This document shows positions 1 through 64,000 of a stretch of 64,000 bases of DNA, piece after piece; within the stretch, counting starts at the first letter, position 1, and every line of letters begins with the position of its first letter. The DNA is from Saprospiraceae bacterium. GTDB lineage: Bacteria > Bacteroidota > Bacteroidia > Chitinophagales > Saprospiraceae. The translations under genes were made by a program, and so were the position numbers. Where the stretch lies: contig JANQWK010000019.1 in NCBI GenBank assembly GCA_030729925.1, positions 1 through 64,000 on the forward strand. Direction: 5' to 3'. Below the pieces are notes generated by a model that saw only the letters and a program-made list of their open reading frames with translations, was not told the origin of the DNA and made no database searches.

Positions 1-8
1 GAAAGCGA

Positions 9-80
9 GGTTACTTTTCTGGATGTCGGGGTATTAATAGGGGTAATCAGGTGCAAGCCACCTTAAGGTGCCTTGCACCT
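9..80 (+). repeat. Two-helix intergenic repeat, copy 1
   Basis: First of nine copies of a roughly 72-base intergenic repeat. GGTTACTTTT (9-18) can pair with AGGGGTAATC (39-48), using G-U pairs, and is followed at once by a 32-base hairpin (49-80) with a TTAA loop. One C-C mismatch interrupts the hairpin stem. The AT-rich block after the hairpin contains GATAATCAATA, which recurs beside other copies. The gene to the left is outside the window, so I cannot say whether this copy lies in a 3' untranslated region. Function unknown. Confidence 0.85.
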
Positions 81-260
81 GTGCTTTAAATCTCAGATAA
101 TCAATATATTGAACCTCAAAAAATCAAAAAAACGCCCAAATTATCACCAAATTCCGAGGGGTTAAACGGTCTTTCGGGTATCAGGATGCAGTTTGGCAAG
201 AAACGTGGGACAAATCCCGGTTTTTTGTTATTTTCAATTTCAAATCAACCTACCAACTTT

Positions 261-2702
261 ATGAAAATGAAAATGACATCCGTGCATTACAGTTTAATTG
301 CCTGTCTGTTGTGGCTGCTTCCTGTTGCAGCTCAGACAGGGTATCAGGCACCGCAGCAAGCCATTGTGGATTTGGTAGATGCCAAGCCCACACCGGTATT
401 TTCCCTGAGTCCGAACAAAAACTGGGCTTTGTTGCTCCAGCGTCCCAGCTATCCTTCTATAGAGGAGCTTGCCAGACCGGAGCTGCGTATTGGGGGACTG
501 AGAATAGACCCGGCAACCAATGGAGCCAGCAGGGAAAACAGGGTTATCGAATTGCAGGTACTCGAGTTGGCCAGCAAGGAAGCTCAGTCTGTGAAGGGTT
601 TGCCGGCTGATGCAGCTTTGGGTAACTTTCAATGGTCTCCGGATGGCAAGCATGCTGCCTTTACACACACTACTACTACCGGCATTGAGTTATGGATATT
701 GGATATTGCGCAAAAAGAAGCCCGCAGGGTTGCCGGAGCGGTCGTCAATGGAGCCATGCGGGGTGCAGTTATAGAATGGTTTCCCGACAGTCGGCGCATC
801 CTTTTCAAAGGAATTATGGCAGACAGGGGTTCTGCCCCTGCCGGTGAAGCAGCAAAACCGAGTCCGGTTATTCAGCAATCTTCGGGCGTAGAAGCTCCGG
901 TAAGAACCTACCAGGATTTGTTGTCCAATGCTTATGAGGCTGCCTTGTTTGACTACTACACCACAACGCAGCTTTATCTTTACCATATTGAGGATGGCAG
1001 CATGCAGTCGTTCAGCGAGCCGGGTATTGTTTCTGATTTTTCAATTTCGCCCGATGGTAATTATGTATTGATGACTCGCGTCAACAGGCCCTATTCCTAC
1101 CTGGTTCCTTACTACCTTTTTCCGCAGGATATCTCTGTTTATGACATGAATGGTGCGATAGTCAAGCAAATTGCAGCGCTGCCCCTTGCGGAAAATATTC
1201 CGACAGGTTTTGATGCAGTTCGCTCAGGTCCTCGGTCTGTATCCTGGCGTTCAGACAAACCTGCGATGCTGTACTGGGTAGAGGCACTGGATCAGGGAGA
1301 CCCCAAAATGGAAGCTCCTTTCAGGGATCAACTTTATAGCCTCGGTGCTCCTTTTTCCGGAAATCCGGAAAAAAGTCTGGCCTTGAAATACCGTCTGGCC
1401 GGACTAGATTGGCATAGCGATGCGCTTGCTGTCGTAAGAGAACGGTGGCGTGCTACGCGTATGGAGGTAGAAAGTTTTTGGTCTCCCGCCAAGGGGCAGG
1501 GCAGTCAAACCGTTTTTCACGAGGGATCGAGTGAGGACAGGTACAACAATCCGGGTAGCTTCATGACGACCACCAATGCAGCCGGGTATCGCATCCTACT
1601 TACCGATAAAGCCGGAGCGCATCTATTTTTGGAAGGAGAAGGTGCTTCCCCGGAAGGAGACCGCCCTTTTCTTGACATTTTCAACATGAGTACCCAAAAA
1701 AGCAGCCGCCTGTGGCGTTCGGCTGCTCCTTATTACGCAAGTCCGCTTACCATCACGGATGCAGACAAAGGGACATTCATCATGAGCAGGGAGTCCAGCT
1801 CGGAAGTACCCAATTATTATGTGGCTAACTGGAACAACGACCGCATCAGCCAGCTTACCCGTTTTGAGAATCCTTACAAGGCCCTGGATGGCGTACGCAA
1901 AGAAATTGTACAATATGAGCGTGCGGACGGCGTAACCCTTACGGGTACCCTTTACCTGCCCGCCGGCTACGATCAGGCTAAAGATGGTCCCCTGCCGACA
2001 TTCATGTGGGCTTATCCCCGGGAATTCAAAAGTGCGGCAGCAGCGGCTCAGATTAGCGGTTCGCCCTATCGGTTTACCCGACTAAGCTGGGGTTCACCCG
2101 TGTACTGGGTCACACAAGGCTACGCCGTATTTGACAATTTCAGCATGCCGATTATCGGGGAGGGTGACGAAGAACCCAATGAGACTTTTGTGGCGCAATT
2201 GCAGCAAAATGCAGCAGCAGCCATTGACAAACTTGTAGGCATGGGCGTGACCGACCGCAACCGGATTGGTGTAGGGGGGCACTCTTATGGTGCCTTTATG
2301 ACGGCTAACCTGCTCGCGCATACCGATCTTTTTGCCGCAGGCATTGCACGCAGTGGCGCCTACAACCGAACCCTCACGCCATTTGGCTTCCAAAACGAAA
2401 CCCGCACCTACTGGGAGGCTCCGGAAATTTACAACCAGATGTCGCCCTTCATGCACGCCAACAACATTAAAGAACCCATCCTGCTCATCCACGGCGAAGC
2501 AGACAACAACTCCGGTACTTTCCCCATCCAGAGCCAGCGGTTTTATGCTGCACTCAAAGGACACGGCGCGAATGCCAGATTGGTAATGCTGCCTCACGAA
2601 AGCCACGGATACCAGGCAAGAGAATCCATCCTGCACACCTTGAGCGAGATGGACAACTGGCTGAGTAATTTTGTAAAAAACAGGGTACTCCCCAAACCCT
2701 AG
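261..2702 (+). CDS. Exported S9 family prolyl oligopeptidase-like serine peptidase
   Basis: Predicted periplasmic or secreted serine peptidase of the prolyl oligopeptidase clan, 813 residues from the start chosen here. The open frame begins 25 codons earlier, but the ATG at 261 opens directly into a signal peptide (MKMKMTSVHYSLIACLLW, then a hydrophobic stretch ending AAQ), so I prefer it. The N-terminal two thirds carries propeller-like repeats with SPDG motifs (WSPDGKHAAF, ISPDGNYVLM). The C-terminal alpha/beta hydrolase domain has the nucleophile in GGHSYGAF, the Asp in HGEADNN and the His in PHESHGY. The layout resembles the glutamyl-endopeptidase branch known from chloroplasts and Bacteroidota; substrate preference is inference. 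It is convergent with the TonB receptor and shares a terminator with it. Confidence 0.9.
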   Translation: MKMKMTSVHYSLIACLLWLLPVAAQTGYQAPQQAIVDLVDAKPTPVFSLSPNKNWALLLQRPSYPSIEELARPELRIGGLRIDPATNGASRENRVIELQVLELASKEAQSVKGLPADAALGNFQWSPDGKHAAFTHTTTTGIELWILDIAQKEARRVAGAVVNGAMRGAVIEWFPDSRRILFKGIMADRGSAPAGEAAKPSPVIQQSSGVEAPVRTYQDLLSNAYEAALFDYYTTTQLYLYHIEDGSMQSFSEPGIVSDFSISPDGNYVLMTRVNRPYSYLVPYYLFPQDISVYDMNGAIVKQIAALPLAENIPTGFDAVRSGPRSVSWRSDKPAMLYWVEALDQGDPKMEAPFRDQLYSLGAPFSGNPEKSLALKYRLAGLDWHSDALAVVRERWRATRMEVESFWSPAKGQGSQTVFHEGSSEDRYNNPGSFMTTTNAAGYRILLTDKAGAHLFLEGEGASPEGDRPFLDIFNMSTQKSSRLWRSAAPYYASPLTITDADKGTFIMSRESSSEVPNYYVANWNNDRISQLTRFENPYKALDGVRKEIVQYERADGVTLTGTLYLPAGYDQAKDGPLPTFMWAYPREFKSAAAAAQISGSPYRFTRLSWGSPVYWVTQGYAVFDNFSMPIIGEGDEEPNETFVAQLQQNAAAAIDKLVGMGVTDRNRIGVGGHSYGAFMTANLLAHTDLFAAGIARSGAYNRTLTPFGFQNETRTYWEAPEIYNQMSPFMHANNIKEPILLIHGEADNNSGTFPIQSQRFYAALKGHGANARLVMLPHESHGYQARESILHTLSEMDNWLSNFVKNRVLPKP

Positions 2703-2710
2703 CCCAAAAA

Positions 2711-2742
2711 AGAAGGGCCTGCTCGAGTGAGCAGGCCCTTCT
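2711..2742. terminator. Bidirectional intrinsic terminator between convergent genes
   Basis: A perfect 14-bp stem (AGAAGGGCCTGCTC, 2711-2724, with its complement at 2729-2742) closes a GAGT loop. A run of A precedes it and a T-rich stretch follows, so it can stop transcription from both sides: the S9 peptidase ends at 2702 and the TonB receptor ends at 2765. Confidence 0.85.
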
Positions 2743-2764
2743 TCATCAATCGCTGGAATACAGC

Positions 2765-5700
2765 TTAGAAAATATATTTGATACCCATTTGCAATCTCCA
2801 AGTATTTCCAAACACACTGGTAGTCGTTCTGAAAGTTTCGGTTGGAAACTCAGAAGTACCCGGGATAGCATTCAAGCGGTAGCGCGCTACGCCGTTGGTC
2901 TGACCTCTATAGTTTAGCAGGTTTCTCTGATACACCACTTGTGGAACACCCCAATCGCTATTGAACAAGTTTCCGATGTTCAGGAAGTCCATCGTCAACT
3001 GGATCTTGTTGCGGTCGGTTTTAGTAAATTTGATATCCTGCAAAATGCGAAGATCAAATCGGTGTACCCATGGAGCCAATGCACCATTTCTTTCGGCCAC
3101 CTGTCCTCTGATACCGCTCAAGTAATCGTCTTGATCAATATAAGCATCCAAGATCTGCTGCTGCATAGCAGGAGTGATGGTCTGTCCTGCCAAAGTGAAG
3201 CTTTCGAAGTTAATCTCGCTTGCATTGTTTGGCACATACATCAAACGGTTGGAAGCATCACCGAAGTTACCTGAATACGTGTAAGAGAAACGTCCGGCAT
3301 TACCTGCATCATAAAACAAACCGATGGTAGTATTACCTGTCTGGTAAGCCAGGTTTGCGATCACACGATTGGGCTGATCGAAACCAGCGAAAGAAAGCTC
3401 AGGGTTGTTACGATCGTTCTGAACGGTAGCCGTCCATAGAGAAATAGCCTGAGAACCACCCGCTGCATCAAGATCTCTTGCTCTTGATCGGGTATAAGCA
3501 GCCATTGCGTAGAAACCGCCGTTGAACTGTTTTGACAACTGCAGGGTAGCAGAAAGATAATCCGCTTTTTCCTGAGCATTGGTCAAGTAGAACACGTTTC
3601 TAAAGTTAGCATCATTGGAGTAGTTCGACGAAGTCCAGTAACCTCTTGCATCTGCACCGGACAAAGTTCCGTCAGGTGTACGCAATACAGGGTTGTAGGC
3701 AATTGGCGTAGATACATCGCGGTTGTAAAAAAACTCTACAGTAGCATCAATACCGCCGGGAAGCTTTTGGTCAATCGCGATATTAGTACGCCAAACCTGA
3801 GGAAGCTTGAAATTCTCATCTGTCAGGTTCAACTCATTGGAAAGCGTCTCTGCAGGATTAGCAGGATTATAAGCCGTTACATCAGGGTTGAAAACGATAC
3901 CGTTATCAATCACCTGTTGGCCTTCATAACCAAATCCACCTCTCACTACACCAGAACCATTGACCTGGTTAGACAACCATACAAATGGGATACGACCGGA
4001 GAACAAACCGGTACCCCCGCGGATAATCGTAGAGCGGTCGCCAGTTACGTCGTAGTTAAAACCAACTCTCGGAGAGAACAGCGGATTAACCTTTGGGAAA
4101 GCAGCCACGTCAGGCGTGAAACTGTTGCCTTCGTTATCGGTGAACTGTTTGTTCAGGTTATCCAGCAATTGGTTGTTTGGCAAATCAATAGGGTAGAAAG
4201 GAAGATCAATTCTCAAACCAGCAGTCAACTTCAACTTGTCGTTAGGTCTGTATTCGTCCTGAATGTACAAACCCAGCTGACCAAACTGCGTATCATCAAC
4301 TGGCGGATTCGTAGAACCGTCCAGTGCATAACCCTTCGCGAAGGCATCCGGGAACACATTGGGGTTGCGGTTGATCACAGCATCCACAAACTTGTCGTAC
4401 CCGATATAGCGGTAAAAACCATTGAAAGTAGGGTTGAAAGCATTCTTGAAAGTCATGTATTCAAAGTTGATCCCCGCAGTAATGGTATGCTCATCTTTGT
4501 AGATGGTAGTGTTGTTGGTGATATTGAAAACAGTGTTTTCCAATAGGTTACCCACTGTAAACAACTCATTACCCATAGTCATGTAATACAAAAGGTTGCC
4601 CGTTGCATCTGGCTCCAACACCTCGATCATAGGGAAATCCTGTGCACCGGGAATACCGCGCTTAGGATCTTTGATAACGGTATAACCAACGTTAAACTGG
4701 TTAGAGATGTTGCTGCCAAACAGCGAGTTCAACTCACCCACGAAAGAAGTTACGTTTCTGTCGTTCGTGTAGTTGTTGTTGCGGAAGTTGATGTTCTCAA
4801 TACCCGTACGAGAAGTATTTCTGTAACGAGTAGAGATATATCGGATAGAGTTGCCATTGGTAGGCACATCTGTGAATGCAGAATAGTTGTTGAAACGAGC
4901 AGTCAACTTGTGGTTGGCATTGATGTTGAAATCCAACCTGAAGTTGATTCTTTCCTGCTCTGAAGCAAAAGGATAGCTATCCGGAGCACCTACATCATAG
5001 CCATAAAGCTCCTGAATGCGATCCCGAACAAAAACGGCTTCTGAATAAGGCACCCTTGAAATAACCAATCCGTCGGGAGTTTCGCCTTCTCTGGCTGCTC
5101 TCTTTAGGAAAGAAGGAACCGCTTCTGTCTCCTTCTCGTAAGAAGCAAAGAAGAACAATTTATTTTTGATGATAGGTCCTCCGAAAGTGAAACCCTGGAT
5201 CTCATTTTTGGAATCCCCCGGATCAACACTCACGTCACCGGCCTTGTTGCCAATCATCTGGTCGTTGCGAAGCAAATAGTAAGCAGAACCGGAAAACTTG
5301 TTGGTACCCGATTTGGTAACCGCATTTACCGCAGCACCTGTAAAACCGGAATAACGAACATCATAAGGGGCGAGGTTTACACTGATTGCCTCAATAGCAT
5401 CCAGAGAAATAGGACTTCCTCCCGCAAATTGTCCACTACCCAAACCGAAGTTGTTGTTGTAGATGTTACCATCAATCGAGTAGTTGTTGAACCGCGAGTT
5501 GGTTCCCGCAAATGAATTGCCATTTGACTGAGGTGTCAACCTGGTAAAATCACTAATGTCCCTTGAAATCGTAGGCAAAGCAGTAATGCGCTCGGAAGAA
5601 ACATTCAACGCAGCACCCGTTTTGCTGTCTGTGAACTGATCGTCACGAGAAGCGGTAACCAGTACTTCATCAATCTGAACGGCATCCTCTGCCAACGTGA

Positions 5701-6013
5701 AGTTAACAATAGAAGAACCACCAAGTGTAAGATAAAGCCCCTCTTGCTTCTGAGCTTTATAACCTACATAAGTCACTTCAACTTCGTACGGGCCACCAAC
5801 GCGCATACCCTGAATCGTAAAGTATCCGGAAGCATTGGTAACCGTTCCGTAGGATGTACCAGATGGAGTGTGCACAGCAACCACCGTAGCTCCTATGATT
5901 TCCATACCTTCTGTGTCCACGACCTTGCCACTGATGGCACTGGTCGTGATCTGCGCAAAGCCTTGTGCAGCAGACACCAGTAAAGCGAGTAAAAACAGGA
6001 AACGTGTCCTCAT
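2765..6013 (-). CDS. Oar-like TonB-dependent outer membrane receptor
   Basis: Large outer membrane protein of 1082 residues. A signal peptide (MRTRFLFLLALLVSAAQGFAQ) is followed by a carboxypeptidase-regulatory-like beta-sandwich (about residues 22-110: ISGKVVDTEGMEIIGATV, GYFTIQGMRVG). A plug domain comes next (about 115-240, with EVLVTASRD), then a long beta-barrel ending in the aromatic tail GIKYIF. The spacing and the DISDFTRLTPQS region resemble Oar proteins of Bacteroidota and Myxococcus. Such proteins take up or export large substrates powered by TonB; no SusD-like partner lies next to it, so it is probably not a glycan SusCD pair. Its substrate is unknown. It stands alone, with a possible promoter at 6095-6102. 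Confidence 0.92.
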   Translation of the reverse strand: MRTRFLFLLALLVSAAQGFAQITTSAISGKVVDTEGMEIIGATVVAVHTPSGTSYGTVTNASGYFTIQGMRVGGPYEVEVTYVGYKAQKQEGLYLTLGGSSIVNFTLAEDAVQIDEVLVTASRDDQFTDSKTGAALNVSSERITALPTISRDISDFTRLTPQSNGNSFAGTNSRFNNYSIDGNIYNNNFGLGSGQFAGGSPISLDAIEAISVNLAPYDVRYSGFTGAAVNAVTKSGTNKFSGSAYYLLRNDQMIGNKAGDVSVDPGDSKNEIQGFTFGGPIIKNKLFFFASYEKETEAVPSFLKRAAREGETPDGLVISRVPYSEAVFVRDRIQELYGYDVGAPDSYPFASEQERINFRLDFNINANHKLTARFNNYSAFTDVPTNGNSIRYISTRYRNTSRTGIENINFRNNNYTNDRNVTSFVGELNSLFGSNISNQFNVGYTVIKDPKRGIPGAQDFPMIEVLEPDATGNLLYYMTMGNELFTVGNLLENTVFNITNNTTIYKDEHTITAGINFEYMTFKNAFNPTFNGFYRYIGYDKFVDAVINRNPNVFPDAFAKGYALDGSTNPPVDDTQFGQLGLYIQDEYRPNDKLKLTAGLRIDLPFYPIDLPNNQLLDNLNKQFTDNEGNSFTPDVAAFPKVNPLFSPRVGFNYDVTGDRSTIIRGGTGLFSGRIPFVWLSNQVNGSGVVRGGFGYEGQQVIDNGIVFNPDVTAYNPANPAETLSNELNLTDENFKLPQVWRTNIAIDQKLPGGIDATVEFFYNRDVSTPIAYNPVLRTPDGTLSGADARGYWTSSNYSNDANFRNVFYLTNAQEKADYLSATLQLSKQFNGGFYAMAAYTRSRARDLDAAGGSQAISLWTATVQNDRNNPELSFAGFDQPNRVIANLAYQTGNTTIGLFYDAGNAGRFSYTYSGNFGDASNRLMYVPNNASEINFESFTLAGQTITPAMQQQILDAYIDQDDYLSGIRGQVAERNGALAPWVHRFDLRILQDIKFTKTDRNKIQLTMDFLNIGNLFNSDWGVPQVVYQRNLLNYRGQTNGVARYRLNAIPGTSEFPTETFRTTTSVFGNTWRLQMGIKYIF

Positions 6014-6462
6014 GATTTTGATTTAAATTAGCTAATGAAATGAGTGTATTACATGTTTTCTTTAAATAGCAGGAAAAAGCCTCAATTTTTGCTGCAAAAT
6101 TAGTACTTTATATCCAAAGCTCTTATGCGAAATAAAATTTCAACTCTATTGTTTAGAGGACTTAGAATGAGATTCCGCACAAATCCTTTCTACCCGTTTT
6201 TCAAATGATTATCAACAACTTAAAAACATGACGAATTGTTCAATACGGTTGCAAAAATTTTGATCAAATTGCAAATTCAAGAATATTGTATTTTTCGAAA
6301 AAATTTTGACCGGAAAAAATTTACAAAAAATTAACATTGAACAGTTTAGAGCCAGCGAAGCAGGACTGCTACAGGAAGAAAACAGGCTGACTATACCACT
6401 TTTGCAAGGTTTTTGCTTTTTGCTTTCAGACAAGTTTTTGATAACTTTCCAAGAATTTCACC
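6014..6462. other. AT-rich intergenic region between divergent genes
   Basis: This 449-base stretch separates the TonB receptor (minus) from the aldo/keto reductase (plus). Short open frames cross it on both strands, but none has recognisable protein features. It should hold promoters for both genes; only the element at 6095-6102 matches the Bacteroidota -7 motif. It contains none of the two-helix repeats. Confidence 0.6.
6095..6102 (-). promoter_or_regulatory. Possible Bacteroidota -7 promoter element of the TonB receptor
   Basis: On the minus strand this reads TAATTTTG, matching the TAnnTTTG -7 consensus of the Bacteroidota primary sigma factor. It would give a leader of roughly 75-80 bases before the receptor start at 6013. 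I do not see a well-spaced TTG -33 element, so the call is tentative. Confidence 0.35.
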
Positions 6463-7338
6463 ATGCAGTTTTCCAAAATTATCGCGGGAGTCATGAAGTG
6501 GGGTGTCTGGGGTGCCGGATTTGCCACTACTGAATATGACAGGATCATCCGACAAAGCCTTGACGCGGGTGTTTCGACTTTCGATCATGCCGACATCTAC
6601 GGAGATTATACCACAGAAGCCGAGTTTGGTGCAGTCATTGGCCGAGATCCTGCACTACGCCTACAGATGCAGCTGGTTACAAAGTGTGGGATACGGATGG
6701 TTTCTCCACATCGCCCCCAACATAACCTCAAGTCTTACGATACCTCCTACCACCATATTCTGACAAGTGTAGATCGCTCGCTGAAAAACCTCCACACCGA
6801 TTATCTGGATGCACTACTCATCCACCGACCAGATGTGCTCATGGATGCAGATGAGATCGCCCGTGCTTTCGATGCCCTCAAAGCTTCCGGCAAAGTCCTC
6901 CATTTCGGCGTCTCTAATTTTACTCCCGCTCAGCTCCGCTTGCTGCACAGCCGCTTTCCAGTGGAGATCCACCAGGTCGAATGTTCGATTGTTCACCTCC
7001 ATCCCTTTTTGGACGGAACCCTGGATCAATGCCAAGAGCTGAATATACTGCCCATGGCCTGGGGACCATTGGGTAGCGGCCGCTTTTTCGACCCAATGCC
7101 CGATGCCCAAACGACCCGCATTAGAAAATGTGCCGAAAATCTCGCAACAAAGTATGCAAGCACTCCGGACGGCATACTCCTGAGCTGGCTGCTTCAACAC
7201 CCCGCAGGTATTGCACCAGTCATAGGCACCAGCAAACCCGAACGCATTGCCAACGCAGCTGCAATGACCAAACTGCACCTGGAAAGGGAAGATTGGTACC
7301 AGCTATGGACCGCCTCTACCGGAACAGAGGTTCCTTAA
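6463..7338 (+). CDS. Aldo/keto reductase (YdhF-like)
   Basis: Cytosolic NADPH-dependent aldo/keto reductase, 291 residues and a complete TIM barrel. The catalytic tetrad is visible: Asp and Tyr in FDHADIYGDY, Lys in VTKCGI, and His in LIHRPD. The cofactor-end motifs also fit (HFGVSNFTPAQL, WGPLGSGRFF, GTSKPERIANA). The start MQFSKIIAGVMKWGVWG matches the usual start of YdhF-type reductases. The natural substrate cannot be told from the sequence. recX follows 25 bases later on the same strand and may share its transcript. Confidence 0.9.
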   Translation: MQFSKIIAGVMKWGVWGAGFATTEYDRIIRQSLDAGVSTFDHADIYGDYTTEAEFGAVIGRDPALRLQMQLVTKCGIRMVSPHRPQHNLKSYDTSYHHILTSVDRSLKNLHTDYLDALLIHRPDVLMDADEIARAFDALKASGKVLHFGVSNFTPAQLRLLHSRFPVEIHQVECSIVHLHPFLDGTLDQCQELNILPMAWGPLGSGRFFDPMPDAQTTRIRKCAENLATKYASTPDGILLSWLLQHPAGIAPVIGTSKPERIANAAAMTKLHLEREDWYQLWTASTGTEVP

Positions 7339-7363
7339 ATCCCCAAATTATAGATCGTCACCT

Positions 7364-7849
7364 GTGAAACCCTCAGATACATTCGATAAGGTATTAGACC
7401 AACTCCAACGCTTCTGCGCCTATCAGGAAAGATCGCTGCACGAAGTCGAACAGAAACTTCGTAGTACAGCATTGCCAGCAACTGAACAGGCTCAATTAAT
7501 AGCACTTCTCCGCGAAGAAAATTTTTTGAACGAGGAAAGATTTGCTAAGGCCTTCGTGCGCGGAAAGTTTAATATCAAACGATGGGGCCGAAAAAAGATC
7601 GCAAGCGAATTGTACAAACATAAAGTCAATAAAACCTCTATACAAGAAGCTTTAGACAGCGAAATTTCCGAGCAGGGCTATCAGGAAAATATCCACCACC
7701 TGATCACAAAAAAACGAAAGGAGCTCCCGGCTTCCCTGGATACCTTTTCCCTGCGGAATAAGTTGCTCGCATACCTGATTCAAAAAGGCTACGAACCACT
7801 CGCGATTACCGATATCCTTAAGGAAATCCTACGCGATAACGAACCTTAA
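7364..7849 (+). CDS. recX: Regulatory protein RecX
   Basis: Small all-helical protein of 161 residues that modulates RecA filaments. Three-helix repeat units typical of RecX are visible: LQRFCAYQERSLHEVEQKL near residue 14, LREENFLNEERFAKAFVRG near 48, and RWGRKKIASELYKHKV near 71. The C-terminal repeat includes LRNKLLAYLIQKGYEP. The start is a GTG, placed only 25 bases after the aldo/keto reductase stop. recA is not in the window. It is convergent with argH, and a two-helix repeat lies between them. Confidence 0.85.
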   Translation: MKPSDTFDKVLDQLQRFCAYQERSLHEVEQKLRSTALPATEQAQLIALLREENFLNEERFAKAFVRGKFNIKRWGRKKIASELYKHKVNKTSIQEALDSEISEQGYQENIHHLITKKRKELPASLDTFSLRNKLLAYLIQKGYEPLAITDILKEILRDNEP

Positions 7850-7920
7850 TCTGGAAAAAATTTCGTCTCGAAAGGGATAAAAATAGATTTAATTCTTTGA
7901 TTTGCAGTCTATTTTGAATC

Positions 7921-7992
7921 AGGTGCAAGGCACCTTAAAGTGCCTTGCACCTGATTGCCCCTATTAATACCCCGACAGCCAGAAAGGTAACC
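7921..7992 (-). repeat. Two-helix intergenic repeat, copy 2 (downstream of argH)
   Basis: Read on the minus strand it begins GGTTACCTTT 33 bases after the argH stop and ends in the 32-base hairpin with a TTAA loop (7921-7952). The lower helix has one A-C mismatch because GTAATC is GCAATC here. Next to it, GGTTACTTGGCT at 8003-8014 is an inverted partial match to the arm end (AGCCA..GGTAACC, 7977-7992), giving an alternative hairpin. It may be the remnant of a second insertion in the opposite orientation. Confidence 0.85.
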
Positions 7993-8024
7993 ACTTTCCA
8001 CAGGTTACTTGGCTACACCTCTTC

Positions 8025-9359
8025 TTACAATGCCCACAAAGCTGCCCGCTTTTGGGCAATCGCCTCAAAGGGGAAGCTGTTTATTAACGCTCGCATCCGG
8101 TTTTGTATTTGAGCGGTACAGAGGTTGCCCAGACTTCCTATATGCGTATGCCGGATATCGTAGGAAGGTTCGTAAATACCAGATTCGATTTGCGCACTGA
8201 TGGTAAAATAGGCTTCCCGGAACGACATGCCTTCTTGCACCAGTTTATTCACGACTTCCGTGCTAAACAGGTACTTGTATTTTTCTTCTTTCAGATCGGG
8301 TGCCTTAATGGTTACGTCTGCCAGGGAAAGGGTGCAAAGCTCCAGGACGGTTTTGGTTTGTGCCAGCGCAGGAAACAGGTATTCCTTGAGCAATTGAAAG
8401 TCGCGGTGATACCCGGAGGTCAAATTGGCCATGGCAGTGGTAACCTGAGCAGGTAGCTGCATCAACTGGGCTGTTCTGCCTCTGATCAGCTCCATGACAT
8501 CCGGATTTTTTTTGTGCGGCATAATGCTGGATCCCGTTGTAAAGGCTCGGGAAAATGCCATCAGGTCGTATTGCTGGTTGCAGTAGAGAATCGCGTCTGA
8601 GGCCAATTTATTGAGTGTGGTAGCAAGACCCGCAAGGGCATAGGACAGGGTCAACTCCGTTTTTCCCCGGCCCATTTGGGCCTTGACGACATTGTAATCG
8701 GGACGCGCAAAACCCAAGAGATCCGTGGTGAGCTGCCTGTCCAGCGGAAAAGAACTCCCATAGCCTGCAGCGGATCCCAGCGGATTTTGATTGGCGACCT
8801 CAAAGGCGTGTCTGAACAAACCTACATCGTCCACAAGTGCCTCTGCAAAAGCGCCAAACCAAAGTCCAAATGAGGAAACCATAGCCAGCTGGGTGTGGGT
8901 ATAACCCGGAATCAACACCTGCTTGTATTGCTCACTGTGCGATTGAAGCAGGTCAAATAATTCCTGAATTCGCTCCAGTATTTGCTGTATTTCATCCCGG
9001 TAGAAAAGCTTCAGGTCAACCAAAACCTGGTCGTTACGGGAACGCCCGGTGTGGATTTTTTTACCCAACTCACCCAATGCCTGGGTCAGCTCAAGCTCAA
9101 CCTGAGAGTGGATATCCTCGACCTGTGGATGGATAACCAATTCCTCCCGAATCGCCTTTTCATGTAAACGAAAAAGCTCCGGTTTTAATGCCAGCCATTC
9201 TTCCGCACTAATAATACCCAGGGTATGCAACATGTAGGTGTGCGCCATAGAGGCCTCTATGTCAAACCGTGCAAGCTGCAGGTCAAATTCCTGATCCCTG
9301 CCAATGGTAAATTGCTCCACTTTTTCGTTCAACTGAGCCGACTTATTCCACAGTTTCAT
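8025..9359 (-). CDS. argH: Argininosuccinate lyase
   Basis: Last step of arginine synthesis: argininosuccinate to arginine and fumarate. It has 444 residues, close to the family norm of about 460. Fumarase/aspartase superfamily signatures are clear: the start MKLWNKSAQLNEKVEQFTIG, HTGRSRNDQV near residue 98, GYTHTQLA near 148, and the signature loop GSSIMPHKKNPDVME near 275. It is the final gene of the arginine cluster and overlaps the end of argE' by 17 bases, so the two are translationally coupled. A two-helix repeat follows its stop. Confidence 0.95.
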   Translation of the reverse strand: MKLWNKSAQLNEKVEQFTIGRDQEFDLQLARFDIEASMAHTYMLHTLGIISAEEWLALKPELFRLHEKAIREELVIHPQVEDIHSQVELELTQALGELGKKIHTGRSRNDQVLVDLKLFYRDEIQQILERIQELFDLLQSHSEQYKQVLIPGYTHTQLAMVSSFGLWFGAFAEALVDDVGLFRHAFEVANQNPLGSAAGYGSSFPLDRQLTTDLLGFARPDYNVVKAQMGRGKTELTLSYALAGLATTLNKLASDAILYCNQQYDLMAFSRAFTTGSSIMPHKKNPDVMELIRGRTAQLMQLPAQVTTAMANLTSGYHRDFQLLKEYLFPALAQTKTVLELCTLSLADVTIKAPDLKEEKYKYLFSTEVVNKLVQEGMSFREAYFTISAQIESGIYEPSYDIRHTHIGSLGNLCTAQIQNRMRALINSFPFEAIAQKRAALWAL

Positions 9360-10437
9360 GGATGTATTTTTTTAGTTGCCTGATAAGTCTGATGTAAGTT
9401 TTGATGCCCTCCTCGATCTGTCCTACATAAATGAATTCGTCCGCTGTATGCGAACGTGCAGAGTCTCCACAACCGAGCTTGATCGTGGGAAAAGGCATCA
9501 ATGCCTGATCGGACAAGGTAGGACTGCCTACCGATTTTAACCCGATCGCAACTCCCGCTTTTACCAGTGGATGCGTATGCACAATACCGGAAGGGTTTAA
9601 TCGAAGTGACCGAGGTACCAATTCTATCTCTAATTCTTTTTTCAACATTTCCAGTATCTCTGCATTGCTGTAGCAGTCCGTGCTCCTGATGTCAATGACA
9701 AACCTGCATTCATCCGGAACAACATTGTGCTGGGTACCCGCCTGTATCTGGGTGACGTTCATCCTGACCCTGCCCAGCATTTCTGACACTTCAGGAAATT
9801 CAAACAGCCGTATGCGCTGAATTGCCTGCATGGCAAGATAAATCGCATTGACTCCCTCGTCACGGGCAGCATGACCCGCTTCACCTCGCACCCTGGCATC
9901 TACCACCATCAGTCCTTTTTCGGCGACAGCCATCCGCAAAGACGTAGGCTCTCCAACAATTCCACAAAACAAAGCCGGCAACCCGGGTAAAGCCGCAGCA
10001 ACCCCATGTTGACCCGATATCTCTTCTTCTGCACTGGCTAAAAGCACCAGGTTGAAAGGCAGCTTTTTTTCTTTGGCAAAAAACAAAAAAACGTGGATCA
10101 AGGCCGTGAGCGAACCGCCTGCATCGTTACTCCCCAAACCGTAAAGCTTATCGCCCCGGAGCTGCGGATCAAAAGGATCCATGGTGTAACCACTGTTCGG
10201 CTTGACCGTATCGTGATGAGAGTTGAGCAAGACCGTAGGAAGCTTTGGATTGAAATGCGGATAGTCCGCCCATACATTGTTCCCAATTCTGTGTACACGA
10301 ACCGGATGCCGTGCCAAAAAACGAGCAATCAAGTCCGCAGTATCCCCCTCTTCCTTCGAAAAAGAAGGAATGCGAATGAGCTCACGCAATAGTTCGATAG
10401 CGGATTGGCTGAGTATGGCAATCTGTTTTTCATCCAT
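9343..10437 (-). CDS. argE: M20 N-acyl-citrulline/ornithine deacylase (ArgE type)
   Basis: Zinc-dependent M20 metallopeptidase-fold deacylase of 364 residues. Metal and catalytic motifs are intact: NSHHDTVKP (His ligand), GSNDAGGS (Asp ligand), SAEEEISG (catalytic Glu and ligand) and GEPTSLRMA. Because the cluster contains an N-acyl-ornithine transcarbamylase instead of a normal OTCase, the expected substrate is an N-acyl-citrulline, made by ArgF' and passed on to ArgG. By the ArgF' residue discussed there, the acyl group is more likely succinyl than acetyl (inference). It lies between argB (27-base gap) and argH (17-base overlap). Confidence 0.88.
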   Translation of the reverse strand: MDEKQIAILSQSAIELLRELIRIPSFSKEEGDTADLIARFLARHPVRVHRIGNNVWADYPHFNPKLPTVLLNSHHDTVKPNSGYTMDPFDPQLRGDKLYGLGSNDAGGSLTALIHVFLFFAKEKKLPFNLVLLASAEEEISGQHGVAAALPGLPALFCGIVGEPTSLRMAVAEKGLMVVDARVRGEAGHAARDEGVNAIYLAMQAIQRIRLFEFPEVSEMLGRVRMNVTQIQAGTQHNVVPDECRFVIDIRSTDCYSNAEILEMLKKELEIELVPRSLRLNPSGIVHTHPLVKAGVAIGLKSVGSPTLSDQALMPFPTIKLGCGDSARSHTADEFIYVGQIEEGIKTYIRLIRQLKKYIHETVE

Positions 10438-10464
10438 AACCGTTTATTTTGTCCAAACACAGGA

Positions 10465-11253
10465 TCAACGCCTGATCACCGTTTTTACTGCCTTACTGTC
10501 AGGATGGATCGCTGCCACCGACCCGATAATGACCCGACTCACCCCCCGCTCCAACGCAAGAAAGGCATTTTCCAGTTTGGGAATCATACCGTCCCTGATC
10601 ACCCCCGAAGATTTGAGCTGCCGGTAATTATCAGGATGGATATCCGGTATCACAGTTTCAGGCTTGTCGGGATCCGCCAATACGCCCGGCTTGGTAAAAC
10701 AATAATACAGCTCCACATCATACAGCGCACTCATCGCAGTAGCCAAACCCGAGGCAATCGTATCCGCATTGGTGTTCAACAACTGTCCTGCTTTGTCGTG
10801 GGTAATTGCACAACACACAGGTACCATACCAAGGCGCAGCAATTGATCCAGCTGTGGTACATTGACCTCCTGAATGTCACCCGCAAATCCGTAATCCACC
10901 GGATGAGGTGGCCGCAACGTCGCCCTGATGATGTTGAGATCCGCACCACTCAAACCCAAACTGTTGCAACCCAAAGCCTGGAGCCGGGCAACCATGCGCT
11001 TGTTCAGCAAACCCGCATATACCATCGTGACAATATCCAGCGTGGCAGCATCTGTTACCCTGCGACCATTTAACATCACTGGCTCAATCCCCAGCTTTTG
11101 CGCCAAATCGTTGGCAGCCTGGCCACCGCCGTGAACGAGTATCTTGGCATGAGGCACCGCCGCAAAAGCAAGAAGCGCTTCTTCAAGCAAAACAGGGTCG
11201 TCCACAATAGCTCCCCCAATTTTGAGCAGGTGCAGCATAGGTTTATTTTCCAT
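10465..11253 (-). CDS. argB: N-acylglutamate kinase (ArgB)
   Basis: Amino-acid kinase family enzyme of 262 residues that phosphorylates N-acyl-glutamate in the second step of arginine synthesis. Motifs: LLKIGGAIVDD (ATP-binding Lys and glycine-rich loop), LVHGGGQAANDLA, NGRRVTD, LNTNADTIASGLA and the late SSGVIRDGMIPKLENA. It lacks the N-terminal helix of arginine-inhibited hexameric ArgB enzymes, so it may be the feedback-insensitive dimer type (inference). Whether it takes acetyl- or succinyl-glutamate depends on the pathway variant. It overlaps the end of argF' by 11 bases. Confidence 0.93.
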   Translation of the reverse strand: MENKPMLHLLKIGGAIVDDPVLLEEALLAFAAVPHAKILVHGGGQAANDLAQKLGIEPVMLNGRRVTDAATLDIVTMVYAGLLNKRMVARLQALGCNSLGLSGADLNIIRATLRPPHPVDYGFAGDIQEVNVPQLDQLLRLGMVPVCCAITHDKAGQLLNTNADTIASGLATAMSALYDVELYYCFTKPGVLADPDKPETVIPDIHPDNYRQLKSSGVIRDGMIPKLENAFLALERGVSRVIIGSVAAIHPDSKAVKTVIRR

Positions 11254-12190
11254 GATCGAGCAGACTGGCTAAAACAGCCTGTGCTGTAAAGATACGATTT
11301 TGTGCTTGTTGCAATACTACAGATTTCGGACTGTCCAATACTTCGTCCGCTACCACTACATTTCTTCTCACCGGCAGACAGTGCATGAAATGCGCGTCAT
11401 TCGTAGCCTTCATTTTTTTGCCGTCTATGATCCAGTCACTGTACAGACTTGTACCCTTGCCGTACTCCCGAAACGAAGACCAGTTCTTGGCATAGATAAA
11501 GTCAGCTCCTTCAAATGCCTCCTGCTGGTTGTGTGTAATGGTTGCACCTTCGGTAAAATCAGACGATAACTCCAAGCCCTCCGGATGCGTGATGGTCAGA
11601 TCCATGCCCGCCGCCAACATACAGGACGCAAAGGAATTAGGAACAGACTGCGGAAGGGCGCGGGGATGCGGGGCCCAGCTCAATACGACCTTCGGCTTTT
11701 TTGTTTGCTGTAACTCCCGAATGGTCATCAAGTCCGCAAGCGATTGCAAAGGATGCAGCGTCGCCGATTCCAAATTCACCAAAGGAATAGTCAGGTTTTT
11801 TTGAAAACCACTCAGCACCGGCTCACTGTAATCCCAAGCGCGATCTACCAACTCCGGAAAAGATCGAACCCCCAAAATATCTACATACCTGCTCAGTACC
11901 CCAGCGGCCTCCTTAATATGCTCGGCATTCTGCTGATCCATCACGGCTCCCTCCATAAACTCAAAGTTCCAGGCCTGTTGGTTGCTAAATCCTATGACCT
12001 GCATACCGAGATTATTGGCCGCAATCTCCGTACTCAGGCGCGTGCGCAAACTCGAATTGAAAAACAACAAGCCCAAAGTCTTGTATTTACCTTTTTCCCG
12101 GTCTATGTTCGGGTTTTCCTTGTACAACATGGCCTTCGCTATCAAGGCATCCAGGTCAGGTGCATCCTGTATGGAGATAAAATGCTTCAT
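11243..12190 (-). CDS. argF': N-succinylornithine/N-acetylornithine carbamoyltransferase (ArgF')
   Basis: Transcarbamylase of 315 residues that carbamoylates an N-acylated ornithine. Carbamoyl phosphate is bound by FNSSLRTRLST (near residue 44) and HPLQSLADL; FMHCLPVRRN near the C-terminus is the other transcarbamylase signature. It aligns well with the Bacteroides fragilis N-succinylornithine enzyme from memory (SSLRTRLST, HPLQS, WAPHPR.LPQ.VPNSFA, FEGADFIYAKNW). The reported specificity residue (Pro90 there, Glu92 in the Xanthomonas N-acetylornithine enzyme) aligns with Ala89 in NAEHIKEA. Published mutants of the Xanthomonas enzyme with Ala at this place used succinylornithine, so I favour that substrate. 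It follows argD by 14 bases. Confidence 0.92.
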   Translation of the reverse strand: MKHFISIQDAPDLDALIAKAMLYKENPNIDREKGKYKTLGLLFFNSSLRTRLSTEIAANNLGMQVIGFSNQQAWNFEFMEGAVMDQQNAEHIKEAAGVLSRYVDILGVRSFPELVDRAWDYSEPVLSGFQKNLTIPLVNLESATLHPLQSLADLMTIRELQQTKKPKVVLSWAPHPRALPQSVPNSFASCMLAAGMDLTITHPEGLELSSDFTEGATITHNQQEAFEGADFIYAKNWSSFREYGKGTSLYSDWIIDGKKMKATNDAHFMHCLPVRRNVVVADEVLDSPKSVVLQQAQNRIFTAQAVLASLLDHGK

Positions 12191-12204
12191 CGCGTAACGA
12201 TTAT

Positions 12205-13335
12205 TTATGATTCAAGTATGTTTTTCAGCGCAGCTGCAAAATCGTCCAAACTCTCCCTCCGCACATTGAGTGGAGGTAACAACCGGACGACGTTCGGATC
12301 CGATGCGTTACCCGTGAGCATCCGGTACCGCTCAAACAATTGCTTCCGGATCGGTGCAGCAGATTGATCCAATTGTATCCCAATCATCAATCCCTTACCC
12401 CTCACCTCGAGCACCCCGGGAATCGTACGCAGGATGTCCATGATGTACCGACCATTGCGATCCGCCAAAGTCATGAGATCTTCCGCCTCAATGACCTCCA
12501 ATACCGCTAATGCTGCCGCACAAGCCAAATGGTTACCCCCAAAGGTAGTCCCCAACAAACCATGCCTGGCCTCAAAAGAAGGGTGAATCAAGGTAGCCCC
12601 TACGGGAAAACCATTGCCCAGCCCCTTGGCAGAAGTAATGATATCCGGCTCAATGCCACTGGACTGAAAAGAAAAGAACTTACCCGTACGACCCGCACCC
12701 GACTGGATCTCATCCAGAATGAGCGGCGTGTGGTACTGCTTGCAACAAGCAGCCAAATCGCGCAAAAAGTCGTCCGTTGCCACATGAATTCCCCCTACGC
12801 CCTGTATGCCTTCGATAATGACAGCCGCAACGTCTCCCCTGGATAAAGCCTCCTCGATACCCGACATGTCGTTGAGGTCATGCCACAATACCGGAATACT
12901 TGCCGAGAATGCCGTCTGCAAACGGGGACTGTCGGTCAGACCCAAAGTACCACTGGTGCGCCCGTGAAAACTTTTGCGGAACGCGATAAATTTACTCCGC
13001 CCCGTGTGGTAAGCAGCCATTTTTATGGCATTTTCGTTGGCCTCGGCTCCCGAATTGCTCAAAAACAAGTGATACTGATCCACTTCCCCAAGCCTGCCCA
13101 GGTGATGCGCCAGCCCGATCTGCAGTTCGTTGTGCACCGCATTCGAGTAAAAACCAATTTGATGCAGCTGACGCTCCAGTCGCGCTACATAGTGCGGATG
13201 CGTGTGTCCAATGGAAATCACCGCATGCCCCCCATAAAGATCCAAGTAGTCCCGACCCGCTTTGTCGAAAACCCGCTCACCCTGCCCCCTCTCAATCGTG
13301 ACATCCAGCATCGGATAAACATCAAATAATTTCAT
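12205..13335 (-). CDS. argD: N-acylornithine aminotransferase
   Basis: Class III PLP-dependent aminotransferase, 376 residues, converting N-acyl-glutamate semialdehyde to N-acyl-ornithine. Visible signatures: LDLYGGHAVISIGHTHP, the cofactor loop NSGAEANENAIKMA, FHGRTSGTLG, the Asp of LILDEIQSGAGRTG, and the Schiff-base Lys in ITSAKGLGNGFPVGA near residue 231. It is slightly shorter than the usual 390-400 residues, but complete at both ends. It sits between argC (18-base gap) and argF' (14-base gap), in line with a shared transcript. Confidence 0.93.
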   Translation of the reverse strand: MKLFDVYPMLDVTIERGQGERVFDKAGRDYLDLYGGHAVISIGHTHPHYVARLERQLHQIGFYSNAVHNELQIGLAHHLGRLGEVDQYHLFLSNSGAEANENAIKMAAYHTGRSKFIAFRKSFHGRTSGTLGLTDSPRLQTAFSASIPVLWHDLNDMSGIEEALSRGDVAAVIIEGIQGVGGIHVATDDFLRDLAACCKQYHTPLILDEIQSGAGRTGKFFSFQSSGIEPDIITSAKGLGNGFPVGATLIHPSFEARHGLLGTTFGGNHLACAAALAVLEVIEAEDLMTLADRNGRYIMDILRTIPGVLEVRGKGLMIGIQLDQSAAPIRKQLFERYRMLTGNASDPNVVRLLPPLNVRRESLDDFAAALKNILES

Positions 13336-13353
13336 AGCAAGGCGTTAAATGAG

Positions 13354-14322
13354 TTAGTAAGCAATCGTTTTGAGCTGCAGGCCCAGCGTTTCCGCAAAAC
13401 CAAGCCCCAAATTCATATTTTGTACAGCCTGACCAGAAGCTCCTTTGACTAAGTTGTCAATCATGCTAATAATCAAAACTTTCTCTTCGTGTTTTTCCAC
13501 ATACAGCAAGCACTTGTTCGTATTGACGACCTGCTTGAGATGAGGGTTTTCACGACTGATCACGACAAACGGATGATCGCGGTAAAAATCCCGGTACCCC
13601 TGTTGTATTGCGCCAATCTCAACTCCCGGCAGTTCAAAATAGACGGAAGCCATGATGCCCCGGGAAAAATTACCCCTGACCGGGATAAAATTCAAACCCG
13701 GTACTCCTTCCGGCTGCAATTGCTCCAAAGATGCCCGAATTTCGTGCAGATGCTGATGGTTGAAAGCCTTATAGACAGAAATGTTGTTGTTGCGCCAGCT
13801 AAAATGACTGGTGGCCTGCAACTGTTGACCTGCACCTGTAGATCCCGTGATCGCATGGATGTGCACCTCCGACTTGATTTGCTGCTGATCGGCCATAGGC
13901 AAAAGCGCCAATTGAATAGCCGTTGCAAAACACCCGGGATTGGCTATTTTTTTGCCAGCGGCAATGGCATCCCTGTTTAACTCAGGCAACCCATATACAA
14001 ATCCATCACCAGTGCTTTTGTACCGAAAGTCGTTCGATAAGTCAATGATCAGCAAATCGTCCGGAAACTCATTCTCCTCGAGAAACTTACCCGCCTCCCC
14101 ATGAGGCATGCAAAGAAAAAGCACATCTACCGCTTCGTGAAAAGTATCCTGAAAAAGGAGGTCTGTATCCCCTATCAGGTCATCGTGCACCGAAGTGACC
14201 GGCTTACCCGCCTGAGACCGACTATACACATAGGCTATGTCAACCCCCGGATGATGCACCAGCAGCCGTAACAATTCCCCGGCAGTATAACCCCCGCCAC
14301 CTATAATACCGGCCTTTTTCAT
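13354..14322 (-). CDS. argC: N-acyl-gamma-glutamyl-phosphate reductase
   Basis: NADPH-dependent reductase of the third step of arginine synthesis, 322 residues. The open frame extends 29 codons further, inside argG, but the natural start is MKKAGIIGGGGYTAGELLRL, where the Rossmann motif begins. This ATG shares its A with the argG stop (TGATG), a classic coupling overlap. The catalytic Cys lies in NPGCFATAIQ, preceded by DLSNDFRY and followed by GSTGAGQQ. The family normally needs the His in this C-terminal half (KAFNHQHLHEI). Confidence 0.94.
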   Translation of the reverse strand: MKKAGIIGGGGYTAGELLRLLVHHPGVDIAYVYSRSQAGKPVTSVHDDLIGDTDLLFQDTFHEAVDVLFLCMPHGEAGKFLEENEFPDDLLIIDLSNDFRYKSTGDGFVYGLPELNRDAIAAGKKIANPGCFATAIQLALLPMADQQQIKSEVHIHAITGSTGAGQQLQATSHFSWRNNNISVYKAFNHQHLHEIRASLEQLQPEGVPGLNFIPVRGNFSRGIMASVYFELPGVEIGAIQQGYRDFYRDHPFVVISRENPHLKQVVNTNKCLLYVEKHEEKVLIISMIDNLVKGASGQAVQNMNLGLGFAETLGLQLKTIAY

Positions 14323-15521
14323 CAAAGATCCAGTTTGTTGAGGGAATAATAAATTTTTGTCGCCTGGGATATGATTTTGGTGAAACCCTTGGCATCCTCT
14401 CCTGTCCACCCCTTGTTCATCTCTCCATAAGTCCCCATTTCAGAGCGCATCTGGTCGAATGGCGATGCTATCCCCTGCAACTCGAAGCGATAGGGATAAA
14501 ACCTGACAAATACCTTTCCGGAGACATTAGACTGCGTGTCGGCCAGAAACTGTTCGATGTTGCGCATAACAGGATCCAGGTACTGCCCTTCGTGCAGCAT
14601 CATGCCATACCACTCAGACAACTGCTGCTTCCAGTACATCTGCCACTTCGATAAAATATGTTTTTCCAGCAGGTGGTGCGCCTTGATAATCACCAGTGGC
14701 GCTGCTGCCTCAAATCCAACCCTACCCTTAATACCAATAATCGTGTCTCCTACATGGGTATCCCGGCCTATGGCAAAAGGAGCCGCCAATTCCTGCAAAT
14801 GCCGGATGGCATCCAAAGCCTGATCGAACATACGATCATTGACGCCTACCAGTTCGCCCGATTCAAAAACTAAGGTACACTCCTCGCTGCCTTCCTTTTG
14901 CAGCTGTGAGGGATAAGCCGTCTCGGGCAGCGACTGATGGGAAGTCAGGGTTTCCGCTCCACCCACACTCGTACCCCAAAGCCCTTTGTTGATGGAGTAC
15001 TTGGCCTTTTCCCACTTCCAGTCAAAACCCAATCCCTGCAAGTAGGCCACTTCGGCCTGCCTACTCAGCTGTTGATCGCGGATAGGCGTGAGAATTTCCA
15101 GATCAGGTGCCATGATCGCCCAAATCAGATCGAAGCGAATCTGATCATTTCCCGCACCCGTACTCCCATGTGCCAGATACCTTGCCCCCACACGCTGCGC
15201 ATACCGGGCAATTTCAACCGCCTGAATCACCCGCTCGGCACTGACCGAAAGCGGATAAGTCTGGTACCTGAGTACGTTTCCGTAAATCAAAAACCGAATG
15301 CACTTGTCGTAATACGATTGCAGCCCGTCTATTGCCATGAAGCTCTTTGCACCCAACTGCATTGCCCGAGATTCCATGTCCCGCAATTCGTCGCTGCCAA
15401 ACCCACCAGTGTTGATCGTAACAGCATGAACCTCCAGTTCCTTTTCCCGACTCAAAAAAGGAATGCAATACGAAGTATCCAATCCGCCACTATAGGCGAG
15501 GACAACTTTATTGTTTTTCAT
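14322..15521 (-). CDS. argG: Argininosuccinate synthase
   Basis: ATP-dependent ligase joining citrulline and aspartate, 399 residues. The PP-loop opens the protein (VVLAYSGGLDTSYC), followed by HAVTINTGG, the citrulline/aspartate region AHGSTGAGNDQIRFD near residue 117, and EILTPIRDQ. I place the start at the ATG at 15521; the frame could begin two codons earlier at a TTG. It overlaps the upstream acetyltransferase by 14 bases and argC by one base. In this pathway variant it receives free citrulline released by the M20 deacylase. Confidence 0.95.
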   Translation of the reverse strand: MKNNKVVLAYSGGLDTSYCIPFLSREKELEVHAVTINTGGFGSDELRDMESRAMQLGAKSFMAIDGLQSYYDKCIRFLIYGNVLRYQTYPLSVSAERVIQAVEIARYAQRVGARYLAHGSTGAGNDQIRFDLIWAIMAPDLEILTPIRDQQLSRQAEVAYLQGLGFDWKWEKAKYSINKGLWGTSVGGAETLTSHQSLPETAYPSQLQKEGSEECTLVFESGELVGVNDRMFDQALDAIRHLQELAAPFAIGRDTHVGDTIIGIKGRVGFEAAAPLVIIKAHHLLEKHILSKWQMYWKQQLSEWYGMMLHEGQYLDPVMRNIEQFLADTQSNVSGKVFVRFYPYRFELQGIASPFDQMRSEMGTYGEMNKGWTGEDAKGFTKIISQATKIYYSLNKLDL

Positions 15522-16089
15522 GCGCAACTAAAATTAAATGTGATAAATCCTTTTCCATTTCGACCTTTGACGGAGCAAGCATACCGGTACACAAACACAG
15601 CCGCCTTTCGTTCCGCTCCAATATTTCGTAATTGGGACAGCTCTTACACCCATCCCAAAACGCCTGATCCTGCGTCAATTCAGAGAAAGTCACCGGCTGA
15701 TATCCAAGTTCTGTGTTGATTTTCATCACGGCCAGACTGGTCGTGATCCCAAATACCTTCGCCTCCGGATACTTGTTCCGCGCAAGATTAAACACCGCCT
15801 TCTTGATCCCCCTCGCCATACCTGCTTTCCGATAAGCAGGCGCTACGATCAAACCCGAATTGGCCACATACTTCCCGTGAGACCAAGTCTCAATGTAACA
15901 AAAACCCACCAACTGCTCCCCGTCCACCGCAATAATTGCGTTCCCGGCTGCCATCTTGGCCCGGATATAATCCGGCGAGCGCTTGGCAATACCCGTCTTT
16001 CGTTCATGAGCAGACACTTCCATCAAATGACAGATTTCCTCAGCATAGCGCTGATGGATGTCTTGCGCAGTCAAAATTTGTACATCCAT
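15508..16089 (-). CDS. GNAT acyltransferase, candidate N-acylglutamate synthase
   Basis: GNAT-fold acyltransferase of 193 residues from the ATG at 16089 (MDVQILTAQDIHQRYAEEI); the open frame runs 11 codons further up. The acetyl-CoA/acyl-CoA loop is visible as VAPAYRKAGMARGIKK. As the first gene of a cluster that otherwise holds every step from N-acylglutamate to arginine, it is the natural candidate for the missing first step, acylation of glutamate. A similar GNAT beside argG in Bacteroides thetaiotaomicron has been assigned that role by genetics, as I recall. Its C-terminal part holds a four-cysteine pattern (CKSC and, 15 residues later, CLC), which could bind metal or sense redox state (inference). 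Confidence 0.8.
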   Translation of the reverse strand: MDVQILTAQDIHQRYAEEICHLMEVSAHERKTGIAKRSPDYIRAKMAAGNAIIAVDGEQLVGFCYIETWSHGKYVANSGLIVAPAYRKAGMARGIKKAVFNLARNKYPEAKVFGITTSLAVMKINTELGYQPVTFSELTQDQAFWDGCKSCPNYEILERNERRLCLCTGMLAPSKVEMEKDLSHLILVAHEKQ

Positions 16090-16257
16090 TTTCAACTTTG
16101 AATGGGTTAATTCCGAAAGCAACCAGGCTGAAAGCTGTTGTCCTGCTCCCGGAAAGGGTTAATTAAAATGGGGTCGAGAACCAAAAAAAAGGAAAATAGA
16201 CAATATGTGGATTGGAAGAAAATGTTACGCCCCCAAAGGGCGACGACGCATACCCAG

Positions 16258-16275
16258 ACTACTATGGATAGTAGT
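16258..16275. promoter_or_regulatory. Inverted repeat upstream of the arginine cluster
   Basis: ACTACTAT and ATAGTAGT flank a two-base centre, giving a perfect 8-bp dyad. It lies about 170 bases upstream of the first gene of the arginine cluster, in the 317-base gap (16090-16406). It does not look like the enterobacterial ARG box. It may be an operator or only a leader hairpin; no evidence decides. Confidence 0.35.
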
Positions 16276-16406
16276 GCAAGAGAAGTTAGAAAAATAATAT
16301 GTCGCGTTTTTGCATTTCATGCAGCAAATAACGCGTTCTTTTAGCAGTAATACAAGTATTTACAGGATTTTTTGCGAACCCTTCCGGATATTTTTTGTTC
16401 GCCGGC

Positions 16407-16814
16407 TCAACTAAAAATGTACAGGGCAAACAACAAGTACAAAAAGTAAGGTACCAACGAAGCTGCACCCGCATAATCCTTGGCTATTCGCTGTCCCAAA
16501 AATAGGGAAATGATAGAAAGCACCGCTGCCAAATGCCCCCAGATGGCTACCCGCTCTTCTGCTTCCAGTAGCAACAAGATCAGACCCACAGCACTCAGCC
16601 AACCTGCCAGGCTTTCCAGAAGGGTAATGACCGGTAACAGCAGGAAAGTCAAGGGTGCCAGTGGACTTGCCTTGAAATGCGATTCGAAGTACGCCAGGTT
16701 GTCCTTGTAATGAAAAATCTTGTCCAGGCTGGATTGTACAAAAAGAATGGCCGTAAATACCGTTGTGAAAACCTTTATCCAAAAAAACAGGTCATACCCC
16801 AATATCGTATCCAT
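16407..16814 (-). CDS. DoxX-like four-helix membrane protein
   Basis: Integral membrane protein of 135 residues with four predicted transmembrane helices (about 10-30, 50-72, 75-95 and 113-133). The first helix carries ILFVQSSLDKIFHY and the second a TLLESLAGW motif, reminiscent of DoxX/MauE-type proteins that work with thiol or quinone chemistry. I start it at ATG 16814 (MDTILGYDLFFW); a TTG lies five codons up. It follows the next gene by 29 bases, so the two are probably co-transcribed. The role is unknown. Confidence 0.7.
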   Translation of the reverse strand: MDTILGYDLFFWIKVFTTVFTAILFVQSSLDKIFHYKDNLAYFESHFKASPLAPLTFLLLPVITLLESLAGWLSAVGLILLLLEAEERVAIWGHLAAVLSIISLFLGQRIAKDYAGAASLVPYFLYLLFALYIFS

Positions 16815-16843
16815 GATTTTTTGCGCCAAATTTATGCTAATTT

Positions 16844-17341
16844 CTACATAATATGCACTTTGTTCTGGATGACATCTTCATAAAAATGGTGCAGGGCAAA
16901 GGTTTGTTCTACACCCGCTTTTTGACCCATCTGAGCCGTTATATACAGCACGAGGGCAAGGCTCCCCAATACGGGTAAAGCCCAAAGAACAGGGGCTTCC
17001 ATACCAAGTGCTTTTTGAGAAAAACCAATAATGGCAATGAAAAGTGATAGCGTTCCGATGGCTGCATAAGCAAAGAAAAACATGGCCCATACCGTAGGAT
17101 TCGGTCCGTACAAACCTCTGATTCGCGTGCCGCCTTCCTCAACTTCCAAAGAAAGATTGAGCTGGGGAGACCAATAATGTCGCTCCTCTAAAGGTACCCG
17201 TAGCGTAATGTAGCCATCATTGACCGAGCCAATACACCCGCAAGGGGCAGCCGCAAGTTTTTGACTCACCATGGCTTTTATTTCTTCAGGGGTATAAGGA
17301 GCATGGTGCTGGAAACGGGGTCTGAGCCTGAAACTAGTCAT
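16844..17341 (-). CDS. Small membrane protein of unknown function
   Basis: Predicted membrane protein of 165 residues starting at MTSFRLRPRFQHHAPYTPEE (nine codons inside the longest frame). The first 95 or so residues are a soluble domain with a polar helix (EEIKAMVSQKL) and a CGCIGSV motif. Two transmembrane helices follow (about 91-112 and 122-142), with a short cytosolic tail. The pattern (soluble N-terminal domain binding a nucleotide or lipid, then two helices) recurs in Bacteroidota hypothetical proteins, but I do not recognise a named family. It is first in a two-gene unit with the DoxX-like protein. Confidence 0.65.
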   Translation of the reverse strand: MTSFRLRPRFQHHAPYTPEEIKAMVSQKLAAAPCGCIGSVNDGYITLRVPLEERHYWSPQLNLSLEVEEGGTRIRGLYGPNPTVWAMFFFAYAAIGTLSLFIAIIGFSQKALGMEAPVLWALPVLGSLALVLYITAQMGQKAGVEQTFALHHFYEDVIQNKVHIM

Positions 17342-17514
17342 TGGGTTTTCGTTGAGTGACCTTACCAAATTACACTTTTTTCGCTATCCAAACCCCATTG
17401 TGTTTCCATTTATCAGCTCAACCTCGCCCAAAGCCATAGCAAAAGGCACGGTTTTTAAGGTCGAATAGCTGTTTTTTATTTGATAAAATATTGTTTATCA
17501 AATATTTAAAATAC

Positions 17515-17586
17515 AGGTGCAAGTCACCTTAAGGTGACTTGCACCTGATTACCTTTATTAATACCCCACCAAGCAAAAAAGTAACC
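17515..17586 (-). repeat. Two-helix intergenic repeat, copy 3
   Basis: Read on the minus strand: GGTTACTTTT (17586-17577), variable loop, AAAGGTAATC, then a 32-base perfect palindrome (17515-17546). Compared with most copies, one base pair in the hairpin has changed from G-C to T-A on both sides (AGTCACC with GGTGACT), and G-U pairs in the lower helix have become A-U. This copy lies upstream of the minus-strand membrane protein gene, not downstream of a gene, so it is one of the exceptions in placement. Confidence 0.85.
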
Positions 17587-17645
17587 CAATCCAGCTCCCT
17601 TTTAAACGGGAAAGTGCTTGCACGCTTTAAGCAAGACAAATAGAT

Positions 17646-17686
17646 ATTGCGCTACGCTCGCAATGCCAAGCATATTGATTATGCTT
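17646..17686. promoter_or_regulatory. Two tandem dyads upstream of gabD
   Basis: Two inverted repeats sit back to back: ATTGCG/CGCAAT (17646-17664) and AAGCATA/TATGCTT around TTGAT (17668-17686). They end about 50 bases before the gabD start. They may be operator half-sites for a regulator of the dehydrogenase; no regulator gene lies next to them. Confidence 0.35.
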
Positions 17687-17737
17687 ACTTCTTTATCAGG
17701 TTTCCTAGCATTTTTTTATCTTTCAAAGAAAAACGAG

Positions 17738-19195
17738 ATGCTGTTGCTTCAAGAACCTGCTTTGTTCCAAACACTTTCTTTAATTGACAATACCTGGGTC
17801 GCTGCCCAGGACAACAAAAGCTATCCCGTATTCAATCCCTTCGACGGACAATTGCTTGCCGAGGTGGCCGATATGGGTGCCTTCGAAACCCTGCAAGCCG
17901 TTGAGGCCGCTAACCGGGCACTGCCTGCCTGGCAGGCGCTAACGGCAGGAGAGCGCTCGGCTATCCTGCGCAAATGGTATGATCTTCAGATCAAACACGC
18001 CGATGATCTGGCACTCATCCTGACCAGTGAACAGGGAAAGCCCCTGGGAGAAGCTAAAGGAGAAATTTTGTACGGAGCGTCGTTTGTAGAATGGTTTGCC
18101 GAAGAGGCCAAAAGGGCCTACGGCGATGTTATCCCGGGACACAACAAGGACAAACGTATCGTTGTGATCAAACAACCGATTGGGGTAGTCGCCGCAGTTA
18201 CTCCCTGGAATTTTCCTAATGCCATGATTACCCGGAAAGTGGCTCCCGCACTGGCAGCAGGGTGCACGGTCGTTGTCAAACCCGCAGAGGATACTCCCCT
18301 CTCGGCATTGGCATTGGCTGCACTGGCGCTGAAGGCAGGTTTTCCACCGGGAGTTTTTAATGTGGTGACAACCAACAACCCTCCTGAGGTAGGAAAAGTG
18401 CTGACCGAAAGCCCGCTGGTGCGAAAATTGTCGTTTACCGGTTCGACCGAAATCGGAAAACTCCTCATGCAACAGTGCGCAGCTACCGTGAAAAAGGTTT
18501 CCCTGGAACTGGGAGGCAATGCACCATTTATCGTGTTTGATGATGCCGATATCAATGCAGCTGTGGAGGGAGCTATCCTCTCCAAATACAGAAATGCAGG
18601 TCAAACCTGCGTTTGTGCCAACCGCATTTTTGCCCAGGATAGCATTTATGATGTTTTTGTGGAAAAACTGGCCCGGGCTGTGGAACAACAACAGGTTGGT
18701 TCCGGCTTTACCCCTGGTACCACTATCGGTCCGCTGATCAATCAGGCCGCATTAGATAAAGTGGTAGATCTGGTAGGAGATGCCCTGGCAAAGGGTGGCC
18801 GAGTGGTGACAGGCGGAAAACAACATGCGCTGGGGGGCACCTTCTTTGAGCCAACTGTTTTGGCAAACATCAATGACCAAATGCGCCTCGACCAGGAGGA
18901 AATTTTTGGCCCCGTGGCGCCCGTGTACCGGTTTACTACCGACGATGAGGTCATTCAAGCAGCCAATAATACCCGATTCGGCCTGGCAGCCTACTTCTAC
19001 GGTAGAGATATCAACCGTGTATGGCGAGTAGCTGAAGCGCTGGAATACGGTATGGTTGGCATCAACACCGGCATGATTTCTACTGCTATTGCGCCCTTTG
19101 GCGGAGTGAAAGAAAGTGGGATCGGTAGAGAAGGTTCGCGATACGGCATGGAGGAGTTTATGGAAATAAAATACCTCTGTTTTGGGGGGATTTAA
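17738..19195 (+). CDS. gabD: Succinate-semialdehyde dehydrogenase
   Basis: Aldehyde dehydrogenase of 485 residues, oxidising succinate semialdehyde to succinate with NAD(P). It closely matches E. coli GabD throughout (PIGVVAAVTPWNFPNAMITRK, GKPLGEAKGEI.Y.ASF, LSFTGSTEIGKLLMQQC). The catalytic Glu lies in LELGGNAPF and the nucleophile Cys in NAGQTCVCANR. The GabD-type C-terminus is EYGMVGINTGMIS followed by GREGSRYGMEEF. The open frame runs 40 codons further upstream, but the family starts near MLLLQEPALFQTLSLIDNTW. No gabT lies nearby, so the role in GABA use, putrescine breakdown or a variant TCA cycle is open. Confidence 0.93.
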   Translation: MLLLQEPALFQTLSLIDNTWVAAQDNKSYPVFNPFDGQLLAEVADMGAFETLQAVEAANRALPAWQALTAGERSAILRKWYDLQIKHADDLALILTSEQGKPLGEAKGEILYGASFVEWFAEEAKRAYGDVIPGHNKDKRIVVIKQPIGVVAAVTPWNFPNAMITRKVAPALAAGCTVVVKPAEDTPLSALALAALALKAGFPPGVFNVVTTNNPPEVGKVLTESPLVRKLSFTGSTEIGKLLMQQCAATVKKVSLELGGNAPFIVFDDADINAAVEGAILSKYRNAGQTCVCANRIFAQDSIYDVFVEKLARAVEQQQVGSGFTPGTTIGPLINQAALDKVVDLVGDALAKGGRVVTGGKQHALGGTFFEPTVLANINDQMRLDQEEIFGPVAPVYRFTTDDEVIQAANNTRFGLAAYFYGRDINRVWRVAEALEYGMVGINTGMISTAIAPFGGVKESGIGREGSRYGMEEFMEIKYLCFGGI

Positions 19196-19266
19196 TTTGA
19201 TTTCGACCGTCTCCAAAAGCACAATTTGGACTACATTTGCGCTAATACCGAAAAAATCGTTCTCCT

Positions 19267-20334
19267 ATGAAAACCATTGCCCTTGTGTTCGGCGGAAAGT
19301 CACCAGAACACGAAATTTCTGTGAGGTCTGCCAAAAACATCCTGGCTGCTGTTGACCGAAACCTATTTCAGGTTTTGCCGATAGGCATTGATCCGAACGG
19401 GGTGTGGCGACTCACTGATACCGATACACTGGGTGCTTTTGTTCCGGATAACGGTCCTGCACTTGCATTGGTTCCCGGAGTAAACCACAACAAAATCATC
19501 CGACTGGACAATCAGACTCCGCTCCAAGATCCCGATGCTGTCCTGCTCATCCTCCATGGGCCCCAGGGAGAGGATGGCACCGTGCAGGGGCTGCTCCGCA
19601 TCATGGATCTGCCTTTTATCGGGCCTGATGTCTTGGGATCCGCCGTGTGTATGGACAAAGATTTTGCCAAGCGGCTCCTCAAAGAAGCCGGATTATCCGT
19701 TGCTAAGGGCTACGTTTTTGGCGATCACCAGAAAGACGCGCTCGATTATGAGACATTGGTCGCTGAGCTGGGTTCCCCGATTTTCATAAAACCCGCCAAC
19801 ATGGGTTCTTCCGTAGGGGTACACAAGGTAAAAGATGCAGCCGACTTTGAACAGGCCATTGCAGATGCCTTTCAATACGACCGCAAGATTATTATCGAAG
19901 AAATGATTTATGGCAGGGAAGTGGAATGCGCCGTTTTGGGCAATGAGGCACCCCAGGCTTCTGTTATCGGCGAAGTCATTACCGCCGAAGAGTATTCCTT
20001 CGATGCCAAATATGTGAGTGCTACCGCTGCACAGACCCGTATTCCGGCAGCGCTTCAATCCGGACAAATGGAGGCTTTGCAGCAAACCGCGATCAAGGCA
20101 TACCAGGCTTTGGGCTGCGAGGTGCTTTCCAGAGTAGATATGTTTCTGACCGATCAGGGGAACATTTATGTGAATGAAATCAATACCCTGCCCGGGTTTA
20201 CGAGCATTAGTATGTACCCACAACTTTGGGAACACGACGGGCTTGCTTATTCGGATCTGATTACCAGGTTGCTTGAATTGGCCATGGCCAGACACCAAAA
20301 GCGCGGAGCGCTAAAAACTCAAAGGATCGGGTAG
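19267..20334 (+). CDS. ddl: D-alanine--D-alanine ligase
   Basis: ATP-grasp ligase of 355 residues that makes D-Ala-D-Ala for peptidoglycan in the cytosol. Motifs run in order: ALVFGGKSPEHEISVRSA, HGPQGEDGTVQGLL (HG.GEDG), FIKPANMGSSVGV, IIEEMIYGREVECAVLG, and FLTDQGNIYVNEINTLPGFTSISMYPQLW, which holds metal ligands. The length and the GSSVGV loop fit the DdlA group. It stands apart from division genes. Its 3' end overlaps the convergent pseudouridine synthase by 24 bases. Confidence 0.95.
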   Translation: MKTIALVFGGKSPEHEISVRSAKNILAAVDRNLFQVLPIGIDPNGVWRLTDTDTLGAFVPDNGPALALVPGVNHNKIIRLDNQTPLQDPDAVLLILHGPQGEDGTVQGLLRIMDLPFIGPDVLGSAVCMDKDFAKRLLKEAGLSVAKGYVFGDHQKDALDYETLVAELGSPIFIKPANMGSSVGVHKVKDAADFEQAIADAFQYDRKIIIEEMIYGREVECAVLGNEAPQASVIGEVITAEEYSFDAKYVSATAAQTRIPAALQSGQMEALQQTAIKAYQALGCEVLSRVDMFLTDQGNIYVNEINTLPGFTSISMYPQLWEHDGLAYSDLITRLLELAMARHQKRGALKTQRIG

Positions 20335-20961
20335 TCGAAGGGTTACCCGTTCGCCATTGTGCGGATCAATAAAAATGAGTTCGACCGCCTGAAGCAAAAT
20401 ACTGCCGTCGGGGAGGGATATCTCCGAACCGTACTTAAGATCACCCACAACCGGATGACCAATGGCTGCTAATTGTGCGCGTATCTGGTGAAACCTGCCC
20501 GTTTCAATAACAATATCCAGTAAGGTACATCCTTCTCTGTGCCCCAGCGTACAATAATGCAGGATGGCCTCTTTGCTCCGCTCCGTCCTGCCTGGTCGTA
20601 TCATTGCCTTTTTCTGGCGGGTATCCACCTCCAGCCAGTGCTTTAACGTAGCTTCCGGAGGATCTGGCAGACCTGCTACAATGGCGCGATAGGATTTTCG
20701 GACTGTCTTTTGCTCAAATTGAGCGTTCAATTCCTTAAGTGCCTGTTTTTGCGTAGCCATCAAGACAACCCCACCCGTAACCCGATCCAGGCGGTGAACG
20801 ATCCCTACAAAGGGCTTTTTTACCGTTTTTGACAGGTACGCGTGCAGCATTCGCTCCAGGTTGTCCGACTCCCAGGGATTATCCTCGACCAGTACCCCCG
20901 GGGGCTTGTTAAGGGCTATCCAACCTTTGCCCCGCCCAATGATCCATGTTTCGAACGACAT
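20311..20961 (-). CDS. RluA-family RNA pseudouridine synthase
   Basis: Pseudouridine synthase of 216 residues acting on structured RNA (rRNA or tRNA). The catalytic Asp lies in the signature GIVHRLDRVTGGVVLMA. Other family motifs are IALNKPPGVLVE, KSYRAIVAG and the late RFHQIRAQLAAIGHPVVGDLKYG. There is no S4 domain, as in the short RluA/TruC-like group. I use the ATG at 20961; a longer frame begins at 20991 inside the upstream radical SAM gene. The gene follows that one by seven bases, so they are probably co-expressed. The target base cannot be read from the sequence. Confidence 0.88.
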   Translation of the reverse strand: MSFETWIIGRGKGWIALNKPPGVLVEDNPWESDNLERMLHAYLSKTVKKPFVGIVHRLDRVTGGVVLMATQKQALKELNAQFEQKTVRKSYRAIVAGLPDPPEATLKHWLEVDTRQKKAMIRPGRTERSKEAILHYCTLGHREGCTLLDIVIETGRFHQIRAQLAAIGHPVVGDLKYGSEISLPDGSILLQAVELIFIDPHNGERVTLRLPDPLSF

Positions 20962-20968
20962 CACCGGG

Positions 20969-22261
20969 TCAATGCGCAAAGTCCAGTTCAAAATTGCCCG
21001 TCATGCGCTCAACAGGCGGGTTGTAGTAACCAAATTTAAGATCGGGAAACTCAGCCCGAAGTTCCTCCATCAACTGGCGGATACCCATGCTCTCAGGCGT
21101 ATCTTCCATACCTACTCGCTCCAGGTACCAATCAGGGTCAATGTTGAAGTTTCTCCACTGGATCATGTTGAGCCCCGTGTGCTGGATCAACTTCCGCAAA
21201 GCCTGGTACTCTTCCTCCTGATCCGTCATTCCCGGAAATACGAAATAATTGATAGATGTCCAGGCACCCATCTCATGAGCCACCCTCAAACTCTCCACCA
21301 CATCGTCGAAAGTATAGTTGTTCGGCAGGTAGTATGCATCATAGAGCCACTTCTGGGCAGAATTGATACTCACCCGTATGCTGTTCAGCCCCGCAGTACA
21401 AAGTCTGCGCACTGCATCCGGCTTACTACCGTTGGTATTGATATTGATGCTCCCTCTCGAGGTAAAACGGCGGATCTGCTGGATAGCCGCTTCTATGGTT
21501 TCCCACATCAGCAAGGGTTCGCCTTCGCAGCCCTGACCAAAACTCACAATGGGGAAAGGCGCCTGCTCGAGATGGGCAACGGTGTATTCCACAATTTCTC
21601 CGGCGGTAGGTTTGAAATTCAGTCGGTCGTGGCTGGACACGATAGACTCTGCCTCCGGTTGAAAAGAAATACAACCGATACAATTCGAGTTGCAGGCGGG
21701 AGAAACCGGTATAGGGCATTCCCAGCGACCCATGAAGTAGTTACGGGCAGCCGGACATTCATATCTCTCTGCACAATTTCTGGCCAAATGCTCCACTAAG
21801 CGGTTTTGAGGAAAAGCCTCCAGTTTTTCAGCAATGCCCTGCTGAATGGTAGTCTCGATATACCCGCCGCGCTCCTGCCGGATATCTTGTTCAATCCGAA
21901 GGGCACTCACGTAAAAAGCACCATCGAGCCAGCCAACGGCCGTGTAACAAAAGAGAGGCAACACCTGAGCATTGGGTTCATTGACCCAGGCAGCCAAGTA
22001 CAAACCCGTATGCGCAGGAGGTACAAAAGCAGCCACAGCCTGCCCCTTATCGCAGAGCCGCAGCTCTCCAGTCTCTACATCTATGCCAATAGGTCTTCTG
22101 TCGGGAAGCTCGTACAAACTCCCACCCTCAGGAAGCAGGATCCAGTCGTCCACTGGAATGGGCGTTGAGTAATGGCCGGAACGCCCGCAAGCGTACAGAC
22201 TCGTGTCTTCATAGACATTTCCCTTACCATCTGAATATAAAACGAAAGGCATGTTTTCCAT
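20969..22261 (-). CDS. Radical SAM protein with extra N-terminal cysteines
   Basis: Radical SAM enzyme of 430 residues. The [4Fe-4S] triad is C190-N-S-N-C194-I-G-C197, inside SPACNSNCIGC. SAM-binding and barrel motifs follow (VSFGQGCEGEPLL, ININTNGSKPDAVRRLCTAGLNSIRVSINS). The N-terminal 190 residues are unusual: a domain without clear relatives, ending with C163, C169 and C182, which could hold an auxiliary cluster. The middle of the barrel resembles MoaA/PqqE-type proteins with SPASM-like relatives, but the extra cysteines are in front, not behind. Substrate unknown. It is followed by the pseudouridine synthase in the same direction. Confidence 0.8.
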   Translation of the reverse strand: MENMPFVLYSDGKGNVYEDTSLYACGRSGHYSTPIPVDDWILLPEGGSLYELPDRRPIGIDVETGELRLCDKGQAVAAFVPPAHTGLYLAAWVNEPNAQVLPLFCYTAVGWLDGAFYVSALRIEQDIRQERGGYIETTIQQGIAEKLEAFPQNRLVEHLARNCAERYECPAARNYFMGRWECPIPVSPACNSNCIGCISFQPEAESIVSSHDRLNFKPTAGEIVEYTVAHLEQAPFPIVSFGQGCEGEPLLMWETIEAAIQQIRRFTSRGSININTNGSKPDAVRRLCTAGLNSIRVSINSAQKWLYDAYYLPNNYTFDDVVESLRVAHEMGAWTSINYFVFPGMTDQEEEYQALRKLIQHTGLNMIQWRNFNIDPDWYLERVGMEDTPESMGIRQLMEELRAEFPDLKFGYYNPPVERMTGNFELDFAH

Positions 22262-22430
22262 AACTATTTAACCTGTTTAAAGCAGCATGCTACAAAGGTA
22301 ATTATTCTGCACCTTTCACCCGCAGTACCTCCGCTTGTATTACCGCAAAAGTGTCGCTTGGGACAGTTTTTTTTGCGTAAAAATATTATTTTTATTTTTC
22401 AATAGTATGATTATCAGATGTTTAAAACTC

Positions 22431-22502
22431 AGGTGCAAGGCACCTTAAAGTGCCTTGCACCTGATTACCCCTATTAATACCTCGAGCCTCCAAAAAGTAA
22501 CC
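22431..22502 (-). repeat. Two-helix intergenic repeat, copy 4 (downstream of rrf2)
   Basis: In the 343-base gap between rrf2 and the radical SAM gene. Read on the minus strand, GGTTACTTTT starts 102 bases after the rrf2 stop; its partner AGGGGTAATC precedes the hairpin at 22431-22462. On the side away from the arm lies GATTATCAGATG.TTTAAAA, an AT-rich block also seen beside copies 1, 3, 8 and 9. The rest of the gap holds nothing else that I can support. Confidence 0.85.
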
Positions 22503-22604
22503 CTGATACAAATACTACTGCTACTTTATTTGCCGGTGGGAGCATGACTACATCGAACCACAATTTTGATGGGATTACCCTAAAACTTCTACAAAACAAA
22601 CGGG

Positions 22605-23096
22605 CTACCGGGACACTAATCGTGCTTCCAGTGATCTGAGCTGGTCTTCCATCATGCGTTGGAGAATCACCGCAGCATCCATTTCGGAGTCCATCAAGTC
22701 TTTCAGGGTAACTTTTTCCAGCAAGGTATCTAAGGTAAGCTGAATAATCCGCCAAAGCGAGCGCACAGAACAATCAATGGAATTGGTACAAAGTTTCAGC
22801 CCGCCTGTGTGCAGACCACAAAATTCTTCATCAAACAATGCCCCGCCCATGGCTTTCAGGACGTGGTTGACCACGATCGCTTCGGGATTTTTGGCCAAGA
22901 CATAACCTCCGACTTTCCCACGGGTGCTCTCAATAAAACCATTGAGCCGAAGAATACGGGTAATTTTGGCAGCATACGAGGCAGAAAGTCCCTCTGCCAC
23001 ACTCAGGTCGGCAATAGTAAGCCCTTCTTCGGGATTATCGCGGGCAATCCTGAGCAAAATTCGCAATCCGTATTCTTCCTGTGCCGATATTTTCAT
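22605..23096 (-). CDS. Rrf2/IscR-family regulator of the suf operon
   Basis: Winged-helix transcription factor of 163 residues. The N-terminal half matches Rrf2 proteins (MKISAQEEYGLRILLRIA, LSASYAAKITRILRLNGFIES.RGKVGGYVLA). Cysteines 93, 103 and 109 follow, at positions close to IscR's 92, 98 and 104, so it probably binds an Fe-S cluster. It is the last gene of the suf operon, five bases after sufT, so it probably senses cluster status and controls its own operon. The gap between the first two Cys (10 residues against 6 in IscR) suggests a variant binding site. Confidence 0.88.
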   Translation of the reverse strand: MKISAQEEYGLRILLRIARDNPEEGLTIADLSVAEGLSASYAAKITRILRLNGFIESTRGKVGGYVLAKNPEAIVVNHVLKAMGGALFDEEFCGLHTGGLKLCTNSIDCSVRSLWRIIQLTLDTLLEKVTLKDLMDSEMDAAVILQRMMEDQLRSLEARLVSR

Positions 23097-23100
23097 AAAC

Positions 23101-23415
23101 TTAAAACATATCCAGATTAAACCTGGCTTCTTCGCTCATCATGGTTTTGTTCCAGGGAGGATCAAACACGACCTCAAGATCCACATCCGTTACCCCTTCC
23201 ACCTGTATCACTTTTTCCTGTACTTCCAAGGGCAGGGACTCTGCTACCGGACACATGGGTGAAGTAAGCGTCATGCGAATCCCAACAACCCCTCCTTCCC
23301 GGATAGCTATCCCATAAATCAGACCCAGTTCATAAATATCCACCGGAATTTCCGGGTCATAAACCGTCTTCAGGGCATCAATGATAGCCTGTTCGAGGTT
23401 ATTGGCATCAGACAT
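23101..23415 (-). CDS. sufT: SUF system assembly factor, MIP18/DUF59 family
   Basis: Small cytosolic protein of 104 residues with the MIP18-like fold. Motifs: ALKTVYDPEIPVDIYELGLIYGI near the N-terminus, MTLTSPMCPVAESLP with the conserved Cys near residue 55, and VVFDPPWNKTMMSEEAR near the end. SufT proteins help mature Fe-S enzymes. Here it lies between sufE and rrf2 with gaps of five bases on both sides, so its link to the SUF machinery is strong. No SufA-type carrier is present. Confidence 0.9.
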   Translation of the reverse strand: MSDANNLEQAIIDALKTVYDPEIPVDIYELGLIYGIAIREGGVVGIRMTLTSPMCPVAESLPLEVQEKVIQVEGVTDVDLEVVFDPPWNKTMMSEEARFNLDMF

Positions 23416-23420
23416 AATAG

Positions 23421-23858
23421 TTATTTTTCCGGTTCAGCAGCCTTTGCACTTAAGGCCAGGCCGTATAGTTTCATTTGTTTGACCATGCTCAACAGGCCAT
23501 TGGAGCGCGTGGGCGACAAATGTTCCTTCAAACCTATTTTATCAATAAAATAAAGGTCGGCCTGAGCCACCTCTGCCGGGGTGTGGTGCGACAATACCTG
23601 CGTCAGCAGGGCGATAATTCCCTTAGTGATCACCGCATCACTATCCGCTGTAAAGACCACCTTTCCAGAGTTGTCCACGCCTGCGTGCAGCCATACTTTG
23701 CTCTGACACCCCTTAATCAGGTAGTCGTCCGTTTTGTATTGAGGATCTATCAGCTCCAGGTTTTTTCCCAGGTCAATGATGTATTCATACTTCTCCATCC
23801 AATCTCCGAAAAAATCGAATGTAGTGATGATATCCTCTTGCAATTCATTAATGGTCAT
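23421..23858 (-). CDS. sufE: Sulfur acceptor protein SufE
   Basis: Cytosolic partner of SufS, 145 residues, accepting persulfide sulfur on a Cys and passing it to SufBCD. The acceptor is Cys51 in YLIKGCQSKVWL. The N-terminal helix pair (INELQEDIITTFDFFGDWMEKYEYIIDLG) and the end motif LSPTRSNGLLSMVKQMK match the family. Length is usual. It lies 18 bases after sufS and five bases before sufT. Confidence 0.94.
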   Translation of the reverse strand: MTINELQEDIITTFDFFGDWMEKYEYIIDLGKNLELIDPQYKTDDYLIKGCQSKVWLHAGVDNSGKVVFTADSDAVITKGIIALLTQVLSHHTPAEVAQADLYFIDKIGLKEHLSPTRSNGLLSMVKQMKLYGLALSAKAAEPEK

Positions 23859-23876
23859 AGTATCCCTTCTGTTCTG

Positions 23877-25118
23877 TCAGATAAGCATAGTCGCCGCTTT
23901 TCGCACAGCGGCCACCAACCTGTCAATGTCTTCGGTATTGTTGTACATCGCAAACGAAGCCCGCACGGTACCCGGAATTTCAAACAAATCCATCAACGGC
24001 TGGGTACAGTGGTGTCCTGTACGAACCGCAATACCCATTTGGTCGAGCAGGGTGCCGACATCAAACGGATGCGTGCCCTCGAGCAGGAACGAAATCACGC
24101 TCGCTTTTTCAGACGCCGTACCGATAATGCGGACACCTGGAATTTCCAGCATGCGCTGGGTGCCATAGACGAGAAGTTCATGTTCGTAAGCAGCTATAGC
24201 AGCTCTCCCGATGCTGTTCACATAGTCAATCGCTGCACCCAGACCAATAGCCCCGGAAATATCCGGCGTTCCAGCCTCAAATTTGTGCGGTAGCTCCGCA
24301 TAGGTCGTTTTGGCAAAAGTGACCGTCTTGATCATTTCACCCCCGCCATGGTAGGGGGGCATCTCCTCTAACCATTTCTCCTTGCCATACAAAATGCCAA
24401 TTCCAGTGGGGCCGAATACCTTGTGGCCGGAAAAAGTATAAAAATCTGCATCCAGTTCCTGTACATCAATCTCCATGTGCGGAATAGCCTGCGCCCCATC
24501 AATCAAAACGGGTATCCCCATCTGGTGCGCCTTGCCAATGATCGTTTTGACGGGATTAATGGTCCCCAGCGTGTTCGACACATGCGTCACAGCAACTATT
24601 TTCGTGCGCTCGTGCAGCAGCGTATCGAAAGCCTCCATGTCCAATTCGCCGCTATCCGTCACCGGAATAACCTTCAGCACTGCCCCCGTTTGCTCCGCAA
24701 TCAACTGCCAGGGAACGATATTGGAGTGGTGCTCCATAGCAGATATCAGGATCTCATCGCCTTCGCGAAAAAATTTTTTTCCGAAGGAAGCAGCTACCAA
24801 ATTGATCCCCTCTGTCGTTCCTCTCACAAAAATGACCTCGTGCTCATGCCGGGCATTGATAAAAGCCTGTACCTTTTTCCGACCCATTTCGAAGGCATCG
24901 GTCGCCTCCTGGCTCAGTTGATACACACCTCGGTGCACATTCGCATTGGTCTGCTCGTAGTAAGTATTCAAAGCCCGAATAACCACCTCCGGTTTTTGGC
25001 TGGAAGCCGCACTGTCCAAAAAAACCAAGGGCTTACCCTTGATGTTTCGCCGGAGCAGTGGAAAATCAGCCCTTACCTTTTCAAAATCAATGCTTGCGAT
25101 CACTTGGTCTTTTGGCAT
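23877..25118 (-). CDS. sufS: Cysteine desulfurase SufS
   Basis: PLP-dependent class V aminotransferase-fold desulfurase, 413 residues, releasing sulfur from cysteine. PLP-Lys in FSGHKVFGPTGIG near residue 233; active-site Cys in RTGHHCTQPLM near 370. The start (FEKVRADFPLLRRNIKGKPLVFLDSAASSQKP) and the late RASFAMYNN are typical of group II desulfurases. It is placed between sufD and sufE, its activator, in the standard order. Confidence 0.95.
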   Translation of the reverse strand: MPKDQVIASIDFEKVRADFPLLRRNIKGKPLVFLDSAASSQKPEVVIRALNTYYEQTNANVHRGVYQLSQEATDAFEMGRKKVQAFINARHEHEVIFVRGTTEGINLVAASFGKKFFREGDEILISAMEHHSNIVPWQLIAEQTGAVLKVIPVTDSGELDMEAFDTLLHERTKIVAVTHVSNTLGTINPVKTIIGKAHQMGIPVLIDGAQAIPHMEIDVQELDADFYTFSGHKVFGPTGIGILYGKEKWLEEMPPYHGGGEMIKTVTFAKTTYAELPHKFEAGTPDISGAIGLGAAIDYVNSIGRAAIAAYEHELLVYGTQRMLEIPGVRIIGTASEKASVISFLLEGTHPFDVGTLLDQMGIAVRTGHHCTQPLMDLFEIPGTVRASFAMYNNTEDIDRLVAAVRKAATMLI

Positions 25119-25140
25119 GTGTAATTTATATGATAACTAT

Positions 25141-26478
25141 TTAGGAGTCAAATTTTGCAAACACCAAAGCTTCTGCTTTTTCCCGCACTTCATCCAGGTG
25201 AATATGCTCCAGCACTTCAATCAAAAAGGCATGCTGCAACATAGAACGCGCCTGCTCGTCATTGAAACCTCGCGACTTCAGGTAAAACACGCTACTCTCG
25301 TCCAGCTGACCAATAGTAGCACCGTGACTGCAGCGCACATCATCTGCAAAGATTTCGAGCTGGGGCTTGGTATCCATCTGTGCCCGTTCGGACAGCACCA
25401 GACTGCTGTTTTGCTGATAAGCATTCGTTTTTTGCGCATCCTTGTGCACCATCACCTTGCCATTGAACACGCCGTTTGCACGGTCGGTCAGAATTCCCTT
25501 GTACAACTCATTGCTCGTACAATGAGGGAAAGCATGATCTATGAAAGTCTGACTATCAATATGTTGCTCGCCCTTTCCGAGATACACCCCAAACAAATTC
25601 GTATGGGTACCGCTATCGCCCAGGAAAGCGCTGATGTTGTTGCGCACGATTCGCCCGCCCAGATCCAAGACAAAAGAAGAAAAATTGCCATCGCGTTTGA
25701 CCAGTGCCTCGGTATGGTTGATCTGGAAAGCTTCCAGTGCTTCATTCTGCAGCTTGTAGTGATAGACCACGGCATTGGGTTCCAGAACAAACCGGTTCAC
25801 GATGTTGCTGAAATAAACCGCATCTGCATCGAGGCTGACAAAGCTATCCACCACAGTCAGTTGGGAACTTTTCCCTGCCACCACGAACATCTGGGGAGAC
25901 GTAAGCTGCGGTTTATCCGTTTTCGTATGGATATGAATGCAATGAATCGGATTTTCCAGCACCTTGTTAGCAGGTATGTGAACAAACAACCCGCTCTGGG
26001 CGAAAGCCATATTCATCGCCACCAGCGCACTGTCTGAAGCAAGCGCCCATTGCGTCCATTCGGCTTCGATCAACGTCTTGTACTGCGGATCGGCCAGGGC
26101 ATGTTTCAGTTCCATCACCACGAGGAAATCCGGTTTTGCCGACAGGCGCGACAACTCCTTGTTCCAAGTGCCATTCACAAACACCAACTGGATCACCTCC
26201 TCTCCTCCAATAACAAAAGGAGCCAACTGTCCTTCCTCCAACTTCGGGGCAGCCTGATGGCCATACTCATTGACCAGCAAGCGATTGAGGCTGGTATATT
26301 TCCAATCCTCATCGCGGCGGGTAGGAAACGACAAATCCTGCAACTTGTCCATAGCCTGTCGGCGAAAAGCGTGGAAAGGATGACTGCTTTCGCCATTGAG
26401 GCTTGCCTCGACAGACTGAAACAGTCTGCTCAGCTGAGCCTTGGTCTCTATATATCTATCTTGCGTTTCTGCTGACAT
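25141..26478 (-). CDS. sufD: Fe-S assembly scaffold protein SufD
   Basis: Scaffold subunit of the SufBC2D complex, 445 residues. The beta-helix core and the C-terminal SufB/D signature are clear: DDVRCSHGATIGQLDESSVFYLKSRGFNDEQARSMLQHAFL. The N-terminal part has FPTRRDEDWKYTSLNRLL, characteristic of SufD. It follows sufC by 21 bases. The His of CSHGAT is the one linked to cluster assembly at the SufB-SufD interface in E. coli. Confidence 0.94.
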   Translation of the reverse strand: MSAETQDRYIETKAQLSRLFQSVEASLNGESSHPFHAFRRQAMDKLQDLSFPTRRDEDWKYTSLNRLLVNEYGHQAAPKLEEGQLAPFVIGGEEVIQLVFVNGTWNKELSRLSAKPDFLVVMELKHALADPQYKTLIEAEWTQWALASDSALVAMNMAFAQSGLFVHIPANKVLENPIHCIHIHTKTDKPQLTSPQMFVVAGKSSQLTVVDSFVSLDADAVYFSNIVNRFVLEPNAVVYHYKLQNEALEAFQINHTEALVKRDGNFSSFVLDLGGRIVRNNISAFLGDSGTHTNLFGVYLGKGEQHIDSQTFIDHAFPHCTSNELYKGILTDRANGVFNGKVMVHKDAQKTNAYQQNSSLVLSERAQMDTKPQLEIFADDVRCSHGATIGQLDESSVFYLKSRGFNDEQARSMLQHAFLIEVLEHIHLDEVREKAEALVFAKFDS

Positions 26479-26499
26479 GATAAATTTTTCTGATGGTGG

Positions 26500-27261
26500 T
26501 TAAACAGAAGCGGCTCCGAATTCCTCTTTTACCCAATCATAGCCGCGCTCTTCCAATTCAAAGGCCAAATCTTTGGTACCTGACTTCACGATACGTCCAT
26601 TATACAAGACGTGGATGAAATCGGGCACAATGTAATTCAGCAGTCGCTGGTAGTGGGTAACAATCAGGAAAGAGCGATCTTTGCTGCGAAGCTTGTTGAC
26701 CGCATCGGCCACAATGCGCAGCGCATCAATATCCAAACCGGAATCGGTTTCATCCAGGATAGCGAGTTTGGGCTCCATCAAAGCCATCTGCAGCATCTCA
26801 TTTCGCTTTTTCTCTCCTCCGGAAAAACCTTCATTCAGAAAGCGCTTGAGCATCCCGTGATCCATATCCACCAGATCAATCTTCTCGCGCAACAACTTCA
26901 GCATTTCGGGAGCCTTTAGCTCTTCCAGTCCTTTAGCGGTGCGGCGATTATTGACAATCGTTTTCAAAAAATTGGACATACTTACTCCCGGGATTTCGAC
27001 CGGATACTGGAAAGCCAGGAACAAGCCTGCCAGTGAGCGCTCGTCCACTTCCATGTCCAGTAAGTCCTTGCCCATGAAAGTAACACTCCCTTCGGTAACC
27101 TCGTACTCCTCGCGACCGGCCAGTACATTGGCCAAAGTACTTTTTCCGGAGCCATTGGGGCCCATGATCGCATGCACCTCACCCGCCTTGATCTCCAGGT
27201 TGATACCCTTCAAAATTTGTTTGTCGTCAATATTAGCATGCAGATTTTGTATAGATAGCAT
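26500..27261 (-). CDS. sufC: Fe-S assembly ATPase SufC
   Basis: ABC-type ATPase of 253 residues, driving the SufBCD scaffold. Walker A MGPNGSGKSTLANVLAG near residue 36; the signature motif FSGGEKKRNEML, in the SufC-specific form; Walker B LAILDETDSGLDIDAL; switch His in ILIVTHYQRLL-like LIVTHYQR. It has no membrane partner; it binds SufB and SufD. Between sufB (37-base gap) and sufD. Confidence 0.96.
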   Translation of the reverse strand: MLSIQNLHANIDDKQILKGINLEIKAGEVHAIMGPNGSGKSTLANVLAGREEYEVTEGSVTFMGKDLLDMEVDERSLAGLFLAFQYPVEIPGVSMSNFLKTIVNNRRTAKGLEELKAPEMLKLLREKIDLVDMDHGMLKRFLNEGFSGGEKKRNEMLQMALMEPKLAILDETDSGLDIDALRIVADAVNKLRSKDRSFLIVTHYQRLLNYIVPDFIHVLYNGRIVKSGTKDLAFELEERGYDWVKEEFGAASV

Positions 27262-27298
27262 GATTTAGTAGCGTTAAGTTGATAAATAATGAAAAAAA

Positions 27299-28744
27299 TT
27301 ATCCCACACTGCCCTCAAGGCTAATTTCCAACAGCTTTTGTGCCTCTACGGCAAACTCCATCGGAAGCTCGTTGAAGACTTCCTTGCAGTAGCCGTTCAC
27401 GATCATATTGATCGAATCCTCCTCGCTCAGACCGCGCTGTTGCAAATAAAACAGCTGATCTTCTCCGATTTTGGAGGTAGTAGCTTCATGTTCTACCCTG
27501 GCAGTGCTGTTTTCTACTTCCAGGTACGGAAAAGTATGCGCGCCGCACTTATCGCCCATCAACAGCGAATCGCATTGAGAAAAATTGTGCGCATTCTCGG
27601 CCTTCTTGCCAATTTTAACCAGACCCCGGTAAGAATTGTTGCTGAATCCTGCCGAAATACCCTTCGAGATAATGGTACTCCTGGTATTTTTGCCCAGGTG
27701 AATCATCTTGGTTCCCGTATCTGCCTGCTGGTAGTTGTTCGTCACCGCAACAGAGTAAAACTCCCCGATCGAATAGTCGCCTTTCAACACACAGCTCGGG
27801 TATTTCCAGGTGATCGCAGAGCCTGTCTCCACCTGTGTCCACGAAATTTTGGAGTGGTGACCCTCGCACAAGCCTCTTTTCGTAACGAAATTATATACCC
27901 CACCTTTACCTTCTTTATCGCCGGGAAACCAATTCTGCACCGTAGAGTACTTCACCTCTGCATGATCCAGCGCAATAATTTCCACCACAGCCGCATGCAG
28001 CTGGTTTTCGTCCCGCATAGGAGCCGTACAGCCCTCCAGATAACTCACATAGCTGGAGTCCTCCGCCACAATCAAAGTTCGCTCAAACTGACCAGTATTC
28101 GCTGTGTTGATCCGGAAATACGTGGACAACTCCATAGGGCAACGCACCCCTTTGGGAATATAGACAAACGAACCATCCGAAAAAACAGCTGAATTGAGTG
28201 CGGCATAGTAGTTATCCGTATAAGGAACCACAGACCCCAAGTACTTTTTGATCAACTCCGGATGCTCCTGCACCGCTTCGCTAAAAGAACAGAAAATAAT
28301 CCCCATTTCTCCAAGCTTCTCCTTGTAGGTCGTTTTCACAGACACACTGTCAATCACCGCATCCACCGCAACCCCGGCCAGCATCTTTTGCTCTTCCAAC
28401 GGAATACCCAGACGCTCAAACGTTCGGATCAACTCCGGATCCACCTCATCCAAACTCTCGTATTCAGGCTTCTTCTTAGGCGCAGCAAAATAAATGATGT
28501 CCTGAAAATCAATCTTAGGGTACCTCACATTCGGCCATTCCGGCTCCTGCATCTCCAGCCAATGGCGATACGCCTTCAATCGCCATTCCAGCAAAAACTC
28601 AGGTTCGTTCTTCTTGGCAGAAATCATACGCACAACGTCTTCGTTCAGACCCTTGGGAAAGGTATCCATTTCAATGTCACTGGTAAAACCATATTTGTAT
28701 TCACCCCGGGTATGTTCCTCCAGGACCTGCATTGAATCACTCAT
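27299..28744 (-). CDS. sufB: Fe-S assembly scaffold protein SufB
   Basis: Main scaffold subunit of the SUF system, 481 residues, where clusters form. Family motifs: GYKYGFTSD-like [19 protein letters not shown] near the start, [27 protein letters not shown], and the C-terminal [36 protein letters not shown]. It is the first gene of the suf operon (sufB-C-D-S-E-T-rrf2), and the 251-base gap before it should hold the operon promoter. I see no clear operator there. Confidence 0.96.
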
Positions 28745-28995
28745 GTACTTGTGTTTTTATCTGTCTAAATATGTGATAACCAATATTTTTCATAAATCAA
28801 AAGCCAACTTCCGATTCCTTTTTGAAGTTTCGGGATGCAAATTATACAAAAAAGTATAAATTAGGTTCAATGTGGGCATCCTTTTTCCGACAAGTTTTGC
28901 GGCACTTGTTGGTGGTTTCCCAAACAAGCGAGCGGTGATGTTGTTGATATATTGCGTCAATTTTTGATTAACTTGATCCAAAAATTAGCATAGCT

Positions 28996-30633
28996 ATGGC
29001 AAATCGTTATCAGGCTGAGGTGATTGTGGCAGGTGCCGGCTTATCGGGCATGGTCGCCGCACTGGAGCTGCTGGATCAAGGCAAGCGGGTATTGTTGGTT
29101 GACCGGGACACCGAGGAAAACATAGGCGGCCTTGCAGTATGGGCTTTCGGCGGAATGTTTTTTGTGGATAGTGCGCACCAGCGAAAAGCGGGTATCCGGG
29201 ATTCGACCGAACTGGCGCTGAAGGACTGGTTTAGTTTTGCAGCCTACGAACCCGGGGAGGTTTGGGGACCGCGCTGGGCAGAGCAGTTTGTTCATTTTAC
29301 GACCCCCCATGTATATCAATGGCTACGGTCGCTCAAGATCAATTTTTTTCCCGTTATCCACTGGGTAGAACGAGGCTTGTTCCAACCGGGTAACTCGGTT
29401 CCGCGCTTCCACTTGCTTTGGGGCACCGGTTATGAGTTGATCCGCGTACTGAAAGAGCGGCTCTACCAACATCCCAACAGGGCAAAATTACAGCTGTGTT
29501 TCAGACACCGGGTGACAGAAATTCAAGTAAGCGAGGGTAAAGTAAGTGGTCTGCAGGGTTGGCGGGAAGACCTGGATCAGCCTTTCGAGGCGACCGCAGA
29601 TACCGTGATCATTGCTTCCGGAGGAATCGGGGGAAATATAGATAAGATTAAAGCCAATTGGGAGCCTGCCTGGGGAACTCCACCGCAAGATATTCTCAAC
29701 GGCGCCCATCCCTATGGTTCGGGTGATCTCCACGATGCCTCAGCAAAAATCAATGGCCATGTGGTACACCTGGAAAAGCAGTGGAATTATGCTGCCGGAG
29801 TTCGGCATCCACAGCCCCGCTACGACAACCACGGCCTGAGTCTGGTGCCCTGTAAGTCGGCACTTTGGCTCAATTATCGCGGACAACGCATGGGGCCTGT
29901 GCCACTGGTTACCGGCTACGATACCCGATACCTGGTGGAAAGGATTTGTCAGGAAGAAAAAAAGTACTCCTGGCAGGTGCTCAACCAAAAAATTGCCTAC
30001 AAGGAGTTTGCCATCTCCGGCTCCGAGCATAACCCGGCTGTTCGCGACAAAAAACTGCTGCAGTTTATCGGCAATGTGCTGTTTGGCAACAAAAAACTGG
30101 TAGATGACATGCTGGACACTTGTCCCGATTTTGTGGTAGCTGGCAGTCTCGAAGAACTTACCGATCGGATGAATGCGCTTACCGGAACCAACGATGTATC
30201 GCTCGACTTCCTGCGGGAAAGCATCCAACAGTACGATGCACAAATCGAACGTGGTCCCGCCTTCCACAATGATGATCAGCTGCGCCGCATTGCGCATGCC
30301 CGCCAATACCGCGGCGATAAAGCCCGAACCAGCAAATTTCAAAAAATCAACGACAAGAACGCCTATCCGCTTATCGCCATTCACAACCGCATCCTTAGCC
30401 GCAAATCCCTGGGAGGTATCCAGACCGATCTACAGTGCAGGGTACTGCAAAAACCCGATGCCCAGGGAAATCAATCCGCCATAGAAGGACTTTTTGCCGT
30501 AGGCGAGGCAGCAGGCTTCGGTGGGGGAGGCATACATGGCAAGCGATCACTTGAAGGTACTTTTTTGGCCGGGTGTGTGCTTACCGGCCGCATCGCGGCA
30601 AAAACGATCGGCGGTGAAGCCCTTTCTTTGTAA
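28996..30633 (+). CDS. FAD-binding dehydrogenase (KSTD/fumarate reductase fold)
   Basis: Flavoprotein of 545 residues. The N-terminus binds FAD (VIVAGAGLSGMVAALELLDQG, then LLVDRD). The end (GLFAVGEAAGFGGGGIHGKRSLEGTFLAGCVLTGRIAA) is typical of the 3-ketosteroid dehydrogenase / flavocytochrome c family. A large central substrate domain lies between. Many such genes are annotated only as FAD-binding dehydrogenase; the substrate is not known. No signal peptide, so it is cytosolic. The S9 peptidase starts 23 bases after its stop and likely shares its transcript. Confidence 0.85.
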   Translation: MANRYQAEVIVAGAGLSGMVAALELLDQGKRVLLVDRDTEENIGGLAVWAFGGMFFVDSAHQRKAGIRDSTELALKDWFSFAAYEPGEVWGPRWAEQFVHFTTPHVYQWLRSLKINFFPVIHWVERGLFQPGNSVPRFHLLWGTGYELIRVLKERLYQHPNRAKLQLCFRHRVTEIQVSEGKVSGLQGWREDLDQPFEATADTVIIASGGIGGNIDKIKANWEPAWGTPPQDILNGAHPYGSGDLHDASAKINGHVVHLEKQWNYAAGVRHPQPRYDNHGLSLVPCKSALWLNYRGQRMGPVPLVTGYDTRYLVERICQEEKKYSWQVLNQKIAYKEFAISGSEHNPAVRDKKLLQFIGNVLFGNKKLVDDMLDTCPDFVVAGSLEELTDRMNALTGTNDVSLDFLRESIQQYDAQIERGPAFHNDDQLRRIAHARQYRGDKARTSKFQKINDKNAYPLIAIHNRILSRKSLGGIQTDLQCRVLQKPDAQGNQSAIEGLFAVGEAAGFGGGGIHGKRSLEGTFLAGCVLTGRIAAKTIGGEALSL

Positions 30634-30656
30634 AACATTCACTAAACCAACTTAAT

Positions 30657-32669
30657 ATGAAACCATTGTACCTGTTTTTTTTTGTGGCCCTGCTCTCGGG
30701 AAATACCCTGTTCGGACAGGCTCCCAAGGCTGTGTTTTCGCTCGACCAGTTCAAAGACTACGAACTTGCTACCAACCCCCAGCTTTCTCCCGATGGGAGC
30801 AAAGTGCTCTATTCACGACAATGGATCAACCTCATGGAAGATCGCCGGGAAACCGACCTCTGGATCGTCAATGCCGATGGTTCCAAAAATCGCTTTTTCC
30901 TGAATGGATCCAACGGTCTGTGGTCGCCAGATGGCACTCGGGTTGCCTTTACCAAAGAAGGCGAACCTGATGGCACCCAGATCTTTGTCAAGTTCCTGGG
31001 AGAGGAAGGGGAACCTACCCAAATCACCAAACTGGAAAAAACGCCTTCCGGAATCACCTGGTCGCCCGATGGCAAATACCTCGCATTTACCATGCACGTG
31101 GACGATGACGTGGCTTTGAAGGCTCTCATCCCCGCAGCGCCTCCGGGTGCCAAGTGGACAAAAGCTCCCAGGGTGGTGGATCAGGTACAGTACAGACGCG
31201 ACCGCGTTGGTTTCCTCGAAAATGGTTACCAGCATATTTTTGTGGTACCCGCAGAAGGTGGTACAGCTCGTCAGTTGACTTCGGGCGACTGGAACCACGG
31301 CGGAAAACTCGCCTGGTCGCCCGATGGACAACGCATTTTCTTTACCAGTCTGCGCATCGCGGAAGCAGAATATGCCTACCGCGAATCCCAAATCTATGCT
31401 GTTGAGTTAGCTTCCGGCGCCATCAGCCAGATCACCTCGCGCAAAGGCAGTGAAAGCGATGTGACGGTCTCGCCTGACGGCAAAAAAATAGCCTTCGTGG
31501 GCAGCAACTGGACCGAAAATTTCTACCACAGCGCCAATCTTTTTATTGCAAACGCCGACGGCAGTGGCCTGCAAAATCTAACCGAAAAACTGGATCGCAG
31601 CCCTTCCAACCCTTCCTGGGCACCGGATGGCAGCGGGGTGTATTTCGACTTTGAAGACCAAGGCTCCCGCAATCTTCATTTTGTTGATCTCAAAGGCAAT
31701 ATCCGCCCGGTTACCAAAGGCAACCACATGCTGGCAGCCGATGATACACATGCCGGCAACCTGGTAGTAGCCGCACAAACTAACCCTTACCAACCGTCGG
31801 ATATCGTAGCTGTCAATACCAAAGACGGTAGTATCCGCCGACTCACCGATGTCAACTCAGATATCCTGGATTTTGTCGAACTCGGCAAGGTAGAAGAAAT
31901 CTGGTACGACTCCGAAGATGGCACCAAAGTGCAAGGCTGGATTGTCAAACCACCACAGTTTGATCCTTCCAAAAAATATCCATTGGTGCTCAAAATCCAC
32001 GGCGGACCACACGCCATGTACAACACAGGATTCGATATCACCTCCCAATTACATGCCTCCATGGGATATGTAGTGCTTTACACCAACCCCAGAGGTTCCA
32101 CCGGCTATGGCTACGATTTTGCCAATGCCATCCAAAACTCCTATCCCGGAAAAGACTATGAAGACCTCATGGCAGGCGTAGATGCAGTTATCGAAAAAGG
32201 ATACATTGACGAAAAGAAAATGTTCGTGTACGGCGGTTCCGGCGGGGGTGTTCTCACCTCCTGGATCGTAGGTCATACCGACCGATTTGCAGGTGCATCC
32301 GTCAATTACCCGGTCATCAACTGGATGTCGTTCGTGGGCACCACCGATGGCATCGGCTGGTACAACAACTTCGAGAAAAAACCCTGGGAAGACCCCAGCG
32401 AACACCTCAGAAGATCCCCTCTGATGTACGTGGGCAATGTCAAAACCCCCACCATGCTGATGTGCGGTGTCAATGACCTCCGTACCCCTATATCACAAAC
32501 CGAGGAGTTTTACCAGGCCCTCAAAGTCAATAAAGTGCCCACCGTCATGATCCGATTCAATGACGAGTTTCACGGAACCTCCTCCAAACCTTCCAATTTT
32601 ATGCGTACCGTCGGTTACCTGCACGGCTGGTTCGGCAAATACGGAGGACCCGATCCCGCAAGACCCTAA
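30657..32669 (+). CDS. Exported S9 family peptidase (acylaminoacyl-peptidase like)
   Basis: Predicted secreted or periplasmic serine peptidase, 670 residues. Signal peptide MKPLYLFFFVALLSGNTLFGQ. A WD40-like propeller with several SPDG turns (WSPDGTRVAFT, WSPDGKYLAFTMH, VSPDGKKIAFVG, WAPDGSGVYF) leads to a hydrolase domain. The nucleophile is in VYGGSGGGVLTSW (Gly in place of the more usual Tyr after Ser), the Asp in CGVNDLRTP and the His in DEFHGTSS. It is of the dipeptidyl/acylaminoacyl peptidase group. It is separate in sequence from the S9 peptidase at 261. Repeat copy 5 follows its stop. Confidence 0.9.
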   Translation: MKPLYLFFFVALLSGNTLFGQAPKAVFSLDQFKDYELATNPQLSPDGSKVLYSRQWINLMEDRRETDLWIVNADGSKNRFFLNGSNGLWSPDGTRVAFTKEGEPDGTQIFVKFLGEEGEPTQITKLEKTPSGITWSPDGKYLAFTMHVDDDVALKALIPAAPPGAKWTKAPRVVDQVQYRRDRVGFLENGYQHIFVVPAEGGTARQLTSGDWNHGGKLAWSPDGQRIFFTSLRIAEAEYAYRESQIYAVELASGAISQITSRKGSESDVTVSPDGKKIAFVGSNWTENFYHSANLFIANADGSGLQNLTEKLDRSPSNPSWAPDGSGVYFDFEDQGSRNLHFVDLKGNIRPVTKGNHMLAADDTHAGNLVVAAQTNPYQPSDIVAVNTKDGSIRRLTDVNSDILDFVELGKVEEIWYDSEDGTKVQGWIVKPPQFDPSKKYPLVLKIHGGPHAMYNTGFDITSQLHASMGYVVLYTNPRGSTGYGYDFANAIQNSYPGKDYEDLMAGVDAVIEKGYIDEKKMFVYGGSGGGVLTSWIVGHTDRFAGASVNYPVINWMSFVGTTDGIGWYNNFEKKPWEDPSEHLRRSPLMYVGNVKTPTMLMCGVNDLRTPISQTEEFYQALKVNKVPTVMIRFNDEFHGTSSKPSNFMRTVGYLHGWFGKYGGPDPARP

Positions 32670-32693
32670 CGGAAAAATAAATTTCAGGAAAAT

Positions 32694-32768
32694 GGTTACG
32701 TTTGGATAGCCTGAAAGTATTAACAAACGAATTTTCACGTGCAAGGCATCTTAAGGTGCCTTGCACCT
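32694..32768 (+). repeat. Two-helix intergenic repeat, copy 5 (diverged, downstream of S9 peptidase)
   Basis: Diverged copy starting GGTTACGTTTGG 25 bases after the peptidase stop. The usual GGTTAC/GTAATC helix is lost, but CGTTTG (32699-32704) can pair with CAAACG (32725-32730) in nearly the same place. The hairpin (32737-32768) keeps its TTAA loop, with one C-C mismatch and a U-G pair at a position where other copies are Watson-Crick. Confidence 0.7.
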
Positions 32769-32918
32769 GTTGTTTAAATAAATGAATTTCAATAAATTAA
32801 ATCTATTTTATTCAAATTCCAGCTCCCTTTTTTTCCCGCCTCTTAGGGTCTTGACTAAAATTTATGTTATCTTTATAGACATCAGTTTGGATGTAATTTT
32901 TTCCAAAAAACCAGCATT

Positions 32919-33707
32919 ATGGGATCAGACCTATCGGTTACCTTCGAGAAGAAAGGCGCTGTCGGCATCATTAGTCTCAATCGCCCTGAGAAATACAACG
33001 GGGTAAACACAGAACTTTTGCACCAACTCAAGCACCACCTGGAGCACTGCCATCAGGATAGTTCTATTCGCTCAGTAATCCTAAGGGGTGAGGGTCAGGG
33101 ATTTTGCGGCGGAGCCGACCTTGAAAACTTTGCAGCGGGTATTGAGCCGGAGTACGTTCGGGACTATCTGATCGAACATTACCAGCCTTTATTACGCCTG
33201 ATGGTCACTTTACCCAAACCCATTATCGGAGCGGTACATGGTTCAGCGGCAGGAGTAGGGGCAGCACTGGCACTCGCCTGCGACCTGCGCATCATGGCAG
33301 AAGATGCCAATATCCGCTATGCCTTCATCAATATTGCCTTGGGGCCGGACGGTGGAGCATCCTGGTTGCTGGCAAGGTTAGTGGGCTATGCCAGGGCTTT
33401 CGAAATTGCGGTGGAAGGAAAAAAAATTGACGCCAAGACTTGCCTCCAACTGGGGTTAACCAACCGAATCGCCGTGGCGGGCAATCTGATGTCAGATGCG
33501 CTGCACTGGGCAACCGAACTTGCCGAAAGGCCAACACTGGCGGTTGCGCTTACTAAAGATGCGCTACACCAGTCTCTTAACCAGGATATTTACCAAAACA
33601 TAGCGCTGGAGGCCGAAAACCAGGTGCGTGCCTTCAAAAGTAGCGACTTCCAAGAAGGTGTACATGCTTTTTTGCAAAAGCGACAACCTCGGTTTACAGG
33701 ATCCTGA
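32919..33707 (+). CDS. Enoyl-CoA hydratase/isomerase family protein (PaaG-like)
   Basis: Crotonase-fold enzyme of 262 residues acting on an acyl-CoA. The oxyanion-hole segments are FCGGADLENF and GSAAGVGAALALACDLRI. The catalytic region reads ALGPDGGASWLLARLVG, with Asp and no hydratase Glu, as in PaaG-type isomerases. So isomerase activity on a double bond is as likely as hydration. It is followed 29 bases later by the acyl-CoA dehydrogenase and then the APH-type kinase, suggesting a joint acyl-CoA pathway. A TTGACT-17-TATAGA sequence lies at 32851-32879, about 40 bases before the start; its relevance in Bacteroidota is doubtful. Confidence 0.88.
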   Translation: MGSDLSVTFEKKGAVGIISLNRPEKYNGVNTELLHQLKHHLEHCHQDSSIRSVILRGEGQGFCGGADLENFAAGIEPEYVRDYLIEHYQPLLRLMVTLPKPIIGAVHGSAAGVGAALALACDLRIMAEDANIRYAFINIALGPDGGASWLLARLVGYARAFEIAVEGKKIDAKTCLQLGLTNRIAVAGNLMSDALHWATELAERPTLAVALTKDALHQSLNQDIYQNIALEAENQVRAFKSSDFQEGVHAFLQKRQPRFTGS

Positions 33708-33736
33708 TTCTATTCAACACAAAAATTGACAATAAA

Positions 33737-34954
33737 GTGGATAATCCTTTTATGACCCCAAGACTGGCTGAGCTGCTGCCAGCCATCAAAGCATTTATTG
33801 TTGAAGAGTTGTATCCGCTCGAACAACAGGCGCTTTCTACCGGTTTTTACGAGCTACAACCTGTCCTCGATGAAAAAAGGGCGAAAGTGAAGGCCTTAGG
33901 GTGGTGGCTCCCCCAGGTTCCTCAGAAATGGGGCGGCATGGGGCTGAGTTTGCTCGAATTCGGTATCCTGAGCGAATACCTGGCCAAGACGCTATATGGA
34001 CATTACATTTTCAATTGCCAGGCTCCCGATGCAGGAAATATGGAGATCCTCATGGAACATGCCTCCGAAGACCAGCAGGAGCGGTTTTTAAAGCCACTCC
34101 TCAACGGCGATATCCGGAGCTGTTTCGCCATGACCGAACCCGAGTTTGCCGGATCCAACCCGATTCAAATGGGAGCCCGAGGCACCTTATCGGATGGCTC
34201 CTACCGGGTTACCGGCCATAAGTGGTACACCACAGGCGCCGATGGGGCAAGTTTTGCCGTGGTCATGTGCCTCACCGATCCCGATCACACCAATCCCTAT
34301 CAACGAGCTAGCCAGATTATTGTGCCCACTGACACCCCCGGTTTTCAGCTATTGCGCAACATCCCCGTGATGGGCGAAAGAGGCGAAGGATGGCTAAGTC
34401 ATGGAGAGGTCATGTTCGACTGTGTGGTGCCTCAGGATCACTTGTTGGGGGAAGCAGGGTCGGGATTTGCGATGGCTCAGGAAAGGCTCGGCCCAGGCCG
34501 CATCCATCACTGCATGCGCTGGATAGGCATCAGCGAAAGAGCGCTGGAGCTCCTATGCCACAGAGCAGCTACCCGCTCTCTGGGACAGGGGAAACTACTC
34601 GCCCATAAACAAAGTGTACAGAATTGGATCGCTGAAAGTCGCGCAGAAATTGATGCTGCACGACTAATGGTTCTCAATACCGCCCGACGTATAGATGCGG
34701 AAGGTGCTTATGCCGCCAGAATAGATGTTTCGGTGATTAAATTCTTTGTGGCCAATGTATTGCAACAAGTCCTGGACAGGGCCATACAAGCTCATGGCGG
34801 CCTGGGAATGTGCGATGATCTCCCGCTCGCGTTTTGGTTCAGACACGAACGCGCGGCAAGAATTTACGATGGCGCCGATGAGGTGCACAAAGAGCGCGTT
34901 GCTAAATATATCCTAAAGGATTATTTGCCCGACACAAAAAACAGTCATGGATAA
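33737..34954 (+). CDS. Acyl-CoA dehydrogenase family protein (FadE11/ACAD11-like)
   Basis: Flavin enzyme of 405 residues. The acyl-CoA/FAD motifs are AMTEPEFAGSNPIQMGARG and KWYTTGADGASFAVVMC. The C-terminal part reads QAHGGLGMCDDLPLAFWFRHERAARIYDGADEVHKERVA. The YDGADEVH form carries Asp where many dehydrogenases carry the catalytic Glu, as in ACAD10/11-like proteins. The start is a GTG at 33737 (MDNPFMTPRL); an ATG five codons on is possible. Its end overlaps the APH-type kinase start by eight bases. In animals both activities are fused in ACAD11, so this pair may be a split version. Confidence 0.88.
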   Translation: MDNPFMTPRLAELLPAIKAFIVEELYPLEQQALSTGFYELQPVLDEKRAKVKALGWWLPQVPQKWGGMGLSLLEFGILSEYLAKTLYGHYIFNCQAPDAGNMEILMEHASEDQQERFLKPLLNGDIRSCFAMTEPEFAGSNPIQMGARGTLSDGSYRVTGHKWYTTGADGASFAVVMCLTDPDHTNPYQRASQIIVPTDTPGFQLLRNIPVMGERGEGWLSHGEVMFDCVVPQDHLLGEAGSGFAMAQERLGPGRIHHCMRWIGISERALELLCHRAATRSLGQGKLLAHKQSVQNWIAESRAEIDAARLMVLNTARRIDAEGAYAARIDVSVIKFFVANVLQQVLDRAIQAHGGLGMCDDLPLAFWFRHERAARIYDGADEVHKERVAKYILKDYLPDTKNSHG

Positions 34955-36041
34955 AATACCTCCAATAGATACCGCAGCCGAAGTCAGACCAGGGGAGGAG
35001 CTTCCCCTGGAACTGCTCCGGGATTTTTTGTCCAATAATTTCCCAGGTAACGAAAATTCCGACTTAAGGGTCAGACAGTTTCCCAAAGGTTTTTCCAACC
35101 TTACCTACCTCATCGAATGGGGGAGTAGAGACTTCATCCTCAGGCGCCCCCCCTTTGGCGCAAATGTCAAAACCGCACACGACATGGGGCGGGAGTTCAG
35201 AATGCTGAGCCGACTTAAACCCGTATTTGCCAAGGTACCCCAACCCCTGCTCTATTGCGAAGACGATACCGTGATCGGTGCCCCTTTCTACCTGATGGAA
35301 CGGGTGAATGGCGTCATTCTGCGAGCAGGAATGCCACAACAGGCCTATCCCAATGCCAGTCAGATGGAGGCTGTCGCCAAAAAATTTATCCAAAATCTGG
35401 CCCAACTACACAGTCTCGATATCCATACAAGTGGATTGGAAGATCTCGGAAAACCCGAAGGCTATGCAGAACGGCAAGTGCAAGGATGGATCAAACGCTA
35501 CCACGGTTCCCAAACCCATGAAATATCAGCTATGGATTTTACGGCAGACTGGCTCCTGAGCCATATTCCCCCTTCGGGAAAACCAGCCCTGATTCATAAT
35601 GATTACAAATACGATAACCTGGTGCTCGATCCCGACGACCTTTCCCATATCAAAGCAGTCCTGGATTGGGAAATGGCAACCATCGGGGACCCCCTGATGG
35701 ATCTGGGTACTAGCTTGGCCTATTGGGTCACAGCCGAAGACCCGGACTTTATGAAAGGCCTTAACCTCAATATCAGCCACCTTCCCGGTAATCCCGATCG
35801 CACCACACTCGCCAACTGGTACTTCGAAGCTACCGGACAGCCTCCCGTCAACCTGATTTTTTACTACGTTTTTGGGTTGTACAAAATAGCTGTCATCATC
35901 CAGCAAATCTTCTATCGCTACGAAAAAGGCTACACCCGGGATCCCAGATTTGCACAAATCATCGAAGGCGTAAAAGCATACGGAAAAGCCGCACAGTTGG
36001 CTATTGAAAAACAGCGCATGGACAAGCTGTTCCAGAATTAA
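34947..36041 (+). CDS. APH-type phosphotransferase (ACAD11 kinase-domain like)
   Basis: Protein-kinase-like phosphotransferase of 364 residues. Brenner-type catalytic loop LIHNDYKYDNLVLDP near residue 212 and the metal-binding AVLDWEMATIGDPLMDLGTSLAYW near 232. It starts within the end of the acyl-CoA dehydrogenase gene, so it is translationally coupled. This domain resembles the ACAD10/ACAD11 N-terminal kinase domain and LvaA of levulinate degradation, which phosphorylate 4-hydroxyacyl-CoA. I infer the same activity here from the pairing, not from the residues alone. It is not an antibiotic-resistance gene in this setting. Confidence 0.86.
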   Translation: MDKIPPIDTAAEVRPGEELPLELLRDFLSNNFPGNENSDLRVRQFPKGFSNLTYLIEWGSRDFILRRPPFGANVKTAHDMGREFRMLSRLKPVFAKVPQPLLYCEDDTVIGAPFYLMERVNGVILRAGMPQQAYPNASQMEAVAKKFIQNLAQLHSLDIHTSGLEDLGKPEGYAERQVQGWIKRYHGSQTHEISAMDFTADWLLSHIPPSGKPALIHNDYKYDNLVLDPDDLSHIKAVLDWEMATIGDPLMDLGTSLAYWVTAEDPDFMKGLNLNISHLPGNPDRTTLANWYFEATGQPPVNLIFYYVFGLYKIAVIIQQIFYRYEKGYTRDPRFAQIIEGVKAYGKAAQLAIEKQRMDKLFQN

Positions 36042-36101
36042 TCCGTAACCCGGATGAGGAAAACAACAAACAAACAAAAGATTTTCAACACCTTATAAGA
36101 C

Positions 36102-36173
36102 AGGTGCAAGGCACCTTAAAGTGCCTTGCACCTGATTACCCCTATTAATACCTCGGCAACCCAAAAGGTAACC
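36102..36173 (-). repeat. Two-helix intergenic repeat, copy 6 (downstream of OmpP1/FadL gene)
   Basis: On the minus strand GGTTACCTTT begins 48 bases after the porin stop; its partner AGGGGTAATC allows ten pairs with three G-U. The hairpin is at 36102-36133 with the U-G pair next to the TTAA loop. It lies between convergent genes (kinase ends 36041, porin ends 36221). Confidence 0.85.
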
Positions 36174-36220
36174 TCACGCTACTGCTGTTTCAACGTCCAG
36201 GAAATTAATCAGGTATGCGC

Positions 36221-37693
36221 TCAAAATCTTACTCCCAGCGTAAACAATAATTTGTTTAAGGCCAGATCTGTGTTCACCAACTGGTTAACCCCAGTAGCAC
36301 TGTTATAGGGAAGATAAGTTTGCTGAAGGTTGCCAAACCGATATGCAACATCTACAAAATAACCCTTTTGAACAAAGCCCGCACCCAAAGACCAGGTAGG
36401 GTTGGTTATTTTTTCGCCCAGTATAGCCGAAGGCAACACCGCAACACCGGCCCTGAACCGCAACACATCGTACACAAACTCTGCTCCTGCCCTCACATTA
36501 AGCGCCGATCCAAAGGTTGCAGCAATATCGCTATTAACTTGCCGCTCCTCGAGTTGAAAATTATCGTAGTTGAAAGCAGCATTTCCGTAATCCACATACT
36601 CGACCTCGGCACTGATGAATCCAAATTGCTCAATAATCACCGCCGCACTTCCCAAAAAACGCCAGGGTGTGCGCAATTTATAATTGAAATACCCATCCGG
36701 CGATTCTCCGGACGCCTCAACCACCTCACCATCTTCCACGGTATATTGATACTCCATATCACTGGTAAAATTGTCCTCCAGGCTGAAAAAAGTAGGCGTA
36801 TGAACTCCTATGCCCAGTCGAAAAGCCTGAGCCGGCCTGAAAATCATTCCAAACTTGAAATTCAACCCCGTACCCGTAGTGTTGAGGTACTCCCGAAAAG
36901 CCAGATTGTCAAAGTAAGGTACCGAACCATCCGGCCCGTCCCCCTGATCCTCCTCTGTATAAACCTTCGTCTGCGTAAAATTAACGATCGGTACCCCCAC
37001 GCTCAGACCAAACATAATGCGCTCCTGAAAATTACCCGCAAAAGCAAAAGACAATTCATTCATCGAGCCACTTCGAGTGACGTACTGCTGGCGATAAAGC
37101 ACCGCATCAGAAGCCAATTGATAGTCCGTCTCGTACGTTCCATCTTCGTCCAAATCATATACCGCCTCCGCATCTATCGCTACCCCCGCTCCAAAAGGAT
37201 TGTAATTGTCCGCATCATTGGCCTCTTCCACAAACTGATCCGTAATGGATCCCAAGGAATGCCCGTCAAAGAAGATGTTTTGGTTGAACTGCTGGAGCCT
37301 GTTCATACCCATACCAAAATTGAACGCCGACCATTGCTCACTCCTGGGATCAGAAAAGACGATGATGCCAAAGTTGCTCAAATTTAGTTTTGAGATCGTT
37401 TCCCTGGAAGATAATCCCTCCGGATCATTGCTCAACCGGGAATCCGTTGTGTTGGCTACAAAAGCAGGTGATAGCGTGAAAACCGACTGCCGGTTAAGCG
37501 CAATTCCCGCAGGATTAGTGCCTATAACGGCGAAATCCGTTCCCAAAGCGCCCAAAGCACCACCCACCCCCATAGTTCTGGCCGTACTGCCAAAATCGAA
37601 ACTGGAATAGCGGTAAGCATCAAATGCGTTCTGAGCAAACAAATGGCCTCCCAAACAGAAGGCCATCCATCCATATAACTTGAAAAATTTCAT
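36221..37693 (-). CDS. OmpP1/FadL-family outer membrane transporter
   Basis: Outer membrane beta-barrel of 490 residues. After a signal peptide (MKFFKLYGWMAFCLGGHLFAQ) comes the OmpP1/FadL-like start FDFGSTARTMGVGGALGALGTDFAVIGTNPAGIAL, where NPAG is diagnostic. The C-terminus is LLFTLGVRF, with the terminal Phe of barrel proteins. Such proteins move hydrophobic compounds inward; relatives (PorV) also serve type IX secretion. It contains an Asp/Glu-rich insertion (YDLDEDGTYETDY), likely an external loop. It follows the low-complexity gene by 20 bases and is probably co-transcribed with it. Confidence 0.86.
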   Translation of the reverse strand: MKFFKLYGWMAFCLGGHLFAQNAFDAYRYSSFDFGSTARTMGVGGALGALGTDFAVIGTNPAGIALNRQSVFTLSPAFVANTTDSRLSNDPEGLSSRETISKLNLSNFGIIVFSDPRSEQWSAFNFGMGMNRLQQFNQNIFFDGHSLGSITDQFVEEANDADNYNPFGAGVAIDAEAVYDLDEDGTYETDYQLASDAVLYRQQYVTRSGSMNELSFAFAGNFQERIMFGLSVGVPIVNFTQTKVYTEEDQGDGPDGSVPYFDNLAFREYLNTTGTGLNFKFGMIFRPAQAFRLGIGVHTPTFFSLEDNFTSDMEYQYTVEDGEVVEASGESPDGYFNYKLRTPWRFLGSAAVIIEQFGFISAEVEYVDYGNAAFNYDNFQLEERQVNSDIAATFGSALNVRAGAEFVYDVLRFRAGVAVLPSAILGEKITNPTWSLGAGFVQKGYFVDVAYRFGNLQQTYLPYNSATGVNQLVNTDLALNKLLFTLGVRF

Positions 37694-37713
37694 TCAGTTA
37701 TTGGTTTCTTTAT

Positions 37714-39000
37714 TTAATCATTTTTCTTCCTGCTTCCACCAGAAGAGGAGGAAGAAGAAGGACGAGTTGCAGCACCACTGCTGGTGTTAGGTCGGCTGGG
37801 CGCACTAATAGACGGCCTGCTCGCAGGAGCACTACCACCTGAGCGAGGTGTACTTATACGCGGAGCACTATAGCTACCTGAATTGGGTTGTGTTCTCGAT
37901 CCACCGCTTACTCCTGAATTTCTATCCGGCGTCCTCACATTAGGACGATACACATTAGGAGTCCTCTGCGACCTCACATCAGGATTTTCCCTGCGCGTAT
38001 CCGGACTACGCTCGTAAGTGCTACCTCTGGATATCCTTGCATCTGAAGGATTCACTGCCGATGGGTTCCTCTGGGTACCTACCTCGCTGCTCCTTCCGGT
38101 AGCTCTCGGATTACGGGGATCCGAAACATTTGGAGAATTTACATCCGGCCTGGTTCGGGTAACATCTGCCCCATTCACCCCTCTATCCGGATTTACCGCA
38201 CGGGTATCCCCATAAGATCTTCTACCCAAAGCCCGATCCGTCTGCTCCCCCGGCGTCTCGGTACGCAACCTCGGAGAATTCGTCCTGGGAACATTAGGCG
38301 CTGCATTCGATCTTGGTCCATAATAAACCTCCCGCTGGCGTACATCATTATATACATTGTACGTCACATTGTTGAAGGTGTTGTAGTTGTAACCATACCC
38401 CCACGAAGGGGTAAAATAAAACGGCGAGGCAAAACCATACGGATTCCAAAGCGAGCGGTTAAACCAAGAGTTGCCGAACCCAAAGCTGAACGAAAACCCT
38501 GAACGATAAGGATTGAACCAAGGATCCGACCAGGTATTCCAGGAATCCCAACGATTCCAACCAAAAGAATGGCGATAGGGATTGATACCCGCCCAAGTAT
38601 TAAAACGGAGGGAATTTCGCCACATATTTCTTCTGTAAAAACTACGGTAAGCATAAGGGTCGTCGTAAATCAAAACCGTCATACCCGGAGTGAAAAAAGG
38701 ATCGTAGTACGACATATCTACATAAAAGGGATCGAAAAACTCGAAACCATGCAAAGGACGATGGAAACGACGAATGCGGGAAGTATAATAGTAGTCGTAG
38801 TCCTCCTCGTCCAAATAATTCTCATCATCCTCAGCATAAGTATTGTCATACCCCTGCTGCTCCGTATATGCAACTGTCTCTTGCCTACTTACCGTTTTTT
38901 TTACTTTTGAAGGATCATAATACAGATCATCATAAGCTTGGGCAAAGCCGGAACCAGCCAAAAACAACAGGCCCATCAAGGTTAAGATACTATTTTTCAT
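37714..39000 (-). CDS. Exported low-complexity protein rich in aromatic residues, then Arg/Ser/Pro
   Basis: Secreted protein of 428 residues without a recognised domain. I start it at ATG 39000 (MKNSILTLMGLLFLAGSGFAQ), a signal peptide; the open frame runs 17 codons higher. An acidic Tyr-rich segment (EDDENYLDEEDYDYYY) comes first. About residues 90-215 are packed with Trp, Tyr, Phe, Asn and Gly (WNRWDSWNTWSDPW, GYGYNYNTFNN). From 220 on, the chain is basic and disordered, rich in Arg, Asn, Pro and Ser, ending SSSSSSGGSRKKND. It could be a surface, sheath or adhesive protein, or bind polyanions. Downstream is an OmpP1-type barrel. Function unknown. Confidence 0.75.
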   Translation of the reverse strand: MKNSILTLMGLLFLAGSGFAQAYDDLYYDPSKVKKTVSRQETVAYTEQQGYDNTYAEDDENYLDEEDYDYYYTSRIRRFHRPLHGFEFFDPFYVDMSYYDPFFTPGMTVLIYDDPYAYRSFYRRNMWRNSLRFNTWAGINPYRHSFGWNRWDSWNTWSDPWFNPYRSGFSFSFGFGNSWFNRSLWNPYGFASPFYFTPSWGYGYNYNTFNNVTYNVYNDVRQREVYYGPRSNAAPNVPRTNSPRLRTETPGEQTDRALGRRSYGDTRAVNPDRGVNGADVTRTRPDVNSPNVSDPRNPRATGRSSEVGTQRNPSAVNPSDARISRGSTYERSPDTRRENPDVRSQRTPNVYRPNVRTPDRNSGVSGGSRTQPNSGSYSAPRISTPRSGGSAPASRPSISAPSRPNTSSGAATRPSSSSSSGGSRKKND

Positions 39001-39177
39001 GGCGCATTTTTTTTCGCATTTACAATTGACATTCGATTTTACAACATCCAAATTATTACATTTGTGCCTGAGTTTGTGTTAAAGGCTCATTAAACCCCGG
39101 AAAACGATTTGTTAAAGTCGGCGACCCCGGGATTTTAACAGTTGTTAAATGTAAATTTACGATTTTTTTGCATTGTA

Positions 39178-39194
39178 GGCTTACATTGTAAGCC
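39178..39194. promoter_or_regulatory. Palindrome 17 bases before proS
   Basis: GGCTTACA, one central T, then TGTAAGCC: a perfect 8-bp dyad ending 17 bases before the proS ATG. It could be an operator or a leader hairpin covering the ribosome-binding region. A second, AT-rich dyad (TTTAACA/TGTTAAA) lies at about 39134-39149. Confidence 0.4.
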
Positions 39195-39211
39195 AAAAGC
39201 AATAAAGGATT

Positions 39212-40678
39212 ATGGCTAAGGAAATTACAGGAATGAGCGAAGATTATTCGCAATGGTATATTGACATCGTGAAGAAGGCCGGACTGGCAGATAATTCTGC
39301 CGTCAGGGGATGTATGGTGATCAAACCCTATGGCTTCGCTATTTGGGAAAATATGCGCGATCAGCTGGATCGCATGTTCAAGGAGACCGGACACGTTAAT
39401 GCGTATTTCCCCCTGTTTATTCCGAAAAGCTTCCTGAGCAGAGAAGCTGCCCACGTGGATGGTTTTGCCAAGGAGTGTGCAGTGGTTACCCACCACCGCC
39501 TGATGAATGCTCCGGATGGCAGTGGCATCATTGTTGATCCCGATGCCAAACTCGAAGAGGAGTTGATCGTCAGACCAACTTCCGAAACCATCATCTGGCA
39601 TACTTATAAGGATTGGATCAACTCTTACAGGGATCTGCCTCTCCTCATCAACCAATGGGCCAACGTGGTTCGCTGGGAAATGAGAACCCGACTGTTCCTC
39701 CGCACAGCAGAGTTTTTGTGGCAGGAAGGTCATACCGCACACGCAACACGCGAAGAGGCGATCACAGAAGCACGCCTGATGCAAAAAGTCTATGCGCAGT
39801 TTGCAGAAGAGTACATGGCTATGCCTGTTATCCAAGGTTATAAAACGCCGAATGAGCGATTTGCCGGTGCCGAAGATACCTTAACCATCGAGGCACTCAT
39901 GCAGGACGGCAAAGCCCTGCAAGCTGGTACATCGCATTTCCTCGGACAAAATTTTGCGAAAGCTTTTGATGTGAAATTCCTCGACGAACAGAACAAGGAG
40001 TCCTATGTGTGGGCTACTTCCTGGGGGGTTTCTACTCGACTGGTAGGCGGCCTGATTATGACGCATTCCGATGACGATGGCCTGGTTCTGCCTCCAAAAC
40101 TGGCTCCTACAAAAGTGGTCATTGTTCCTATACCCAAACCCGCCCCCGAAATTAATGATGTGGCAGAGAAAATCATGCGGGCGCTCCGCAGCAAAGGCAT
40201 CTCTGTTATCTATGATACCGATGATAAAAAACGTCCCGGGTTTAAGTTCGCCGAACATGAATTGAAAGGAATCCCCGTGAGAATCGGTATCGGCAAACGC
40301 GATCTGGAAAACAACCAGGTCGAAATAGCTCGAAGAGATACCAAGGAAAAAACAATGCAAACCCTGGACAACGTAGAGCAATACGTTCAAGAGCTCCTGG
40401 CCGATATTCAACAAAATTTGTTCAACCGCGCACTCCAATACAGAACCGAACATACCACCAAAGTGGATAATTTCGCTGATTTCCAAGATGTACTGGACAG
40501 CAAGGGCGGATTCATCGAGGCTCACTGGGACGGAACTACAGAAACAGAACTCAAAATCAAAGAACTGACCAAAGCGACTATCCGCTGTATCCCCAACGAT
40601 GCCGTAGAGGAACCCGGAAAGTGCGTGTTCTCAGGCAAAGATTCTTCGCGAAGGGTACTTTTCGCAAGAGCTTATTGA
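39212..40678 (+). CDS. proS: Prolyl-tRNA synthetase, eukaryote/archaeal-like type
   Basis: Class II aminoacyl-tRNA synthetase of 488 residues, charging tRNA-Pro. Motif 2 region [25 protein letters not shown], and [42 protein letters not shown]. It lacks the large editing insertion of the E. coli form and has the C-terminal extension ending RVLFARAY with a Cys (PGKCVFSGK), as in the ProS type 3 group that is normal in Bacteroidota. The start [27 protein letters not shown] is the family start. Repeat copy 7 follows its stop by 29 bases. Confidence 0.95.
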
Positions 40679-40707
40679 TTTTTTAGAAAAATGACGACCC
40701 CCGTTTG

Positions 40708-40780
40708 GGTTACTTCTCGGAAAGCCTAATGGCATTTATAGGAGAATAGCGTTGAAGTCACTTTAAGGTGACTTCAACGT
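40708..40780 (+). repeat. Two-helix intergenic repeat, copy 7 (diverged, downstream of proS)
   Basis: The most diverged copy. It starts GGTTACTTCTCGG. TTCTC (40714-40718) can pair with GAGAA (40742-40746) in place of the usual lower helix. The hairpin (40749-40780) has a different outer stem, CGTTGAAGTCAC with GTGACTTCAACG, in place of AGGTGCAAGGCAC, with both sides changed together, plus U-G next to the TTAA loop and G-U at the closing pair. Confidence 0.75.
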
Positions 40781-40965
40781 CACAAGGATTTTCTTCCTGC
40801 GTTCACACCTTTTTTTCAGCCTTTTCCGGCTCCCCCCCAGCAACCTGTCTTTGTGTTCCAAAGTCGGATACACATGTTCTATCCTGTTGTCTGAATCTGC
40901 CAAAATGTTGTTGGAAAAAGCAGAAATTCAATCGTATAAACAAGATTATCAATTTTTTATGAATC

Positions 40966-41037
40966 AGGTGCAAGGCACCTTAAAGTGCCTTGCACCTGAT
41001 TACCCTTATTAATACCCCGACATTCAAAAAAGTAACC
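40966..41037 (-). repeat. Two-helix intergenic repeat, copy 8 (downstream of amidohydrolase)
   Basis: On the minus strand GGTTACTTTT begins 65 bases after the amidohydrolase stop; its partner AAGGGTAATC (41007-40998) precedes the hairpin (40966-40997). One G-U of the lower helix is A-U here. AT-rich GATTATCAATTTTTTATG lies on the far side of the hairpin, as in copies 4 and 9. Confidence 0.85.
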
Positions 41038-41101
41038 TCCCTTTAGGGGATTCATAGGGGCTGGTCAAAGAATGGGGGATCCTTAGGAGTGGTTAAAATC
41101 C

Positions 41102-42694
41102 CTATTTTTTCTTCTGTATCACAAAAGGGGCTTCCAGGGCGGAAGGCTCGGCGTCTTTCTTGGACTCCGCCACCATGGCTTCGACCTTTTCCATGAGCTT
41201 GACATTGTTAATTACAATGCCGTCCTTGATGGTATGGCTGATTCCCCCACGGCGAACCATATTCCCGTCTTTGTCCAGGGTAAGGGCACCAAAAGCATAC
41301 ATAAATCGAAGGTTGTACAAGGGACTGGCATCTACAATGATGAGATCGGCAGTGTACCCGGGTCTGACCAAACCCAACTTATCCTGTCTCAACGTTTTTG
41401 CACTGTTGTGCGTGGCAGCTTTGAGGACCTCGAGTGTGTGTAATCCGGTTTCGCGCATGAGTTGCAATTCGCGGATGTTGGAAAAACCAGGGGTTGCAAA
41501 GATGTAATTGTCATCTGTACCATAGGCTACCCGGCCCCCCCGTTTGTTGAATTCGTAAATCAAATCCCCCCAAAGGTCAAAGGCATAGCTCCAGTAATAT
41601 TCGTCGTCAGAGGTCCAATCGTAATGGTAAGCGCCATGGTAATTGGGATCCGGCCCGTTCCATTTGATCAGCGACTGGTGGGTATATTTTTCGTGCCAGG
41701 GCAAGCTTCCGGCACGCAAAAGGTCGCGATTGGCTTCATAAACTACCCGAGTGGGGAGCATGGTTACGCCATAAGCGACAAGAGAGTCGGCAACTTCCGT
41801 AAGCAAGCGCTCTTTGTTGGCTTCCAACCATACATGACCCGCCTGCCGAAACCGCTCGTTCTCGTCGTTGTAGTTGTAGTTCCGGGAAAAGTCCTGGACA
41901 CTGCGGTCTAACGAGGATTCTGCATACGCATAGTGGTGCTCGATCATGGTTACTCCCAGCCTTGCAGCATCTACTGCGTGGGTCACAGAGGTCGTGTTGG
42001 GCGGAATATGGTAGGTTGTAATCCCTCCGGCGGCGGTGACTGCCTGGCATACGGCACCGAGCAATTCCTGACTCCAGCCAAGATCGCCAACATTCACGAC
42101 GTGTGCTCCCTTAGCCACCATCTCCCGGGCGATCTGCGGCGCATTTTTAGGGTCTTCGATAAAAGCGCGGTCGTGACCCGTATTTTGCCCCCAATTCCAA
42201 ATGGGAAACATTCGGGGAGCCAGTATTTCATTGGCCTCGCTTTTCTTCGCTTCCGAAATGGCGTTTTCCAAACCGCGATCAGGTGCTGGTACAAGCGTTG
42301 TGACGCCGTGCGCCAGTTTCAAATAATACACGTATTCTATAGGCATGGGCTCCTGCCGAAGGTGCATGTGCAAGTCAATCATACCCGGCATCACATATTT
42401 GCCCGTGGCATCAATGACCCGGTCACCATTTGCGCGATTGACGTCACCCCGCCTTTCAGCGGTAATGGGATCAAAAGGAATCATATCCGCAATTTTGTTC
42501 CCTTCAATGATAATATCATAAGGGCCTACCGGAGGTCCCCCGTGCCCGGGTAAAACCATAGCGCCGCGGATCACCAGTCGGTTGTAAGGGCCATCGGCTA
42601 AGTCGCCAAAATTAGTTTGAGCAGCGAGCGGGAATGCGCTCACACTGAGCAGCAGGCAAAGCATGCCCACGTACTTCGAAAATACACTTGTCAT
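41102..42694 (-). CDS. Exported amidohydrolase
   Basis: Metal-dependent hydrolase of the amidohydrolase superfamily, 530 residues, predicted periplasmic from its signal peptide (MTSVFSKYVGMLCLLLSVSAFPLAAQ). Metal motif GMIDLHMHLR near residue 105; the second His pair near TYHIPPN and IEHHYAYA; late Asp in YGTDDNYIFATPG. The C-terminal beta-sandwich (KLGLVRPGYTADLIIVDASPL) is standard. Relatives include imidazolonepropionase- and prolidase-like enzymes, and the substrate cannot be told. It follows the M20 peptidase by 87 bases in the same direction, so both may act in peptide or N-acyl amino acid use. Confidence 0.86.
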   Translation of the reverse strand: MTSVFSKYVGMLCLLLSVSAFPLAAQTNFGDLADGPYNRLVIRGAMVLPGHGGPPVGPYDIIIEGNKIADMIPFDPITAERRGDVNRANGDRVIDATGKYVMPGMIDLHMHLRQEPMPIEYVYYLKLAHGVTTLVPAPDRGLENAISEAKKSEANEILAPRMFPIWNWGQNTGHDRAFIEDPKNAPQIAREMVAKGAHVVNVGDLGWSQELLGAVCQAVTAAGGITTYHIPPNTTSVTHAVDAARLGVTMIEHHYAYAESSLDRSVQDFSRNYNYNDENERFRQAGHVWLEANKERLLTEVADSLVAYGVTMLPTRVVYEANRDLLRAGSLPWHEKYTHQSLIKWNGPDPNYHGAYHYDWTSDDEYYWSYAFDLWGDLIYEFNKRGGRVAYGTDDNYIFATPGFSNIRELQLMRETGLHTLEVLKAATHNSAKTLRQDKLGLVRPGYTADLIIVDASPLYNLRFMYAFGALTLDKDGNMVRRGGISHTIKDGIVINNVKLMEKVEAMVAESKKDAEPSALEAPFVIQKKK

Positions 42695-42781
42695 AAGGTT
42701 AGATTTAGTTAAAGTCAGTAATTCGCTTTGAAAGCGTTGAAATATACCAACTTTTTCAGGGAATCAGACGCTAAGGATGCT

Positions 42782-44251
42782 TTATTTGCAGCTGTTTAGG
42801 ATAAGCTGTCTGTAAAAACGGATCATATTTGCATAGTCCTCCTGCGAAATGCGTTCATCGTTGCCATGGAATTGCGACAATTCGTCATTGGTGAGCGCCA
42901 AAGGCAAAAACCGATAAGTGCCCCTACCCAGATCTGTGTAGTGCTTGCTGTCTGTTCCGGCAATTACCAGTCCCGGAGCTACAACGGTTCCTGGAAAAAT
43001 TTCCCGGATGGTTTTTTCAATTACCCTGAACCCCAGGGTTTCAATAGGGGAAACAGGCGAGGGCGGAGTGTTGTCCTCCATCGCGTCAGCCGTGATGGTT
43101 ATTCGGGGATCGTTGATGATGCTTCGCACCCGCTGGGTGACCGTTTCCGGGGTTTCCCCGGGCAAAATCCGAAAATTGATATGCGCTTCCGCCGTAGCCG
43201 GCAAAACGTTGGATTTTACACCTGCTTTGAATATGGTAGGAGCGATCGTTGTTCGGATCATGGCATTGGTACTGGGGTTTTGCCCCAATTGCCCAATCAC
43301 CAGTTTTTTCGTCAGCCACATATTCGCAAAGACCATTTTTGTCGGGAAGGCAGACTCACGACCTATATGATCCAACATCAGTCGGGTCGCACCGTCCAGG
43401 CTTGCAGGGAAAGGATTGTTCTGAAGTCGCTGAATGGCAGCTGCAAGGATACCAACAGCAGTCTCTTGCGGAGGTCGGGACGAATGTCCTCCTGAAGTGT
43501 TTACCTGCAACTGAAGCGTCAACATGCCCTTTTCGGCTATGCCGATCACTGCTAAAGGCTGATCTACTACCCCACCACCGTCTTCTACGAGCAACATGCC
43601 CTCGTCCAGAATATATTCAAAACGAATACCCTGCTTTTTTAGCCAGTCAGCCATGACGGCAGCACCTTCCGATCCCCCCGTTTCTTCATCGTGGCCAAAG
43701 GCGAAGTAAAGCGTCCGATTGGGCTGATATCCCTCTTTAAGAAGCGTTTCTACAGCCTCCATGATAGCAAACAAGGATCCTTTATCGTCTATCGCACCGC
43801 GCCCCCAAATATTTTGATCCGACATTTTTCCGGAAAACGGCGGAAAAGTCCAGCGATCCAGACTGTTCGAGTCTGGTGGTACTACATCCTTATGCGCCAG
43901 CAACAACACAGGCTCAAGCGCCGATGTTTTTCCGGGCCACCGGAGCAGGGTAGAAAGTTCAGAAAAAGTGGTTCGCTGCAACAGGGAATCTGCCAGTGGG
44001 TAATTCCTTTCCAAAAAGGTGTCCAGCGCAAAAAAAGCCTGGGTATCCAAAGGCGACAGAGAGATAGTCGGGAAGCGCAGCCCTGAGGCCAATCGTTCAT
44101 GAACCTCCGGGTCAACCGGAAAAGTAGCAACCGGCGGCACCGCAAGCTGCCGGGAAGAATAACCCAGTGTTTTGATCACCATGATACCCAAAAGGGCAAG
44201 CACCCCCATAGCTAACGAGCGAAATAGTCTGTGTTTTCTGCTGAGGGCCAT
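42782..44251 (-). CDS. Membrane-anchored M20 peptidase (PM20D1/CPS1-like)
   Basis: Zinc peptidase-fold protein of 489 residues with an N-terminal transmembrane anchor (about residues 10-30) and the catalytic part outside the cytosol. Ligand motifs are intact: LLLAHKDVVP, WGRGAIDDKGSLFA, GHDEETGGSEGA, YILDEGM and, late, IAGTDSKHYTDLG. Length and the LDRWTFPPFSG segment are typical of the PM20D1/yeast carboxypeptidase S group, which handle N-acyl amino acids or dipeptides. It starts six bases after the rmlA stop, so it is probably on the same transcript. Confidence 0.88.
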   Translation of the reverse strand: MALSRKHRLFRSLAMGVLALLGIMVIKTLGYSSRQLAVPPVATFPVDPEVHERLASGLRFPTISLSPLDTQAFFALDTFLERNYPLADSLLQRTTFSELSTLLRWPGKTSALEPVLLLAHKDVVPPDSNSLDRWTFPPFSGKMSDQNIWGRGAIDDKGSLFAIMEAVETLLKEGYQPNRTLYFAFGHDEETGGSEGAAVMADWLKKQGIRFEYILDEGMLLVEDGGGVVDQPLAVIGIAEKGMLTLQLQVNTSGGHSSRPPQETAVGILAAAIQRLQNNPFPASLDGATRLMLDHIGRESAFPTKMVFANMWLTKKLVIGQLGQNPSTNAMIRTTIAPTIFKAGVKSNVLPATAEAHINFRILPGETPETVTQRVRSIINDPRITITADAMEDNTPPSPVSPIETLGFRVIEKTIREIFPGTVVAPGLVIAGTDSKHYTDLGRGTYRFLPLALTNDELSQFHGNDERISQEDYANMIRFYRQLILNSCK

Positions 44252-44257
44252 CCTGGT

Positions 44258-45127
44258 CTATTCGTTTTCTTTCAACAAGTTAAGCAGGTACTCCCCATAC
44301 CCACTCTTGATATATTTTTGTCCGAGCCTTTCGAGCTGCCCCGCGTCAATGAAGCCCATTTCATAGGCAACTTCCTCGATGCAACCTATCTTCAGTCCTT
44401 GCCTTTCTTCTATGACCTGGATGAATTGTCCAGCCTGCATCAAAGAATGGTGGGTACCAGTGTCCAACCAGGCCACTCCTCTCCCCAAAACCCCAACTTT
44501 GAGTTTTCCTGCTTCCAGATAGTGTTTGTTGACATCTGTAATCTCATATTCGCCCCTGGCGCTTGGTTTCAGGTTTTTGGCAATGTCCACCACCTGGTTG
44601 TCGTAAAAATACAAGCCGGGAACAGCGTAATTGGATTTGGGCTTGGCAGGTTTTTCTTCGATAGATATGGCCTGAAACATCTTGTCGAAGGCCACTACAC
44701 CATAGCGCTCGGGATCCGCTACCCGATAGGCAAAGACTACTCCACCGTCGGGATCAACGCTTTCTCGCAACAACTCGCTCAGACCATTGCCGTAAAAGAT
44801 ATTGTCGCCCAATACCAGCGCTACACTGTCCTGTCCGATAAACTCCTCGCCCAACACAAAGGCCTGCGCAAGTCCATTGGGCACGTATTGGGGTACATAA
44901 GAAAATGAACAACCCAGCTCGCTGCCATCGCCAAGCAATTCTCTGAAGCGTGGCAGTTCTGACGGCGTGGAAATGATAAGAATCTCGTTGATACCCGCAG
45001 AAAGCAGGGTAGAAAGCGGATAATAGATCATTGGCTTGTCATAGACCGGCATAAGTTGCTTGCTGACCACCAAGGTCAGGGGATAAAGGCGGGTGCCGGA
45101 TCCACCGGCAAGGATTATTCCTTTCAT
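44258..45127 (-). CDS. rmlA: Glucose-1-phosphate thymidylyltransferase
   Basis: Nucleotidyltransferase of 289 residues making dTDP-glucose for rhamnose and other deoxysugars. Start [18 protein letters not shown] at 45127 (the open frame has 17 more codons); then [50 protein letters not shown] and [12 protein letters not shown]. Full length. rmlB, rmlC and rmlD are absent from the window, so this gene stands apart from the rest of the pathway. It follows the pseudo-receiver gene by 16 bases. Confidence 0.94.
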
Positions 45128-45143
45128 GGACAGAAATTTGGCT

Positions 45144-45506
45144 TTATTGTTCCAAGATATGAATAATTCTAATGGCAAGCTCGGAAGGTTTAAATGGACG
45201 AATCAGAAAGTCTGCCGCACCAGCCTGCAGTGCTTCCATAATATCTTCCTCCTCCTCCATTTCCCCGATCAAAATCACAGGCAACCTGCCGGAGCTGTAT
45301 TCCCGAGCTACCGCCAGCAAATCCAAGCCTTTCCAACCGGGCATATCAATACTTCCCACAATGAGATCAGGAATTTTTTCCTCGAGCCTGAGTAGGGCTT
45401 CTTTTTTATTTTTAGCCCATTCGATGGCCAGCCCATGCTTTTTGAGTCTAAATTCAAGGGCGGCAAATAAAACTTCTCCGCCTTCGCAAATCAGGATTTC
45501 TTTCAT
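45144..45506 (-). CDS. Receiver-domain protein lacking the phosphoacceptor Asp (pseudo-receiver)
   Basis: Stand-alone receiver-like domain of 120 residues. The fold signature is clear ([46 protein letters not shown]). The chemistry is missing: the phosphoacceptor position in PDLIVGS is Ser52, the acidic pair near the N-terminus is E8-G9-G10, and the conserved Thr/Ser after beta-4 is Gly81. Only Lys106 (RPFKP) is kept. So it cannot be phosphorylated in the normal way; it may act as a constant or ligand-controlled partner. There is no output domain and no kinase gene next to it. It lies between a hypothetical gene and rmlA. Confidence 0.82.
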
Positions 45507-45551
45507 GGTGTTTCGCTTGGAGTGGGGGTTATCGTCGCTACAAGGAGCGTA

Positions 45552-45908
45552 TCAACTCAGTTTTTGTAAGGGTAAAAAAATGAAATTTGCTGTTCCGGAT
45601 GTTACCAGAAACAGACAAAAATACTTTCGGGGATCTTTGAAAACCGCTTTGAAGTCCTCAATTTTTTCATCAACGATGATCTGTCTGGCGACAAATTCTT
45701 CCAGCGTGGACACATTAATGAGCCAGGATCCCGGATTGCTGCCCTCGTCGGCAATCGGAACCCCCAGTTCCAGGGAGTCCTCCCGCTGAAATACAACAAA
45801 AATGGGAAAAGAAGATACGTCCTGATCCATGACGGCCTGACTCGTCATGACCAATAGGTCCTGTATCTGTCTGATGTCTTCATTGATCCGCTGTATTTGC
45901 TGTTCCAT
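45552..45908 (-). CDS. Conserved-looking small protein of unknown function
   Basis: Cytosolic protein of 118 residues (MEQQIQRINEDIRQIQDLLV). A predicted N-terminal helix is followed by a mixed alpha/beta part with FPIFVVFQREDSLELGVPI and SWLINVSTLEEFVARQIIVDE. The composition and position in the same-strand run (11 bases after rlmD, 45 before the pseudo-receiver) support a real gene. The family is not recognised. Confidence 0.65.
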   Translation of the reverse strand: MEQQIQRINEDIRQIQDLLVMTSQAVMDQDVSSFPIFVVFQREDSLELGVPIADEGSNPGSWLINVSTLEEFVARQIIVDEKIEDFKAVFKDPRKYFCLFLVTSGTANFIFLPLQKLS

Positions 45909-45919
45909 ATTGTCTTAAC

Positions 45920-47329
45920 TTATCGGTTCTTTAGCCGTAAAAGGGCCACGTTTTCAATGTGATGAGTGTGGGGAAACATGTCCACCGGCTGCACTTTTGC
46001 AACATCGTATTTTTCCGCCAGCAACTGCAGATCCCGCGCTTGGGTGGAAGGGTTACAGCTGACATAAACAATAACCGGGCTTTCCAACTCGAGCAAGATA
46101 TCAATGACTTTGGGGTGCATACCTGCGCGTGGCGGATCGGTGACCAGCACATCAGGCCGGCCATGTTGTTCCATAAATTCCGGACTCACAATGTCCTTGA
46201 CGTCGCCGGCATAAAACTGCACATTTTCAATACCATTCAGAAGGGCATTTTCTCGCGCATCTGCTATCGCAGCAGAGATCTCTTCTACCCCCACTACCTG
46301 ACGCGAATGACCGGCCAGGTATAGGGCAATGCTTCCCAACCCCGTATAAAGGTCATATACATTTTCCGTACCGGTTAAACCCGCAAAATCGCGAACGATT
46401 CGGTAGAGACTTTCCGCCTGCCTGGTGTTGGTCTGAAAAAATGATTTTGGACCAATGCGATAGCGGATGTGGTCCAGTTGCTCCTCGATATAAGGCAAAC
46501 CGGCATACAGCTGCATTTCCAGGTCCAGTAGAAAATCGTTTTTCTTGGGGTTAATGCAAAAATACAAACTGGTAATAGCAGGAAATTTTTCCCGAAGGGC
46601 ATCCAAAAGCACCGGAATGGCCTTGTCGTTGCCACTGTTGATGCTCAGGATAACCATCACCTGACCCAGCGTCGTCACACGGACTACCATATTGCGCAGC
46701 CAACCCTGCTGCGCTTTGGGATCATAAAACGTGTAACCGTGCTCGTCTGCAAAATCGCGGACAAAATTTCGAATGTCATTGGAAGGTGCTGCCTGTAACA
46801 AGCAGTCAGAAATCGGAACAATTTTGTCGAAAGCCCCCGCTTTGTGAAAACCTACCACGTTGACCTGGTTCGTTTCACCCGCCCCTATTTCCTCCGCAGT
46901 AAGCCACTTTTTGTTACAAAAAGTAAATTCGAGCTTGTTTCGGTAATAAAAAATATCTGCGGCTCCCTGTATCGGGTATTTTTCTCCGAGGTCAATCTTC
47001 CCAATGCGCTCAAGCGCGTCATACACGACCCTTTCTTTCTCCCGGATCTGGGCTCCATAGTCCAAATGCTGCCATTTGCAACCGCCACAAACGCCAAAAT
47101 GTGCGCAGGCAGGTGCTACGCGATCCGGTGAATAGACTTGAATGGTCTGGACATATCCCTCCTGAAAACCCTTCCGCTTGCTGGTCACCCATATATCCGC
47201 TACGTCTCCGGGAACCCCTCCCTCGACAAATACGACCTGGCCTTCCGCATCCCTGCCAACCACCCTGCCTTTGTCGGCAATGCCAGTCAACTGTACGTTT
47301 TCAATGAGTTTGGGCTTTTTTTTGCGCAT
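45920..47329 (-). CDS. rlmD: 23S rRNA (uracil-C5)-methyltransferase RlmD
   Basis: SAM-dependent RNA methyltransferase of 469 residues. An N-terminal TRAM domain (about residues 10-65, VQLTGIADKGRVVG) comes first, then the Fe-S cysteines CAHFGVCGGC (with a fourth Cys further on, ISDCLLQ). The SAM-binding part is YDLYTGLGSIALYLAG; DPPRAGMHPK and the catalytic Cys in VSCNPSTQARD complete it. I start it at ATG 47329 (MRKKKPK); a TTG lies 12 codons upstream. RlmD methylates U1939 in E. coli; RlmCD-type enzymes in other phyla do two sites. Same strand as the RDD gene, 39 bases after it. Confidence 0.9.
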   Translation of the reverse strand: MRKKKPKLIENVQLTGIADKGRVVGRDAEGQVVFVEGGVPGDVADIWVTSKRKGFQEGYVQTIQVYSPDRVAPACAHFGVCGGCKWQHLDYGAQIREKERVVYDALERIGKIDLGEKYPIQGAADIFYYRNKLEFTFCNKKWLTAEEIGAGETNQVNVVGFHKAGAFDKIVPISDCLLQAAPSNDIRNFVRDFADEHGYTFYDPKAQQGWLRNMVVRVTTLGQVMVILSINSGNDKAIPVLLDALREKFPAITSLYFCINPKKNDFLLDLEMQLYAGLPYIEEQLDHIRYRIGPKSFFQTNTRQAESLYRIVRDFAGLTGTENVYDLYTGLGSIALYLAGHSRQVVGVEEISAAIADARENALLNGIENVQFYAGDVKDIVSPEFMEQHGRPDVLVTDPPRAGMHPKVIDILLELESPVIVYVSCNPSTQARDLQLLAEKYDVAKVQPVDMFPHTHHIENVALLRLKNR

Positions 47330-47368
47330 GCGCCGGATTCGTTTTAAGGTGATGTACCCGAGCAATTA

Positions 47369-48097
47369 TTACCGGGTCAAAATAAGATAATCACTGATTA
47401 CTGTTTTCAGAAATTTCAGTTTGTCCGCAGGAGGTTCCGGAAGATCCAACACCTCCTGAAGCCGCACTACCAACAACTCAATCGCTTCTTTGTGTGCCAA
47501 ATTGGGAAAAGCGTAATACCGCGCGAGTGCATTCCTGATCAGCGATACATCTGATTCGTCCAATTTGGCCGCCTGCAAATATACAGGTTGGTAGTCTTTC
47601 AAGCGTTCTCTACCAGGGAAATCTTCCAGCCTTAACTGCGGCTTTCTCCTAAATTTGACCACCACCGTTCCCGCTGTGAGGTCTCCCAACCGCTGCTTGC
47701 TGGGTGTCGAACTGATCAAAAAACTGCCTATCACCCCCAGCGAACCAAGGGTATCCACAAGGTGAAAAAAAGTCCGCAACAAGTAGTCACTGCTGGCGGC
47801 AGGTTTTCCATCCAGCCTGATTACCCGGATACCTGCGATGTACTTACCCAAAGATTGCCCCCGTCCTAAGGTTTCACTCAAAAATTGATAGCCCAACAAC
47901 AGAGGAATCAGTAAAAACTGAAAAACCAGAGAGTCCCCATAGTTGAGGTTGCGTTCGAGGTTCCAGACAAACAGACCGAGGTAGCAAAAGAGTACCACCA
48001 AAATATCCAAAGCAAGCGCCAACAGCCGATCTCTGAAAGCGGCAAGCTCATAGCTGATGCGGACATGCTGGGCAGTTTGGACGTGAATGTATTGCAT
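47369..48097 (-). CDS. RDD family membrane protein
   Basis: Membrane protein of 242 residues. The RDD domain fills the first 150 residues: YELAAFRDRLLALALDILVV (with the Arg-Asp of the name), two or three transmembrane helices, and SLGKYIAGIRVIRLDG followed by KQRLGDLTAGTVVV. The last 90 residues are a soluble tail with helices (LLVVRLQEVLDLPEPP). RDD proteins often accompany SpoIIM/MoxR/DUF58 clusters; here the SpoIIM-like gene starts 60 bases away on the other strand, so both could share a divergent promoter. Role unknown. Confidence 0.85.
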   Translation of the reverse strand: MQYIHVQTAQHVRISYELAAFRDRLLALALDILVVLFCYLGLFVWNLERNLNYGDSLVFQFLLIPLLLGYQFLSETLGRGQSLGKYIAGIRVIRLDGKPAASSDYLLRTFFHLVDTLGSLGVIGSFLISSTPSKQRLGDLTAGTVVVKFRRKPQLRLEDFPGRERLKDYQPVYLQAAKLDESDVSLIRNALARYYAFPNLAHKEAIELLVVRLQEVLDLPEPPADKLKFLKTVISDYLILTR

Positions 48098-48157
48098 ACT
48101 GTCAATTTCTGCTTTTTTTTGGCAGAAGTCCTATAAATTGCACATAAAGAAATTTAT

Positions 48158-50017
48158 ATGCGCGAATCAAATTTCATCGGCCAAAATAAGGAAAAGTGGA
48201 GAGACCTGGAAAAAACGGTCGAAGATGGGGTGCGCGAACCCGAAAAATTGTACGACCTGTTTGTGGGACTCATGGACGATCTCGCCTACGCCCGTACCCA
48301 TTATCCCAACCGACCGGTTCAACACTATCTCAATGACCTGGCCACGCATTTGCATGTCCGAATATACAAAACAAAGTACCAGCCCCTAAGGGCAATACAA
48401 GAATTCTGGCTTACCGATCTGCCTCTGGCCGTATTTGCAGCCAGGAAGGATTTCCTTTTCGCCACGCTCGTTTTTTTACTGGCCATTGGCACAGGCATCC
48501 TTTCTACCGCCATCGAACCGGATTTTATCCGAATTATATTGGGAGATGCCTACGTGGATATGACCCTGGAGAATATTGCCAAGGGAGATCCACTGGCGGT
48601 GTACAAAGACAGCGACCGCCTCGGCATGTTTGTGGGCATTACCACCAATAACCTCCTGATTGCCGTGAAGACCTTTGTGTATGGGATCTTGTTCGCCCTG
48701 GGCACCATCGTTATTCTGCTGCAAAATGGCATCATGATCGGTACGTTTCACTACTTTTTTGCCCAGCAAGGGCTACTTACCGAAACCCTCCTGACCGTAT
48801 GGATACATGGGTCGCTGGAAATTTCTGCTATCGTGATCGCAGGGGCAGCAGGAATTACCATGGGAAAGGGCTGGATATTCCCGGGAACGCTGTCGCGCGG
48901 ACAGTCATTTAGAGCGTCAGCGCGCAAAGGCTTGAAAATCATGGTTGGCACCATACCCGTTTTTGTGCTTGCCGGCCTTTTTGAGGCTTATCTGACCCGC
49001 TATACCGAAACTCCCGACTGGGTCAGGGCTTCGTTTATCGGAATCTGCTTGGTGTTCGTGACCACTTATTTTGTTTGGCTGCCACGACGCCGGGGCAAGT
49101 CTATTCCGCCTGACGCCATGTCGGCTCAGCCACTCCGCACAACCCTGCCGCGACCCGACATCAACCGCGCTACCATCAAAACGGCAGGACAGCTCTTTCA
49201 GGAAGTGTTTATTTTTTTTCAACAATACCAAAAGCCTCTGCTCAGACTCAATGTCGGCGTTGCACTGGCCTATTGTCTCCTCCTGTTTTTTGGGTCATCC
49301 GGTCCCCCTTCCGATACCCTCCGCTTTCCCGGAGAACTCTTCGGCGTATTTAACAGCTTGGAGCAATTTTTCCGCCCCGCGAAGTTCCCCGAGTTTCCCT
49401 TTTTTCTGCTTGTTCTACTGGCATTTTTGAATACCTATCTGAGTTTTGTGCTGCTCCCTGCGGGAAAAAAAATAGCTCCCGAACAACAAGTCCGGTTATG
49501 GGTCGGCAGATCGGCAAAGGGACTTTTTGGAGCAGCGGGACTCTTACTGATTATCCTAACCCGCGCCTGGTACACCAAGCTGTTGCTCGTGTTCCTGTTT
49601 CCTGCACTCATCATGTGGTTCTATACCATGATTGCCACCCCCTGTACCCCCCTGCGGGCCATCGGCAAAACGATTTTGTTGCTGCAACAAGGATTTGGAA
49701 GGGTTATGAGTCTGTCTTTGTCTGTTATCCTGATGGGGCTGCTGCTGTTGCTGTTTACAGAGGCTACCCTCATGCAGTTTGTCCTGGATTGGCTCACCTG
49801 GATCATAGACGCTCCGCCAGACAGGTATGCCGAAATTACTATAGTTTTACGCACGTTTATTGCTATTTTTATATTGTCGTTCACGTTTATGATCTTGTTC
49901 ATTGGGATGGCGCTTTCTTATTACTCCCTGAAAGAGATTGCAGGGGCCGACAACCTGAAAGCAGCCATAGCCAAACTGGGGCAGCACAGGCAAATCAGAG
50001 GCCTGGAAAAAGAATAA
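48158..50017 (+). CDS. SpoIIM/DUF95-like membrane protein, long form
   Basis: Integral membrane protein of 619 residues. The N-terminus (MRESNFIGQNKEKWRDLEKTVEDG) and the helices after it (FATLVFLLAIGTGIL, NNLLIAVKTFVYGILFALGTIVILLQNGIMIGTFHYFF, VWIHGSLEISAIVIAGAAGITMG) match the SpoIIM/DUF95 family as found next to MoxR genes. Typical members have about 330 residues. Here a second part of about 280 residues with some five or six further helices follows. It opens an operon with the DUF4129, DUF4350, MoxR and DUF58 genes. There is no sporulation in this phylum, so the name is structural only. Confidence 0.85.
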   Translation: MRESNFIGQNKEKWRDLEKTVEDGVREPEKLYDLFVGLMDDLAYARTHYPNRPVQHYLNDLATHLHVRIYKTKYQPLRAIQEFWLTDLPLAVFAARKDFLFATLVFLLAIGTGILSTAIEPDFIRIILGDAYVDMTLENIAKGDPLAVYKDSDRLGMFVGITTNNLLIAVKTFVYGILFALGTIVILLQNGIMIGTFHYFFAQQGLLTETLLTVWIHGSLEISAIVIAGAAGITMGKGWIFPGTLSRGQSFRASARKGLKIMVGTIPVFVLAGLFEAYLTRYTETPDWVRASFIGICLVFVTTYFVWLPRRRGKSIPPDAMSAQPLRTTLPRPDINRATIKTAGQLFQEVFIFFQQYQKPLLRLNVGVALAYCLLLFFGSSGPPSDTLRFPGELFGVFNSLEQFFRPAKFPEFPFFLLVLLAFLNTYLSFVLLPAGKKIAPEQQVRLWVGRSAKGLFGAAGLLLIILTRAWYTKLLLVFLFPALIMWFYTMIATPCTPLRAIGKTILLLQQGFGRVMSLSLSVILMGLLLLLFTEATLMQFVLDWLTWIIDAPPDRYAEITIVLRTFIAIFILSFTFMILFIGMALSYYSLKEIAGADNLKAAIAKLGQHRQIRGLEKE

Positions 50018-50032
50018 AAACCAGGTAGTAAA

Positions 50033-50764
50033 ATGAAGTTACGCGTTGTATTTGTCCTGGGGCTTGCAAGCATTGTCCTCGTAAATGCCCAACCTTCTGC
50101 AAATCAGAGCAATGGGTTTTCTTTCGACAGACAGCACTGGCAGTCTCTTCGCCAGGAGGTCAACTACGATATTTCCCCCACTCCTGCAACTACCCTCGGG
50201 GAGCAGCGCAGCAGACTAAAGCCGAAAAAGGCACAGCCGGAAAAAGCACAGCCGAAAAAATGGAGTGACCGATTTTCCCCAAATTTGATCCGGATCGTAA
50301 AAGTGCTATCCTTTGGGCTTGTCTTTGTCCCGGTGTTGTTACTCCTTTATCGCCTGTTTCGATACCTGAGTTTACAGCAAAAGGCTGCCCGCGACAGTAT
50401 TCCCACAAAGGAGTTTTCCCAATGGGAAAACGAACTCAGGGAGGAAAGTGATTTGCTGAGCGCAGACCTCAGCTACTGGCTGGACGCCGCACTGCGAAAT
50501 TCAGACTACCGGATGGCGCTTAGGTTTGCTTACCTGCAAGTGCTGCAGGCGCTGGCAAACAAGCAGCTGATACGCTGGCGCAAAGACAAGACCAATGATC
50601 AATACATCCGGGAATTGTTGCCCGATGCCCTGAGTACGAAACTCACCGGCATTACGGCAGTGTTTGAGCGGGTGTGGTATGGCAACAAACAGATCGGCAA
50701 GGAAGATTACGACCAGCTCATCAAGTCTTTTCAGATCCTCATGCACGATATTGGTCGGGCTTGA
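50033..50764 (+). CDS. DUF4129-type membrane protein
   Basis: Predicted exported and membrane-anchored protein of 243 residues. Signal-like start (MKLRVVFVLGLASIVLVNAQ), a basic Lys/Pro/Ala linker (about 65-85), one transmembrane helix (about 90-112) and a C-terminal cytosolic domain with the DUF4129 pattern (ALRFAYLQVLQALANKQLIRWRKDKTNDQYIREL). It follows the SpoIIM-like gene by 15 bases and precedes the DUF4350 gene by 13. No enzymatic motif is visible; it may be a structural part of the MoxR system. Confidence 0.8.
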   Translation: MKLRVVFVLGLASIVLVNAQPSANQSNGFSFDRQHWQSLRQEVNYDISPTPATTLGEQRSRLKPKKAQPEKAQPKKWSDRFSPNLIRIVKVLSFGLVFVPVLLLLYRLFRYLSLQQKAARDSIPTKEFSQWENELREESDLLSADLSYWLDAALRNSDYRMALRFAYLQVLQALANKQLIRWRKDKTNDQYIRELLPDALSTKLTGITAVFERVWYGNKQIGKEDYDQLIKSFQILMHDIGRA

Positions 50765-50777
50765 AAACAGCTAACAG

Positions 50778-52028
50778 ATGAATGGGAAACGAATAGGAAT
50801 AGGATTGCTTGTAACGGGGCTGTTGGCATGGCTCCTCTTTCAGTTCAAAGAAGCCCCAAGCGCGCTGAACTGGAGAGAGAACTACCAGGCGGGAAGCAAA
50901 GACCCCTATGGCACCTATTTCTTATATGAGTTACTCAAAAAAGGAAAAAGCCCCGATGGGTTTGTGACCCTTGACGAAAGCACCGGCTTTGTCCTGCCGG
51001 ACAGTCCTGCGGCAGCCGCTTACCTGTTCGTTGGGCAATTTTTCGAACCAGATCCGGCACAACTCGAGGTGCTGTTAGATTTTGTAAATGCAGGCAACCA
51101 GGCTTTTATCAGTACCACCCGGTTTACCGATGCCTTCATGCAGCGGTTGGTCGCCCAACAGTGTGGGGAAACCGACTGGGGAGGACATGGGTTGATCATT
51201 GATACCGTGGGCTTGCTTTCTGTTACGGATCGCATGCAAACCCCATATACCTTCCGACAGGAAAAAGGAACGAGCAATTATTACTGGTCGTATTTTTCCC
51301 GGGAAGCCCACTGTGACGGTCTGTCAGTTTTTGAAGAACTGGGGTACCTGAATGAGATCTTTCCCAATTATATCCGGGTAGCCTACGGTCGGGGCGAATG
51401 GCTCCTTCACACCACCCCCCTGGCTTTTTCCAACTATTTCCTGGTAAAAGATTCCTGCCTCAGCTACGCCGAAAAAACCCTGGCTTTTGTCCATCCAGGT
51501 AAGCTATATTGGGATGAGTGGACGCGTTTCCCGGAATCCCAGGGCAAACAACCCACAGCGGGCAACAATCCGACCGACTATACCATTAGTCCTATTCGAT
51601 ACATCCTCAATCATCCTCCGCTTGCCTGGGCATGGTACCTGCTGATCGCTTTGGGGCTGCTCTTTATGATCTTTCGATCCAAACGCACCCAGCGAGTCAT
51701 CCCCTTGATGGCTCCCCCGGCCAACAGTTCGCTCGAGTTTATCACAACAATAGGTAACTTGTATTATTTTCAGCGCGATCACAAGCAAATCGCCGTACTT
51801 TCCATGAAATCGCTGCTTCGTTTCATCAGAACCCGCTACCGATTACCCGTGAAAGACACCCTTAGCGGGCAAGAAGACAACATAGCGCTAAAGGCTGGCG
51901 TACCAGCTCAGGAACTGCAACGGATCGGACGTGCTTGGGAAGACATTGCCATGCAAGATCGCTTATCGGCGGCTGAGCTCATGAACTTTCACCGCCTGCT
52001 GGAAAGCTTTTACCATCAATGCAAATAA
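50778..52028 (+). CDS. DUF4350-type membrane protein
   Basis: Protein of 416 residues with an N-terminal transmembrane helix (about 5-22) and a second one near 280-298 (AWAWYLLIALGLLFMIF). The region between, outside the cytosol, carries the DUF4350 pattern (DPYGTYFLYELLKK near 40, then an AAAYLFVGQFF-like strand). It resembles a glutamine-amidotransferase-like fold without obvious catalytic residues. The C-terminal 120 residues are cytosolic and helical. Its neighbours are DUF4129 and MoxR, with gaps of 13 and nine bases. Confidence 0.8.
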   Translation: MNGKRIGIGLLVTGLLAWLLFQFKEAPSALNWRENYQAGSKDPYGTYFLYELLKKGKSPDGFVTLDESTGFVLPDSPAAAAYLFVGQFFEPDPAQLEVLLDFVNAGNQAFISTTRFTDAFMQRLVAQQCGETDWGGHGLIIDTVGLLSVTDRMQTPYTFRQEKGTSNYYWSYFSREAHCDGLSVFEELGYLNEIFPNYIRVAYGRGEWLLHTTPLAFSNYFLVKDSCLSYAEKTLAFVHPGKLYWDEWTRFPESQGKQPTAGNNPTDYTISPIRYILNHPPLAWAWYLLIALGLLFMIFRSKRTQRVIPLMAPPANSSLEFITTIGNLYYFQRDHKQIAVLSMKSLLRFIRTRYRLPVKDTLSGQEDNIALKAGVPAQELQRIGRAWEDIAMQDRLSAAELMNFHRLLESFYHQCK

Positions 52029-52037
52029 AATTGACCC

Positions 52038-53027
52038 ATGGAACCAGAACCAATGCCATTTTCAACGGATCATACCCACCCCTCTGAGTTGCTGTCACAA
52101 GCCGTAAAACGGGTGCGGGAAGAAGTGCAGAAGGTCATTATCGGGCAGGACGACTTCATAGAATTGCTGCTCGCTGCGCTGTTTTGCGGCGGACACCTAC
52201 TCGTAGAAGGCGTCCCGGGCATTGCCAAAACCCTCACCTCCAAATTACTCGCTCAAACCCTACAGCTCGAATTTTCCCGGATACAATTCACCCCGGATCT
52301 CATGCCCAGTGATGTTTTGGGCACTACTGTGTATAATGTAAAGCACGGAGAATTCTCCTTCAGTCCGGGACCCATTTTTTCCAATTTAATTTTGATTGAC
52401 GAGATCAACCGGGCACCTGCCAAAACCCAGGCTGCACTTTTTGAGGTCATGGAAGAAGCACAGATTACCGTTGACGGTCGAACTTACCCCATGGATGCCA
52501 TCTTTTTTGTAATGGCTACGCAAAATCCGATTGAACAAGAGGGCACCTACAAGCTGCCGGAAGCCCAGCTCGACCGGTTTCTGCTAAAAATCGTGCTGGA
52601 ATATCCCTCTTTGGAACAGGAACAGGCCATGCTGAGGCGTTTCAGCCAGGACTTCCGGACGGATTTCCGGCAAAAAGTAAAACCGATCATAGGGGCAAAA
52701 GAAATTTTAGCCTGTCGGCAGTGGGTCGAAGCCATAACCATTCAGGAAGAACTGTTGGACTACATCGCGCTGCTGGTTCACCGCACCCGAAACCACGGAG
52801 ACCTTTTCCTGGGGGCTTCTCCACGGGCATCACTTGCCATGATGAAAATGTCCAAAGCCATGGCTGCCATACGGGGCAGGGATTTTGTCACGCCGGACGA
52901 CATTCAGCAGGTCGCCTTTCCCGTATTGCAGCACCGCATGCTGCTCACCCCCGAGCGGGAGATCGAAGGCTATCGGATAGTGGATGTCATTCGGGATATT
53001 TTGTCCACGGTTCCTGTACCAAGATAA
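52038..53027 (+). CDS. MoxR-family AAA ATPase
   Basis: AAA+ ATPase of 329 residues of the MoxR type, a chaperone-like assembly factor. Walker A is VEGVPGIAKTLTSK (Ala where Gly is usual before Lys, as in other MoxR proteins). Walker B is LILIDEINRAPAKTQAALFEVMEE, then FVMATQNPIEQEGTYKLPEAQLDRFLLK (sensor 1 and Arg finger region) and SPRASLAMMKMSKA. MoxR proteins work with VWA or DUF58 proteins to insert cofactors or assemble complexes; the DUF58 gene follows 10 bases later. Confidence 0.93.
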   Translation: MEPEPMPFSTDHTHPSELLSQAVKRVREEVQKVIIGQDDFIELLLAALFCGGHLLVEGVPGIAKTLTSKLLAQTLQLEFSRIQFTPDLMPSDVLGTTVYNVKHGEFSFSPGPIFSNLILIDEINRAPAKTQAALFEVMEEAQITVDGRTYPMDAIFFVMATQNPIEQEGTYKLPEAQLDRFLLKIVLEYPSLEQEQAMLRRFSQDFRTDFRQKVKPIIGAKEILACRQWVEAITIQEELLDYIALLVHRTRNHGDLFLGASPRASLAMMKMSKAMAAIRGRDFVTPDDIQQVAFPVLQHRMLLTPEREIEGYRIVDVIRDILSTVPVPR

Positions 53028-53037
53028 AGCCGGGAAC

Positions 53038-54363
53038 ATGTTGAAATCTTGGTATCTGCCCGACAGGTTTTTCCAGGTGTATGGGGCTTTTCCCGTACTC
53101 TTTTTGATCAGTTTTTTTTTCCCGGCAGGGTACATTCCGGTCATCATCGCTTTTGGTATGGTGCTGTTACTTACCCTTATGGACGGCTGGTTGCTCACAG
53201 TCGGATCCAGAGGGCTACAAGCAGAAAGGGAAGTATCGCGCATTTTTTCCCTGGGGGAAACACATCAAATAGGGCTACGCCTAAAAAACGGCTCTGGTCT
53301 TCAGCTTTGGACTATTGTGATAGACGAATTACCCGTGCAGTTGCAAGTCCGGGATCAGGAACTTCTCGTTGCCCTGCCTCCCGGACAGGAGCTCCATACC
53401 ACTTACCCCATTCGGCCGCTCACCCGAGGCGTCTATCGTTTTGGTCACCTGAACGTCTATCTCTTTTCCCGGATAGGGCTGTTGCGCAGAAGGCTTCAGC
53501 TTGGCAAACCTTGTGAAGTGGCGGTATATCCTTCCATCCGGCAGATGAAGCGATTTGAATTTATGGGTTTGCACCAGCTCTCTGCTTCGGGTGGACTAAA
53601 AAAGCTACGGCGCATTGGTCATAGTTATGAATTTGATCAAATACGCAACTATCTATCCGGCGACGACTTTCGGAGCATCAACTGGAAAGCCAGCGGTCGC
53701 AGGGGCGGTCTGATGGTGAACCAATACGCCGATGAACGCTCACAACAAATTTACTGCATACTCGACAAAAGCCGTTTGATGCAGCAGCCCTTTGAGGGCA
53801 TGAGTTTGCTCGACTATGCCGTCAACGCGAGCCTGGTACTTTCTAATATTGCGCTCCTTAAACACGACAAAGCGGGGTTACTCACCTTTTCCAACAACCT
53901 GGGTTCGGTTATCAAAGCGGACAATGTCCCCAATCAATTGCAAAAAATAATGCAAGTTTTGTACAAAGAAGCCATTCGGGAAGAAGACGCCGACTTTGAA
54001 CTCCTCTACCGCGCCACCCAAAAGCTTCTTTCGGGAAGGAGTCTGATCATCTTGTTTACCAACTTTGAGAGCAAGCACGGATTAGAGCGGGCGCTACCGT
54101 TGTTGCGCAGCATCAACCGCACCCATCTTTTGCTGGTCATTTTGTTTCAGAACACCGCAATTACCCGTTTTGTGGAAAAGCCGGCCGGACAATTACAAGA
54201 CGTCTATCACCAAGCCATAGCCAGAAAATACCTAACAGACAAGCAGGAGATGGTTCAGATGTTGCAACAATACGGCATTCAGACCCTACTCACAGAACCG
54301 GACAAGTTGAGTCTCGACACGATCAACAAATACCTCGAGCTCAAATCGCGGGGACTCATCTGA
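53038..54363 (+). CDS. DUF58 (VWA-like) membrane-anchored protein
   Basis: Protein of 441 residues from ATG 53038 (MLKSWYLPDRFFQVYGAFPV). Two transmembrane helices (about 13-33 and 36-52) are followed by an extracytoplasmic beta-rich part. The DUF58 signature comes next (DQIRNYLSGDDFRSINWKASGRRGGLMVNQYADERSQQIYCILDKSRLM). The last 170 residues look like a VWA fold (LIILFTNFESKHGLERALPLL), with DKSRLM at the place of the metal site. It is the expected partner of the MoxR ATPase. It ends the operon, 17 bases from the convergent Spy-like gene. Confidence 0.88.
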   Translation: MLKSWYLPDRFFQVYGAFPVLFLISFFFPAGYIPVIIAFGMVLLLTLMDGWLLTVGSRGLQAEREVSRIFSLGETHQIGLRLKNGSGLQLWTIVIDELPVQLQVRDQELLVALPPGQELHTTYPIRPLTRGVYRFGHLNVYLFSRIGLLRRRLQLGKPCEVAVYPSIRQMKRFEFMGLHQLSASGGLKKLRRIGHSYEFDQIRNYLSGDDFRSINWKASGRRGGLMVNQYADERSQQIYCILDKSRLMQQPFEGMSLLDYAVNASLVLSNIALLKHDKAGLLTFSNNLGSVIKADNVPNQLQKIMQVLYKEAIREEDADFELLYRATQKLLSGRSLIILFTNFESKHGLERALPLLRSINRTHLLLVILFQNTAITRFVEKPAGQLQDVYHQAIARKYLTDKQEMVQMLQQYGIQTLLTEPDKLSLDTINKYLELKSRGLI

Positions 54364-54380
54364 AGCTCAGGTCTGACGCA

Positions 54381-54803
54381 TCACTGGGCAGTACCTGTGC
54401 GCAAGCTATCATGGTGGATATGGTAGGACTTTTGAAAAGTGCGAAAGCGACTTGAAAAGCGGTCTAGCTGTTCGATCTGAGCGGGGTCGAGGAAAGGTTT
54501 GATTTCGGTATGCATGGAATCCACCATCATTCTGCGCAGCAATCGGGCCTCCTGGCTCGCCTGAGAAATTCTTTCGGCATATTTGGCAATGATAGGTCCT
54601 ACCTGTTCCTGCTGCACATCGTTCAGGTTCATCTCACTCATCAGTTGTTGTTCGAATCCGGAAGCAGACTTTAGTGCGGCCACCCGCTGAATTTTATGGC
54701 TGGTCAGGTTGCGATGCGTCAGGAATCCTGCCAGAAACCCTATTGCGACTAAGCTAAGCATCACTAAAACCGTTTTCAATTTTTCATTCATGGTTGGAAG
54801 CAT
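54381..54803 (-). CDS. Spy/CpxP-like periplasmic protein of a sigma-factor operon
   Basis: Membrane-anchored periplasmic protein of 140 residues. N-terminal helix (about 10-26, VLVMLSLVAIGFLAGFL) and a long helical hairpin with LMSEMNLNDVQQEQVGPIIAKY and EIKPFLDPAQIEQLDRFSSRF, as in the Spy/CpxP/CnrR group of stress or metal sensors. Its ATG shares its A with the stop of the anti-sigma gene (TAATG), so the two are coupled. A second ATG four codons on is also possible. Three His near the C-terminus (YHIHH) might bind metal. Confidence 0.75.
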   Translation of the reverse strand: MLPTMNEKLKTVLVMLSLVAIGFLAGFLTHRNLTSHKIQRVAALKSASGFEQQLMSEMNLNDVQQEQVGPIIAKYAERISQASQEARLLRRMMVDSMHTEIKPFLDPAQIEQLDRFSSRFRTFQKSYHIHHDSLRTGTAQ

Positions 54804-55240
54804 TATTCGGTTGAAATAAAGCCATAGGCATCATCCGGTTCCAGGTAATCTACCCCGAGCGCCACTTTGTCCGATAAGTGTTTTGAAAAATACCCTGACA
54901 AAAGTGCTATTCCCATAGCAAGCAGGATAGAAGCCACTGCGACCCTGGGGAAAAAATAAAAAACCAAGGCATGTCTGCGCTGCTTTTCCAATTTTTGCCT
55001 CAATTGGCTCATGAAATCCGGCTTCTTGGGCGGTTTCCAGGAAGCCAATTGCGATCGCAACTGCAGCAAAGCTATTTTCTCGGCCTGGAGAGCCGGGTTA
55101 TCCCTCATCGCCGACGCCAAGGCGCGATCCTGCTCTTCCTGTAGCGGTTGATCGAGTGAAAATGCCAGCCATTCTTCCAACTGTCCAGGTAGCGGCTCAC
55201 CCGGTTGGGTAGGCTTCATTGATCCAGTTTGCTTATCCAT
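54803..55240 (-). CDS. Probable anti-sigma factor with one transmembrane helix
   Basis: Protein of 145 residues. The N-terminal 90 residues are cytosolic and acidic-helical (LEEWLAFSLDQPLQEEQDRALASAMRDNPAL, a FecR/zinc-free anti-sigma-like pattern). One helix (about 100-118, VAVASILLAMGIALLSGYF) is followed by a short periplasmic tail. It overlaps the sigma gene by 25 bases, the usual arrangement for a sigma/anti-sigma pair. I see no HXXXCXXC zinc motif. The assignment rests on position and topology. Confidence 0.75.
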   Translation of the reverse strand: MDKQTGSMKPTQPGEPLPGQLEEWLAFSLDQPLQEEQDRALASAMRDNPALQAEKIALLQLRSQLASWKPPKKPDFMSQLRQKLEKQRRHALVFYFFPRVAVASILLAMGIALLSGYFSKHLSDKVALGVDYLEPDDAYGFISTE

Positions 55241-55776
55241 GCTCTTAATTTTATTTGTGCCCTTGCAAGTCTTGAAGCTACCGTGCCCTCTGGAATTTGC
55301 AGCATATCGGCGGTTTCTTGCACAGAATACCCCTCGACAAGCCGCAACACCAGTACGATCCTGAATTCGGGTGTTAGTAACTCCATCGCTTTTTGTAATA
55401 AATCGTTGATTTCCCAGTTTCGGTGTACCGTTCCGTCGTCCGCGAAGTCGTGGGAAGCAACTTCATGCTTATTGTCAACAACCATCCAGCCACTTTTCTG
55501 CTTCCTGCGTTTGATTTCGTTCAACGACAAATTAATAGCTATGCGCGTCAAGTAGGTCCGCAAACCCGATCTGCCCTCGAAGCGATCCATTGCTTGGTAC
55601 CAACGGATAAAGACTTCCTGAGCAACATCTTGTGCCTCCGGCACATTCCCCAGCATGGCCACCACGACCTTTTGGACAGACTCCTCATGCAGCCGAACCA
55701 AAAGCTCGAAAGCCCTTTGATCCCCGTTTTTGGCTTGGGCAACCAAGCTGTGTTCCGACTCCGACTGCATGACCAT
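55216..55776 (-). CDS. ECF RNA polymerase sigma factor
   Basis: Extracytoplasmic-function sigma factor of 186 residues. Region 2: DQRAFELLVRLHEESVQKVVVAMLGNVPEAQDVAQEVFIRWYQAMDRFEGRSGLRTYLTRIAINLSLNEIKRRK. Region 4: LTPEFRIVLVLRLVEGYSVQETADMLQIPEGTVASRLARAQIKLR. I start it at the ATG at 55776 (MVMQSESEHSLVAQAKNG); the open frame extends 24 codons further. It is the first gene of a three-gene unit with an anti-sigma factor and a Spy-like protein, which suggests control by envelope or metal stress. Confidence 0.92.
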   Translation of the reverse strand: MVMQSESEHSLVAQAKNGDQRAFELLVRLHEESVQKVVVAMLGNVPEAQDVAQEVFIRWYQAMDRFEGRSGLRTYLTRIAINLSLNEIKRRKQKSGWMVVDNKHEVASHDFADDGTVHRNWEINDLLQKAMELLTPEFRIVLVLRLVEGYSVQETADMLQIPEGTVASRLARAQIKLRAWISKLDQ

Positions 55777-55932
55777 CGAATCCAAATTTGAACTTTTTTT
55801 GTTAGACCATCCGGACCCTCGTTTTTTTCCCGATTCCCGAAAAAACAATTCCCTTTACAACAAATAATCAGGAACGCGCTCACTCGGAGCTGCTTGCTTG
55901 TTAAAAAAAATTTGAAAAACCGTTCAGTAGAA

Positions 55933-56004
55933 GGTTACTTATTGCGGTGGGAAGGAATTAATAAGGGTAATCAGGTGCAAGGCACTTTAAGGTGCCTTGC
56001 ACCT
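55933..56004 (+). repeat. Two-helix intergenic repeat, copy 9
   Basis: Plus-strand copy in the gap between the sigma gene and the ROK kinase, both on the minus strand. GGTTACTTAT (55933-55942) pairs with AAGGGTAATC (55963-55972), with one A-A mismatch. The hairpin (55973-56004) has the usual U-G beside the TTAA loop. GATTATCAATAACTT follows. Unlike most copies, its orientation is against both neighbours. Confidence 0.85.
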
Positions 56005-56063
56005 GATTATTAAATTTTTGATTATCAATAACTTAAAAATTTTTTTCGCAAAGAATTGTTTTT

Positions 56064-56966
56064 TTAAAGCAGCGCTGCGCCAAAAACACCAGCGCTATCA
56101 CCCAATTGGGGTTGGAGAAAGCGCGTATCCACCTTTGGGTTAAAAACATGTTTGGCTACCTCTTGTACCCCTGCTTCATACAGGAGATCAATATTGCCAA
56201 CGCCCCCGCCCAGCACAATACAATCGGGATCCAGGATATTGATCACATTGGCCACGGCTTTCCCGAAAAAAGTAACCAGACGGTTCATCGTTGCATTTGC
56301 GTGTATGTCATGTCCCTTTTGGTAGTTTGCGTAAATATCTTTCAGTGGGAGGTGCGTGCCGGTCAGTCGGGTATAATATCGCTCCAGAGCCGGTCCGGAA
56401 ATAATCGTTTCCACGCATCCAACCTTTCCGCAATAGCAGGGCCCTCCATCGAGATCCAGAAAATTATGTCCCCACTCGCCGGCGATGCCGTGTTTACCAT
56501 TCAATACCTGGCCATTCACAACGATACCTCCACCGACCCCGGTGCCCATGATGATGCCAAAAACAACCTCTGACTCGGGAGCAGCGGACTTCACCGCGCC
56601 CATCAGGGTCTCTGCTACTGCAAAACAATTGGCATCATTAGCCATTTTGACCGGAACCCCCAACACGGCCTCTATATCCCTTCGCAGCGGCTGACCGTTC
56701 AGCACCGTCGTATTGCTGTTTTTTAGCAGACCGGTAGCCGGCTCGATCGTACCCGGCGTACCAATGCCAACCCGATCGGGCCGAAGACCGGAAGCCGCTG
56801 ACATTAAATCAATCAACACCTTAAACTGGTTGACTACGTGCGCATATCCCAGGTGCTTTTCTGTAGGAACCCGGATTCTCGAGAGCACATCAGGCTTGCC
56901 TGCATCTGCAATCACAACACCTTCTATTTTGGTTCCGCCGAGATCTATACCCCAAAGTGGTTTCAT
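56064..56966 (-). CDS. ROK family sugar kinase
   Basis: Cytosolic kinase of 300 residues in the ROK family (glucokinase, fructokinase, N-acetylglucosamine or N-acetylmannosamine kinase). ATP loop GIDLGGTKIEGVV at the start; catalytic Asp in VKMANDANCFAVAE; zinc site in AGEWGHNFLDLDGGPCYCGKVGCVET; second phosphate loop VFGIIMGTGVGGG. It stands alone. It is most like glucokinase or the NagK group; the substrate is not settled by these motifs. Confidence 0.9.
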   Translation of the reverse strand: MKPLWGIDLGGTKIEGVVIADAGKPDVLSRIRVPTEKHLGYAHVVNQFKVLIDLMSAASGLRPDRVGIGTPGTIEPATGLLKNSNTTVLNGQPLRRDIEAVLGVPVKMANDANCFAVAETLMGAVKSAAPESEVVFGIIMGTGVGGGIVVNGQVLNGKHGIAGEWGHNFLDLDGGPCYCGKVGCVETIISGPALERYYTRLTGTHLPLKDIYANYQKGHDIHANATMNRLVTFFGKAVANVINILDPDCIVLGGGVGNIDLLYEAGVQEVAKHVFNPKVDTRFLQPQLGDSAGVFGAALL

Positions 56967-57191
56967 AGGATCAGGTTAAAATACTTATACAAAATTTTAC
57001 ATTGTGTAACAAAAACACTAAGATATGATCTTTTGTCGGGAGAAAAATACCTAACTATGATTTTATTAAGTAGTGCTTTCGCAAAAAAAGAGGCTTGAAG
57101 ATAAAAGGAGGGGGGTAAAACAGACAATTGGGAATTTTTCTTATATTGTCGGATTGAAAAGGCTTAATCTACTACATTTTCCTTATCTGAT
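56967..57191. other. Divergent promoter region, ROK kinase and esterase
   Basis: AT-rich gap of 225 bases between genes running apart. An AGGAGGGGGG run at 57106-57115 is notable, but it is too far from the esterase start to act as a ribosome-binding site. No repeat and no clear promoter match. Confidence 0.4.
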
Positions 57192-58277
57192 ATGCGGCTG
57201 AATCGCTTCACATTTGAACTTACAACCAACCCAACAGATGACAGGCCGGTATATATCACCGGAAATTTTAACAATTGGAAAACGGCCGACGCTAATTTTC
57301 GGATGACCCCACAAGGCAACAACCAGTACAAACTGGAGCTTGTCCTACCGGAAAAAACACCGGGTGTGCTGGTCTATAAGTATGTCAGAGGGGGTTGGGA
57401 AAACGAGGAACTGGATGCCTATGGCAATACCATGGACAACCGGACAGTTGAGCTGCACCGGGGTCGGGTATCTGATTATGTTCCTTGCTGGCTAAACAAC
57501 GGACTTGCCTGCAATCCTGACTTCATGCCACAGATACAGATCCTCGACGAGAATTTCGAAATTCCGCAGTTGATCAAAACCCGGAGAATTTCTGTACTCC
57601 TTCCTTACAATTACCATCAAACGGAAATATCCTATCCGGTACTTTACCTACAAGATGGCCAAAATCTGCTGGATCCCAATGCCCCCTTCGGAAGCTGGGG
57701 TGTTGACCGCAAACTTGCGTTTATGGCAGAGCAAGGGCAAGGCGATATCATCATTGTAGCCATAGACCACGCGGTGGACGAACGCATCGCAGAGTTTACC
57801 CCTTCTCATCCGACCAAATTAGGTATTGGCGATGGCAAAAAATATACCCGTTTTTTGGCGGATACGCTAAAACCCTATATTGATAAGCATTTTCGTACCC
57901 TGCCTGAAAGAATGCACACGGGCATAGGAGGCAGCTCTATGGGCGGACTTATCTCCATTTACGCCGGTTTGATGTATCCCGAGGTGTACAGCAAAATTCT
58001 GGTATTTTCACCTTCTTTGTGGGTAGATCCACAATTGCACGATCACGCACCTGCTTTTTTGCACCCCGACAATGACATCAGCATGTACCTGTATGGCGGC
58101 GGGAGAGAAAGCGCAGATCTCGTCCAGGAAATGTGGGCATTTAAAGAAAATATTGAGTCACAGGGAATTCACAAGAACATTACCTTTCAAATATCCATTG
58201 ATCCCAAAGGCAAACACAACGAGTACCGATGGGGGGAGGAGTTTCCAAAGGCAGTAGAGTGGTTATTTTTTCGCTAA
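57192..58277 (+). CDS. Esterase with N-terminal glycogen-binding-like domain
   Basis: Protein of 361 residues with two domains. Residues 1-100 look like the CBM48/AMPK glycogen-binding beta-sandwich (RPVYITGNFNNWKTADANFRM, LVYKYVRGGWENEELDAYGNTMDNRTVEL). Residues 115-361 form an alpha/beta hydrolase of the esterase D/Fes type, with VLYLQDGQNLLD, the nucleophile in IGGSSMGGLISIYAG and the His in GKHNEYRW. No signal peptide is seen, so it should be cytosolic. Related two-domain proteins are common in Bacteroidota; the substrate could be a sugar ester or a siderophore. M17 aminopeptidase follows by 24 bases. Confidence 0.85.
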   Translation: MRLNRFTFELTTNPTDDRPVYITGNFNNWKTADANFRMTPQGNNQYKLELVLPEKTPGVLVYKYVRGGWENEELDAYGNTMDNRTVELHRGRVSDYVPCWLNNGLACNPDFMPQIQILDENFEIPQLIKTRRISVLLPYNYHQTEISYPVLYLQDGQNLLDPNAPFGSWGVDRKLAFMAEQGQGDIIIVAIDHAVDERIAEFTPSHPTKLGIGDGKKYTRFLADTLKPYIDKHFRTLPERMHTGIGGSSMGGLISIYAGLMYPEVYSKILVFSPSLWVDPQLHDHAPAFLHPDNDISMYLYGGGRESADLVQEMWAFKENIESQGIHKNITFQISIDPKGKHNEYRWGEEFPKAVEWLFFR

Positions 58278-58301
58278 AACAGTTCCCCAAAGCCAGTTTA
58301 T

Positions 58302-59801
58302 ATGCATATAAACGTATCTACAAACCCAAGCCCCGGTTCCTGCCATAGCCTGGTTTTCCCGGTTGCCGGTACCAAACACTTGCAAGCCCTCACCACGGGC
58401 TTTCCACAACTTTTTTCGGATGTTGCCGCATATCTGACCGAGGACTTCAAGGGAGACTTCCATGAAATTCATCAATTCTATGGTGCCGAAATCCGCATTT
58501 TTTTGGTAGGTGTGGGTGAGCGTCCCAAATTCGGGGATTTGTTAAAGGCTTTCCGGGGGTTTGGGATCAAGTGCAAGCACAAAATGGGACAAAGTTTGGC
58601 AGTACAGCTACAACTATTACCCGATACCCAGACCGATTTGTCCGCCTGGGTCGAAGCAGCAGTGAATGGCTTGTTGCTCTCTACCTACCAATTAGGTAAG
58701 TTCAAGTCAGATGCTCCCGATATACACCCCTTGAGGGACAGTCACGGGCGATTGGAGCTCATTATTGCGCCTGGTTCCGAGGATAGGGCTCAGCACGCTA
58801 TCCAAAAAGCAAGTGCTTTTGCCGATACCCAGCTGGAAATTTTTGACCTGGTCAATGCTCCTGCCAATCATATCACGCCCCAAAGCTTAGCCCTGTGGGC
58901 ACAAAAATCCGGATCGGCTCATGGCTACAAAGTAGCGGTCTTGGATCAAGCAACCCTCACCCGGGAGGGACTCCACGCACTACTCGCTGTAAGCCAGGGA
59001 AGCGCCGTCCCACCCGCACTCATCGTCATGGAGTACAAAGGCAACAACACTCAGGGCCCTGTCCACGCACTCGTTGGCAAAGGAGTCACCTTCGATACCG
59101 GAGGACTATCTATCAAGCCTTCTGCCAATATGCACCTCATGAAAAGCGATATGGGAGGAGCAGCAGCCGTGCTGGGAACCCTCGAAGTGGCAGCCAAACT
59201 CCAATTGCCCATACACTTGATTGGCATCATTCCCACTACAGAAAACTGTGTGGACGCCCACGCATTCAAACCGGGAGATGTGATCGGTTCGTACAGCGGA
59301 AAAAGCATAGAAGTCATTGATACCGATGCAGAGGGAAGACTTATTCTCGCAGACGGCATTGCCTATGCCCTCAAAAATTTTAACCCCGATGTCCTGATTG
59401 ACCTTGCCACCCTCACCGGCAGTGCCGTGAGAACCTTCGGATACCACGCTGCCGCCCTGTTTTCCAACAACGAAGACCTGGCCGCACAGCTTAACGCCAG
59501 CGGCGAACAGACAGGAGAACGGGTATGGCAACTCCCCCTTTGGGATGTTTACAAAGAAGACATCAAATCCGATATCGCAGATGTAAAGAACTTCAGCGGA
59601 AAGCCCGTTGCAGGAGCTATTTCTGCCGCAAAATTCCTGGAGTTCTTCACAGATAACCATCCTGCCTGGGCACACCTCGATATCGCAGGCGTGGCTTTTT
59701 CCGAAACAGACTATTCTCCGCAAAAAAGCGCCAGCGGCTTCGGCATCAGGTTGCTCGTTACTTACCTGCAAGAAATGTCCGGACAACAAAAAACCACATA
59801 A
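58302..59801 (+). CDS. pepA: Leucyl aminopeptidase (M17)
   Basis: Two-metal aminopeptidase of 499 residues. The C-terminal catalytic domain has VGKGVTFDTGGLSIKPSANMHLMKSDMGGAAAVLG (metal ligands and a catalytic Lys) and DTDAEGRLILADGIAYAL, where NTDAEGRL is more common. The N-terminal part (about 1-180) is the macro-like domain of M17 proteins. It likely cleaves N-terminal residues of peptides in the cytosol. The start at 58302 (MHINVSTNPSPGSCH) is right after the esterase, so co-transcription is likely. Confidence 0.93.
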   Translation: MHINVSTNPSPGSCHSLVFPVAGTKHLQALTTGFPQLFSDVAAYLTEDFKGDFHEIHQFYGAEIRIFLVGVGERPKFGDLLKAFRGFGIKCKHKMGQSLAVQLQLLPDTQTDLSAWVEAAVNGLLLSTYQLGKFKSDAPDIHPLRDSHGRLELIIAPGSEDRAQHAIQKASAFADTQLEIFDLVNAPANHITPQSLALWAQKSGSAHGYKVAVLDQATLTREGLHALLAVSQGSAVPPALIVMEYKGNNTQGPVHALVGKGVTFDTGGLSIKPSANMHLMKSDMGGAAAVLGTLEVAAKLQLPIHLIGIIPTTENCVDAHAFKPGDVIGSYSGKSIEVIDTDAEGRLILADGIAYALKNFNPDVLIDLATLTGSAVRTFGYHAAALFSNNEDLAAQLNASGEQTGERVWQLPLWDVYKEDIKSDIADVKNFSGKPVAGAISAAKFLEFFTDNHPAWAHLDIAGVAFSETDYSPQKSASGFGIRLLVTYLQEMSGQQKTT

Positions 59802-59891
59802 AGTAACTACTGAAAGTAAATTCCCATACTTTTCTAAAGATTTAAAAGGGTAAAGCGTATCTTGTTTGGGGATTTTAAACTAATGTAAAAT

Positions 59892-61106
59892 ATGAGTAAG
59901 CCACATACTTTTTTGTGTATCGCCCTGTATTTCAAAGGAGTTGAATTTATGAAGGCCTGTAAAGCTGCCGGCAATACCGTGTTTCTGTTGACCAAAAGCA
60001 GTCTGGCCCATGAAGCGTGGCCCAAAGAAGCCATAGACGATTTTTTTTACCTCGAAAGTGAAGCAAATTCTCCCGAAAACATCCAGAATATTGTCAAAGG
60101 CCTGGCTTATGTCTGGCGAAACCAGCCGATTGACCGGGTTGTGGCACTGGATGACTTCGATGTTGAAAAAGCAGCTGCCATCAGAGAGGATTTTCGGATT
60201 CCCGGCATGGGTCAAACTACTGCCCGAAACTTCCGCGATAAACTCGCTATGCGCGCAAAAGCAGCAGAACACCATATCCCCATTCCTCCTTTCTCTTCGT
60301 TATTCAATGATCAGGAAATCAACAGCTACCTCCATACCGTGACCGGCCCCTGGGTAGTCAAACCCCGGGCAGAAGCCAGCGCCATCGGCATAAAAAAAGT
60401 ACATGCCATTGAAGAGGTGTGGGCTACTATCGAAGCGCTTGGAGACAAGAGACACGAATACCTGATAGAACAATACAAACCAGGGGATGTCTATCACGCC
60501 GATGCCCTGATCTATGAGGGAAAAGTGATCTTTTGCCTTTTTTCAAGGTACCTGCAACCTCCCTTTGATGTAGCCCACGGCGGAGGAGTCTTTCAAACAG
60601 TTTCCCTCAGCCCCGATCACGAAGATCAGGAAGCGCTCCAAACACTACATTCCCAATTGTTACAATCTTTCGGACTAAAATACAGCGCCAGTCATACGGA
60701 ATTTATTAAGTCTAAAGAAGACGGCAAATTTTACTTCCTGGAAACTGCCTCAAGGGTTGGCGGTGCACATATCTCCGATATGGTAGAGCAAGCTACCGGT
60801 ATCAACCTATGGACGGAATGGGCAAACATCGAAAATGCAGTAGCCAAGGGCATACCCTACGAACTGCCGCAGAATGACTACACGCCAACAGGATTACTGG
60901 TCTCCCTGACCAAACAACAATACCCCGATTTCAATCATTTCAATGATCCCGAAATCAGCTGGCGCCTCCATAAAGATTACCATATCGGACTCATCGTCAA
61001 GTCTCCCGATGAGCAGCGCGTAAGACAACTCCTGCATCAGTACAGCCTCACCATACACCAACATTATCTCGCTACCTTACCTCCTAAAGACAAACCTGCT
61101 CACTGA
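59892..61106 (+). CDS. ATP-grasp ligase of unknown substrate
   Basis: ATP-grasp carboxylate-amine ligase-like protein of 404 residues. Pre-ATP-grasp Rossmann part first (about 1-100), then PWVVKPRAEASAIGIKKV (ATP-binding Lys), YLIEQYKPGDVYHADALIYEG, and YFLETASRVGGAHISDMVEQATGINLW with metal ligands. It resembles carbamoyl-phosphate-synthase-like L-amino-acid ligases. The neighbours (M17 aminopeptidase, esterase) do not reveal a product. It could make a dipeptide or an amide-linked small molecule (inference). Confidence 0.82.
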   Translation: MSKPHTFLCIALYFKGVEFMKACKAAGNTVFLLTKSSLAHEAWPKEAIDDFFYLESEANSPENIQNIVKGLAYVWRNQPIDRVVALDDFDVEKAAAIREDFRIPGMGQTTARNFRDKLAMRAKAAEHHIPIPPFSSLFNDQEINSYLHTVTGPWVVKPRAEASAIGIKKVHAIEEVWATIEALGDKRHEYLIEQYKPGDVYHADALIYEGKVIFCLFSRYLQPPFDVAHGGGVFQTVSLSPDHEDQEALQTLHSQLLQSFGLKYSASHTEFIKSKEDGKFYFLETASRVGGAHISDMVEQATGINLWTEWANIENAVAKGIPYELPQNDYTPTGLLVSLTKQQYPDFNHFNDPEISWRLHKDYHIGLIVKSPDEQRVRQLLHQYSLTIHQHYLATLPPKDKPAH

Positions 61107-61185
61107 TAACAGGCCTTTTTTGATGTCCCCTACCAAGTTTATATATGTTTTTTGCTCATATACCCCTACATAAAAAGAAATACCC

Positions 61186-61193
61186 TATTTTTG
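61186..61193 (+). promoter_or_regulatory. Possible -7 element upstream of the exported unknown gene
   Basis: TATTTTTG matches the TAnnTTTG consensus of Bacteroidota promoters. It would give a leader of roughly 145 bases before the start at 61343. I see no TTG at the expected distance upstream, so the call is weak. Confidence 0.3.
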
Positions 61194-61342
61194 TAACGTC
61201 AAATGAAAGTTGCAGCCTCAAAGGGTAAGATCACCCTGACTTTCAAAACATAGTTTGACAGCTTATCCTACCACACAACATAAAACCGGGCCCAATTTCG
61301 TTAACCCAGGGTGACCTGCTTTGCATCAAATACATATAATGT

Positions 61343-63427
61343 ATGAAAATATTGAGATGGTATTTTTTGGTAGTCATTGTCCTGCTTTCTGCCGAGTTTG
61401 TTGTCCTCCAAGCTCAAGGCGACTTACTGCGGGATTTTTTGGGGAAAGAAGAGCCTGCTTTTCAAACAGAAATTGCTCCGGGTAAAGAACGAGGGCAGGT
61501 TATCCTGACGGTCTATTTCACCCATAGCAAAACAAACAGGCTGGAAGCGTCTTTCTGGATCGAAGAACAGCAAACGGGAGGGGTTTCCGACAATCAGAAA
61601 AAGCTGATCTCTAGTTTGCAAGTGTTGCAAAACAGGCAAGTGCAGAGTATTGCCATCAATGATCTGCATCCGGATAAATCCTACAACATTGGGGTGGACT
61701 ACAGAAATCCCGATGCCCTGAATAAAAAGTTTACTGCGGTATTTCTGATCAACAATTTCCAATACCAGGATCCTGGCAGTACCCTGGCAGGTAGCGACAA
61801 GCTGAGCGACAAGAACGTCCCACAGCCTGTACCAACCAATTGTGAAAACCCCAATATCAAAATAGAGCTGGCACCTACCGGATATTGCAATTTGTCCGAC
61901 AAACCTGCCATCCTGATTCAGTGCGACAATTGTGAGGGAAGAAATTGGTCGTTTAAGGTGGAGGTAAAGAGAGCCAACAGCTACTGGGTTCCCCTGCGAT
62001 CAGATGGAATGGCACAGGCCGCTGTAGGGAATAACCTGCGCATAGAGCCACTTTGTGACCTGGGAGAGGGGCGATATTATGCCAGAGTAAGTGCCTGGGG
62101 GGAAAACTGTACGACTCCCTTTATCCAGGAACTCGATAAAATGATCCAGGTTGGTGCCATCCAATACCCGATGACCGCAACCGCTGGTACAATGGTCGCC
62201 AAATCAGCTACCGATCTTCCACCTGCTTACCGCGAAATTCCACAGGAATGCGAGGTTCAGGGAAAAGCTTTCATCCAGCAAAATAAAATAACGGGCAATC
62301 TGGTGCTCGAGCCCAACACCCCCTGCGCCAGTTTCAATCCGTATGCAGAAGTCCGGTATATTCATCCGGGATACCGGGACATCATACTCGATCCCCTGCC
62401 ACTATATGCCGGCAAAACCAGTCCTTTCGAAATTAATCTGGATGAAAGGGACTTGAACCGGGGCATTCACACACTTCAGGTGATTGTTTTTGGCAGATCC
62501 TCCACCATGTCCGAAGGCGTACCCATAGCCGCTTTTTGGCTCAAGGCCGAAACCATGCCGGAAGGGCAGCCCTTGCCGGCTCCAACTACTTACGATGCTC
62601 CTGTTAACCCCGGACTTCCTCCGATTTCCGATCCTGCGATCAACCCCGATCTGTGGCAGACCATAGATACTATCAGCGTAAGGGCTACAGATCCCAACTG
62701 CAACCAAATCCAAAACCTACAGCTCGTATATGACTCCAATAAATCTCGCATCCCGCTTTTCATATCCTGGCTAAGTCCACGGTGCTGCCAGGAAAAAGGC
62801 TGCACTTATACCGTCTGGGCAGGATCGAGTCCCATGGAGACAAGGCTGATTGTAAAAGGCAACAAATCGGGTGCGATTATCCGCGAACTGCTGCCGGGAA
62901 TCAGTCCGGACGACAATTATTTTGAAGTAGTGGTAGAAACCAGCAATGGCAACCGAAAAGCAGCATTTCTGGTAGGTAAGGGGCCTATTTACGGTGTAGA
63001 GGCAGTACTCGACTACCAAGACGCTTTTTCACCACAGAAAAGTGATCCGCTTATTTTCGAAAAAGCACCAACTTTTACTTATAAAACCCCGGAACTGCCT
63101 TTTTCCAATTTTGCACCTTGTAAGTACAAACGGCAGACCTGGGTTACTGCCGAACGCCCGGTACGCGAAGGCGATCCTATTCGCATACAATACGATTTTA
63201 AGGATACGGGGCATCAGTACTCGCTGTACTTCCAGCCGGCAAACAGCAACGATTGGGTACTGGCTCCAGATACACGCGAACGACAGGACACCCCGATTTT
63301 TGAGTTCGCAGCTTCTCCTTTCCATTCCGGAAGGTACTTGGTTCTGGTATATAAACCCTCCAGCAACTGGGGCTGCCTTTCCGAGAGTGCCGATAAAGCA
63401 GTCGTGCTACTGGTTAACCCGGAATAG
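61343..63427 (+). CDS. Large exported protein of unknown function
   Basis: Exported protein of 694 residues with a signal peptide (MKILRWYFLVVIVLLSAEFVVLQAQ). The chain looks like several beta-sandwich domains of about 90-100 residues (for example DLRQ-free segments such as ILTVYFTHSKTNRLEASFWI, CNLSDKPAILIQCDNCEGRNWSFKVEV and TYTVWAGSSPMETRLIVKG). It has many Cys pairs (CDNC, CCQEKGC), which would form disulfides outside the cytosol. No catalytic motif or T9SS C-terminal tag is seen. It has no close neighbour on its strand; the terminator at 63441 ends it. Confidence 0.75.
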   Translation: MKILRWYFLVVIVLLSAEFVVLQAQGDLLRDFLGKEEPAFQTEIAPGKERGQVILTVYFTHSKTNRLEASFWIEEQQTGGVSDNQKKLISSLQVLQNRQVQSIAINDLHPDKSYNIGVDYRNPDALNKKFTAVFLINNFQYQDPGSTLAGSDKLSDKNVPQPVPTNCENPNIKIELAPTGYCNLSDKPAILIQCDNCEGRNWSFKVEVKRANSYWVPLRSDGMAQAAVGNNLRIEPLCDLGEGRYYARVSAWGENCTTPFIQELDKMIQVGAIQYPMTATAGTMVAKSATDLPPAYREIPQECEVQGKAFIQQNKITGNLVLEPNTPCASFNPYAEVRYIHPGYRDIILDPLPLYAGKTSPFEINLDERDLNRGIHTLQVIVFGRSSTMSEGVPIAAFWLKAETMPEGQPLPAPTTYDAPVNPGLPPISDPAINPDLWQTIDTISVRATDPNCNQIQNLQLVYDSNKSRIPLFISWLSPRCCQEKGCTYTVWAGSSPMETRLIVKGNKSGAIIRELLPGISPDDNYFEVVVETSNGNRKAAFLVGKGPIYGVEAVLDYQDAFSPQKSDPLIFEKAPTFTYKTPELPFSNFAPCKYKRQTWVTAERPVREGDPIRIQYDFKDTGHQYSLYFQPANSNDWVLAPDTRERQDTPIFEFAASPFHSGRYLVLVYKPSSNWGCLSESADKAVVLLVNPE

Positions 63428-63440
63428 AACACACCTTGCT

Positions 63441-63479
63441 ACAGTCAGGGTGCAGCTCGTGAAAAAGCACCCTGACTGT
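63441..63479. terminator. Probable bidirectional terminator hairpin
   Basis: ACAGTCAGGGTGC (63441-63453) and its exact complement (63467-63479) form a 13-bp stem with a 13-base loop between convergent genes (unknown exported protein, stop 63427; TonB receptor, stop 63489). It lacks a long T run on either side, so termination may need help. Confidence 0.6.
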
Positions 63480-63488
63480 GCACCACAA

Positions 63489-64000
63489 TCAGAGCCGAAA
63501 CTTAAATCCGCCATTGACGACAAAACCATCTACGGGAGCGTAAATATCCCGAAAAACAGGGTTTGAAAGGGATCCTGTGTAAATGGAGTCAAATCGCGTC
63601 TGACGCGTATCCAGGAAGTTTTCAAAATTGAGAAAGACAGAAAATCCTTCCCAAATTTTTTCCATCATCAAGCCCGCAATCCAGTACTGTCTTCCTGTCG
63701 TCCCGTCATTCAGCTTTTGAGGACTAAAATAATAGGCCTCCAGCCCTATCTTCAACCGTTCTTCCAACTCATACATCAATACATTGTTCAGTCGGTGCCT
63801 GGCTACCAGCGGAAAGTCCGTTCTTGTGGTGTAGTGTTGTTGTACATCCGCCAGGGTATAGCCAATGAACAGTTTGAAGTCTCCGTAGGTGAGTTTGATA
63901 TTGCTCTCGATGCCTTTGGAATCAACAAAACCGGCCGGTTGTTGAAATTCAAAAAAATCATCGGAAACAGGCACCAAGGTAAGCGGATCCTGCACCCGGG
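63489..64000 (-). CDS. TonB-dependent receptor, C-terminal part (cut by the window edge)
   Basis: Only the last 170 or so residues are in the window; the frame stays open to position 64000. The strands are those of a TonB-receptor barrel end: GIESNIKLTYGDFKLFIGYTLADVQQHY, RHRLNNVLMYELEERLKIGLEAYYF and FLNFENFLDTRQTRFDSIY. The chain ends GGFKFRL, close to the usual aromatic barrel terminus. The FENFLDTRQTRFDS motif is common in receptors for siderophores or metals. It lies opposite the unknown exported protein. Confidence 0.85.
   Translation of the reverse strand, partial: RVQDPLTLVPVSDDFFEFQQPAGFVDSKGIESNIKLTYGDFKLFIGYTLADVQQHYTTRTDFPLVARHRLNNVLMYELEERLKIGLEAYYFSPQKLNDGTTGRQYWIAGLMMEKIWEGFSVFLNFENFLDTRQTRFDSIYTGSLSNPVFRDIYAPVDGFVVNGGFKFRL

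Follow-up and report, generated by a model that had tools for sequence, protein, structure and literature searches.

Predicted 4-hydroxyacyl-CoA operon of a Saprospiraceae bacterium with an acyl-CoA dehydrogenase from a branch separate from ACAD11

The window, a stretch of 64,000 nucleotides from a Saprospiraceae contig, carries three open reading frames on one strand that encode a crotonase, an acyl-CoA dehydrogenase (ACAD)-fold protein and an APH-fold kinase (Table 1). These genes lie where a sequence-only reading had placed them, and the three families that it named were recovered as Pfam matches (ECH_1, Acyl-CoA_dh and APH). The crotonase and ACAD genes are spaced by 29 nt. The kinase had been said to begin inside the end of the ACAD gene, and its ATG at 34947 indeed falls within the final ACAD codons, the ACAD stop being at 34952-34954. 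In the sister genome, the only other searched genome of the genus, the crotonase-ACAD-kinase order is retained and the ACAD and kinase genes abut without overlap.

Table 1. Features of the three-gene locus and of its borders (window positions).
Feature	Position	Strand	Description or basis
28-bp dispersed palindrome	32739..32766	.	copy upstream of the operon; boundary, outside the pathway
PaaG-like crotonase	32919..33707	+	262 aa; Pfam ECH_1 3.6e-55; isomerase-type active site; predicted delta3/delta2-enoyl-CoA isomerase
Crotonase Asp144	33348..33350	+	aligned with T. thermophilus PaaG catalytic Asp136 (alignment)
ACAD-fold protein	33737..34954	+	405 aa; GTG start; HCMR (ACAD10/11, LvaC) group, "type A"
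ACAD Arg250	34484..34486	+	mouse ACAD11 Arg626, phosphate-binding according to ACAD11 work (alignment)
ACAD HCMR motif, His258-Arg261	34508..34519	+	mouse ACAD11 His634-Arg637 (alignment)
ACAD Asp378	34868..34870	+	mouse ACAD11 catalytic base Asp753; Glu in ordinary ACADs (alignment)
Overlap of ACAD end and kinase start	34947..34954	+	8 nt
APH-fold kinase	34947..36041	+	364 aa; Pfam APH 4e-51; predicted 4-hydroxyacyl-CoA kinase
Kinase Arg176	35472..35474	+	ACAD11 Arg176, modelled CoA contact (PMC12440821, from an extract) (alignment)
Kinase catalytic Asp219	35601..35603	+	ACAD11 Asp220 (alignment)
28-bp dispersed palindrome	36104..36131	.	second copy, downstream of the operon

The ACAD presents the N, M and C domains of Acyl-CoA_dh (C-terminal domain, 9e-35), and its closest solved structures by sequence are 4hr3 (3e-83) and then ACAD11 (2e-77); its identity to mouse ACAD11 is 38%. 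In the alignment, it holds all of the residues that mouse ACAD11 is reported to need for its chemistry on 4-phosphoacyl-CoA; the functional roles of Arg626 and the HCMR motif are described in the accessible part of PMC12440821. The equivalents of R626, H634, R637, D753 and H597 are found in the window ACAD and in 45/45 HCMR-type ACADs of its relatives. The DGADEVH motif pointed out by the sequence-only reading lies at residues 378-384. Five ordinary ACADs were found in the same genome and four of them were aligned (L007 was left out): in all four the base is Glu and R626, H634 and R637 are absent. The HCMR group splits from ordinary ACADs with a support of 100 in both trees, in which the outgroup branches are long. 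The structure model of the ACAD matched 4hr3 and two ACAD11 structures with Z scores of 50.9, 49.6 and 49.2, and other ACADs with Z scores of at most 41.8 (i.e., 7 to 9 below the ACAD11 group).

The locus could alternatively encode an ordinary acyl-CoA dehydrogenase beside an unrelated small-molecule kinase, and the NCBIfam matches of both proteins do stay below the curated cut-offs. However, Asp replaces the Glu base, the Arg and HCMR residues are present, and the kinase and the ACAD co-occur across 119 genomes (see below). Moreover, ACAD10/11, with the same residue set, are inactive on saturated acyl-CoAs according to extracts of PMC12440821. We rejected this reading on the residues and regard it as very improbable.

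The window ACAD falls inside a clade of 43 rows (type A; support 99), and the clade of ACAD11 and its bacterial orthologues (type B) contains 48 rows in the same tree (support 99); the fork uniting the two clades was left without resolution by the tree. The window ACAD thus belongs to a branch separate from the ACAD11 orthologues, a distinction new in this analysis, and in the trees it is not inside the clade of animal ACAD11 and bacterial orthologues. The earlier description as ACAD11-like stands for the residues and the HCMR group, but not for the clade or the overall identity. Among the matches listed, the type-A clade spans about nine phyla. In the 119 related genomes, HCMR-type ACADs were found in 45 (15 of type A, including the window's own genome, and 30 of type B), and no relative among the genomes searched possesses both types. 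The 80 loci with named records are the best 80 of a longer list and were partly picked by the pattern GPGRIHHC, so the motif count among them is not independent. The first ACAD tree was built without L074 (a cut copy of L103) and the ACADs of L053 and L055, and the trees contain no LvaA or LvaC sequence of P. putida KT2440. Against the gamma-hydroxyacyl-CoA reading, the level of identity to ACAD11 leaves room for a different type-A substrate.

The kinase is closest in sequence to the solved structure 9o56 (2e-95), followed by the kinase domain of ACAD11 (8e-51). Its catalytic and metal-binding motifs, HxDxxxxN and DWE, read HNDYKYDN and DWE, and the equivalents of D220, N225 and R176 are present in 52/52 aligned kinases. 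Arg82-Glu83, where the Arg precedes the alphaC Glu, does not vary among the 25 kinases of set A2; the published R86, placed beside the alphaC Glu, is off this numbering. An aminoglycoside-resistance kinase was rejected, the NCBIfam APH models being far under their cut-offs. The kinase model (pLDDT 92) presents 3dxp as its top fold match (Z 32.0); ACAD11 reaches a Z score of 20.7 over 229 residues, below 3dxp, the 25-hydroxysteroid kinase and several other kinases. The fold search therefore did not single out ACAD11, contrary to the other tests of the gamma-hydroxyacyl-CoA reading.

The same kinase and lyase chemistry might instead act on a special substrate, such as a hydroxylated sterol side chain, a terpenoid or an aromatic-derived acyl-CoA, in place of plain 4-hydroxy fatty acids. 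The kinase model matches the 25-hydroxysteroid kinase (Z 27.8, 20% identity), which is reported to serve an ATP-dependent dehydration when cholesterol is broken down anaerobically (PMC8449060), but the sequence match to this enzyme is marginal (E 3.5e-4) relative to the match to the ACAD11 kinase domain. Some relatives carry the kinase beside pairs of pimeloyl-CoA-dehydrogenase-like ACADs, MaoC and thiolase. An upstream FAD gene (28996-30633) also shows distant similarity to ketosteroid dehydrogenases; however, a peptidase gene stands between it and the operon, and the genes that precede the operon of the sister genome do not include it. We consider a special substrate quite unlikely and retain a 4-hydroxyacyl-CoA as the predicted substrate.

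The pairing of ACAD and kinase claimed from the sequence extends beyond chance. The kinase is present in 43 of the 45 related genomes with an HCMR-type ACAD relative to 4 of the 74 genomes without (P = 3e-25; Fisher test; 119 genomes), counting the weak kinase matches of G029 and G040 as present; excluding both gives a table of 42/3/3/71 (P = 7e-25). Among the best 80 listed, the kinase was found at 26 of the 34 type-A loci with named records (L126 being the same contig as L050). At 18 of these 26 loci, at most 212 nt separate the matched stretches of ACAD and kinase (3/18 on opposite strands), and 3 of the 8 loci without a kinase have no more than about 1 kb of sequence left downstream. Six of the 15 type-A relatives have the two genes at a large distance from each other or on separate contigs, and in two more a gene lies between them. 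A second, more distant kinase is found in five relatives, one of them of type A, and either kinase might serve the ACAD there.

Kinases track the ACAD type only partly in the trees, and one kinase lineage pairs with both types. A single clade of type-A kinases was rejected, also without the five relatives with a second kinase (P = 1e-5) and when limited to adjacent kinase-ACAD pairs (P = 9e-4), while the ACAD-type label is still clustered on the kinase tree. L105 was left out of the kinase tree and L113 out of one kinase-clade test; the first test of the repeat check was also run without L113 and the kinases of L041, L046, L048, L051 and L066. This pattern points to at least one clear exchange of partners by an adjacent kinase-ACAD pair, rather than to free mixing. 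Because of this exchange, both ACAD types probably accept the same kinase product.

The crotonase is closest among PDB sequences to PaaG (6sl9/3hrx). The hydratase Glu positions, where we take the rat Glu144/Glu164 pair to align, are occupied by Ala116 and Phe136, whereas both are Glu in L117, a paralogue from the same genome. The catalytic Asp of PaaG is kept (role of Asp136 in the accessible part of PMC7497051). With the Glu pair missing and the Asp kept, the crotonase looks like a delta3/delta2-enoyl-CoA isomerase. It resembles PaaG, a 1,2-epoxyphenylacetyl-CoA isomerase with delta3/delta2-enoyl-CoA isomerase activity, in these residues and with 41% identity. In contrast, its score for TIGR02280 (PaaG equivalog; 212.7) is below the cut-off of 345.15, no paa genes were found among the scanned neighbours, and it belongs to a clade of nine members, apart from the PaaG-like paralogue that is common in the order.

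Kin of the crotonase adjoin the kinase, a type-A ACAD or AbfD, and all four genes form a single run at L140. AbfD (4-hydroxybutyryl-CoA dehydratase/vinylacetyl-CoA delta-isomerase) takes the 4-oxygen off 4-hydroxyacyl-CoA as a radical Fe-S flavoenzyme that does not use ATP. A kinase or AbfD neighbour was found at 3/5 clade loci outside the genus and at 0/27 ordinary PaaG-like crotonases (P = 0.002). The clade side comprises three loci from the 119-genome search and two from a 60-genome search, and the ordinary side 26 from the latter and the own-genome paralogue L115; L140 and L142, both fetched through their ACAD, were left out, and L247 was scored as none, although a gene near it matches an ordinary ACAD at 25%. 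The crotonase might still be a hydratase giving 3-hydroxyacyl-CoA or stand outside the pathway, a rival to this step only. Its clade is small (E <= 1e-70 in 5/119 genomes, own included), it is part of the operon only in the window's genus among the relatives, and clade members L121 and L225 (on a short contig) present, respectively, no partner gene and a histidine phosphatase only. However, a hydratase was rejected for lack of the two catalytic Glu, and the retained Asp and the neighbour counts also argue against this rival. We judge it the less likely option, although one with some weight, and favor an isomerase.

Our analysis suggests that the three genes probably form an operon feeding 4-hydroxyacyl-CoA into beta-oxidation through 4-phosphoacyl-CoA. 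The kinase would transfer the gamma-phosphate of ATP to the 4-hydroxyl of 4-hydroxyacyl-CoA, and the FAD protein would hold the 4-phosphoacyl-CoA through Arg250, His258 and Arg261 while Asp378 abstracts the C2 proton. The redox change of FAD would be transient, the phosphate leaving without net oxidation to give an enoyl-CoA. Any delta3 double bond would then be moved to delta2 by the crotonase, ahead of the ordinary beta-oxidation enzymes. The substrates and chemistry of the first two steps are carried over by analogy from work on ACAD10/11 and LvaA/LvaC, and the crotonase step is predicted from its active site and neighbour genes. The gamma-hydroxyacyl-CoA route proposed from the sequence is supported, as a prediction, by the diagnostic ACAD residues, the kinase residues, the co-occurrence, the neighbours and the ACAD model. 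The sequence-only reading also named 3-hydroxyacyl-CoA as the product of LvaA and LvaC; in extracts of PMC11342911 and PMC12440821, ACAD10/11 instead yield 2-enoyl-CoA, and 3-hydroxyacyl-CoA comes from later hydration, perhaps by a contaminant.

The locus resembles animal ACAD10/ACAD11 in combining an APH-fold kinase with an ACAD with the Asp base, Arg626 and HCMR, but these are fused in animals and two genes here, where the operon also includes a crotonase. LvaA and LvaC of the Pseudomonas putida levulinate operon are likewise separate genes, and the ACAD residues are as reported for LvaC (PMC12440821 and PMC11342911, from extracts). In contrast, none of the three genes resembles lvaD or lvaE, and with three genes the operon does not make up the lvaABCDE set; in P. 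citronellolis, lvaB is missing from the set (PMC6692424, from an extract). Since LvaC is 56-62% identical to ACAD10/11 (in the accessible text of PMC11342911), we infer that it belongs to the ACAD11 clade and not to type A. For the Pseudomonas loci among the best 80, which carry HCMR ACADs, no kinase turned up in the flanks examined, and these loci were therefore not counted as lva operons; a new search of 12 of them at E <= 1 yielded only two short weak kinase matches.

The AbfD gene, likewise next to kin of the crotonase, has no match in the window's own genome and follows type B in the relatives (11/30 relative to 0/15 for type A). By analogy with AbfD chemistry, which passes through vinylacetyl-CoA, type-A ACADs might be a second enzyme type of distinct function, which drives phosphate off 4-phosphoacyl-CoA but releases 3-enoyl-CoA for conversion to 2-enoyl-CoA by the clade crotonase, type-A and ACAD11-type enzymes having been swapped more than once behind the same kinase; we consider this unlikely.

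If the proposed operon function is true, 4-hydroxy acids are degraded via a phosphate tag not just in animals and Pseudomonas/Burkholderia, where this route is known, but also with a second deep branch of ACADs, which occurs, among others, in Bacteroidota, Chloroflexota, Acidobacteriota, Myxococcota and Thermodesulfobacteriota. General annotation of type-A loci says just "acyl-CoA dehydrogenase" and "phosphotransferase". The branch would offer a natural comparison for an ACAD fold turning into a phosphate-expelling isomerase, suggest a role for the small crotonase clade and call for caution in naming such kinases drug-resistance genes. A search of the own genome, run without positive control, gave no match to the histidine phosphatase that is frequent in clusters of this kind elsewhere. 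The same genome encodes, at G000:C60, an SDR that shares 58% identity with the one next to a type-A ACAD; it stands apart, beside what we take to be a formate-THF ligase.

The operon consists of three ORFs on one strand (table below), and these lie where the sequence-only reading had placed them. Its claim that the kinase gene begins inside the end of the ACAD gene was likewise borne out, with an overlap of 8 nt. The spacing between the crotonase and ACAD genes is 29 nt, a peptidase gene lies 249 nt upstream of the operon and a convergent gene lies downstream. The sister genome (the other searched genome of the genus) presents the same three genes in the same order, with abutting ACAD and kinase genes, and its crotonase, ACAD and kinase are respectively 81%, 84% and 72% identical to those of the window.

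Features of the window and gene orders of two loci found in the searches
Feature	Position	Strand	Remarks
Crotonase	32919-33707	same as ACAD and kinase	
ACAD-fold protein	33737-34954	same as crotonase and kinase	start codon GTG
APH-fold kinase	34947-36041	same as crotonase and ACAD	
FAD-binding dehydrogenase	28996-30633		
Palindrome GTGCAAGGCACCTTAAGGTGCCTTGCAC	51, 7923, 17517, 22433, 32739, 36104, 40968, 55975		28 bp each
L140 (uncultured Bacteroidetes AG-390-P11)			three SDR, MaoC, crotonase, type-A ACAD, AbfD, kinase, two further ACADs
L055			thiolase, MaoC, crotonase, histidine phosphatase, kinase, two pimeloyl-CoA-dehydrogenase-like ACADs

The chemistry of such a kinase and ACAD is itself already known. 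According to PMC11342911 and PMC12440821, it is established for ACAD10/11 that 4-hydroxyacyl-CoA is phosphorylated first, and that a FAD-dependent, acceptor-free elimination of the phosphate then yields 2-trans-enoyl-CoA; the former adds that Burkholderia orthologues were able to replace the parts of ACAD10. For mouse ACAD11, PMC12440821 describes a model in which R626, H634 and R637 bind the 4-phosphate; D753 is the base, and the ACAD step was hit hardest when any of the three modelled phosphate-binding residues was replaced by Ala or Leu. In our alignment, the equivalents of these four residues are all present in the window ACAD, as are those of H597 and R631. The same set was found in 45/45 ACADs of the HCMR group (named after its shared motif) from 119 related genomes and in 6/6 from plasmid records. 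The ordinary ACADs of the window's own genome (GCA_030729925.1) use Glu as the base and lack R626, H634 and R637 in all four that were aligned (five were found). The predicted model of the window ACAD (pLDDT 92.0) matched 4hr3 (Z 50.9), human ACAD11 (Z 49.6) and mouse ACAD11 (Z 49.2), and other ACADs at Z <= 41.8. Three HCMR-group ACADs (L188, L197 and L189) have one of the six key residues changed, H597 to Ala twice and H634 to Tyr once.

The catalytic residues of the window kinase are carried by the loop HNDYKYDN and by DWE. Arg176, at the position of a CoA contact in the ACAD11 model, is kept in 52/52 aligned kinases, including the mouse domain and 9o56; R86 of PMC12440821 does not match the chain numbering used here, and the Arg preceding the alphaC Glu is invariant in 25 kinases. 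In a sequence search, aminoglycoside kinases ranked far below 9o56, ACAD11 and 3dxp, and the predicted model (pLDDT 92.1) retrieved 3dxp first (Z 32.0) and 25-hydroxysteroid kinase next (Z 27.8), with ACAD11 behind both (Z 20.7 over 229 residues). We infer ACAD10/11-type chemistry for this pair: the kinase would convert 4-hydroxyacyl-CoA to its phosphorylated form, and the ACAD would eliminate the phosphate with FAD and without an acceptor to give the enoyl-CoA.

HCMR-group ACADs were detected at E<=1e-60 in 45 of the 119 relatives (drawn from the window's genus, family or order) and fall into two classes. Type A, the clade of the window ACAD, was found in 15 genomes including its own (54-100% identity to the window ACAD) and type B in 30 genomes (37-43%). 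Identity to mouse ACAD11 was 53-54% for the two type-B members measured and 38% for the window ACAD. Type A forms a separate clade in both trees (support 98, and 99 in the tree where it has 43 rows) and type B shares a clade with ACAD11 of animals, 4hr3 and further bacterial enzymes (support 99), these supports being for each clade and not for how the main and smaller clades join. The two types occurred together in 0/119 genomes (chance 0.009 if independent, genomes being counted without kinship correction). One scan of named genomes, partly chosen by motif, placed type A, among the best 80 matches of a longer list, in Bacteroidota, Chloroflexota, Acidobacteriota, Myxococcota, Thermodesulfobacteriota, Spirochaetota, Planctomycetota, Pseudomonadota and one MAG labelled Bacillota; many of these sources are MAGs whose taxon labels may err. 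A plasmid search added Gemmatimonadota. Another deep clade of HCMR-group ACADs, with seven rows (L113, L161, L162, L163, L165, L166 and L168; support 100), mainly actinobacterial, lies outside both main clades.

The kinase was present in 47/119 relatives: 43 of the 45 genomes with an HCMR-group ACAD vs 4 of the 74 others (p 3e-25; p 7e-25 without two weak kinase matches), corresponding to 15/15 type-A and 28/30 type-B genomes. ACAD and kinase were direct neighbours in 12 of 39 loci with a kinase called; among type-A relatives they adjoin in 7/15, with one gene between them in two more. Of the named type-A loci among the best 80 matches, 26/34 have the kinase, mostly as a direct neighbour (18 within 212 nt). 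Elsewhere, such loci frequently also contain genes for a histidine phosphatase and SDRs; in P. citronellolis, a histidine phosphatase replaces lvaB beside the LvaA homologue (PMC6692424). The HCMR-type ACADs of Pseudomonas (L170, L173, L176-L181, L184-L186, L194 and L200) showed no kinase in the examined flanks of up to 6 kb and thus apparently do not belong to an lva operon. At L053, L055 and L140, the kinase also adjoins ACAD pairs (those of L055 are pimeloyl-CoA-dehydrogenase-like), accompanied by histidine phosphatase, MaoC or thiolase, and this arrangement suggests another acyl-CoA route that depends on a kinase.

The 16 type-A kinases, counting the one from a plasmid, all fall in a single 37-row kinase clade (support 95) together with 19 kinases from type-B genomes and two from genomes with neither ACAD; the remaining type-B kinases fall in further clades. 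The A/B label requires at least five changes on the kinase tree, three of them forced by starred branches. A single clade for type-A kinases, a group named only after the first tree had been seen, was rejected (AU p 3e-5), and this rejection holds without the five genomes carrying a second kinase (p 1e-5) and for adjacent pairs alone (p 9e-4). Despite the rejection, the label is still clustered on the tree. The clearest swap is on contig L050 of a family member (record L126, titled Bacteroidia), where the kinase adjoining a type-A ACAD is placed by the tree inside a group of type-B partners (support 98-99). Read plainly, this means that the two ACAD types both use what the same kinase produces. 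The second kinase is more distant (34-39% identity; genomes G015, G046, G051, G064 and G084). Our literature search, which covered few subscription journals, returned no title or abstract describing the type-A clade, the kinase sharing or the crotonase clade considered below.

The step that the crotonase may take is suggested by its active site and its neighbours. It keeps the catalytic Asp of PaaG (Asp144) and lacks both hydratase Glu; PaaG uses Asp136 and also performs delta3/delta2-enoyl-CoA isomerisation (PMC7497051). The window crotonase belongs to a clade of nine sampled members (support 96), separate from the common PaaG-like paralogue. Of its members outside the genus, 3/5 lie within ~1.5 kb of the kinase or AbfD vs 0/27 other crotonases (p 0.002); two loci retrieved by way of the ACAD are not counted here. 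The AbfD protein of L140 has vinylacetyl-CoA delta-isomerase 6vjr (2.7e-228) and 1u8v as its best solved relatives. Of the 119 relatives, 12 have AbfD; 11 of these 12 belong to the 45 with an HCMR-group ACAD (p 8e-5), which is of type B in every case.

Upstream in the window, the FAD-binding dehydrogenase belongs to the PRK12834 family (531.7 bits vs a cut-off of 476), presents distant similarity to ketosteroid dehydrogenases and is absent among the genes upstream of the sister-genome operon. The operon is bracketed by a near-perfect 28-bp palindrome, one copy per flank. A regular expression for it gave no match in the 19 kb surrounding the sister-genome operon. The palindrome has eight copies in the window vs 0 expected; when up to three mismatches are allowed, the 3.74-Mb genome contains 188 (0 for the reversed control). 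It represents a REP-like dispersed element.
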